IMG/VR virus record: IMGVR_UViG_3300042350_005912
Coordinates: 1 to 31,742 of that record
Source: a virus
Reading direction: 5' to 3' (one strand)
Length of the DNA stretch: 31,742 bases
A model generated the notes under the pieces. The model had not been told where the DNA came from and made no database searches. It saw only the letters and a list, made by a program, of their open reading frames with translations. Both the position numbers and the translations under genes were made by a program. Each line of letters opens with the position of its first letter. Position 1 is the stretch's first letter. This document shows, piece after piece, positions 1-31,742 of this stretch.

Positions 1-777
1 GACGGCCAGCATAGGCTTTCTGCGGTGGTAAGGACCGGGATTCCTCAGCGGTTCATGGTTCACTTTGACGGGGATCGAAGCCACTTTGCTGTGATTGACC
101 GGGGCAGGGTCCGCAATCCTGTCCAGTTAGCGGCCATGGCTGGCTGTAAATACTGCGCCAGTAACCATGTCTCAGCGGCTAATTCCCTGCTTTGGAACCC
201 GGCCAGCCCCATCACCATTATCCGGGGTGGTAACTGGTCTGGGGAGGAGATGGGCGACGTGCTTCATTACTTTGAGCCCGAGATAGCGGTGGTTTTTCCT
301 GCGGGCCTCCCTGGGGGAAGTCACTTTAGGCATGGGGCGCTCCGGGGTGCCTTACTGAGGAGTGCCATTGCCTACCCCAACGACCACCAGAAAATCCACG
401 ATTTTCTAGGGATTCTAACCTCAGGTAACTCCAACCCTGACTACAGCCACGACCTTAACAATATGGTCCTGAGCTTCCACACTAAGTACCTAACCCTCAA
501 GGGTTTGCAGAGTGGAGGAACCCATAAAACCTATGAGATTAGGCGTTGGGTCTGGAGTCAGGCCCTGGATTCTGTCCAGCGGTTTATCCGTAACAAACCC
601 AGGAAGGCCTTAATGCGCATGGACCGGCTCCCGACGGAGCATCAGACCCCGATCTGGCTGGATAATAAGCCCCCGCAAATGCTATTTAAGCCCTTTGTCC
701 AAAGCTTCTTTCGGAGTACGCCCAACCCTGTCTTTAACGGGGTTCCTATTCGTCTTTTACCCCCGCAGATCCAATGA
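1..777 (+). CDS. DGQHR/ParB-like phage protein, 5' end outside window
   Basis: The frame is open from base 1 and its first residues read DGQHRLSAVVRTGIP, followed by FAVIDRGRVRNPVQLAAMAG. This matches the hallmark of ParB-fold phage and plasmid proteins (DGQHRL, then a 'D.G..R...D.LA..G' element), so the true start lies upstream and the GTG at 25 is internal. About 258 residues are visible. The remainder is an alpha-helical tail with no motif I recognise. ParB-fold proteins bind DNA, hydrolyse CTP or act as nucleases; which applies here cannot be read. It is followed by a gene starting in a 4-nt ATGA overlap and then the terminase genes, suggesting one + strand operon. Family call moderately sure; function unknown. 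Confidence 0.7.
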   Translation, partial: DGQHRLSAVVRTGIPQRFMVHFDGDRSHFAVIDRGRVRNPVQLAAMAGCKYCASNHVSAANSLLWNPASPITIIRGGNWSGEEMGDVLHYFEPEIAVVFPAGLPGGSHFRHGALRGALLRSAIAYPNDHQKIHDFLGILTSGNSNPDYSHDLNNMVLSFHTKYLTLKGLQSGGTHKTYEIRRWVWSQALDSVQRFIRNKPRKALMRMDRLPTEHQTPIWLDNKPPQMLFKPFVQSFFRSTPNPVFNGVPIRLLPPQIQ

Positions 778-962
778 CTTTACTCAGCCCTGAAGCAGAA
801 CCAACCCGGGAGGAAATCCTGGTCCACCTCCTGGCGGCTGTAACGTTATGGCAGAGGATCATCCTTGCTGAGTTCGAGAGCCGGGGTCTGCCCTCGGACT
901 CCCTCAGCAACTTTACCCAAGACCTGGCCGATGTAGTGATCAACCTGGGCCGGAGGGAGTAG
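774..962 (+). CDS. Small hypothetical protein (62 aa)
   Basis: The ATG overlaps the TGA of the DGQHR-like gene (ATGA), so translation is probably coupled. The product is acidic and helical (REEILVHLLAAVTLWQRIIL, then a Leu/Asp-rich second helix) with no cysteines, signal peptide or recognised motif. It sits between a ParB-fold gene and the small-terminase candidate, the place where phages often carry small packaging or regulatory accessory proteins, but nothing in the sequence proves such a role. The overlap and position in a compact operon are the main support for it being real. Confidence 0.6.
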   Translation: MTLLSPEAEPTREEILVHLLAAVTLWQRIILAEFESRGLPSDSLSNFTQDLADVVINLGRRE

Positions 963-1003
963 GGGCGTTGGGAATCCTGGGTTTATAGCCTTTGAGTCTA
1001 TCT

Positions 1004-1540
1004 ATGGCAGCGCCCAAGCGAACCCCAGCCCAGCGAGAGCGAGACCGCGAACATGTGGCCAACCTTTACCTCAAGGGTTGGTCACAGTCTGAAATTGCCA
1101 ACTACCTGGAGGTATCCCAGCCTTTAATCTCCAAAGAGCTCAAGGCGATCAAAGCTAAGTGGCACTCCGAGCAACTGGAGCAGTATGAGTTTTATATTGC
1201 CCAGGAACTAGACCGGCTTCGGTTAATTGAGAAGGAAGCGTGGGAGGCCTGGGAGCGGAGTAAGCAAACCAAAGAGCAGACCCTGAGCGAAAAGCTACGG
1301 TCGGCCTCGCCGGATGACCTGGACCTGGAGACTGGAGCGGCGAAGCTAAAAATCCAACGGCGCACCATAGACCAGGTCGGCGATCCTAAATTCCTAGAAC
1401 AACTCCTCAAGGTCCACCAGGCCCGGGCCAAGTTACTGAACCTCGGCGATACCTCCACCGCCAAACCCCAGGGCGATACCTTGGCGGTTAGCTCCACCCA
1501 GCTCGCCGTCCTTGCTGAGTACCTATCCTCCAATCCGTAA
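1004..1540 (+). CDS. Putative terminase small subunit (HTH DNA-binding)
   Basis: The ATG at 1004 (MAAPKRTPAQRERDRE) is preferred over the in-frame TTG at 992. Residues about 16-50 form a helix-turn-helix (VANLYLKGWSQSEIANYLEV, then SQPLISKELKAIK) of the type used by small terminases to recognise packaging sites. A long charged, probably coiled-coil stretch follows (QEL.RL..IEKEAWEAWERSKQTKEQ), and the C-terminal part includes LLKVHQARAKLLNL. The gene lies 14 nt upstream of the large terminase, the classic TerS-TerL order. It could instead be a generic HTH regulator; adjacency to TerL makes TerS the better guess. Its stop codon lies inside a one-mismatch copy of the TCCGC-N4-GCGGA palindrome. 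Confidence 0.7.
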   Translation: MAAPKRTPAQRERDREHVANLYLKGWSQSEIANYLEVSQPLISKELKAIKAKWHSEQLEQYEFYIAQELDRLRLIEKEAWEAWERSKQTKEQTLSEKLRSASPDDLDLETGAAKLKIQRRTIDQVGDPKFLEQLLKVHQARAKLLNLGDTSTAKPQGDTLAVSSTQLAVLAEYLSSNP

Positions 1541-1554
1541 CGGCGGAATCAACT

Positions 1555-3195
1555 ATGCCTAATCCCCACTCAAAACCTGTAGACCCCTCCAGCCTGGAAG
1601 CACTCCGGGAGTCCTTGCAACCCAGCAACCTAGCCAAGACCTTACTCGGTTATGCAATCATGGTTAACTCCGGCCTGGAGGAGGAAACCCAGCCCCCGGC
1701 CCCGCGCAAAGGCCAGCTACAGGCGCAGGCTTGGTCCCAGGGCATCTACGCCCCAGGCGATCACCATAAATACCTGGCCCAGCACCTGGAGGCCGTAGAA
1801 CGGGGCGAAATACGCAGGTTGATGGTGACCATGCCTCCCCAACATGGTAAGAGTACCCTGGCCTCCCAGTATTTCCCTAGCTGGTTCCTGGGCCGGAACC
1901 CGAGGAAGCGGGTTATGCTCTTAGGCCACTCTCAGAACCTGGTAGAAGGCTTCGGGGAGAAGATCCGAAGTCATATCCAGTCCCCCAACTACGGCCTATT
2001 ATTTCCTGGAGTTACCCTTAGCCCCACGACCAAGGCCAAGGGTAATTTCCAAGTTTGTATCGGAGGAAGCCCTGCCGGGGAGTTCAACGCTTTCGGGGTC
2101 GGCGGTGGTGCCACCGGTCGAGGCGGGGAATTAATCATCATTGATGACTTGATCAAGAACCGCGAACAAGCCGACTCCCCCACCTACCAAGAAAAGCTGC
2201 GGGAGTGGGTAAGGTCGGTAGCCCTGACCCGGCAGGGTAAAGATGCCGCTATTGTGATGGTCATGACCCGCTGGAGCGTCAAAGACATTGCCGCCTGGAT
2301 GCTCACCGAACTGGCCCATGAGAACTGGGTAAATGTCACTCTACCCGCCATCGCGGAACCAACCGAGGAAAAGCCGGACCCCGTAGGCCGAGCGCCTGGA
2401 GCTGCCCTTTGGCCCGAACGGTACTCTACCAAGCAACTCCTCCAGACCAAGGCCACCATGGGCGAAGCCGATTGGCTTAGTCTGTACCAGCAAAATCCTG
2501 GCGCGGATGCCTCGGTGGTCTTTACCCCGGCCCAGTTCAAGATTTACGCCGGTGCGCCCCCGGTACTGCCGGAGGACTTGGCCCTATCGGTTCAGTCCTG
2601 GGATTTGTCCTTTGGGGCCAACAATGCCACCAGCTCCTGGGTAGTTGGGCAAGTCTGGTGCCCGGTGAGAAACCAAGCCATAATCGGCGGGTGGGTGTAT
2701 TACCTGCTCTACCAATACCGGGCTCAGCTTGGTTTCACCGATACCCGGGACGCGATCCGGGAGGTATCCAAGCTCTACCCCCGCAGTAAGGTACTGATCG
2801 AAAATAAGGCCAACGGCCCGGGAGTGATCGACGCCCTGACGGAGATGCGCCTCGACAACCCCATCCAAGCCATAGAACCCGGTAGTTCCTCCAAGGCCGA
2901 TAGAGCTTACCAGGTTCTCCCCCTGGTGGAGCGGGGTGCGGTATGGTTGCCGGACCCGGAAGCAGAGCCCGGGGTTAAACCGCTATGGCGGGAACTAGAA
3001 AGCTTCCCCCAGGGCATTACCGATGATTGTGTCGATGCCATGACCCAGGCCTTGAACTACCTCAAGGCCCGACTCAAGATCACAATGGGCATTTCTGTGG
3101 CCAACGGCTACGACACCCAGCAACGCAAGAACTTGCATGGTAGGTTGGCAAGTTACAGCCCTGGGGCCAATATGGTGACCTGGAGCGGGTTCTAG
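1555..3195 (+). CDS. terL: Phage terminase large subunit
   Basis: This is the packaging motor that pumps phage DNA into the prohead and cuts it. The ATPase domain has Walker A MPPQHGKST at residues about 93-101, a Walker B-like LIIIDDLI near 193-200, and a conserved TRW motif after VMVM. The C-terminal RNase H-fold nuclease shows SWDLSFG (metal-binding Asp near 349), LIENKANGPGVIDAL near 415-430, and DDCVDAMTQAL near 490-500. Length (546 aa) is normal for TerL, so the gene appears complete and functional. It follows the small-subunit candidate by 14 nt and converges with the next minus-strand gene with only 2 nt between stops. The large subunit is the firmest evidence that the element is phage-derived. 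Confidence 0.95.
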   Translation: MPNPHSKPVDPSSLEALRESLQPSNLAKTLLGYAIMVNSGLEEETQPPAPRKGQLQAQAWSQGIYAPGDHHKYLAQHLEAVERGEIRRLMVTMPPQHGKSTLASQYFPSWFLGRNPRKRVMLLGHSQNLVEGFGEKIRSHIQSPNYGLLFPGVTLSPTTKAKGNFQVCIGGSPAGEFNAFGVGGGATGRGGELIIIDDLIKNREQADSPTYQEKLREWVRSVALTRQGKDAAIVMVMTRWSVKDIAAWMLTELAHENWVNVTLPAIAEPTEEKPDPVGRAPGAALWPERYSTKQLLQTKATMGEADWLSLYQQNPGADASVVFTPAQFKIYAGAPPVLPEDLALSVQSWDLSFGANNATSSWVVGQVWCPVRNQAIIGGWVYYLLYQYRAQLGFTDTRDAIREVSKLYPRSKVLIENKANGPGVIDALTEMRLDNPIQAIEPGSSSKADRAYQVLPLVERGAVWLPDPEAEPGVKPLWRELESFPQGITDDCVDAMTQALNYLKARLKITMGISVANGYDTQQRKNLHGRLASYSPGANMVTWSGF

Positions 3196-3197
3196 GG

Positions 3198-3602
3198 TTA
3201 GGCCTGGGGGTTGAGCTTTGCTGCGGCCTCGGCCTTCTTCCTGGCCCGGTATGCTTTGGCGTAAGCGGCCTTAGCTGCCTTACGCTCCGGGGAATCCTCG
3301 TAGGCCTTGATCTGGTCCTGGCGAGTGGCCCGGTAGGTGCGGGATACCTCGACCTTGGCGGCTCTACGCTCCGGAGAGGTCTCATAGGCCTCTACCTTGT
3401 CCGGGTGAAGTTGCCGGTACTTGTCCACGGCCCGGGCCACGGCTTTCTTACCCTTGACACTCGCCCGGTACTTCTCCAGGGATGCCTTACCCTCTGGAGT
3501 TTGATAGTAAGCCTTCATGTACTCCCGTCGCCGTTGGCGGCGGAGGTCTTGGTCGCTGCCTTGGTTGCTGGCCGGATCCGTCATGCGCAATAGAAAAAAC
3601 AT
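3198..3602 (-). CDS. Basic repeat protein, unknown function
   Basis: The ATG at 3602 has GGGGAG 8 nt upstream, which decides it over longer in-frame starts; an internal ATG 18 nt later is an alternative. The 134-aa product is very rich in Lys, Arg, Ala and Tyr and is built from a diverged repeat: YMKAYYQTPEGKAS, DKVEAYETSPERRAAK and DQIKAYEDSPERKAAK, each followed by a basic stretch with a Tyr-Arg pair. The pattern suggests a nucleic-acid-binding protein made of short repeats, an inference from composition only. It is convergent with terL. One copy of the long three-copy repeat element lies about 220 nt upstream on the same strand. Confidence 0.6.
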   Translation of the reverse strand: MFFLLRMTDPASNQGSDQDLRRQRRREYMKAYYQTPEGKASLEKYRASVKGKKAVARAVDKYRQLHPDKVEAYETSPERRAAKVEVSRTYRATRQDQIKAYEDSPERKAAKAAYAKAYRARKKAEAAAKLNPQA

Positions 3603-3659
3603 GGTAGTCTCCCCACAGAATAATAAAAATCGCTCAGAATTACTACCTTCGATCCGCAA

Positions 3660-3943
3660 TAACGGAATAAATGCTCAGATAAAGGCCGAAGTAATAACCC
3701 GTATACGTCATACATAAATCTAGCATACCCACCTCGAAAAGCACAGGGGTAACCCGGCATTTTTCTGGTTAACGTTGGGGGTATTTTGGGCTATTTCGAG
3801 GTTGAAAAAAGGGCTAAAATCGGGGTAGCTCGAAAATGGCTGAAACCCTTGCCCTGTAAGGCGTAGACCATTATTCCTAGTCCTTATATATATTTAGAAG
3901 GGGAAGTAATAAATAATCTGGAGCCTCCCTACCCACCAACCTG
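3660..3943. other. Intergenic region between two minus-strand genes
   Basis: No convincing gene is seen here. The region contains element R copy 1 (3822-3908), a one-mismatch TCCGC-N4-GCGGA palindrome (3653-3666 at its edge) and a stray CGTATACGT at about 3699 that resembles the spacer of the six-copy promoter but lacks its TATATT and TTTAC boxes. It is more AT-rich than its neighbours. Confidence 0.6.
3822..3908 (-). repeat. Long element R, copy 1
   Basis: Read on the minus strand this holds TCTAAATATATATAAGGAC, then TAGGAATAAT, then GCCTTACAGGGCAAGGG and a CTACCCC tail. It matches copy 3 (26408-26490, plus strand) over about 80 nt and copy 2 (20980-21060, minus strand) over the core. It points towards the basic-repeat gene starting at 3602. 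Role unknown: promoter/leader, centromere or recombination site are all possible. Confidence 0.8.
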
Positions 3944-4474
3944 CTACTTGAAAATAGCCTCCCGAAGAACCTCGACATTTTTTTCCGAGTCCTCCAGCGA
4001 CTCCGAGCGGAGCCGAACTGCGTGGGGGAAGTCCTTGAGGATGGCCTTGATTTTAGCGGCCTGTCCCCGAAGCCATCTACGGGTTTGTTTATCGCCCCGC
4101 TGCTGGCGACGGTAGTCCAGGGTAGCCTCGGAGGTCTCAAGGGCGTAGACGAGGGTGCTGGGTACCGTAGAGGCGATCTTGACTTTGCAGTAGGTGAGGA
4201 AGCTGATATTAAACAAGGGAGCCCCCTCGAATAGCACTACCAGGTCTCGGTATTCCGCCATGGCGGGAAGAACCTGGAGGAATAACTGAGCATGGGCCTG
4301 GTACCTAACCCCTCCACCGGCCCCTAGGACCATCACCTGGGCCTCTGGGTACCATGGCCCCGACAAAGTGCTCCAGTGCCAGTCTGAGGCCGGTCCTAGG
4401 GTCTCTACTAAGCTTTTAAGTAGGGTACTCTTGCCGGTGGCAGACTCCCCGCCGATACCAATGATCTTTCTCAC
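3944..4474 (-). CDS. P-loop NTPase, kinase-like
   Basis: The GTG at 4474 is preceded by GGAGGAGG. The protein starts MRKIIGIGGESATGKSTLLK, a textbook Walker A (GESATGKS) at residues about 8-16, as in nucleoside, polynucleotide or other small-molecule kinases. A hydrophobic strand ending in acid, LVVLFEGAPLF, near residues 80-90 may supply the Walker B position. An RRQQRGDKQTRRWLRGQ stretch near 125-140 resembles a kinase lid with arginines. Length (176 aa) fits single-domain phage kinases. The substrate cannot be named from sequence. The gene appears monocistronic or is co-transcribed with the basic repeat protein. Confidence 0.7.
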   Translation of the reverse strand: MRKIIGIGGESATGKSTLLKSLVETLGPASDWHWSTLSGPWYPEAQVMVLGAGGGVRYQAHAQLFLQVLPAMAEYRDLVVLFEGAPLFNISFLTYCKVKIASTVPSTLVYALETSEATLDYRRQQRGDKQTRRWLRGQAAKIKAILKDFPHAVRLRSESLEDSEKNVEVLREAIFK

Positions 4475-4567
4475 CCCAGGGCCTCCTCCGGTACTTCCTA
4501 ACTACCAGACTTCCCTAGTTACAAACCTAGTTACAAACTGAATCCAAAAATTTCTAAGTTTACCCCC

Positions 4568-4608
4568 TTTACAAGCATAGGCGTATACGTTATATTAAAA
4601 GGGTAAAC
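4568..4608 (+). promoter_or_regulatory. Six-copy promoter, copy P1
   Basis: TTTACA (4568-4573), 17-nt spacer containing CGTATACG, TATATT (4591-4596), then AAAAGGGTAAAC. Both boxes and the spacing fit a sigma-70-type promoter. A TTTACCC just upstream and GGGTAAA just downstream form an inverted pair around the promoter, a possible operator. Drives the gene at 4625. Confidence 0.85.
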
Positions 4609-4624
4609 AGATTTGAGGTTTTGC

Positions 4625-4933
4625 ATGGAATTTTACTTGGTGGACGTTAAGAGTATCTCTGTACCAGAGACCCTTTCCAAGGTAGCCTCAGGTAGGGTAG
4701 AACCCTTGGCTCAGAGCATTGTTGCTAGTGGAGGGCTTACAGCTCCTCTACTACTAAGGCAAGTAGGGCCAGAGGCTTATGAACTACTCTCAGAACCCCT
4801 GCATTACTATGCTGCTTGCAGAGCCCGGGAAATAAACCCTAGGCAGTTTGAGACTGTTAATGCCTTTGTAGTAACCCCAGAGCGCCAGGAAGCCGCCATC
4901 TACCAAGTAGCTGAGCAGTACCGGACCTGCTAG
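4625..4933 (+). CDS. Small ParB N-terminal-fold protein
   Basis: The start is the ATG at 4625 with GAGG 7 nt upstream. The 102-aa product reads VKSISVPETLSKVASGRVEP, LAQSIVASGGLTAPLLLR, then YELLSEPLHYYAACRA. This follows the ParB/Srx N-terminal pattern: 'I.VP......R...LA.SI...G.L.P..VR....YEL..G..R..AA', in which the usual nucleotide-contacting GHRR position reads EPLHYYAA. The loss of arginines suggests a degenerate or repurposed fold. It has its own promoter (P1) and terminator (4956-4985), an isolated expression cassette. A role in partition or as an anti-host protein is possible but not shown. Confidence 0.75.
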   Translation: MEFYLVDVKSISVPETLSKVASGRVEPLAQSIVASGGLTAPLLLRQVGPEAYELLSEPLHYYAACRAREINPRQFETVNAFVVTPERQEAAIYQVAEQYRTC

Positions 4934-4955
4934 GTCACCTAGGTTCTCCACCCCA

Positions 4956-4985
4956 CCCCTCCCCCTGGAGGGGTTCTTTGTTTGA
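4956..4985 (+). terminator. Rho-independent terminator of cassette 1
   Basis: CCCCTCC (4956-4962), 4-nt loop, GGAGGGG (4967-4973), followed by TTCTTTGTTTG. Nearly identical to the terminator at 5372-5400. Confidence 0.8.
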
Positions 4986-4989
4986 GTGT

Positions 4990-5070
4990 TAGGTACTTCC
5001 CTAGTTACAAACTGGATCCAAAAATTCCTAGGTTTACCCCCTTTACAAACATAGTCGTATACGTTATATT
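4990..5070 (+). repeat. Duplicated promoter-upstream segment
   Basis: The stretch starting about 4996 (TTCCCTAGTTACAAACTGGA) and ending in TATATT at 5070 repeats 4512-4596 almost base for base. It shows that the region upstream of P1 was duplicated together with the promoter. Confidence 0.8.
5042..5070 (+). promoter_or_regulatory. Six-copy promoter, copy P2 (variant)
   Basis: TTTACA (5042-5047), 17-nt spacer with CGTATACG, TATATT (5065-5070). Unlike the other five copies it is not followed by the GGGTAAAC tail; a structured leader replaces it, so regulation after initiation may differ. Confidence 0.8.
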
Positions 5071-5076
5071 AAATTC

Positions 5077-5180
5077 ATGGGAGGCGGATAACAGCCGAGT
5101 CGGGGAACCGACAGTGTGATGAGCGCCAGGACAAGCCAACCTCCTCCCACCCACCAACCACTTACACCGAGGACCAACCG
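5077..5180 (+). promoter_or_regulatory. Structured leader with 4-codon mini-ORF
   Basis: Downstream of P2 there is ATG-GGA-GGC-GGA-TAA (5077-5091), then a small hairpin GTCGG-GGAA-CCGAC (about 5099-5112) with a GNRA-type loop. A C-rich unstructured stretch reaches to the start at 5181. It does not match a riboswitch that I know. It may be a leader peptide or RNA regulator of the next gene. Confidence 0.4.
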
Positions 5181-5363
5181 ATGACTACCTTCACTACCAC
5201 CCCTGCTGCTACCCCTGACTTCCGGAACGCTGCCCGTTGGCTTACCCGCCAAAGCTGGCAAGCAGACCCGGCTCACTGGGTAGCCCAGGCCAAGACCCGC
5301 TACAGCCTCACCAACCACCAAGCAGCCGCACTGCTCCACAACATGCAGCTACAGCTAGGCTAG
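5181..5363 (+). CDS. Small hypothetical protein (60 aa), cassette 2
   Basis: The ATG at 5181 has CGAGGA 8 nt upstream. The product begins with a Thr/Pro/Ala-rich tail (MTTFTTTPAATPDF) and continues as two helices (RNAARWLTRQSWQADPAHWV and SLTNHQAAALLHNMQLQLG) with several tryptophans. No family was recognised. It lies in a self-contained unit: promoter copy P2, a roughly 100-nt leader, the gene, then a terminator at 5372. The duplicated flanks with unrelated cargo compared with the cassette at 4625 indicate an exchangeable gene slot. The promoter-terminator frame supports expression; the function is unknown. Confidence 0.65.
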   Translation: MTTFTTTPAATPDFRNAARWLTRQSWQADPAHWVAQAKTRYSLTNHQAAALLHNMQLQLG

Positions 5364-5371
5364 GCCACCCA

Positions 5372-5400
5372 CCCCTCCCCTCGGAGGGGTTCTTTGTTTG
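5372..5400 (+). terminator. Rho-independent terminator of cassette 2
   Basis: CCCCTCC (5372-5378), loop CCTC, GGAGGGG (5383-5389), then TTCTTTGTTTG. Same stem and tail as the terminator of cassette 1. Confidence 0.8.
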
Positions 5401-5405
5401 GTGCC

Positions 5406-5624
5406 TCAGGCCGGGTACAGCAACCCATCTCCGAGCCTAACCACCGTCGCCACCTGGAGGGGGTTGCCATAGCCATCCCACCCATGCCAGCCCAGGCTAT
5501 GCTCCCAGCCTGGAGCCCGTAGGTAGAGGCGTTGATCGGGCCAGTGTGCGACTACTACCCAGTAACGACCAGCGTAGACAACCAGGGCCCCAACCGAAGG
5601 CGCAGAACTTTGAAATTTCTTCAT
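5406..5624 (-). CDS. Small beta-rich hypothetical protein
   Basis: The ATG at 5624 has AAGGGGG about 5 nt upstream. The 72-aa product (SVGALVVYAGRYWVVVAHWP, then a Trp/Gly-rich middle with GWHGWDGYG, then ATVVRLGDGLLYPA) has the alternating hydrophobic pattern of a small SH3-like beta barrel. No family was recognised. It is divergent from the gene at 5698, sharing the short region that holds promoter P3, and its stop abuts the terminator hairpin of cassette 2. It lies on the opposite strand to its neighbours, which lowers confidence, but no competing gene occupies the stretch. Confidence 0.5.
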   Translation of the reverse strand: MKKFQSSAPSVGALVVYAGRYWVVVAHWPDQRLYLRAPGWEHSLGWHGWDGYGNPLQVATVVRLGDGLLYPA

Positions 5625-5633
5625 CTAACCCCC

Positions 5634-5674
5634 TTTACTTTGCCATACGTATACGTTATATTAAAAGGGTAAAC
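5634..5674 (+). promoter_or_regulatory. Six-copy promoter, copy P3
   Basis: TTTACT (5634-5639), 17-nt spacer with CGTATACG, TATATT (5657-5662), AAAA, GGGTAAAC (5667-5674). It drives the gene at 5698. Confidence 0.85.
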
Positions 5675-5697
5675 AAATTCAACCGAGGGTTTTACCC

Positions 5698-5961
5698 ATG
5701 ACCGCTACTCTTCTTGCTCCCGCCCCCGTTGCTACCAAGCTTGCCACCCGCGACTACGTTGCCAGTGTCCAGCGGACATATATGGATCCCGAGATTGGCC
5801 TTTGTGTCGAGACTGAGTATGTCGAGGTGACCGTGGCCCAGGGGTTCCTCCCCGGGGTGGGCGGTGAAATCGCCAAGGTGCGCCTCTACCTGGCTCAGGA
5901 ATACCCCGGCTATGACCTGGTGGATATCCACTTCGCCGAGGACATGGACGTAGAGTTCTAA
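5698..5961 (+). CDS. Hypothetical protein (87 aa) under promoter P3
   Basis: The ATG at 5698 follows the conserved leader GAGGGTTTTACCC shared with the Ycf46-like gene, so GAGGG is the ribosome-binding site. The product starts with an Ala/Pro-rich segment and continues as a mixed alpha/beta domain (TEYVEVTVAQGFLPGVGGEI, AKVRLYLAQEYPGYDLVDI) ending acidic (AEDMDVEF). The end resembles the small 77-aa protein at 9116 (LAQQYPEL versus LAQEYPGY; both predict a beta strand, then helix, then this tail), hinting at a distant relation. Function unknown. It is followed by a strong hairpin at 5969. Confidence 0.65.
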   Translation: MTATLLAPAPVATKLATRDYVASVQRTYMDPEIGLCVETEYVEVTVAQGFLPGVGGEIAKVRLYLAQEYPGYDLVDIHFAEDMDVEF

Positions 5962-5968
5962 GCCCCCT

Positions 5969-5988
5969 GGGGGAGCCCTGGCTCCCCC
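5969..5988 (+). terminator. GC-rich hairpin after the 5698 gene
   Basis: GGGGGAGCC (5969-5977) pairs with GGCTCCCCC (5980-5988). The stem is strong but there is no T-run after it, so it may be a transcript-stabilising hairpin or a weak terminator. Confidence 0.5.
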
Positions 5989-6026
5989 TCCGCCAGTACC
6001 TTTGTAAACCTTACGAGACTTTACCC

Positions 6027-6269
6027 ATGAACGTTCCGACAATTACCGTGCCTAGATTTCTGTCTGTAACCGCCGCCGTTTCGCTTATGGCTTTTTTAGC
6101 AGGCTGCCCTTCGCAGCAAAACCAAGCAGATCGCCGGTACCCTGACCCGGCCCAACCGGACTGCTATACGACCGTCGAGCTAGTGGCCGGGGAACTCACA
6201 CCGAAGCTCTATAACTGTGATCTAGATATAGCGCCCAGTGATCTGGATACGGTGCCAGGCGCCCATTAA
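6027..6269 (+). CDS. Small lipoprotein
   Basis: The 80-aa product starts MNVPTITVPRFLSVTAAVSL, then MAFLAGCPSQQ. This is a type II signal peptide: a short N-region, a hydrophobic core, and lipobox LAGC with the acylated cysteine at about residue 27. The mature part is short, polar and Pro/Asp-rich with two further cysteines (DCYTTVEL, LYNCDLD) that could form a disulphide. It is expected to be lipid-anchored to a membrane facing the periplasm. A small phage-encoded lipoprotein may serve in superinfection exclusion or lysis, but this is a guess from precedent. No strong ribosome-binding site is visible; it may be expressed from P3 by readthrough. Confidence 0.65.
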   Translation: MNVPTITVPRFLSVTAAVSLMAFLAGCPSQQNQADRRYPDPAQPDCYTTVELVAGELTPKLYNCDLDIAPSDLDTVPGAH

Positions 6270-6332
6270 CCACCCCGGGGAGGGTACTAACCCGGGTCTA
6301 TTCACCTATTCACCTACCGAAGATAAAAACCA

Positions 6333-6593
6333 ATGACAGCACCGCTAAACCATAACTGGAGCATCATCGCCACCGCCGAAGGGGGCGAGGTTTTAGCTTG
6401 CCTGGACGATAGCCGAGAGGGCTATGTTCGTGTCTCCTACCCCGAAGACCTGAGAGAGGGTTTCCTGGTCGAGGCCCTTAGAGGCAAGGGGGTAGAGGTT
6501 GATCTAGGTATCCAACCCTTCTACCAAGCAGGCGAGAGCCCTGGCGAGGCCGTGGCACTGTTTAGGCTGGAGTATTCCGGTGCCAACCTCTAG
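6333..6593 (+). CDS. Hypothetical protein (86 aa)
   Basis: The ATG at 6333 has only a weak purine stretch (GAAGATAAAA) upstream. The protein is acidic with alternating hydrophobic residues: WSIIATAEGGEVLACLDDSR, EGYVRVSYPEDLREGFLVEA, LRGKGVEVDLG. This suggests a small beta-rich fold. No family was recognised, and there is no signal peptide. It is followed by a terminator (6621-6647), which marks the end of this small + strand group before the promoter P4 of the Ycf46-like gene. Confidence 0.6.
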   Translation: MTAPLNHNWSIIATAEGGEVLACLDDSREGYVRVSYPEDLREGFLVEALRGKGVEVDLGIQPFYQAGESPGEAVALFRLEYSGANL

Positions 6594-6620
6594 CCAACCC
6601 CAGCTCCACCCTACGCCCCG

Positions 6621-6647
6621 GCCCCAGGTCGGGGCTAAAACTTTTTT
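6621..6647 (+). terminator. Rho-independent terminator
   Basis: GCCCC (6621-6625), loop AGGTC, GGGGC (6631-6635), then TAAAACTTTTTT. It separates the 6333 gene from promoter P4. Confidence 0.7.
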
Positions 6648-6658
6648 AGGAATACCTC

Positions 6659-6699
6659 TTTACTTCCATAGCCGTATACGTTATATTAAAAGGGTAAAC
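6659..6699 (+). promoter_or_regulatory. Six-copy promoter, copy P4
   Basis: TTTACT (6659-6664), 17-nt spacer with CGTATACG, TATATT (6682-6687), AAAA, GGGTAAAC (6692-6699), then AAATTTGAGGG just before the start at 6719. It drives the Ycf46-like ATPase. Confidence 0.88.
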
Positions 6700-6718
6700 A
6701 AATTTGAGGGTTCCACCC

Positions 6719-8302
6719 ATGACCGCTACACTCGTTTCTGCCATCGCCGACAACTTCAAGGCCAGCCTCCCGGTTATTTCCCTAGATTCCCCCTCCTGTG
6801 AGGAGGAGGCCATGATCGAGACCTTGTGTGAGGTTGGGATAGACCTGGGGCTTCCGGTCCTGGTCTATGACGAGGCCAACTGGCTCCGGGTTGCCGATAC
6901 GGTGATCGGCCAAGGGTTGAATTATGAAAAGTTCTCTGACTTCCGCCCTCAGGCTAATCCCTTGCTGGAGGTGTTGCTATACATCCGGGAATACGAAGGT
7001 CCGGCCTTGTTTGTCCTGGTCGATGTCCACCATAACTTCGGTGGGGACCAGGTAAACCATGAAACGGTGCGTTTTATCAAGACCCTGGCCATGGAACTCA
7101 CCCGCAGTCGGAAGCGCCTAGTTATTCTGGGTCAAGACATGGCCCTACATAGTTCCCTGGAGGGGTTGGTGACTGAGCTAACTAACCAGCTCCCCGACGG
7201 CGAGACCATTGGCTGGTGCGTTGACCAGGCCCTGTCTGACCTGGTGGAGGACTTTGATCGCCCTGGCTTTGAAATCACCTTGACCCAACCTGACCGGGAA
7301 CGGCTCTACCAGTCCTGCCAAGGGCTAACCCAGTTTGAAATTTCCCGGGCCCTGCGCTTGGCGGCGGTATCAGATGGGGCCATTGATTCCGCCACGGCGG
7401 AACGGATTGCCACCCAGAAAATTACTAAGCTCCGCAAGCTCAATGTAGAGTTCTGCGGCAAGCCCCAGGTAGAGGCCGCTGGCCTGGACCTGCTCAAGGC
7501 CTGGATCAACCGCAAGGGTAAGCGGTTCCATACCCCGGACCCGCTCCGGCCCGCCCCCAAAGGCATGATGCTGGTCGGGGTGCCGGGTTCTGGTAAAAGC
7601 TTGATCGCCAAGACTATCGGCACCCTTTGGAATGTCCCGGTGTTGTCGGTGGACATGGGCTCTATCTACGGCTCTTTGGTCGGCGAGTCTGAGGCCAACC
7701 TGCGCCGCCTGCTCAGTACCGCCGAGGCGATTGCCCCTTGTGTGCTGTTCCTAGACGAGATTGAGAAGGCCCTGGCCGGGGTTAACTCCGCGAACGACTC
7801 CGGGGTATCCCAAAGGTTGTTCGGACGGCTCCTAACCTGGATGCAGGAAAAGACGGCCCCGGTCTTTGTCCTGGCAACGGCCAACAATATCGCTGGTCTT
7901 CCTCCTGAGTTCACCCGCAAGGGCCGGTTCGATGAGATTTTCTTCGTGGACCTGCCCAACGCCCTAGAACGGGAGGCCATCCTGGAGGCTCACCTGAGCC
8001 GGTATGGAGTCGCCGAAGTGGCCCTGGAGGATGCCGTGGCTGCTACCGAGGGATTCTCCGGGGCGGAGCTGGCCGCTGTCGTGGAGGAAGCCCTGGACCT
8101 CATGGACGAGGATGACCAGGCTACCCTCACCCCGGAGTACCTCCAGGCTGCTATCAAGGCGACTCGCCCCCTCTCAGAACGCAGCCCCGAGGCCCTGGCT
8201 AACCTGCGGGAATGGGCCAAGGCATCCGCCCGCCCCGCTACCCAACGGCTAGAGCCCGCTGCTAAGCCCCAGAACAAGGGTAAGGTCGTCATGCTGGGGT
8301 AA
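6719..8302 (+). CDS. Ycf46-like AAA+ ATPase
   Basis: The ATG at 6719 has GAGGG 8 nt upstream; a TTG at 6704 is inside the leader. The 527-aa protein has the two-part layout of Ycf46. The N-terminal region reads [12 protein letters not shown] near residue 100, then [13 protein letters not shown] near 205. The classical AAA+ domain has [36 protein letters not shown] (Walker A near 287), [10 protein letters not shown] (Walker B near 343), [19 protein letters not shown] (sensor 1), and the arginine segment [14 protein letters not shown]. All catalytic residues seem present. In cyanobacteria and algae Ycf46 has been linked to regulation of carbon use and photosynthesis; a mobile copy may remodel host complexes. 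It shares its promoter type with the Ycf35-like/DUF2997 pair at 15317-16015. Confidence 0.9.
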
Positions 8303-8313
8303 GTACCCCGACA

Positions 8314-8352
8314 CCCCCTAGGGGCCTTCCTGGGCCTTCTAGGGGGTTCTCT
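8314..8352 (+). terminator. Terminator after the Ycf46-like gene
   Basis: CCCCCTAG (8314-8321) pairs with CTAGGGGG (8339-8346), with an inner GGCC/GGCC pairing, followed by TTCTCTTA. This makes the Ycf46-like gene a separate transcription unit. Confidence 0.7.
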
Positions 8353-8410
8353 TACAATGTTCGAGACTTCTGTACTTTGACACTTTCTAACTACCGTACT
8401 AAGGAACCCC

Positions 8411-8623
8411 ATGGCAGACGAATACCACCGATTAAGATCCCTGGCCCAGAGCCTGGGGTATGTCTTTGATAGGCAGGGCCGAGGCGATCATGAACTTTGG
8501 CTCCACCCCGGCACTAACCGCAAGGTACCAATACCCAGGCGCAGCCCCAAGGCTGTCCGAGCCCAACGCAATATCGAAGCCAACCTACGCAGAGGTGCCA
8601 CCGGTGAATCCTGGATTATCTAG
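8411..8623 (+). CDS. HicA-like protein (possible mRNA interferase toxin)
   Basis: The 70-aa product reads LRSLAQSLGYVFDRQGRGDH, ELWLHPGTNRKVPIPRRSPK, AVRAQRNIEANLRRG. This follows the HicA double-stranded RNA-binding fold: an N-terminal helix, a 'G....RQ.GSH' turn with the catalytic histidine (here GRGDH), a strand with VP.+R, and a final helix. HicA toxins cleave mRNA and are normally paired with a HicB antitoxin. No HicB is visible next to it, so it may be an orphan, a nucleic-acid-binding derivative, or paired with an unrelated partner. A TTTGACAC about 30 nt upstream may be a promoter -35. It overlaps the following gene by about 20 nt. Confidence 0.65.
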   Translation: MADEYHRLRSLAQSLGYVFDRQGRGDHELWLHPGTNRKVPIPRRSPKAVRAQRNIEANLRRGATGESWII

Positions 8624-8924
8624 CTCCAACACCCCCGACCCGAACTATGACCCCAACAAGGTCCGGCCTGCCAAGTGCAAGACCTGTCCTTACCGAGGTC
8701 AATCCGCATTGGCGGATTTAGTACCGGAACTGGTGACCGTGGCCCTGACCCAGGGCAATCACTTTTGCCACGCCGAACAACTCCAGGGGCTGACCCCTAC
8801 CTGGCATTGCCGGGGCACCCGCGATATTCAACTCCAGGCCTTTTACAAGATGGGAGTCCTGGAGGAACCCACCGATCAATGCTGGGCGGAGACCCTTGCT
8901 AAGCTAAGGTCTGGGGCTAGGTAA
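8604..8924 (+). CDS. DUF6283-like Cys-rich protein
   Basis: A GTG start at 8604 with AGAGG 10 nt upstream gives a 106-aa protein and a 20-nt overlap with the HicA-like gene; an earlier in-frame start would overlap it much more. The product has KCKTCPYRGQSA, then NHFCHAEQLQG, then TWHCRGTRD, then a C-terminal CW. The C-x2-C, F-C-H and later C-R-G spacing matches the DUF6283 family found in phages and actinobacteria, thought to bind a metal or an Fe-S cluster. Function unknown. It ends just before a strong terminator, so the HicA-like gene and this one form a two-gene unit. Confidence 0.7.
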   Translation: MNPGLSSSNTPDPNYDPNKVRPAKCKTCPYRGQSALADLVPELVTVALTQGNHFCHAEQLQGLTPTWHCRGTRDIQLQAFYKMGVLEEPTDQCWAETLAKLRSGAR

Positions 8925-8927
8925 TAA

Positions 8928-8966
8928 AAAGCGACCCCATTGCTTGGCGGCGGGGGTCGCTTTCGA
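8928..8966 (+). terminator. Strong rho-independent terminator
   Basis: AAAGCGACCCC (8928-8938) pairs with GGGGTCGCTTT (8953-8963). The stem is 11 bp including the A/T end, so it could also work on the opposite strand. Confidence 0.85.
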
Positions 8967-8979
8967 TTTATCCTTCTTT

Positions 8980-9000
8980 CGTGGGGACACCCCACGTTTT
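8980..9000 (+). terminator. Second hairpin with T-run
   Basis: CGTGGGG, loop ACA, CCCCACG (8980-8996), then TTTT. It lies 14 nt after the first terminator and forms a tandem stop before the next gene. Confidence 0.75.
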
Positions 9001-9115
9001 AACTATGCCACAAAGCTATTTTACCTCGCCCGTCTTGGCTGGATCCAAGTTTTCTAAAAACTCGTCGTGATGCAGACCTTGCCGGGTTTAACGTGCTACT
9101 TCCCAGGCCCAACCT

Positions 9116-9349
9116 ATGACTCCTCCCAAAGTTCCTCCCGCCCCAGGCCGTACCCGGTATATTCTCCAGGTCTACGATCCGGCCCAGGTAGACCCTCGAC
9201 GCGCCAGGGTTAAACCTTGGCAGTTCAAGACCTTGGACCTGCCCTCGGACTTTACGTTGGAGGAAGTCAACGCCGAGGCCTCCGTCTGGCTAGCGCAGCA
9301 ATACCCCGAGCTGGTCTTTGCTAAGGCCCGGGGTATTTGGCGGGGTTAG
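9116..9349 (+). CDS. Hypothetical protein (77 aa)
   Basis: The product begins with a Pro-rich tail (MTPPKVPPAPGRTR), then a beta strand (YILQVYDPAQ), a basic stretch and a helix (EEVNAEASVWLAQQYPELVF). The end resembles the 87-aa protein at 5698. No family was recognised. The start ATG at 9116 has a weak ribosome-binding site. It converges with the RuvC-like gene, the two stop codons overlapping by 4 nt, so no terminator lies between the long + and - blocks. Confidence 0.55.
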   Translation: MTPPKVPPAPGRTRYILQVYDPAQVDPRRARVKPWQFKTLDLPSDFTLEEVNAEASVWLAQQYPELVFAKARGIWRG

Positions 9350-9888
9350 GCAACGGCGACGGCCTTGGGCTTATTACACGGGGAGTTCTTTGGCTTAGCC
9401 TTGGTGACGGCCTCGGGTACATTCACCTGGTTGCGGCCCAACCGTACCGGGCCACCCTCAGCCAGGTGGGCAGCAACGGCAAGGGCTTGCCATTGGTGGG
9501 CGACTAGGCCGTAGGTAGGGCCTGGGGCCTTCTTCACCCCCGGCCCGCCGTAGAGGTCCACCAGGGCTTGCTTTATGTTGCCGTCCTTGGCCCTGGCAGA
9601 CCCGCAGCGGTGGAGCTTGATAAGGCCCCGGTGGACTAGTTGGTAAGGGGCCTGGGCGGATTCCAGGAACCGTCCTATCCAGACGATGGTCTCGAACGTT
9701 GTGCGACCTACGGCCATGCCCTGGGACTCGATCATCTCCACCCCAAGCAAGCTATAGCCCCCGGCCTTTACCCGGGCCAGAACCTGATCATTTTCTACGG
9801 TGGAGGACTCCAGAACTTTGTTACTTCCGGAGTCCCACAGTACCCACGCCGATAGCGTTGTGCCTGGGTCAATGCCTAGAATTTTCAT
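9346..9888 (-). CDS. RuvC-like Holliday-junction resolvase
   Basis: The ATG at 9888 (MKILGIDPGTTLSAWVLW) lies 4 nt after the upstream stop and has GAGG upstream; a TTG 18 nt earlier is less likely. The 180-aa RNase H-fold shows the first catalytic Asp in GIDPG, the catalytic Glu in LGVEMIES, and a C-terminal helix GLVAHQWQALAVAAHL. In bacterial RuvC this helix carries H/D..D; here it reads H-Q-W-Q, so the histidine is kept and the last acidic residue is Gln. Phage relatives often show similar changes. It should resolve branched replication intermediates before packaging. It is the last gene of the minus-strand replication block. Confidence 0.8.
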   Translation of the reverse strand: MKILGIDPGTTLSAWVLWDSGSNKVLESSTVENDQVLARVKAGGYSLLGVEMIESQGMAVGRTTFETIVWIGRFLESAQAPYQLVHRGLIKLHRCGSARAKDGNIKQALVDLYGGPGVKKAPGPTYGLVAHQWQALAVAAHLAEGGPVRLGRNQVNVPEAVTKAKPKNSPCNKPKAVAVA

Positions 9889-9892
9889 GGCT

Positions 9893-10570
9893 TTAGCCAG
9901 CCTCAAGCTGGAGATAGAACTTGTTTACACGGTTCTGGAACTGGTACCAGTATTCCCTTAGCTCCTCCCGGGGCTTGGTAAATACCTGGGCCGGTCGGTC
10001 GGGGAGGGCCACCAGGACTACCCCCTGCTCAATAGAGTCCGGGAGGATGCCTATCTCCCGAGAGGCCGCAGCATAGGCCACCAACTGGCAGAGCCAGTCA
10101 ACGGTATAGGCCTCAGGCTTTACCTTGGCGGAGGTCTTGAAATCAATCAGGCTTAGCTTCCCCTGGTAATACCCCAGACAATCCATCGTCCCGGCATAGC
10201 GGTACCGGTCGGAGTAAACAAACTGCTCCAAGTACAAGGGCTTTATTTCCGCGATAGCGGATTGAATAGAGTTCCAGTACCCATCTAGGGCCGGGTCATG
10301 GTCTAGGGGCTCCAGGGCCTGGGGTTGGGGTAGCCTGGGGGAGAGATAGGCTTCTATCCTGGCGTGGACCTGGGTGCCCCTTGCAGCCGACTCGGAGGAG
10401 ATACGGTTAGCTTCCTCCTCTCCTACCCTAGCCCGCCACCGGGCCAACCCTGCGGCATCCTCAGGCCGTTTTGTGGCCCCTAGGATAGTGGTTACCCCAG
10501 GGTAGTTACCCTTGCCGCAGTGGTAATATCTGCGCCGCCCGACCCAGACATGATCGCCGATATTAGTCAT
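9893..10570 (-). CDS. PD-(D/E)XK nuclease, phage exonuclease type
   Basis: The 225-aa product has GTQVHARIEAYL near residues 63-75, then YAGTMDCLGYYQGKLSLIDF followed by KTSAK. The Asp in GTMD and the D-F-K triad in LIDFKTS are the PD-(D/E)XK active site, and QLVAYAAA further on is the conserved helical Q motif of RecB/Cas4-type nucleases. Such proteins serve phages as recombination exonucleases or end-processing enzymes. The gene starts in a 4-nt overlap (ATGA) with the methyltransferase stop and is followed 4 nt later by the resolvase, an arrangement that groups nuclease, methylase and resolvase in one operon. Confidence 0.8.
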   Translation of the reverse strand: MTNIGDHVWVGRRRYYHCGKGNYPGVTTILGATKRPEDAAGLARWRARVGEEEANRISSESAARGTQVHARIEAYLSPRLPQPQALEPLDHDPALDGYWNSIQSAIAEIKPLYLEQFVYSDRYRYAGTMDCLGYYQGKLSLIDFKTSAKVKPEAYTVDWLCQLVAYAAASREIGILPDSIEQGVVLVALPDRPAQVFTKPREELREYWYQFQNRVNKFYLQLEAG

Positions 10571-11205
10571 CGCTTAATTACTCCAAAGCTTAGGAACGAC
10601 TCTTGAAACCGGGCTACCGTCTGGGGGTTATTGCTCAGCAATACAATCACCGAGCTTTGCGTGTTGCTATCCTGGGCTACCCGTTGGCCATCTTCGATCA
10701 CCTCGTAGGAGATACGGCCTGAGGTACTGATCACAGGATTCCCCCGATAGGCCGTAATGCAGAGAGGATACTCCAGCATCCCCACCCCCAGGACTCCCAC
10801 CGATCCGGCCCGGTAGCAGAGAGCTATGGCCTCCCCCACGGACCCACCCTGGAACTCCCGCCATAGGCGCTTAAACCAATGGGCCGACTTCACCGTTTTA
10901 CCCCGGCTCTTAGAGGTACCAGGCGGGTTTAGCCAAAGGGTAGAGGACTCCCAGGGCTGGACTAGGCCATCGTCCTCGGCGGTATAAAACCGCTCCGCCT
11001 GCACAACCTGGTTGATGATCAAGGAGCTGGCCGGGTCCAGGGCGATAGTTCCGCCTAAGGTATACCGGGCCGCTGCAATGATCGGCTCCGGGGTGGCGTT
11101 CTCCCCCAGGCGCTCCGGCCTGGTATTGAGGCAGTCCACCGGAACCCCGGAAACCGGAACCCCCGAAGCCTCGAAGTTTGATAGTACCGAAGTTTGTAAA
11201 ATCAT
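10567..11205 (-). CDS. Phage-type N6-adenine DNA methyltransferase (Dam-like)
   Basis: The 212-aa product has TPEPIIAAARYTLGGTIALD, PASS, FYTAEDDGLVQPWESSTLWL and NPPGTSKSRG. This is the layout of the phage DNA N-6-adenine-methyltransferase family: the 'LDPAS' SAM-binding turn, the FYT..DGL.QPW linker, and an NPP(F/Y/G) catalytic motif, here LNPPG. A final VIVLLS strand completes the fold. The N-terminus carries a GVPVSGVPV repeat. It probably methylates element DNA against host restriction or for regulation. It begins in an ATGA overlap with the upstream gene. The usual aromatic residue after NPP is Gly here, which is a mild oddity. Confidence 0.85.
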   Translation of the reverse strand: MILQTSVLSNFEASGVPVSGVPVDCLNTRPERLGENATPEPIIAAARYTLGGTIALDPASSLIINQVVQAERFYTAEDDGLVQPWESSTLWLNPPGTSKSRGKTVKSAHWFKRLWREFQGGSVGEAIALCYRAGSVGVLGVGMLEYPLCITAYRGNPVISTSGRISYEVIEDGQRVAQDSNTQSSVIVLLSNNPQTVARFQESFLSFGVIKR

Positions 11206-11657
11206 CGTAAAGAACCCTTGGCCTCCACCGGCTGCATTAATTCTTGGATGTTCGCCAGGGGCATCCCCATAAATACCTCAATGCCCTTAACCAACTCCTC
11301 CAGGGGTAACTGGCGGTGCTTCTGCTCAGCGACCCAGGTTCCAATTGAGACATAAGTCTGCATTTTGGCAACATTGGGGTGACCGTTGCGGCAGTTCTGG
11401 ATTAGGCAATAGATAAAGCCTTTGGTGAACCGGTCCTCCTCCAGGCAATACTCCCACGGGTCGGCCTCAGGATGACCGAAGGCCTTGCTCAGGGCCATCG
11501 TTGTTCTAAACAACGCCATCGCCCAAGCATTTTCGTCACCAGACTCATACCCTAGGAAGGCCCTAAGGTCGGCTGCATCAAATGACTCGCCGTCGGGGAA
11601 CGCCAACTCCAACGGGGAGGGGATCACCGGTTGACCGTTGAGGATAAAGAAAGCCAT
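11202..11657 (-). CDS. Hypothetical protein (151 aa)
   Basis: The ATG at 11657 has CGGAGA 7 nt upstream, just after a TCCGC-TACT-GCGGA hairpin. The protein is mostly helical with FGHPEADPWEYCLEEDRFTK, GFIYCLIQNCRNGHPNVAKM and WVAEQKHRQLPLEELVKGIE. Three cysteines and two histidines are scattered, without a clear zinc motif. No family was recognised. Its stop overlaps the methyltransferase start, so it belongs to the same transcript. Its place in the replication block suggests an accessory role, which is inference only. Confidence 0.65.
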   Translation of the reverse strand: MAFFILNGQPVIPSPLELAFPDGESFDAADLRAFLGYESGDENAWAMALFRTTMALSKAFGHPEADPWEYCLEEDRFTKGFIYCLIQNCRNGHPNVAKMQTYVSIGTWVAEQKHRQLPLEELVKGIEVFMGMPLANIQELMQPVEAKGSLR

Positions 11658-11670
11658 GATTAATCTCCGT

Positions 11671-11684
11671 TCCGCTACTGCGGA
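11671..11684. repeat. TCCGC-N4-GCGGA palindrome ahead of the 11657 gene
   Basis: TCCGC-TACT-GCGGA (11671-11684). On the transcript it forms a hairpin followed by the GGAACGGAG ribosome-binding site. Near-identical units occur at 12528-12541 and 13399-13412. Confidence 0.85.
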
Positions 11685-12512
11685 TTAAAAGGGTGGTTCG
11701 GGGTTTACGTTGTAAGGGAATTGTTGATCGACGATTCTTAGAGCCTGGTCTAGCTCCGCGACAATCCGGTACAAATCCTCAGGATCAACCCATTCGGGTA
11801 AACCCTTGACTAGGTTAAGACTCTTACGGATCGTCGCAATCCGTTCCACGATAAGTTGATGCTCGAACCAGCTTTCTAGGCCCTCGGTTAGCCATTGCCT
11901 TGAAACCTCGAACACCAGTAGGGGATCATCCTGGCTTGGTGGGTTCTCCCAATCTTCGGTTAATGCCTGATAGTCAAAGACATAAGTTGTAGACCTGGCC
12001 CAGTCCTGTACTTTGGCGGATCTGGCGTTGACTATATCAACTAGAGACATCTCTCGGTCCTCCAGCCCACTATGGGGCTCCGGCTCCCATTGGGCCTCCA
12101 CTTCACTAGGGATCTTCCAGTTGGCGAGCATTGCAAACTGGGAGGCTAGCAGGCCAGTTAAGTCTGGAGCTACCCTACGCCAGACGCTATAAATCACACA
12201 AGCCGTTTCCTGGAGTTTATCCAGCTCCCGCATTAGGACTTCCCCCAAAGGAACTTCCTCCATTCCTCCCGCTTCCGTAGTATCAGACTCCGGTACTTGC
12301 CCTCGCCGCCCTGCAACCCAGCCCTTCAACACAGAATTAACTAAGTCACTCTTGTCCATCTCTATGCCATCTCGCCGGAGCTTAATTAGTTCGGCTTCGA
12401 CTTCAATGTCGGTGGTCTTTTCTAGGAAGTAGGTCCGGGTCAACCAGTCCGGGTCGCTCCGCTTAGAGTTGGGTCGAGGGGTGGGGCCGGTATTTTCTGG
12501 GGTAGTTGTCAT
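11685..12512 (-). CDS. Hypothetical protein with RHH-like N-terminal segment (275 aa)
   Basis: The start ATG at 12512 has CGGAG 10 nt upstream. Residues about 28-65 (TYFLEKTTDIEVEAELIKLR, DGIEMDKSDLVNSVLKGWV) resemble a ribbon-helix-helix fold: a strand, helix, a 'K.DLV..VL' turn and a second helix. The rest is acidic and helical, rich in Trp and Glu (LITDW-like and LLVFEVSRQWLTEGLESWFE segments), with no catalytic motif that I can see. It may be a DNA-binding protein with a C-terminal interaction domain. Its stop codon is 1 nt from the palindrome preceding the next gene, so the palindrome is effectively the gene boundary. Confidence 0.6.
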   Translation of the reverse strand: MTTTPENTGPTPRPNSKRSDPDWLTRTYFLEKTTDIEVEAELIKLRRDGIEMDKSDLVNSVLKGWVAGRRGQVPESDTTEAGGMEEVPLGEVLMRELDKLQETACVIYSVWRRVAPDLTGLLASQFAMLANWKIPSEVEAQWEPEPHSGLEDREMSLVDIVNARSAKVQDWARSTTYVFDYQALTEDWENPPSQDDPLLVFEVSRQWLTEGLESWFEHQLIVERIATIRKSLNLVKGLPEWVDPEDLYRIVAELDQALRIVDQQFPYNVNPEPPF

Positions 12513-12527
12513 GTTTCGATTCTCCGT

Positions 12528-12541
12528 TCCGCTACTGCGGG
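12528..12541. repeat. TCCGC-N4-GCGG(G) palindrome ahead of the 12512 gene
   Basis: TCCGC-TACT-GCGGG (12528-12541), one mismatch from the consensus, again next to GGAACGGAG on the transcribed strand. Confidence 0.8.
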
Positions 12542-12551
12542 GTAAAGTTGG

Positions 12552-13097
12552 TTAGGGTTCGGTTACGAAAATGTCCAAGGGTTGGCCGAGGGATATATAC
12601 CGGGTGCCTCCCTGCATGGAGACCGAAGCAAGTCTCACCTTGCACCGCCAATGCTTTTTAGAGTCCTTGGTCCATTCTTCTAGCATCCGGCTATGCCCGT
12701 GGATTACGTCATAGTTGCGGTCATCCAAGGCCCGATACAAGGGTAGTCTGGCCTTAACGAAAAGCTCTGCCGCTACCAATGGACTTGGAGCCCAGACTTC
12801 CTCCCCAGGGGGTAAAGGCTTCCCCGAGAATGGTTCTGCTATACCGCAGACCTCCCAGGCGGTGCATGGTTTAGCCTCGGCGATAATCGGGAAGGGTTCC
12901 CGGCCTGCAATTCCTAGCAGGTACTCTGTCCCACCCAAGGGGGTTAGGGTAGCCCCTTCCGGGGAAATGTCCTGATCGGCAAACCAGGAACTAATCACCT
13001 GGTTGAGGGCCTCGGAGGGTTTACCGGCATCCACCACCGATACAGCCGGGACAAGGAACGCCCCTTCCTTGGGCTTAATCTCAGCAAAGAATTTCAT
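12552..13097 (-). CDS. Hypothetical protein (181 aa), paralogue of the 13467 gene
   Basis: The ATG at 13097 has GGGGAG 7 nt upstream. The protein contains GKPSEALNQVISSWF, FPIIAEAKPCTAWEVCG and EVWAPSPLVAAELFVKA. These align in order with NPSEAVAQAVENLA, LEVVAEASPCNLYRVED and EYWAPTPEKAAEWLVDS in the protein encoded at 13467-13988. It is therefore a diverged duplicate of that gene. No outside family was recognised. The shared cysteine in (K/S)PC and the WAP.P..AAE helix are the best candidates for functional residues. It is in the long minus-strand operon. Confidence 0.7.
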   Translation of the reverse strand: MKFFAEIKPKEGAFLVPAVSVVDAGKPSEALNQVISSWFADQDISPEGATLTPLGGTEYLLGIAGREPFPIIAEAKPCTAWEVCGIAEPFSGKPLPPGEEVWAPSPLVAAELFVKARLPLYRALDDRNYDVIHGHSRMLEEWTKDSKKHWRCKVRLASVSMQGGTRYISLGQPLDIFVTEP

Positions 13098-13099
13098 GG

Positions 13100-13384
13100 T
13101 TAGCTCCCCAAGCTTCTGTAGTAAGGATGGCCTTCGGGTAGCTCGTGCTGCTTCACGGTAATATCTTCCTTGATCATTAAGGCTCGAAACTTATTTAGCT
13201 GGCCGAAGTCTGCCTTGAGGTCTAGTTCAATTGTCGTGTCCGGGGTGTAGTAAATTTGAAAAACTACCTCACCTTCATGGTTGAAAGCAAGCTGACACCG
13301 CTCCACTAAGTCCATTCGGATCAGGTGATAGCCGTAGTTCAAATTGGCGTAACCCAAGACATTAATAAAAACGGGTTTGGTCAT
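13100..13384 (-). CDS. Hypothetical protein (94 aa)
   Basis: The ATG at 13384 is preceded by CGGAGA and by a TCCGC-TACT-GCGGA hairpin. The product (FINVLGYANLNYGYHLIRMD, EVVFQIYYTPDTTIELDLKA, then FGQLNKFRALMIKEDITVK) looks like a small alpha/beta domain with several beta strands. No family was recognised. It lies between the two paralogous genes and 2 nt from the next start, consistent with tight co-transcription. Confidence 0.65.
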   Translation of the reverse strand: MTKPVFINVLGYANLNYGYHLIRMDLVERCQLAFNHEGEVVFQIYYTPDTTIELDLKADFGQLNKFRALMIKEDITVKQHELPEGHPYYRSLGS

Positions 13385-13398
13385 GGGTAATTCTCCGT

Positions 13399-13412
13399 TC
13401 CGCTACTGCGGA
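13399..13412. repeat. TCCGC-N4-GCGGA palindrome ahead of the 13384 gene
   Basis: TCCGC-TACT-GCGGA (13399-13412), with flanks TTAAAAGGGT and CTCCGT identical to those of the copy at 11671. Confidence 0.85.
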
Positions 13413-13466
13413 TTAAAAGGGTAGTGCCCCCAGGCATTACTCCAGGGGCCGAAACAAAGCAACAAC

Positions 13467-13988
13467 TTACACCGTGGCCGGGACCAAGGCCCGGACTTCG
13501 ACTTCCTCGATTACCTGGTCTTTAGGTTGCTTGAGGTCGACAATTACGTTGACAATCCAGTTAGTGGGGTTCTCCGAAGGCCAACTTTTTTCTAACTGGG
13601 AACTCAAGGTCGCAGAGGTCCCCCAAAGTTTAAGTGTGGAATCTACAAGCCACTCCGCAGCTTTCTCCGGGGTAGGCGCCCAATATTCCTGCGGATTCTG
13701 TACCCGATCCTCCACCCGGTAAAGGTTGCAAGGACTAGCCTCCGCCACAACCTCTAACCGCTCGGTAATGCCTAGGGTATTGGGCGGGGAGTAATGAATT
13801 ACATATCGGGGCCTACTTTCACAGTTTCGGCCTGTGTAGAAGATCCTAGGCTCTGGGCCGTAGTCGATATTAGCTAAATTTTCCACCGCCTGGGCCACCG
13901 CCTCAGACGGATTCTCAGCCTCCTCTACGCTCCAGGACTGTGTAGAGCCGTCGGTTGTCGGGGTGGTAAGGGTTACAAAATAGTGCAT
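13467..13988 (-). CDS. Hypothetical protein (173 aa), paralogue of the 12552 gene
   Basis: The start is set at the ATG at 13988 (MHYFVTLTTPTTDG) because GGAGG lies 7 nt upstream; longer in-frame starts give a low-complexity Gly/Arg leader that is not believable. The protein shares with the 181-aa neighbour the NPSEAV helix near residue 25, the VVAEASPC strand-turn near 80 and the YWAPTPEKAAEWLV helix near 105, in the same order and spacing. No known family was recognised. The pair flanks the 94-aa gene, suggesting duplication followed by insertion or rearrangement. Confidence 0.7.
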   Translation of the reverse strand: MHYFVTLTTPTTDGSTQSWSVEEAENPSEAVAQAVENLANIDYGPEPRIFYTGRNCESRPRYVIHYSPPNTLGITERLEVVAEASPCNLYRVEDRVQNPQEYWAPTPEKAAEWLVDSTLKLWGTSATLSSQLEKSWPSENPTNWIVNVIVDLKQPKDQVIEEVEVRALVPATV

Positions 13989-14093
13989 CTCCGTTCCTCC
14001 AAAGATTCGTGGTCTGGCCCTGGGGCCACCCCCACCGAAGCGGGGCAAGGCCCCAGGCCGAGGGAATACCCAGGGCCCGGGGCGGTGGAGGAA

Positions 14094-15224
14094 CTAGAAC
14101 GGAACGTTGTCGGAGAGGTTAGTGGCGGCAGTGACCGTGAGGCCCTTACCCCCTTCCACCCAGCCCCAGACGGCGCAGGTCTCGGCGCTCAGGCCGGTGA
14201 ACAGGTGGGCATCCATGGTGGCGTCAAAGACCCGATTATCGGCCCGAGTAAAGGGCGTGGTAGCCTGGTCTCCGCCTTCGCTAAAGGTCACCTTACCTAG
14301 ATCGAAGGTACCTTTCCAGTCCTCGGCTTCCTCCCGGGCCGGGGCCTGAGGTTGGGCATCGGCATCCTTCTTGCCGGGGAGTTCGGCAAAGCCCTTGTAA
14401 GCGGCTTGCCAATCCTCGATCACAGCCCGGGAGAGGTTGTTCCGAGTCACAAACAAGGTAGATAGCTCAGTACCAGTGAGCTTTACCCTGCGGCCATTCT
14501 TGCGGTTCACCTCAACGGCCTCCTCCAACCCCGGATCACCCTGGAGTAAAGGCAAGGCCCGGGCCACCGGTGCTAGAAAAGGTTGCTGGCCTTTGGGCGG
14601 ATTAACACCGTAAAAGGTAAACGCTCCAACGCAGTAGGCATGGGTCGCGGCACTGACACCCCCGGCCTTAATTACCTTGGCTAAAGGCTTGGCAAAATCA
14701 CGGCGGAGATTGGTGACCTCCTCCCCAAAGGCCCCACCAAAGCCACCCGAGGCCCGTAGACCAAAGGGAGTGCCGTGGAGGAGATGGCTATGGGCATCGA
14801 CGAACCCAACCAGGTAGCGGGTAACCAGCTTGGCATCGTCCCGCTCTGCGTGAGGAGTTCGGGTGCCGTCGGCGTTAAAGGCCACCCCTGCACACCGCCG
14901 AGACCCGTCCAGGCCCGGGAGGTAGACCTCCAGCCCAGACTTATACACAATCACCAGCCGAGGCGATACCGCCAGGAACCCTTGCTCAGTACTGCCACCT
15001 TCAAAGGTATGCTCATGGGCCTTCCAGATAACACCGTCTGGGGTAAACCCGGCCAGTTCCGCCTCCTCAGCGGGAATAAAAATGCCGTAGTTGGGGGCGC
15101 TGGACCGCTTTTCAAACCCTTTCTTAGGGTTGAGTACCTGGCAGAATGGGAGCCGATCAGCGGCTCCGCCCAGGGTTTCAGCTTCGGCTTGGATTTCAGA
15201 GTAAAAGTCGTTGATCGTTTCCAT
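14094..15224 (-). CDS. DUF5895-like cyanobacterial protein
   Basis: The start is the ATG at 15224 (METINDFYSEIQAEAETLGG) with CGGAGA about 9 nt upstream. The 376-aa product has LPFCQVLNPKKGFEK followed by APNYGIFIPAEEAELAGF, the start pattern I associate with DUF5895 proteins ('LP..Q.+NP......+GwFIp') of cyanobacterial plasmids and phages. The middle contains a Gly-rich FGLRASGGFGGAFGEEV, and the C-terminus is acidic, ending DNVPF. That end recalls single-stranded DNA-binding proteins, whose tails end in similar acidic-hydrophobic residues, and the replication-block context would suit such a role. That idea is inference. A family match is moderately sure. Confidence 0.7.
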   Translation of the reverse strand: METINDFYSEIQAEAETLGGAADRLPFCQVLNPKKGFEKRSSAPNYGIFIPAEEAELAGFTPDGVIWKAHEHTFEGGSTEQGFLAVSPRLVIVYKSGLEVYLPGLDGSRRCAGVAFNADGTRTPHAERDDAKLVTRYLVGFVDAHSHLLHGTPFGLRASGGFGGAFGEEVTNLRRDFAKPLAKVIKAGGVSAATHAYCVGAFTFYGVNPPKGQQPFLAPVARALPLLQGDPGLEEAVEVNRKNGRRVKLTGTELSTLFVTRNNLSRAVIEDWQAAYKGFAELPGKKDADAQPQAPAREEAEDWKGTFDLGKVTFSEGGDQATTPFTRADNRVFDATMDAHLFTGLSAETCAVWGWVEGGKGLTVTAATNLSDNVPF

Positions 15225-15316
15225 GATCTGTCTCCGGGTAAGGTATGCAGAATTAAGTTGTGCAAATAAAAACAAACTCCTCTGCGTGTTGTTCTGGATG
15301 CGCAGCCCCCAGGGAA

Positions 15317-15520
15317 TTAGCGTTGTTGTAGCCGTTGGTGTAGGCGGATGTTGGAGTCGCGGTGTTCAGGTTTGTATTTCCGATCAACCACCTGCCCTAT
15401 TTCTTGCTCCAAAGCTTGGGTCAGGTCGGTGCAAGTTTTACCATCTCCGTTGATAACTTCTATCAAGGTTTCCCCTGTTTCTGTTATCGTCACAACAATG
15501 CCGGTTTCTTTGGAAATCAT
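15317..15520 (-). CDS. DUF2997 family protein
   Basis: The ATG at 15520 has AGAGG about 10 nt upstream. The 67-aa product (IVVTITETGETLIEVINGDG, KTCTDLTQALEQEIGQVVDR, KYKPEH) matches DUF2997: a beta strand pair with '.G....+V.G..G..C..LT..LE...G.V..R......'. In cyanobacteria and some other bacteria DUF2997 genes sit beside DUF1257 (Ycf35) genes and Ycf46-type AAA+ ATPases, as here. Biochemical function unknown. It lies 33 nt after the Ycf35-like gene and must share its transcript from promoter P5. Confidence 0.85.
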   Translation of the reverse strand: MISKETGIVVTITETGETLIEVINGDGKTCTDLTQALEQEIGQVVDRKYKPEHRDSNIRLHQRLQQR

Positions 15521-15553
15521 AGCACAATACCTCTGTAAATATGTTAGGAAAAA

Positions 15554-16015
15554 TTAACGTTGGAGAAGAACATTTTTGACTTTTTTAGGCTTAAGAGTCA
15601 GGGTAGTTTCGAGGCCTTTCTTAACCTCAATAACATCCCAGTTCTTCTCTTTGGCAACCTTCAAAACACTTTGCCGCGAATACTCCCGGGTAAGGGTTTG
15701 GCGGTCCAGTTCGGTGAAGTGGTGCCGGGAATCAAACTCCGACACAATGGCCTGGTAGTGGCCTGTGGTAGGGTCGAGTAAAAAGCCGAGGTCGTTGGCG
15801 TTGCGCCCTACCTGAGAGCGGTTTATGCGGATTTCACAAGGAAGGGAATAGTTGGGGTCACTGGGCTCTAATTGGCTCCGGTCATCACCTAGGTACCCAA
15901 ACAACGGTAACCGGGCCGGGGAGTATTCCGCCTCCCAACCAAAGGCTTCTTTAAGGGCAGCGATCAGAACCTCAGGGTTAGAAAATAGCGTTTTGACTGT
16001 GGTGAAGTGAGACAT
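15554..16015 (-). CDS. Ycf35-like DUF1257 protein
   Basis: The protein opens MSHFTTVKTLFSNPEVLIAA, the signature of the Ycf35/DUF1257 family, and continues through a CEIRINRSQVGRNANDLGFL strand, a GHYQAIVSEFDS loop, a LDRQTLTREYSRQSVLKVAK helix and a C-terminal VKKGLETTLTLKP hairpin. At 153 aa it is slightly longer than many relatives. In plastids and cyanobacteria its job is unknown, but the recurring link to DUF2997 and Ycf46-type ATPases implies a shared complex. It is the first gene after promoter P5, whose leader (AAATTTGAG) matches that of the Ycf46-like gene on the other strand. Confidence 0.88.
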   Translation of the reverse strand: MSHFTTVKTLFSNPEVLIAALKEAFGWEAEYSPARLPLFGYLGDDRSQLEPSDPNYSLPCEIRINRSQVGRNANDLGFLLDPTTGHYQAIVSEFDSRHHFTELDRQTLTREYSRQSVLKVAKEKNWDVIEVKKGLETTLTLKPKKVKNVLLQR

Positions 16016-16025
16016 GGCCGACTCA

Positions 16026-16062
16026 AATTTGTTTACCGTTTTAATATAACGTATACGGACTA
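16026..16062 (-). promoter_or_regulatory. Six-copy promoter, copy P5
   Basis: On the minus strand TTTACT (16062-16057), 18-nt spacer with CGTATACG, TATATT (16038-16033), then AAAACGGTAAACAAATTTGAG. It drives the Ycf35-like and DUF2997 genes. Confidence 0.85.
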
Positions 16063-16123
16063 GAAAAGTAAAGGGGTAAAACGGGGAAATTTATTAAGTT
16101 TCTATAAACTTCTCCCAAGGTGA

Positions 16124-17218
16124 TCACCCCAGCATGAAAGCGGCGATCTTTCGGTGGCCGGTGGAGGAGGAAGCCTTGATTTGATCGAGGTCTCCAGCCA
16201 ATTTATTCCGAAGTTCGCCGATAGCCCGGGCCAGTTCATCGTGCTGGCCGGTCTGCGCCGCCTGAGTAGCCGAGGAAATGTCTGCGACCAGTCCGGCTAA
16301 GTCCTGGTTAAAATCCAACTTGCGCTGGAGGATTTCTATGGTTTCGCTCATCTTCCGGGCCGACCTGGGGTTAAGGCCCTTGGCATCTATCCCGGAGCAT
16401 CGCTCGAGTTGCTCAGCGATCAAGGCATAGATAGAATCCTTGGCCTGGGCCGTTGCATCCGTTATCGCGGATTGAATCCGGGATTTATATTGCTCCTGGA
16501 GTTCGACCAGGGCTTGTAGCTCTGAGCTAGGCAGGACTTCGGCGGCAAGGGCATTGTCTTGGGCGGCCTGCTCAGTAAAGGAAGGAATCCGGTAGGGGCC
16601 GTCGACGGTGACTCCGAAGCCGTCCTGCGCCTGGGCCAGGGTCGGGAACGCAGACGCTAGGCGATCTAATACCGTGGCAGCGTCGTTGGGGGTAAGGCCT
16701 GCGGCAGCCAGCACCGCCCCGACCCGTTGGAGGTAGGCGTGGAATTCGCCGTCGTAGATGGTAGCCAGCTCCTCCCGAAGTTCGGTGGCCAGGGCCTGCA
16801 TCGCGGCAATCCGCTCAGCAACGGCGGGGAGGTCTTGCTCGCGGCAGAACCAAAGGCCTCCGCCATAGGTTAGGTAGGTGTCCTGGAGGGCTTCCTTGGC
16901 GGATTTCAAGGACGTTCCACGCTTGGCTAGGCCCCGGAACACATCCACGCTTGGGCAAGTGGCTCCGGCCTGGGTAAGCGTCGAGATAAGTTCCGGGCTA
17001 AGGTTGAGGGTGTCCCAGGCTACCTGAGCCCGGGCGCGGCCTACGTTGACGGTGATCGCCAGGGTGTAAACGCTCTGGGTGCGGAGCGTGGCGAGTAATT
17101 TGTTGGCGGCCTGGGTCTTGGGGCCTTGGGGGTTGGAGTTCTCGGCTTGCCGTTGGCTAACGGCTTGGGCTATGAGGCCAGAGTAGTCAGGGGTGGAGGT
17201 AGGAGCGTCGACCAGCAT
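16124..17218 (-). CDS. Coiled-coil protein, possibly DUF3150-related
   Basis: The 364-aa product is almost entirely helical. Residues about 60-160 (LNLSPELISTLTQAGATCPS, FRGLAKRGTSLKSAKEALQD, YGGGLWFCREQDLPAVAERI, YDGEFHAYLQRV) resemble the DUF3150 pattern: a '.lp......G..' element, a helical pair, a Gly-turn-aromatic strand and a long helix. The C-terminal half is heptad-rich coiled coil ending AFMLG. I am not sure of the family. Promoter copy P6 lies directly upstream, so this is a third gene of the shared regulon. A structural or scaffolding role with the AAA+/Ycf35 proteins is a guess. Confidence 0.55.
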   Translation of the reverse strand: MLVDAPTSTPDYSGLIAQAVSQRQAENSNPQGPKTQAANKLLATLRTQSVYTLAITVNVGRARAQVAWDTLNLSPELISTLTQAGATCPSVDVFRGLAKRGTSLKSAKEALQDTYLTYGGGLWFCREQDLPAVAERIAAMQALATELREELATIYDGEFHAYLQRVGAVLAAAGLTPNDAATVLDRLASAFPTLAQAQDGFGVTVDGPYRIPSFTEQAAQDNALAAEVLPSSELQALVELQEQYKSRIQSAITDATAQAKDSIYALIAEQLERCSGIDAKGLNPRSARKMSETIEILQRKLDFNQDLAGLVADISSATQAAQTGQHDELARAIGELRNKLAGDLDQIKASSSTGHRKIAAFMLG

Positions 17219-17241
17219 AGTGAAACCCGATAGAATTTGTT

Positions 17242-17280
17242 TACCCTCTTAATATAACGTATACGTCCTAAGAAAGTAAA
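17242..17280 (-). promoter_or_regulatory. Six-copy promoter, copy P6
   Basis: On the minus strand TTTACT (17280-17275), 18-nt spacer with CGTATACG, TATATT (17256-17251), AAGAGGGTAAACAAATT. It drives the 16124-17218 gene. Confidence 0.85.
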
Positions 17281-17286
17281 CCCCGA

Positions 17287-17300
17287 TCCGCAATTGCGGA
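17287..17300. repeat. TCCGC-N4-GCGGA palindrome
   Basis: TCCGC-AATT-GCGGA, in the short gap between the helicase stop and promoter P6. Confidence 0.85.
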
Positions 17301-17307
17301 AGGAATC

Positions 17308-18768
17308 TTAATAATTCACTTGCACTAGGGAAGGTTCCTGGGCTTCCTCCGGGTAGAACTCCAGGTATTTATGCTTGGCCCAGCCTCGTTTGTAACCCAG
17401 CTTTTTGCCGAGGGACTTGAATTGCTCGTAGGTGGGGGTAGGGTAGGCGGCGAGGAATTGGTGAAAGATCCAACCCCTGGAGTAGAAGTTACTCTCAGCG
17501 ACCTGCCACCAATAATCCAGGCGTCGTTCTAGCAAGTCCTGGGCCTCCAGCTTAGTTAGCTTGGCGGTGAGGCTGGCCTTGGCCGGGGGCGGGAAGATAT
17601 GGGCACAGGTTGGGCAGAGCATGAGCGAGGCGGAGACCATCGTGCCGCAGTCGGGGCATAGTTTCACCGGGGCCTCCCCAGGGCCATTATCTAGGGGAGC
17701 CTCAGTGAGGGAGAGCGAGATTTTATCGGTGGGTAGCCCATGCCTCCAGGTATTCCCGGCCTGATCCAGGATGATCGCCTCGGCCTTGCCTGTAGCAGGC
17801 GACGGCCTCAGTACCCGACCCACCTGCTGCAACCAAAGGCCTCGGGACTTGGTTGGGCGGAGCATCAAGCCAACCTCTGCACTGGGTTCGTCGAAGCCTT
17901 CGCTCAATACCCCGACCGAGACCACTACCAGAGTTTCGCAGTTGCGGAGTCGCTGGTAGATAGCTTGACGTTCCTCGGGAGGGGTGGAGCCGTCTACGGT
18001 CTCGGCCGGGATACCGGCCTGGTTAAAGGCCTTGGCAACGTGGGCGGAGTGCTCTAGGGACACGGTAAAGGCAATGGCACGACGGCCCGGGCATCGGTCC
18101 TGGTACTCCTCCACGGCCGCAGCAATCATCTCCGGCCTATCACAGGCAACGGCCAGGTCTGCCAGGTTAAAGTCCCCCTGGGTGGTGCGGGCCTGAGATA
18201 AATCAAGGGCATCTTTATCCCAGCCATAGACCACGGGAGGAACCAAGAACCCCCGCTCCACCAGGTCGGCGGATTGCAGAGTCCCGACCAAGGTATCAAA
18301 CCTGGACTTGAGTGATTCACTCCGCTTGGTGCGGAACGGCGTGGCGGTGAGGCCAAGGATTAAACTTTGCTGGTACTTAGCAAAGACCTGGTCGTATTGG
18401 GCAGCGGTAGCACCGTGGGCCTCGTCCAGGATTACCAGATCGGCATCCGGGTAAAGGCCACGGCGGTTCATGGTTTGGATGGTAGCGACCTGGACCTGCT
18501 GAGTAAGGTCTGGGGTATATCCGGCCTTGATCACCCCACAGGGGCAACCTACGGCCTCCAACTTGGCAATGGTTTGGCCGATCAAGGGTTCTTGGCGGAC
18601 GATAAACAATGCAGAGCGGCCCAGGGACCAATACTGTTTGATCAACCCTGCGGCGATCACGGTTTTTCCTCCACCGGTCGGGAGGTACAGAAGAACTCTG
18701 GAATTACCCTCGGCGGCAGCTCGGCGGGCTTCTAAAATTAGTTGGAATTGGTAATCTCGCAGTTTCAT
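17308..18768 (-). CDS. SF2 DEAH-box helicase with zinc-ribbon
   Basis: The ATG at 18768 has AAGGA about 8 nt upstream. Helicase motifs appear in order: QFQLILEARRA (Q-like), YLPTGGGKTVIAAGLI (motif I, near residue 30-40), ILDEAHGAT (II, DEAH near 115), GLTATPFR (III), VVSVGVLSEGFDEPSAE (V), and QQVGRVLRPSPATGK (VI). After motif VI there is CPDCGTMVSASLMLCPTCA, a four-cysteine zinc ribbon near residues 375-395, and a basic C-terminal domain with W-rich helices. Length 486 aa fits phage UvsW/RecG-like or type I restriction-like helicases. It should unwind or remodel DNA during replication or recombination. It lies just downstream of the primase-polymerase gene. Confidence 0.9.
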   Translation of the reverse strand: MKLRDYQFQLILEARRAAAEGNSRVLLYLPTGGGKTVIAAGLIKQYWSLGRSALFIVRQEPLIGQTIAKLEAVGCPCGVIKAGYTPDLTQQVQVATIQTMNRRGLYPDADLVILDEAHGATAAQYDQVFAKYQQSLILGLTATPFRTKRSESLKSRFDTLVGTLQSADLVERGFLVPPVVYGWDKDALDLSQARTTQGDFNLADLAVACDRPEMIAAAVEEYQDRCPGRRAIAFTVSLEHSAHVAKAFNQAGIPAETVDGSTPPEERQAIYQRLRNCETLVVVSVGVLSEGFDEPSAEVGLMLRPTKSRGLWLQQVGRVLRPSPATGKAEAIILDQAGNTWRHGLPTDKISLSLTEAPLDNGPGEAPVKLCPDCGTMVSASLMLCPTCAHIFPPPAKASLTAKLTKLEAQDLLERRLDYWWQVAESNFYSRGWIFHQFLAAYPTPTYEQFKSLGKKLGYKRGWAKHKYLEFYPEEAQEPSLVQVNY

Positions 18769-18840
18769 GAGCTATCCTTAAGAGGAATTTGTTTACGAGT
18801 GCGGGGGTGGTCCTGAGGGGCCAACCCCGTTTTTATTGCG

Positions 18841-21800
18841 CTACTTATCGGCCCAGGAACTTACCACCAGCTTGCCCCAGAACTCCTCCCGACCGTCCGG
18901 GCATCCATTACGGAGTACTCCGGCAAAGGCATCACCCACGGTATCGCGGACCTGGGTAATGGCCTCCTCCGCCATCGCGGAATCAACCAAGACATCAACC
19001 TCGTCATGCACGTAGTTGATGATTTCAAGGCCCCACTGAGGATTAGCCTTGGCCAACTGGGAGACCGCCAGGACTGCCCGCTTCATAGCGGTAGCTTCGA
19101 TCCGGCTCCAGGTGGAGGCGATGGCCTCGTTGCGGGCAACCTCGAATTTGCCGTAATCATCCGGCATCATGGGCAGGGTAAGGCGGAAGCCGTCGGAGGT
19201 AGCATTGACCCCAAACAACCGACCCCCCAGGGCGATAGGCTTGGCGTTGATCCGGTTCACCCGCTTCGTGATAAAGCCTTCGATACCGCTAAATAGATTC
19301 CGGCAACCGGCAAGGGCCAGCTTGCAGTCATCCAGGCTTGGGGCCACCCCGGTCTCCTCCAGGATGGAGCCTTGGACCCGCTTCGGTCCTCCACCATTGA
19401 GCCAGGAATAAAAGGTGGTCTTGGCGATGTCCCGAAGGTTCTTGGCCTTGGCCTGGTCGGGGTTGCTCTTATCCTTGCGGGCCTCATTGATATATTCCCA
19501 GCTCCAGGGAAGGCCCTGGGCCTGGGCGATAAAGGCCGCAACCTGGCTGTGCGTGTCGATGCTAGGGTCTTGGAAAGCGGCAATGGCTAGGCTATCGTTA
19601 GCCTCGCTCGCAGCAATGCGGGCATGGGCCGCAGCCAGGTCGATCACCGCCATGACCTTACCCTCAGTCGGCCGGACAAAGCTCCTCACCGGAGTTAGGT
19701 CGTAGTCGCTCAGGACGGCGCGAGGGGCATTGACGACCTTCTGTAAGTTGTTGAATACGTTGCTAACCCTAGTTCCTCCAGAGCTAGAGCGCCCAGTACC
19801 GGTTAGGGATGTATAGATAGTCCGGATCCGACCTTCGCCCAAAGATTCGCTAGACCGTTGGAAATACTTAAGATCGTTGCGGAGCACGTTCAACGCTCGA
19901 AGCTGCTGGATTTGTAAGACCCCTGGCTTATCCTTGTTCGCCTGCAAGACCTCAGCATTAGAGCTTTCCAGGCCTAAGGCCTGAGTGACCTGAGGGTTAG
20001 ACGTGGGGCTAACCGAGGGATAGAGCTTGTACCACGCCGCCTCTACTTCGGAATAAAGGGCCTCAATCTTGGCTAGTTCGGTGGCAACCCCAACGGCATC
20101 CACCGGCAACCCAGCCCGTTCAATCTCAATAAAGACCGGGATAATTTCATTCTCCAGCTTCCAGCCAGCGGTAAGGCCTGGGTGGTGCAATGGGTGGGCG
20201 GTGTCTAGGTACCGGTTATAGATGGCCTCGTACAAAGGAATCAGAATGGCGGCATCCTTGGCGGCATAATCAAGCATCGCCTGCTCCAGAGGTCGGCCCC
20301 AGTCCAGTTTCTGCTGGCTCTTGTCTACGGCCTCGCCGAGGTACTCGGCTGCAACACAGGCCAGGGAGTAACCCCCAGGTAAAACCGGAGGCCGCTTGGG
20401 GGCGCGAGGATCGTCGGGGTCGTGGCCGTAGTCGCCATAAAACACCTTGGCCCCAATCATGGTATCTACGACCCGGGTAGCCTGGAGGCCGTACTGATAG
20501 CGGAGGAACCGCAGATCAAAGCTTAAATTGTGCCCCAGAATTACCGTATCCGGGTTCTCCAGGATGGCCTTGAGGGTAGCAAAGAATGGGGCCTGGGCCT
20601 TGGCAATGGCCTCCCGGTCATCGTAGCGGCCCCCCAGATCTACGACGTAGGTGCCGGAGTCGGTGGCCAGTTGAATTAGCCGTACCCGACCGGTGATCGG
20701 GTCTAGGGCAGTACCCTTAGGCCCTGGGGCGAAGGTTTCAATGTCCAGGCCCACCCGTGGGGCCAGCTCCAGGGCCGTTAGGTAGGCGGAGTAACTAGCA
20801 TCCTCAGGGTTGAGCATGGTATACAGCTCACTCTTAGCGGCGACCGGAGTCGTTGGAGCACTTAGCAGGGTGCCGAGGGCTAACTGATCGGGGGAGGAAT
20901 ACTGGGTTTTGGTCTTGGCCATGAGGTTCTCCGTTGAGGGTTCTGGGGTAATTTTTGGGGTCAAAATTTGGGGTAAAACGGCCTTACCCGAAACAGGGCT
21001 CAAACCCTTGTCCTGTATGGGTTTGGCGATTATTCCTAGTCCATATATATATTTATAAGCACTGGGAATAATTTTTAGAGCCTCGATCAACTCCACCAAG
21101 ACCTGAGGCAGACTACCTTGGCTTGCCATCTTGCGCAGGTCTTTGAGGATGTTGCTGACCCGGCTCTGGGATACCTTGCTTAGTTCCGCGATAGCGGATT
21201 GAGTCAGGGTAAGACCCTGGCTCGCCAGTGTCTGGATAGCAGCCAGGATTTTCTGCGCGGTGGCCTGGGAGCGAGGGGCAGCATCGGGGCTCAGCTCAGC
21301 GGCCTGGACAACCTTGATCGGATAGGGGACCGGGTAGCAGGCGGTGTGGTAATGATGCAGCTCCTCCCCAGGCCGTAGGTTGGCCCGGAGCCGTCCGTTG
21401 GTTTGAATCTGGTTGGTAACTACCTTCTGCCGGATATAGGCTCTAAGGCCCTCATCCGCCGATTCTAGGCCCACCCAGCACAGGGCCATACCTTCGGGTA
21501 GCCCTTCGGCTTCCTGCCGGTAGAAGACCGGCACAACCCCCGGTAAGGGTACCAGGCCGGTTAGGGTGGTGTACTCAGCGGTCATCGCGGCGAGGTTGGG
21601 TACCTGGACCCCGTCGGAGACCAAGCTCGCGGCCTTCTCCGCCACGTTGGAGCCGATGGTATCAACCCCGTGGGTAAGTTGAATATCTGCGGCCTGGTAG
21701 ACCTCAGGATTTTTCTGGTAGGAGCTCTTGTAGGCAGCAACGGCCATGGGGCCTTGGTGCCTAACCTTGATCGCATCCAAGCAAGCCTTGAGCCTGCGGT

Positions 21801-24237
21801 TCTGATCGGCGGAGCGCTCCCGGTTCATCCGGCCCAGGTCGGTGATTACGGTGTGAGTAACCTTGGCCCCCACAGGCGGGGCCATCTCGACTACCAGGAT
21901 TTCCTCCTCAGGAACCCCCAGGTACCGGGCCAGGTCGTGGGAGTTGGCCGTAGCCGAGAGCATGATCCGGGTATCGAACTGAGTGAATCGGGTAGCCAGA
22001 TCATTCCAGGCGCTAATCACCAACTCCCCGAGGCCCGTTAGTCGAATGTCGCCCTTGGCTTTACCCTGGAGGATGTCCAGGGCCAGCAATACCGCATTGG
22101 CGGGACGAAGCTTGTCCAGGTTCTGGCTCAGGCGCTCCCGGTTAATTTCAAGGCCGCTCAGCCCGTCGGAAATCACCCCGTCGTAGAGGTTGGCAAAGAC
22201 TTCGGCATTGGTATCAGCCAGTCCTTGGCGCAGCGCATCGGTATCAACCACCGGCGCATCCTCAGGAACCAGAGCCAGAATATCGGCGTAACCAATCCCG
22301 TACCGGCCTAGGGTCTCAGGGGCCTTCATCCAGCCATCGCGCAGGGTGGTGTAGAAGAACGCCTCCCATTCCTTAGGCAAGCCCCCGACCGCCCCCTGGA
22401 GGTCGCACAGGGCACTATCAAAGGCCTCCCGGCTAAAGGTGCGTTCCTGAGTAAAGGCCCATTGATCAACCTCGTCTGCAATAGCGACGGTATTGGCGTA
22501 GGAAAATCCGGGCTCCCCATGGGAGGGGCCGGGGCCGGGTTCGGGGAGCTGGAGGGGGTGAATCCTAAAGGCCTGCTCCTGGAGTACCTTCCGCCGACCG
22601 ATCACCGCAGGGCACTTGCGCTCCTGCGGGCACCCCGCACAGGGCATACTCACCTCCGCCCCGGACGAAGTCGTTACCGTGGGGATTGTCACCCCCAGGT
22701 GCTGCGCCCGGTGGAATACCTCAGGGAATAAGCACGTTGGTTTGGTGTTAGCTTCCTCAGGCTTCTGTGCCAGTTTGAACCGGATCCGTCCATCGGGGAG
22801 CTGGTCCTTGATTAGGCCATGATTCTTACTCGGCACCGCATCTAGGGTAAGGAGCTTTGGATCGGGAGGGTTGTACTTTTCGGTAGCAACAAAGGCAACG
22901 GCCTTGCCGTGGAATACGGCCTCGGTAGTGGTCGGGGGTACCTCCAACCATGCCGCCGTCTGAGGGATTTCCCCGATCAGCATGTTGGTAACCTGGGTGG
23001 TCTTCCCTGCCCCAGTCCCGGAGGAGACCAGGATATTCTTTATCCCTACCTCCATCGCGGTATGGAGGATCGGCACCAAGTTCTCCCGCTCGGTGTAGGC
23101 GATTTTTACCCCAGGTATAGTTAGCATCTCCCGGGTCAATGCCGGGGAAGTTACCAACTCCTCCCAGGGCCATGCCTCCCGAACATCGTTGGGGTTTACC
23201 AGGGTTCCGGTAAAGCCAAAGTCCTCCGGCACAGGACTAAACCCCTGAGGAACTTTCTTGAGGAGGTAATCCAGGCCCAGCATCCGAGGCCCAGGCTTCG
23301 GCCCCCACACCGCCTCAAACCCTTGCTCGGTATACCGCCCCGAGGTCTGCGCCCAGGCCCTGGCTACTTCCTTGGGAACACCCGCGTTATAGGCCGCAAA
23401 CATAATGTTCCGGTAGGTGTACCAATCCTCCACAACCTCGGGGATATTAGGAATCAGGTTCAGCACCTTCGAGGCGGTATCAGCATCCACGCCCACCAGC
23501 AAACTCGCTTCACTGGCCTTAAGCGTCAGCTCCTCTAGCCTTGCCGCCGCCTCCAGCACCAGGTCCATCGGCACCGGTGAGGCCTCGGGATTGTATACAA
23601 AGAAATCCGCCTCGGTGTTGCCGTAGAAGGCATTGGTAATGCTCACCGTGGCCCGGTCGGTGCCCGGGATTTCCTGAAGAACCCGGAGAATTACCTGCTT
23701 AGCCAGGGCCGGATCTTCGACTACCACCGGCAACGGGATAATCAACCGGAACTTATCATGGATCCCATTCGGGGCGGCGGGCTCCGGCCTGCCGTGGCTC
23801 GGGGTGGTATAGCCCAGCACACAATGGGCCTTAACCAAGGGATGGGCCTGGGCCTCCTCCAGGGTGAACTCCCCGGAGTAGGCGTGGTTACCCTCCCAGA
23901 TTACTTCGTTGTCGATGTCGGCAATGACCCACGCCAAACACTCAAAGGCCCCGTCACTCCTCCAGGCCTTATTAAGCAGGGACATGTTAAGACCCCAACC
24001 CTTAGAGATAATCCCCCGGACCTCCTCCAGAGTCACCCCAACCTTGGGCCGCCAACCTTTGGCGACTTTCTTCTTGGCCTCGCCCTGGGGTTTGTTGCGC
24101 AGCCCAGGGTTATAGCTGAAATTAAACCCCCAATTTACCCCCGGTATATTGACAGGGCGAGTACCCGTGGGTAAGATAAAAGCATCTTGATCCGCAACTG
24201 CGGAATTAAGTGATATACTACTTACGAAGTCAGTCAT
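18841..24237 (-). CDS. Primase-helicase-DNA polymerase A fusion protein
   Basis: One frame of 1798 aa with AAGGAG before the ATG at 24237. An N-terminal archaeo-eukaryotic primase-like domain (CLAWVIADIDNEV; HDKFRLIIPLP; ITNAFYGNTEADFF) is followed by a PriCT-like helical domain. A helicase/ATPase has Walker A SSGTGAGKTTQV near residue 405, a cysteine cluster CAGCPQERKCP near 535, a Walker B-like IADEVDQ, LSATAN and an arginine segment QTNGRLR. A helix-turn-helix (TQSAIAELSKVSQSRVSNIL) lies near 1010. From about 1106 a family A polymerase follows: 3'-5' exonuclease (GLDIETFA; GHNLSFDLRFL; YAAKDAA), then motif A VIDLAAAHARI, motif B RDIAKTTFYSWLNGG and motif C YVHDEVD. All active-site residues seem present. 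It is the element's replicase. Confidence 0.85.
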   Translation of the reverse strand: MTDFVSSISLNSAVADQDAFILPTGTRPVNIPGVNWGFNFSYNPGLRNKPQGEAKKKVAKGWRPKVGVTLEEVRGIISKGWGLNMSLLNKAWRSDGAFECLAWVIADIDNEVIWEGNHAYSGEFTLEEAQAHPLVKAHCVLGYTTPSHGRPEPAAPNGIHDKFRLIIPLPVVVEDPALAKQVILRVLQEIPGTDRATVSITNAFYGNTEADFFVYNPEASPVPMDLVLEAAARLEELTLKASEASLLVGVDADTASKVLNLIPNIPEVVEDWYTYRNIMFAAYNAGVPKEVARAWAQTSGRYTEQGFEAVWGPKPGPRMLGLDYLLKKVPQGFSPVPEDFGFTGTLVNPNDVREAWPWEELVTSPALTREMLTIPGVKIAYTERENLVPILHTAMEVGIKNILVSSGTGAGKTTQVTNMLIGEIPQTAAWLEVPPTTTEAVFHGKAVAFVATEKYNPPDPKLLTLDAVPSKNHGLIKDQLPDGRIRFKLAQKPEEANTKPTCLFPEVFHRAQHLGVTIPTVTTSSGAEVSMPCAGCPQERKCPAVIGRRKVLQEQAFRIHPLQLPEPGPGPSHGEPGFSYANTVAIADEVDQWAFTQERTFSREAFDSALCDLQGAVGGLPKEWEAFFYTTLRDGWMKAPETLGRYGIGYADILALVPEDAPVVDTDALRQGLADTNAEVFANLYDGVISDGLSGLEINRERLSQNLDKLRPANAVLLALDILQGKAKGDIRLTGLGELVISAWNDLATRFTQFDTRIMLSATANSHDLARYLGVPEEEILVVEMAPPVGAKVTHTVITDLGRMNRERSADQNRRLKACLDAIKVRHQGPMAVAAYKSSYQKNPEVYQAADIQLTHGVDTIGSNVAEKAASLVSDGVQVPNLAAMTAEYTTLTGLVPLPGVVPVFYRQEAEGLPEGMALCWVGLESADEGLRAYIRQKVVTNQIQTNGRLRANLRPGEELHHYHTACYPVPYPIKVVQAAELSPDAAPRSQATAQKILAAIQTLASQGLTLTQSAIAELSKVSQSRVSNILKDLRKMASQGSLPQVLVELIEALKIIPSAYKYIYGLGIIAKPIQDKGLSPVSGKAVLPQILTPKITPEPSTENLMAKTKTQYSSPDQLALGTLLSAPTTPVAAKSELYTMLNPEDASYSAYLTALELAPRVGLDIETFAPGPKGTALDPITGRVRLIQLATDSGTYVVDLGGRYDDREAIAKAQAPFFATLKAILENPDTVILGHNLSFDLRFLRYQYGLQATRVVDTMIGAKVFYGDYGHDPDDPRAPKRPPVLPGGYSLACVAAEYLGEAVDKSQQKLDWGRPLEQAMLDYAAKDAAILIPLYEAIYNRYLDTAHPLHHPGLTAGWKLENEIIPVFIEIERAGLPVDAVGVATELAKIEALYSEVEAAWYKLYPSVSPTSNPQVTQALGLESSNAEVLQANKDKPGVLQIQQLRALNVLRNDLKYFQRSSESLGEGRIRTIYTSLTGTGRSSSGGTRVSNVFNNLQKVVNAPRAVLSDYDLTPVRSFVRPTEGKVMAVIDLAAAHARIAASEANDSLAIAAFQDPSIDTHSQVAAFIAQAQGLPWSWEYINEARKDKSNPDQAKAKNLRDIAKTTFYSWLNGGGPKRVQGSILEETGVAPSLDDCKLALAGCRNLFSGIEGFITKRVNRINAKPIALGGRLFGVNATSDGFRLTLPMMPDDYGKFEVARNEAIASTWSRIEATAMKRAVLAVSQLAKANPQWGLEIINYVHDEVDVLVDSAMAEEAITQVRDTVGDAFAGVLRNGCPDGREEFWGKLVVSSWADK
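18968..18981. repeat. TCCGC-N4-GCGGA palindrome inside the polymerase gene
   Basis: TCCGC-CATC-GCGGA (18968-18981), read through in frame near the C-terminus of the polymerase. Confidence 0.85.
20920..20934 (-). promoter_or_regulatory. Internal translation start for the polymerase part
   Basis: Codon 1106 is ATG (20922-20920) preceded by ACGGAGAACCTC, a good ribosome-binding site 7 nt away. From here the protein would be MAKTKTQYSSPDQ..., 693 aa, the normal size of an exonuclease-polymerase. It may allow separate production of the polymerase. Confidence 0.6.
20980..21060 (-). repeat. Long element R, copy 2 (in frame inside the fusion gene)
   Basis: On the minus strand TATAAATATATATATGGAC, TAGGAATAAT, then CCCATACAGGACAAGGG. 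It is the same element as copies 1 and 3. It encodes YKYIYGLGIIAKPIQDKGL in the linker between the helicase-HTH part and the polymerase, about 60-140 nt before the internal start. Confidence 0.75.
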
Positions 24238-24694
24238 TACTGACTCCTTTTGGTGATACCACTAACTGGGGCAGTTGGAAAATCATGGTTGGCAATCCGC
24301 GATTTTTACTTGATTGAACTGGGCAGTAGGTGAAGTCCTTAGCTGGTAACTAGGTTCTTCACAAAGCATATAAAAACATTCAAAGGGCTGGGGTTTACCC
24401 CGGCCTTTTGCTTTTGTTTTCATGCGTGGGTATAGGATACCCGATCAGCGATAAAAATCCAAGCTTCTTGATCTAAGCGTACCCTGAGCATTTTTACTTA
24501 CTCCTTCTTGGCTCCAGTAACCTTGTTAACCATACCCGGGTTTTACCCCAGTCTCATTAACAGTCTCATGAGACTCAACGCTGGAATCCCTTAAAACTCG
24601 TTGTATACAGTCGGAGGGCTTTAACAAAAAAGCTGTATACATTAACCATTTAATTTTCAGCTCCTTTGGGGCCTAGATATTTTGTAATAATTCT
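24238..24694. promoter_or_regulatory. Palindrome-rich non-coding control region
   Basis: No gene is seen in these 457 nt. The region holds GGGTAT-AGG-ATACCC (24428-24442), the 14-bp palindrome AGTCTCATGAGACT (24562-24575) with a half site AGTCTCATTA at 24550, and the inverted pair TGTATACAG / CTGTATACA (about 24602-24642). A bidirectional terminator is at 24382-24409. The location upstream of the replicase gene makes an operator cluster or origin plausible. Confidence 0.6.
24382..24409. terminator. Bidirectional terminator
   Basis: AAAGGGCTGGGG, loop TTTA, CCCCGGCCTTTT: a 12-bp stem with one G-T wobble. On the minus strand it would end the transcript of the 24695-25279 gene. Confidence 0.75.
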
Positions 24695-25279
24695 TTACAT
24701 TGGGGTTCCTTGGGTGAGTTTGGACTTGAGCAACTTCCACCAGCCCAGATCGGTGATGCCGACCATGGTGTGCTGAGTCCTGATACCGGCCTGGGGCCGA
24801 CTGCCGTAGAGGAGACCTCGTTCCTTGCCTTGGCGGAGACTACGGGAGAGGCTCTGGATGCACACCCCAGGCAATGCCAAGGGCCAATCAGCCAGTTCAG
24901 ATCCGGGGTGGAGGTTCTTGGCAACCAGCTCCACCAACTGGATCTGGCGCTTAGAAACCTTGGTGGCCTTCTCCAGCGGAGTAAAGGTTTTTTCTAGCTC
25001 CCGGACTACCATCGCGGTCGCTTCATGGGATAGGTCGGCGCAGATTGCCGCCACCCAGGTTGTTGCTTCGGACTCCTCCAGGCCCCAAACCGTAAAGAAA
25101 CTCCTCAGGCTAAACCGCCCCCGGTACCGGGGTTCGTGCTTAGCTTTGACCATCACCACGCGCTGGAGAACCTGGCCGTTACCTAGGACCGCCCCCTGGG
25201 GGTAGTCGTAGGTGATTTCTTTGGCCTGGGGCCGGGAGGTGGACTGGGTAATCTTGGCTCGGGGTGCGGTCATGACCAT
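24695..25279 (-). CDS. Putative DNA-binding regulator (194 aa)
   Basis: The product has a basic N-terminus, an extended middle (RRFSLRSFF-like, 'GLEESEATTWVAAICADLSH'), then VSKRQIQLVELVAKNLHPGS and LSRSLRQGKERGLLYG. The last part, with a helix-turn-helix feel and a basic GLLYGSRP wing, resembles a winged helix. This is a pattern impression, not a family match. It faces the palindrome-rich region 24238-24694 with its 3' end, and lies between the replicase gene and the RHH-ParA pair, a common place for replication or partition regulators. The first ATG at 25279 has a weak AGG; another in-frame ATG lies 6 nt on. Confidence 0.5.
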   Translation of the reverse strand: MVMTAPRAKITQSTSRPQAKEITYDYPQGAVLGNGQVLQRVVMVKAKHEPRYRGRFSLRSFFTVWGLEESEATTWVAAICADLSHEATAMVVRELEKTFTPLEKATKVSKRQIQLVELVAKNLHPGSELADWPLALPGVCIQSLSRSLRQGKERGLLYGSRPQAGIRTQHTMVGITDLGWWKLLKSKLTQGTPM

Positions 25280-25330
25280 GGCAGAAACCTGAATAGTTGC
25301 TCGGTAAGCAAACAGTCAAAGGGTAAAACC

Positions 25331-25537
25331 TTAGGAAGGTCTGGGGTTAGGATGCCCCGAGGGTTGGTCCTGGACTAGATCAGTGGACTGGATGGGGGCT
25401 CGCTCTAGGTTTTCTCCCCAAAGTGCCCTTAGTCCCATCCGACAAACTTCCGCTTGGCTAACGCCTAATTGTTTTGCCGCAGCCTCTACGGTTATGGCGT
25501 ATTTATCTGTTAGGTTGATTCGGGTTACTTGAGCCAT
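25331..25537 (-). CDS. Ribbon-helix-helix-like small regulator
   Basis: The 68-aa product begins VTRINLTDKYAITVEAAAKQ, then LGVSQAEVCRMGLRALWGEN. The short beta strand, two helices and the 'G.S.AE..R.GL..L' second helix are those of CopG/ParG-type RHH proteins, which bind DNA as dimers. The C-terminal 25 residues are Pro/Asp-rich and likely disordered. It is divergent from parA, separated by about 220 nt that contain a large inverted repeat (25562-25594) and direct repeats, so it may bind there to repress parA or to act as the centromere-binding partner. Start ATG at 25537. Confidence 0.7.
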   Translation of the reverse strand: MAQVTRINLTDKYAITVEAAAKQLGVSQAEVCRMGLRALWGENLERAPIQSTDLVQDQPSGHPNPRPS

Positions 25538-25561
25538 GGGGCTTACTCAGAGGAAATAAAC

Positions 25562-25594
25562 GGCTACCGCCAAGGTACTCCGTTGCCGGTAGCC
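25562..25594. promoter_or_regulatory. Large inverted repeat between the RHH gene and parA
   Basis: GGCTACCG (25562-25569) pairs with CGGTAGCC (25587-25594), with nearly matching inner bases. It has no T-run, so an operator or centromere site is more likely than a terminator. Confidence 0.55.
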
Positions 25595-25732
25595 CGCGCC
25601 AGTTCATCACGTAGGTTTATTATACTACGAAACTTCGGAACTACCCTAGTGAGTAAGTTAAGAAGTCGAATCTTTATATTTGTCGCGGAAGTTTGGAACT
25701 GCGGTAGGGTAGGAGTTTGGATAATGGTTTAT

Positions 25733-25746
25733 TCCGCCATGGCGGA
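25733..25746. repeat. TCCGC-N4-GCGGA palindrome just before parA
   Basis: TCCGC-CATG-GCGGA, ending 12 nt before the parA start. Confidence 0.85.
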
Positions 25747-25757
25747 AGGAAAGGGTC

Positions 25758-26396
25758 TTGAGTAAGGGGTTAGTGATTTCGGTAATTAACGGCAAGGGAG
25801 GGAGCGGCAAGACCACGACGGCTCTGGCCCTGGCTGCTTGCCTGGGGGAACGTCTGGGGAAGGTGCTGCTAGTCGATGCCGACCCCCAGGGGAGTGCGGC
25901 GTGGGTGGCTCAAGGGATGGCGGAGACCGGCCTCTTTGATCTGGCCCAAGAAACTAATCCCCAGGTCTTGGCGCAGCTCCGCCAGGTGGCAAGTTACTCC
26001 GCCCTGGTCGTGGATACGCCCCCGGCCCTGGCCGATAGCACCTTGACGCTGGTTGCCAAACTAAGTGATTTCCTGGTACTGCCTGCGAGCCCTTCGCCGT
26101 TGGACCTGCGGGAACTGACCCGGACGATCCAAGGCTTAATTCTCCCCACCCAGGTTCCTTACCGGGTGCTGCTGTGCCGGGTGGATACGCGACGGCGGAT
26201 CGAAGCTATCCAGATTCAGTCTCAGCTCCGTAGTTCGGGAGTGCGGATCTTTGATACGGTGATAAGGTCTCGGGTAGCCTTGGAGCGATTCATCGTTGAG
26301 GGGGTGCCCTTGACTCAGTACCCAGGGGCTCGACCTTCGGCGGAGGAATACCGCAAAGTACTCGACCAGATCCAGGCCGATCTTACCCCCGGATAA
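25758..26396 (+). CDS. parA: ParA-type partition ATPase
   Basis: The 212-aa protein reads VISVINGKGGSGKTTTALAL with the deviant Walker A GKGGSGKTT near residue 13, VLLVDADPQGSAAW (motif A'), SALVVDTPPALADS (Walker B) and LVLPASPSPLDLRE. It is a short ParA without an N-terminal HTH, as in type Ib partition systems, where a small RHH partner binds the centromere. It uses a TTG start at 25758 with GGAAAGG upstream; a GTG at 25773 is the alternative. Two candidate partners flank it, the RHH protein at 25331 and the protein at 26500. It shows that the element, or part of its life cycle, is maintained as a plasmid. Confidence 0.9.
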   Translation: MSKGLVISVINGKGGSGKTTTALALAACLGERLGKVLLVDADPQGSAAWVAQGMAETGLFDLAQETNPQVLAQLRQVASYSALVVDTPPALADSTLTLVAKLSDFLVLPASPSPLDLRELTRTIQGLILPTQVPYRVLLCRVDTRRRIEAIQIQSQLRSSGVRIFDTVIRSRVALERFIVEGVPLTQYPGARPSAEEYRKVLDQIQADLTPG

Positions 26397-26407
26397 TTAT
26401 TAGTTTC

Positions 26408-26490
26408 CCTTCTAAATATATATAAGGACTAGGAATAATCCTCAACGCCTTACAGGGCAAGGGTTACAGCTGATTTTTGAACTACCCCAG
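26408..26490 (+). repeat. Long element R, copy 3
   Basis: TCTAAATATATATAAGGAC, TAGGAATAAT, GCCTTACAGGGCAAGGG, ending in ACTACCCC. It is the inverted counterpart of copy 1 at 3822-3908. It occupies the whole gap between parA and its downstream partner, 10 nt before the 26500 start. Confidence 0.85.
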
Positions 26491-26499
26491 GGAGGGGCC

Positions 26500-26847
26500 A
26501 TGGCGACTCGAAAAATTACCGATATTCTGGCCCAGGAACTAACCCCGGAGGAGCCCCCTGTTACCCCCGAGACTACTCCCAACGTAGAAGCCCCGGACGA
26601 TGCTCCACCGCCAGGAACACCTAAGTATTTAACCCTAGAGCGCAAAGATACTCGCCTCCGCCCAGGCCAACTCGAGGAACTCGGTAAGATTACCCGCAAG
26701 CTCAACCGCCGTCGCAAAGGTGCCGGGGAGCGCATCACCGACAACACCTTGATCCGCCTCGGGGTGGACCTGGTCCTAGCCCGGGCCGGGGACTTGGCTG
26801 GCTGCACAGAGGAGGAACTTCGTCAGAGCTTGGGGCTGGAGGACTAG
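26500..26847 (+). CDS. ParA-linked small partner protein
   Basis: The ATG at 26500 has GGGAGGGG just upstream. The 115-aa product has a Pro/Glu-rich disordered N-terminus (about residues 15-45), a basic middle (LERKDTRLRPGQLEELGKIT, RKLNRRRKGAGERITDNTLI) and a helix RLGVDLVLARAGDL. The C-terminal 'R.T.N..IR.GVDLVL' resembles the RHH helix pair of plasmid partition partners. It is 104 nt from parA with element R in between, so it is the best candidate ParB-like centromere-binding protein. The disordered N-terminus would suit contact with ParA. Confidence 0.7.
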   Translation: MATRKITDILAQELTPEEPPVTPETTPNVEAPDDAPPPGTPKYLTLERKDTRLRPGQLEELGKITRKLNRRRKGAGERITDNTLIRLGVDLVLARAGDLAGCTEEELRQSLGLED

Positions 26848-26928
26848 GGATAGTGGTAAGCAACCCAGAATATAAGACTAAGGCACTAGATATAGACTTA
26901 TTTTTGGATTTTACTTGGTAAAATAGTA

Positions 26929-26945
26929 CATAGTTTCCAACTATG
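26929..26945. promoter_or_regulatory. Operator-like palindrome
   Basis: CATAGTT-TCC-AACTATG (26929-26945), ending 8 nt before the start at 26954. The upstream stretch is AT-rich (26870-26925), suitable for a promoter. Confidence 0.55.
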
Positions 26946-26953
26946 GTTTTACT

Positions 26954-27283
26954 ATGTCCAGGCAACGTGTTTTCCAAAGTCGGTTGGAGGCACACCAAAC
27001 TGAATTTATCGAGGTTGTGCTTCAGATTAGAGGGTCTTTATGCGCCACTAACTGGAGTATGTTTATTCACAACTTTTTCGACGTATTGGGCATTAAGCTC
27101 CCCCTAGGTACCCTACAAAAGTTGGGGGCCTCGTATACCCTGAGTAATTCGCCTAATCCTGAGCTGATTTACCTTCTAACCCGGCCTAGGCTGTTTTGCT
27201 TCCCTAATAGGGAGGTGATCACCTTTGAGAGTATGTATGAGGTTTACTTCGGAGACCGTAGTCAAAACGGAGATTTACTATGA
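26954..27283 (+). CDS. Unknown protein, first of a tandem paralogue pair (109 aa)
   Basis: The protein ends LFCFPNREVITFESMYEVYF, GDRSQNG. It aligns along most of its length with the next gene product: W..F...F....G..L...TLQ.....Y...N.P.PEL.Y.L.....LF.FPN.E.(I/V)TF.S.YEVYFGDR...G. I do not recognise the family. The conserved aromatic FPN...TF.S.YEVYFGDR block looks like a structural core rather than a catalytic site. A palindrome directly upstream may control it. The next gene begins in a 4-nt ATGA overlap. The codon use (more AT) differs from the GC-rich block before it, which may mean recent acquisition. Confidence 0.65.
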   Translation: MSRQRVFQSRLEAHQTEFIEVVLQIRGSLCATNWSMFIHNFFDVLGIKLPLGTLQKLGASYTLSNSPNPELIYLLTRPRLFCFPNREVITFESMYEVYFGDRSQNGDLL

Positions 27284-27669
27284 GAGTTATTTCCTCAGTA
27301 CCAGACTTAAAAGACCCGCAGAATACTAATTTAGCCACCCACCCCAGAGACCAACAGAATAGTAAGTTACCTACCCATCCCGAGGCTCTATCTGCGCTAT
27401 TTTTAGACCTTAAAGCTCAATTAGGTGCGGCGAGCTGGGTAGACTTTCACTGCACGTTCAAGGAAAAGACTGGGTTATCCCTCAGCTATACAACTTTGCA
27501 ATCCATGGCCCCGCGATACCGCAAAGCTAACGCCCCACCGGTGGAGCTTTGTTACATGCTGGGCAAGTCCGGCCTATTCAAATTCCCTAACGGGGAGCCC
27601 GTGACCTTTGCCAGCTTCTACGAGGTTTATTTTGGAGACCGCCATGCTGACGGCACCTACCCAGGTTGA
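27280..27669 (+). CDS. Unknown protein, second of a tandem paralogue pair (129 aa)
   Basis: The ATG overlaps the previous TGA (ATGA). The first 35 residues are a low-complexity tail rich in Pro, Asn and Gln with two similar segments (NTNLATHPRDQQNSK and then LPTHPEALSA). The rest, SWVDFHCTFKEKTGLSLSYT, TLQSMAPRYRKANAPPVELC and FPNGEPVTFASFYEVYFGDR, matches the previous gene. It shares the GDR.(A/Q).G end. No known family. The duplication with an added tail suggests the pair forms a hetero-oligomer or has split functions, which is inference. The next start lies inside this gene's end. Confidence 0.65.
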   Translation: MRVISSVPDLKDPQNTNLATHPRDQQNSKLPTHPEALSALFLDLKAQLGAASWVDFHCTFKEKTGLSLSYTTLQSMAPRYRKANAPPVELCYMLGKSGLFKFPNGEPVTFASFYEVYFGDRHADGTYPG

Positions 27670-28174
27670 GGCTCAACACCCTCCCCTCCGAGTCCTGGAC
27701 CCGGCCCTGGCCCCCACGGTGTGGATCGGCATTGACTATGCCGGGTTTGCCCCAGGGGTCTACCTGAGGATGGCCGAGGTCTTGGCCCATGGCCTGGACA
27801 ATGATGGTCGGGGCCGGTTACCTCGAACCTTGAAGCTGGTCTTAGACGGGTCTCTGGTCTCGGCTCTTAATGCCATCCTGCTCCATCCCGCCATGGCGGG
27901 AGCAAAGCTTACTAAGGCCATTGATAAGGCCCTGGCTAAAGACAAGGAAGTATCGGCCTTGAACTATGCCAAGGCCTTATTCACCGCTGCCAAGACCGGG
28001 GTCGAGGTAGCCCCGGGCCATGTCCTGGGGACATTGCAGATCGGCTCCAAGCTGGAAACCATTTACTCCGCCATGGTGCCGACTTCGGACCAAGTGTTTC
28101 AGTGTACCGGCCAAGAATTTAATATCCTCTTCGCCCTGGCGGAGGAAGTGTTCCCGGTGCCGGACTGTACCTAA
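27644..28174 (+). CDS. Hypothetical protein (176 aa)
   Basis: The start is the ATG at 27644 (MLTAPTQVEAQHPPLRVLDP), with GGAG 7 nt upstream; it overlaps the previous gene's end by 26 nt, indicating coupling. The protein has a Pro-rich lead, a strand VWIGIDYAGFAPGVYLRM, and helices with LLHPAMAGAKLTKAIDKALA and SALNYAKALFTAAKTGVEVA. It ends acidic with a single C-terminal CT. No family was recognised. It precedes the HWRRGHWRR protein by 14 nt. The CCCGC-CATG-GCGGG variant of the repeat palindrome lies within it (27887-27900). Confidence 0.6.
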   Translation: MLTAPTQVEAQHPPLRVLDPALAPTVWIGIDYAGFAPGVYLRMAEVLAHGLDNDGRGRLPRTLKLVLDGSLVSALNAILLHPAMAGAKLTKAIDKALAKDKEVSALNYAKALFTAAKTGVEVAPGHVLGTLQIGSKLETIYSAMVPTSDQVFQCTGQEFNILFALAEEVFPVPDCT

Positions 28175-28188
28175 GGAGATTTAGTCCC

Positions 28189-29151
28189 ATGCTTGCAACC
28201 GCCCCCAACGGATCCATTCCAGTATTATCTTTAATTGGTGTCGAAAGTAACCGGATCCGGAAGCAACTGCCTTACAAAATGCCTCCAGGGTATAAGCCTT
28301 GGAAGGACATCGCCTCTGATCTAGGAATGGCCTTAGCCTCCCTATCCATGGACTCCAGCTTGCTTACTATCGGAGATTACACCAATGCCTCCTTACAAGG
28401 CCTGTGGGTGGCGACTAGGGCTCCTATGTATGTGATTAAGCGCGACTTGCTGAGGGCCTTTGATTTAAGCGACGTGGCGGAAGATAAAGGGTTGCTGGTA
28501 GACCTTAACCCACCCCTGCCAACCTTTATGCTGGTCTTGCCTCAGAACACCTTAGTTACTCCCGACGGGACCACTATAAACAACCTGACTGTCCACCTCG
28601 CCGATAAAGCCTACCCTCAGCGAAGTGTGGCCCCTGGAAGCGACGTTAGCTTTGTTGTAAATCTTCCTTACCCTCAGAATTTACTCTGGGTTGCCTTGGA
28701 TAGTAGCGGGGTAATCTGGCACGATGTAAGCGGGGTGGCCGAGGATGGAACCCTAAAAAACGACTTTTCCCAAACTACCGGGAATCTGAACCTGAGTAAG
28801 GCAGACCATGATTTCGTAAAGCGGGTGGAGCGGATCGTGTGTCAAGTCCTGCTGGCCCTGACCTACCGCCCCGATTTGCTTGGGGCGGAAGCCTTACCCA
28901 AACAAGCTCAAGCCAAAGGGTTCGGCGGAGCTGGAAAGGCTGAGACTTCCACCCTCTATCCCCGCTGGTTGGGTTCAACGTTCAAATTAGCCAGCGACAC
29001 CCCTACCCAGGCCACCCCAGGGAAAGCTAAGCTCCATAGCAGCCCTGTAGCTCACTGGAGGAGGGGCCACTGGCGTAGAGTGCCGGTCGGGTCCAGGGAG
29101 TTCAATGAGCGAAAGTGGGTCTTCATCCAACCAACCTTCGTGAACGGTTAA
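28189..29151 (+). CDS. Unknown protein with C-terminal HWRRGHWRR motif (320 aa)
   Basis: AAGGAG lies 11 nt before the ATG. The protein has an N-terminal alpha/beta region (GSIPVLSLIGVESNRIRKQL, SLLTIGDYTNASLQGLWVAT), a long middle with predicted beta strands (PTFMLVLPQNTLVTPDGTTI), a helical part near 200-230, and a C-terminus VAHWRRGHWRRVPVGSREFN, ERKWVFIQPTFVNG. That ending recurs in uncharacterised proteins of phages and plasmids and slightly resembles the RxHxRRAHWH end of AcrVA2-like proteins. The resemblance is short and I do not call it an anti-CRISPR. Its own terminator follows at 29194. Confidence 0.6.
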   Translation: MLATAPNGSIPVLSLIGVESNRIRKQLPYKMPPGYKPWKDIASDLGMALASLSMDSSLLTIGDYTNASLQGLWVATRAPMYVIKRDLLRAFDLSDVAEDKGLLVDLNPPLPTFMLVLPQNTLVTPDGTTINNLTVHLADKAYPQRSVAPGSDVSFVVNLPYPQNLLWVALDSSGVIWHDVSGVAEDGTLKNDFSQTTGNLNLSKADHDFVKRVERIVCQVLLALTYRPDLLGAEALPKQAQAKGFGGAGKAETSTLYPRWLGSTFKLASDTPTQATPGKAKLHSSPVAHWRRGHWRRVPVGSREFNERKWVFIQPTFVNG

Positions 29152-29193
29152 CCCCCGGGCATCCTTAGATCGGGAATACAAGTAAGCGCTAAG

Positions 29194-29228
29194 AGCCCCA
29201 GGAAGAACTCCCCTGGGGCTATTTCTTG
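29194..29228 (+). terminator. Rho-independent terminator
   Basis: AGCCCCAGG (29194-29202), 9-nt loop, CCTGGGGCT (29212-29220), then ATTTCTT. It ends the + operon of 26954-29151 and lies beside the stop of the opposite RHH gene. Confidence 0.8.
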
Positions 29229-29231
29229 GCG

Positions 29232-29402
29232 TTAGGCCGTCGTGAGGTCTCCTCGTTCCTGAGCCTCGCGGATACTGGTCTCAAGGAGATAGGCGGCGAG
29301 GTTGGCCGTGGGCCTTCCCTGGCGTTCCGCCCAAGCCTCCAACGCCTTCGCTACCTCGTCCGGCAACGTCACCATCACCCGCTTGCTCACTCGCTTGCCC
29401 AT
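29232..29402 (-). CDS. CopG-type ribbon-helix-helix regulator (56 aa)
   Basis: A short minus-strand gene: MGKRVSKRVMVTLPDEVAKA, LEAWAERQGRPTANLAAYLL, ETSIREAQERGDLTTA. The pattern KRV.VTLPDEVA.ALEAWAE..GRP..NL.A.LLE..IREA is the classic cyanobacterial RHH repressor: a DNA-contacting strand KRVMVTLP and two helices with the G-R-P turn. It starts at 29402 with GGGGTAAACA just before the ATG. A + strand frame across the same bases has no such pattern. It is divergent from the 29622 gene across a palindrome-rich gap, as in a control switch or an antitoxin locus with no toxin seen. Confidence 0.85.
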   Translation of the reverse strand: MGKRVSKRVMVTLPDEVAKALEAWAERQGRPTANLAAYLLETSIREAQERGDLTTA

Positions 29403-29621
29403 TGTTTACCCCTGAATAGTAACGATTGCCAAGATTTTAGTAAAGATGAGTAAGAAATTAGTTACTCATTTACTACGATTATATGTTATAACAGATTTCA
29501 AGGAGTCCTCGAGGACTCCTCCCGGACTCCGCAAGGATGCAACTGCGATACTATCAAGGTACTGAACTTCGGTAGTATCAAAGCTCGAAACCCCCGTACA
29601 GTAAACACTTTCACGAATACC
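29403..29621. promoter_or_regulatory. Divergent regulatory region with three palindromes
   Basis: No gene. It holds ATGAGTAA (29446-29453) with TTACTCAT (29462-29469), the perfect 20-bp palindrome AGGAGTCCTCGAGGACTCCT (29501-29520), and GATACTATC...GGTAGTATC (29547-29580). All are candidate operators for the RHH protein or the 29622 product. Confidence 0.65.
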
Positions 29622-30305
29622 ATGCCTAAAACTATGACTGCTACTCAAGGATTTACTGAGGATTATCAAGGACCGGCCAAGGATTCCCCGGATGATCGCC
29701 TAGGCCGCTACACCGCCCCGCAGGTGGCGGAGGAGTTGTCGGTGGACTCGTCTACGGTTCGTAAATGCCGACTCCCTTGGTTGCTTAAAGCGTTCCCTGA
29801 GTCTCGGATCAAGGCCGAGAATGGGAAGTTTACTAGCCTAGCCTTGGTCCTGTTCCGGGACTATCAAAACCGGGTCATCTTAGACCAGGCCCTGGTCCCT
29901 GAGGAATGGGTGGAGGATGTCCAGGATGCCTACGGTAAGGCCGTTGAGCCTGAGGTATTACCCCGGATGGACGAGCCGGTAGAGTTTGAGGCGGAGGACT
30001 TCCGCCCCCTGGGGGGTGCCCTTGCAACCCTCTCCGCCTACGGCCAAACCCTGACTCGCCAAGGGGATAACTCCGACCTGACGATGGTTACCCTACGGCA
30101 AGCCTCGGCCCAGACCTTAGACACCCTCAGGGCTATCTCTGGGACTGTTTCCCGGGCCCAGGCCGATGCAGAAACCCAGGGTCTGGAGGTTGACCTGCTC
30201 CAAGCCTATAACCAGGAACTGGAGCGGCTGACGGCGATCCAAGCTGCCAAGATCAAGGCCCGCCAGGACTTTGATGCAGCGGTAAAGCCCGAGGCCCAGG
30301 GCTAG
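29622..30305 (+). CDS. Putative HTH DNA-binding protein (227 aa)
   Basis: The start at 29622 (MPKTMTATQGFTEDYQ) has no good ribosome-binding site; ATG 29634 is an alternative. Residues about 28-60 (RLGRYTAPQVAEELSVDSST, VRKCRLPWLLKAFPESRIKA) form a MerR/excisionase-like helix-turn-helix: 'Y.A..VA..L.V..STVR.....' followed by a wing-like stretch. The C-terminal half is helical, Gln/Ala/Glu-rich and probably coiled coil (QAYNQELERLTAIQAAKIKA). This is consistent with a regulator or replication initiator that forms dimers. It lies opposite the RHH gene, across the palindromes at 29403-29621. The family is not proven. Confidence 0.65.
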   Translation: MPKTMTATQGFTEDYQGPAKDSPDDRLGRYTAPQVAEELSVDSSTVRKCRLPWLLKAFPESRIKAENGKFTSLALVLFRDYQNRVILDQALVPEEWVEDVQDAYGKAVEPEVLPRMDEPVEFEAEDFRPLGGALATLSAYGQTLTRQGDNSDLTMVTLRQASAQTLDTLRAISGTVSRAQADAETQGLEVDLLQAYNQELERLTAIQAAKIKARQDFDAAVKPEAQG

Positions 30306-30316
30306 GCGCTTGGGCC

Positions 30317-30436
30317 ATGGTAGTTCTCGCTGCTGTGGCCCTGGCTCTTGCCTTGGGCGTTGGCACTGCGAAACTACGGAACTCCCAAGCTGAGATACTT
30401 CCAACCTTTGAAACTCCCCGGAGACTGTACCCATGA
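30317..30436 (+). CDS. Very small membrane protein (39 aa)
   Basis: An ATG at 30317 opens a 39-aa frame: MVVLAAVALALALGVGTAKL, RNSQAEILPTFETPRRLYP. The first 18 residues are a continuous hydrophobic helix, then a polar tail. The stop overlaps the next ATG (ATGA at 30433), an arrangement repeated elsewhere in this element. No clear ribosome-binding site is seen. Small single-span proteins like this can be lysis or immunity factors, but there is no motif. Its size makes it uncertain. Confidence 0.5.
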   Translation: MVVLAAVALALALGVGTAKLRNSQAEILPTFETPRRLYP

Positions 30437-30585
30437 ACTTAGACAAACTTACCCAGATTATCCAGCTCCAGCACCCCGATCTAACCCTTCGTCAAGCTCG
30501 CCTTCGAGCTGATGACCTGATCAAGCAACTCCACCCCGGTTCTTCCCGCCCTAGCGGTTCTATCCGCAACGGCGGAACTAACTAG
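30433..30585 (+). CDS. Small helical protein (50 aa)
   Basis: An ATG at 30433 with GGAG 9 nt upstream opens MNLDKLTQIIQLQHPDLTLR, QARLRADDLIKQLHPGSSRP, SGSIRNGGTN, a helical hairpin with a short flexible end. No family was recognised. It overlaps the previous stop by 4 nt (ATGA). The last codons are inside a TCCGC-AACG-GCGGA palindrome (30563-30576), so the repeat has supplied the protein's C-terminus, reading SIRNGGTN. The good ribosome-binding site and coupling support it. Confidence 0.65.
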   Translation: MNLDKLTQIIQLQHPDLTLRQARLRADDLIKQLHPGSSRPSGSIRNGGTN

Positions 30586-30598
30586 GGTTTTTACGCTT

Positions 30599-30640
30599 CC
30601 ACCGGCCCCATGCCAGCTAGGCCAAGGGTTAGGCCGGTGG
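30599..30640 (+). terminator. Long inverted repeat, possible terminator
   Basis: CCACCGGCC (30599-30607) pairs with GGCCGGTGG (30632-30640), with a 24-nt loop, followed by ATGGTTCCTTTT. The loop is long for a classic terminator, so it may instead be an operator or RNA structure. Confidence 0.5.
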
Positions 30641-30670
30641 ATGGTTCCTTTTACTTCCAGGCTAAATTCC

Positions 30671-31021
30671 ATGCTGATTTATGTTCTTACCCGGTTTTTA
30701 CTACCCCTCGGCTTTGCGGCGGTGGGGGTGTCGTGGAGTTTGTCGGGGGAATGGACCCAGTTTCTAAGTTCGCAGACTGGGGCCTTTAGCTCCCACCGCA
30801 TTACCAATGCTTGCTTTCGGGGAGCGTTCTTGTTTGGTGCCCCTGGGGTGGCGGTGGGGATAAGCCTGGAGGAGTACCTACGGCGGCAAACTACCCAGGC
30901 CCAGGCCAAGGCCCGGAGCCGGTTGATTGCGCAGCTAAGAACCCTCACCGGATCCAACCTCCCGGATGATACCCGGGCTGCTATCTCCCTACTTTTGGAG
31001 GATTTGAACGATGTCTCTTAA
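30671..31021 (+). CDS. Membrane protein (116 aa)
   Basis: ATG 30671 is preferred because it starts directly at MLIYVLTRFLLPLGFAAVGV, a membrane helix; an in-frame ATG at 30641 would add 10 residues. A second hydrophobic segment (FRGAFLFGAPGVAVGI) lies near residues 50-65, followed by a polar helical tail (LEEYLRRQTTQAQAKARSRL, IAQLRTLTGSNLPDDTRAAI). It is a likely two-span inner membrane protein with a cytoplasmic coiled coil. It overlaps the next gene by 11 nt. Its position before another membrane-anchored protein and a further open frame suggests a membrane-related operon. Holin is conceivable, but the long tail argues against it. Confidence 0.6.
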   Translation: MLIYVLTRFLLPLGFAAVGVSWSLSGEWTQFLSSQTGAFSSHRITNACFRGAFLFGAPGVAVGISLEEYLRRQTTQAQAKARSRLIAQLRTLTGSNLPDDTRAAISLLLEDLNDVS

Positions 31022-31688
31022 TAAACCACTGGCCTTTGCCGGGGTTGTTGTCCTGGGTACCATCATCGTCGGGGCGATCCGGGTAGTTAGCCCGGGAGGA
31101 AGCCCTGGCCCTGCTACGGCGGAGCCTGGGGCCGTACCAATCACCTTGGACGTAATCAATCAGGCTGTGCAGGGGGCCAAGCAAGCAGGCAAGGAACAGG
31201 GCCTGGAGGAAGCGGCTGCGCCGCCTACTTTGGACTCTGCCTTGGCATCTCGGGGGGCAACCCTGAGTGCTGCGCTGGAGCTGGCCGGGGCCGATACCCA
31301 GAATCTAGTCTGCGCCCGAGCTGCTCAGTACCTTAAGTTTGCCTCTGAGCAACAAGCAACCCAGGCCCTCGACGTAGAACGCTGGCTCCTGGACCAACTT
31401 GCCAAGGAGAACGACCTGGTTAAGGGGCTCATGGCCACCCATGGCAGCATGGACGGCACCGCCGCCAGTGCCACAGCCTTAGACTCTCCGCTCCGTAACC
31501 GAACGGCGATCCTAGCGGCGCTCAATACCCTCTACACCGGCGATCAACCGGTAGGGTGCCGGGTAGCGGCCTTTGATAGTGCCACCCAGATTGATGCTTT
31601 GCTGTTTGCTGCGCGGCGTATCAAAGAAAACCAGGCCCAGGCCGTTGCAAAGCAACCTACCCCGGAGGTGCCCCATGGCCAGCCCTAA
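31011..31688 (+). CDS. Membrane-anchored protein (225 aa)
   Basis: The ATG at 31011 opens MSLNKPLAFAGVVVLGTIIV, with a single membrane helix at residues about 7-27, a Pro/Gly-rich spacer (SPGGSPGPATAEPG), and a mostly helical Ala-rich domain (NLVCARAAQYLKFASEQQAT, QALDVERWLLDQLAKENDLV, RIKENQAQAVAKQ). It contains two cysteines (LVCAR and VGCRV) that could pair outside the membrane. This is a typical layout of a phage or conjugation accessory protein facing the periplasm. No family was recognised. It overlaps both neighbours, indicating translation coupling in one operon. Confidence 0.6.
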   Translation: MSLNKPLAFAGVVVLGTIIVGAIRVVSPGGSPGPATAEPGAVPITLDVINQAVQGAKQAGKEQGLEEAAAPPTLDSALASRGATLSAALELAGADTQNLVCARAAQYLKFASEQQATQALDVERWLLDQLAKENDLVKGLMATHGSMDGTAASATALDSPLRNRTAILAALNTLYTGDQPVGCRVAAFDSATQIDALLFAARRIKENQAQAVAKQPTPEVPHGQP

Positions 31689-31742
31689 GAGCCTCTCCCG
31701 GACCTTATTGCTTTGGGGCCTATCGGCGGGGGGCTTCAACCT
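31675..31742 (+). CDS. Start of a gene continuing past the window
   Basis: ATG 31675 is preceded by GGAGG 8 nt upstream (CGGAGGTGCCCC). The visible start is MASPKSLSRTLLLWGLSAGG, FN, open to the last base. It overlaps the previous gene by 14 nt. It has a basic N-terminus and a hydrophobic stretch, like a signal or membrane anchor, which would suit the two membrane proteins before it. Too short to name. Confidence 0.6.
   Translation, partial: MASPKSLSRTLLLWGLSAGGFN

Follow-up and report, generated by a model that had tools for sequence, protein, structure and literature searches.

Origins of replication that lie within or directly beside the gene of their own initiator have been described in several systems. 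In phage lambda, the origin is located inside the O initiator gene and carries four 19-bp iterons (PMC3985674). The stem-loop origin of pRN1, whose Rep contains an SF3 helicase, is about 100 bp in size and found downstream of the rep stop codon (PMC4234260), and the origins of PICIs and SaPIs lie immediately 3′ of rep and outside the gene, as two iteron sets around an AT-rich region (PMC6092414). Among cyanobacterial plasmids, CyRepA1 and CyRepA2 have been reported as Reps (PMC10079941, PMC10899382).

Here we analysed a virus fragment of 31,742 nt (referred to as the window) in which a repeated element, R, occurs inside a gene that encodes a Rep protein fused to a family A DNA polymerase (PolA). 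On balance, we favour the reading that the helix-turn-helix (HTH) of Rep recognises R, a DNA site with two-fold symmetry and a candidate part of an origin that is embedded in the initiator gene. Because origins inside the initiator gene (lambda O) or at its 3′ end (pRN1, PICIs) are established, this proposal is mechanistically ordinary. As with lambda O, the predicted initiator sites would be located within the initiator's own coding sequence, but the family of the window has a single long dyad, a primase-helicase type of protein and arms that vary widely between members. The family shares with pRN1 a multidomain primase-helicase-DNA-binding Rep and a structured site near the 3′ end of which the structure rather than the sequence is kept, although the dyad is located before the rep stop codon and the helicase is, by its predicted model, XPD/DinG-like (SF2) instead of SF3. 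PICIs and SaPIs similarly combine a primase and an initiator, sometimes fused, with an origin that follows at once, but paired iteron sets flanking an AT-rich region were not found here. The CyRepA proteins are likewise large cyanobacterial Reps with primase-like and DEXD helicase parts, yet they carry DUF3854 where the family of the window carries PriCT-2, and an assignment of the window Rep to CyRepA1 (slr7037 of pSYSA) was rejected as there was no significant similarity. In the literature searched, we found no description of this PriCT-2-type Rep family or of its in-frame, arm-variable dyad.

A Rep-PolA fusion in a phage with plasmid-like maintenance genes

The window encodes a terminase, ParA, helicases and a Rep-like protein, suggesting a phage with plasmid-like maintenance genes (Table 1), and relatives of its Rep and PolA occur in cyanobacterial plasmids, phages and genomes. 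The 115-aa ORF downstream of parA probably encodes the partner of ParA. Contig L005 is 99.98% identical to window positions 1-5163 and extends the same phage upstream. Translations of this extension (L005 2681-6693) revealed QueC-, QueE-, GTP cyclohydrolase-like and DpdA-like genes, a set that suggests 7-deazaguanine DNA modification. The window further contains a second repeated element, promoter-like in appearance (TTTACCC...GTATACG-TATATT...GGGTAAAC) and located upstream of genes on both strands, and frequent TCCGCNNNNGCGGA palindromes that are both intergenic and intragenic, the codons of the Rep HTH included.

Table 1. Coordinates of the features of the window that are discussed in the text.
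Feature	Position	Strand	Basis
Rep-PolA fusion ORF, 1798 aa	18841..24237	-	ORF and domain matches
Rep part, homologous to cyanobacterial plasmid 'PriCT-2 domain-containing' proteins	21073..24237	-	
Rep HTH, residues about 980-1036	21130..21300	-	weak matches
PolA part, 3′-5′ exonuclease and family A polymerase, from internal ATG	18841..20922	-	domain matches
Shine-Dalgarno-like GGAG, 6 nt before internal PolA ATG	20929..20932	-	
R copy 1 (c1), intergenic	3824..3921 (dyad 3870-3913)	-	sequence match and profile
R copy 2 (c2) dyad, ATTATTCCCAGT-20 nt-ACTAGGAATAAT, in frame, directly after Rep HTH	21029..21072	-	
R copy 2 3′ block with TACAGGACAAGGGTT, common to intergenic copies, absent from plasmid relatives	20985..21028	-	
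Base reading TAT in c2 and TAA in c1, c3 and c4; dyad position 8 from centre	21043	-	
R copy 3 (c3), directly after parA stop	26389..26483 (dyad 26396-26439)	+	sequence match and profile
parA	25758..26396	+	family match
115-aa ORF downstream of parA and R copy 3	26500..26847	+	without family match
Promoter-like repeated element	4546, 5020, 5612, 6637	+	
Promoter-like repeated element	16026, 17234	-	
TCCGCNNNNGCGGA palindromes, examples	4252, 10243, 11664, 12521, 13392, 21180, 25731		

Residues 1-1055 of the fusion ORF share 22-30% identity with large PriCT-2 proteins of cyanobacterial plasmids, and homologues of this Rep part were found on 63 plasmids and in 39 of 386 cyanobacterial genomes. 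The PriCT-2 domain itself scored above cut-off in a Calothrix relative. The predicted model of the helicase core resembled XPD and DinG (E 1e-10; TM about 0.5 by target length), and its conserved cysteines, placed as at the Fe-S cluster of the XPD/DinG group, may form such a cluster. The C-terminal HTH yielded weak matches to MarR_2 (residues 1004-1036) and to dimeric HTH proteins such as HipB. Judged by homology of primase, helicase and HTH, the protein is a member of a PriCT-2 / XPD-like helicase / HTH family of cyanobacterial plasmid Reps, and a variant one, as it is placed there on this homology and not on its C-terminal domain. Indeed, the usual C-terminal domain of about 70-108 aa after the dyad is missing from the window, where 728 aa of linker and PolA follow instead, the exonuclease match starting at residue 1153. 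The GGAG upstream of the internal PolA ATG makes a separate PolA product plausible.

No other Rep fused to PolA was seen among the relatives in the genome searches, in which the longest Rep frame was at most 1455 aa. A search for PolA at the Rep loci covered retrieved only L009, a different Rep plasmid that encodes PolA as a separate gene, and the viral contigs searched held no close relatives of Rep-PolA or PolA.

Element R is bipartite and repeated in the same orientation

Element R is a real repeat, above chance: copy 2 matched a copy at 3773-3900 (75% over 128 nt, E 9e-17) and, on the minus strand, one at 26409-26465 (86% over 57 nt, E 3e-14). An earlier note on this DNA had placed copy 2 in frame between the HTH and PolA, which the domain matches confirmed, and at 20980-21060, which was the right location but missed the outer left arm, as a four-copy profile extended the element to 20985-21077. 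The claim that it points at the internal PolA start from about 60 nt also held (63 nt from the profile edge to the ATG at 20922-20920). The other two copies were, as proposed, located in non-coding DNA upstream of genes, both in the same orientation and between co-directional genes (c1 between ORFs 3944-4474(-) and 3198-3583(-), and c3 after parA and before the ORF at 26500-26847). A fourth copy (c4), missed earlier, was found directly 3′ of a stop codon at L005 1854-1952. All four copies have the same orientation relative to transcription, and each starts where an upstream gene or gene part ends or no more than about 30 nt from that point.

The dispersal of these copies in a phage that has parA, with one copy between parA and the next gene, would fit parS-like partition sites for the small protein encoded after parA. 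We regard this as very unlikely, since in relatives the dyad belongs to rep and par-type genes differ among the plasmids.

Each copy consists of an AT-rich dyad (21029-21072 in c2) and a 3′ block, TACAGGRCAAGGGTT, which is present in all four copies at a fixed distance from the dyad and separated from it by a freely variable stretch. The dyads of c1, c3 and c4 have the centre and spacing of c2, with weaker outer pairing. A predicted half-site would comprise an outer arm of 8-9 bp and a CTAT-like inner arm, with a non-paired spacer of 2-3 bp in between, and about 12 bp would separate the inner arms of the two half-sites. The 3′ block had no counterpart after the dyads of the plasmid rep relatives examined. 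Among other viruses in IMG/VR, R was recovered only from a near-identical contig (two left-block patterns and one longer pattern); the 386 cyanobacterial genomes yielded just chance-like matches of 28-29 nt, and similarity of the junction DNA in plasmids was restricted to two short chance-like matches. The segment is conserved as DNA and not as protein, which supports this side of the earlier note, and the same element occurs in both coding and non-coding settings.

An in-frame dyad in cyanobacterial rep genes

Searching with the R profile revealed weak matches just downstream of the HTH codons in several plasmid rep genes, and most of these stretches contained an AT-rich inverted repeat within the reading frame (e.g. 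AAAGTTTACTTTTGTTAT-12-ATAACAAAAGTAAACTTT). In these relatives the dyad is located directly after the HTH and 70-108 codons before the stop codon (728 codons in the window), inside the rep frame, with no stop codon in it and a further coding domain behind it. Ranked against all other inverted repeats of the same gene, the dyad came first in 32 of 41 rep genes and within the top two in 38, and that of the window (score 11.5) was also the top one in its gene. When codons were shuffled synonymously, the dyad was equalled in 0 of 200 shuffles for 13 of 24 loci (a count that includes L013, which is the same locus as L014) and in 7 of 200 for the window. In rep genes fetched later as a fresh sample, 9 of 10 had the dyad, nearly all of them 68-85 codons before the stop codon. 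A weak, displaced or absent dyad was encountered at L032, L086, L093, L097 and L116. Taken over the genes compared, the dyad was thus shown to be real and, with few exceptions among the rep relatives examined, to lie in frame.

Each rep gene contains one dyad, and tandem iterons were not found. Locus L064 carries two complete tandem rep genes, each with a dyad of its own. In four Nostoc-type plasmids, the rep stop codon is followed at 0.5-2.9 kb by a further dyad in the same orientation, with 41-45 of 46 bp kept and, in most, more decayed flanks; these second dyads look like the best-kept parts of decayed duplicates of a rep 3′ end. Plasmids with a Rep of this family also often encode a site-specific integrase of 183-190 aa (L055, L057, L058, L059, L060 and L061).

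The dyad covaries as DNA and follows the adjacent HTH

At positions 14-21 from the dyad centre, 92% of the pairs in 31 distinct genes were Watson-Crick, versus 58% (maximum 68%) after exchanging right halves among genes, a shuffle in which the relatedness of the genes remains. Two observations do not rest on this shuffle alone: 3-4 different pair types occurred at each of these positions, and sliding the partner by 1-3 bases lowered pairing to 22-52% Watson-Crick. The non-Watson-Crick pairs displayed no wobble preference (26 G-T versus 25 A-C). Covariation of the arms, with G-T no commoner than A-C, argues for a DNA dyad rather than an RNA hairpin, and from these alignments the dyad is best described as covarying DNA.

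It is accordingly most improbable that R acts as an mRNA structure, be it a hairpin, terminator, attenuator or recoding signal. The c2 copy does have a strong RNA fold compared with shuffles (z -3.6), but the other three copies do not clearly exceed theirs (z -1.0, -0.1 and -1.8) and the c2 antisense strand folds even better (z -5.1). Moreover, R had no Rfam match at gathering score, and no tRNA was found.

With the helicase removed, half-site distance correlated with HTH distance (partial r 0.35, reached in 0 of 2000 permutations), a modest correlation drawn from related sequences, versus a partial r of 0.02 (p 0.40) with the domain encoded after the dyad. The comparison supports the reading that the half-sites follow the HTH and not the C-terminal domain, as they should if the site is bound by the adjacent HTH, and is indirect evidence for such binding.

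The same tracking counts against the dyad being the core site of a recombinase, for multimer resolution or cassette exchange, at which recombination would have put PolA in place of the Rep C-terminus and left the second copies in the Nostoc-type plasmids. Such a site would have two inverted arms flanking a short centre, as seen here; homology of the window Rep stops at the dyad, where R-type intergenic sequence starts; the similarity between copies in L078 begins close to the dyad; and 6 of the 8 plasmids fetched encode a small site-specific integrase. However, the 3′ end of rep would be lost by recombination between direct repeats at spacings of 0.9-3.3 kb, the second copies in L058 and L059 are flanked on both sides by rep-like sequence as decayed rep remnants would be, and there was no integrase among the window proteins scanned. 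We therefore consider a recombinase site unlikely.

The joint between Rep and PolA

The earlier note had interpreted the joint as a former intergenic leader with a regulatory role, situated between rep and polA and turned into coding sequence by the loss of a stop codon. The shared orientation of the four copies and their placement after gene ends, the ribosome-binding site of PolA, the TAA in the three non-coding copies and the low third-position GC of the linker (0.38 for codons 1056-1100 versus 0.69 for the whole gene) would all suit such a leader. The reading is nevertheless contradicted for the dyad, which in the relatives is in the rep frame with a coding domain after it, and no sigma-70-like promoter was detected on either strand in 20500-21600, within which the note had proposed to look for an internal promoter. 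We consequently deem the leader model as a whole quite unlikely. It may hold for 20923-21028, the stretch from the dyad to the PolA start, which might once have been a polA leader as it lacks a counterpart in the Rep relatives and contains the 3′ block of the intergenic copies.

Since the dyad of the relatives is in frame without a stop codon, the TAA that c1, c3 and c4 all have at the dyad centre in the frame of c2 more likely reflects a gain in these copies than a loss in c2. The dyad was thus most likely coding before the fusion, and not made so by stop-codon loss. Moreover, the c2 base at 21043 avoids TAA yet breaks a dyad pair that is Watson-Crick in 94% of genes, suggesting selection for an open frame through c2. 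Together with the tracking of the HTH, the coding dyad of the rep relatives indicates that the coding position came first, and the three intergenic copies look secondary. A role as Rep binding site fits R better than a leader role, and R is probably the place in the rep gene at which the Rep protein binds, not an upstream control region that has been lost.

A candidate initiator site within the initiator gene

We infer that a Rep dimer binds the dyad and that the site serves as an initiator assembly site or origin, or as a copy-control site. The Rep HTH would bind the dyad and Rep would assemble there, leading to the start of replication or to control of its own supply. The three intergenic R copies of the phage would then be extra Rep sites. 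In the phage, the C-terminal domain of Rep would have been swapped, directly after the dyad, for a leader-like stretch and PolA, resulting in an in-frame Rep-PolA protein in which PolA retains its own ribosome-binding site. The origin function of the dyad is the least certain step of this proposal, because GC skew agreed with it in only 1 of 6 complete plasmids (L056, with the minimum 51 bp away).

More tentatively, the HTH and its cognate dyad might form an inseparable specificity unit within the initiator gene, with the dyad also being a seam for exchange of the Rep C-terminus that allowed the phage to capture PolA and to place extra initiator sites at three intergenic positions; this wider version is possible, though doubtful.

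If true, binding of Rep to this dyad would provide a precise candidate initiator site for a cyanobacterial plasmid Rep family that is widespread and whose origin we did not find described in the literature searched. In addition, such binding would account for changes of initiator specificity that leave protein and site matched, and a phage initiator joined to its own polymerase would constitute an unusual replication machine.
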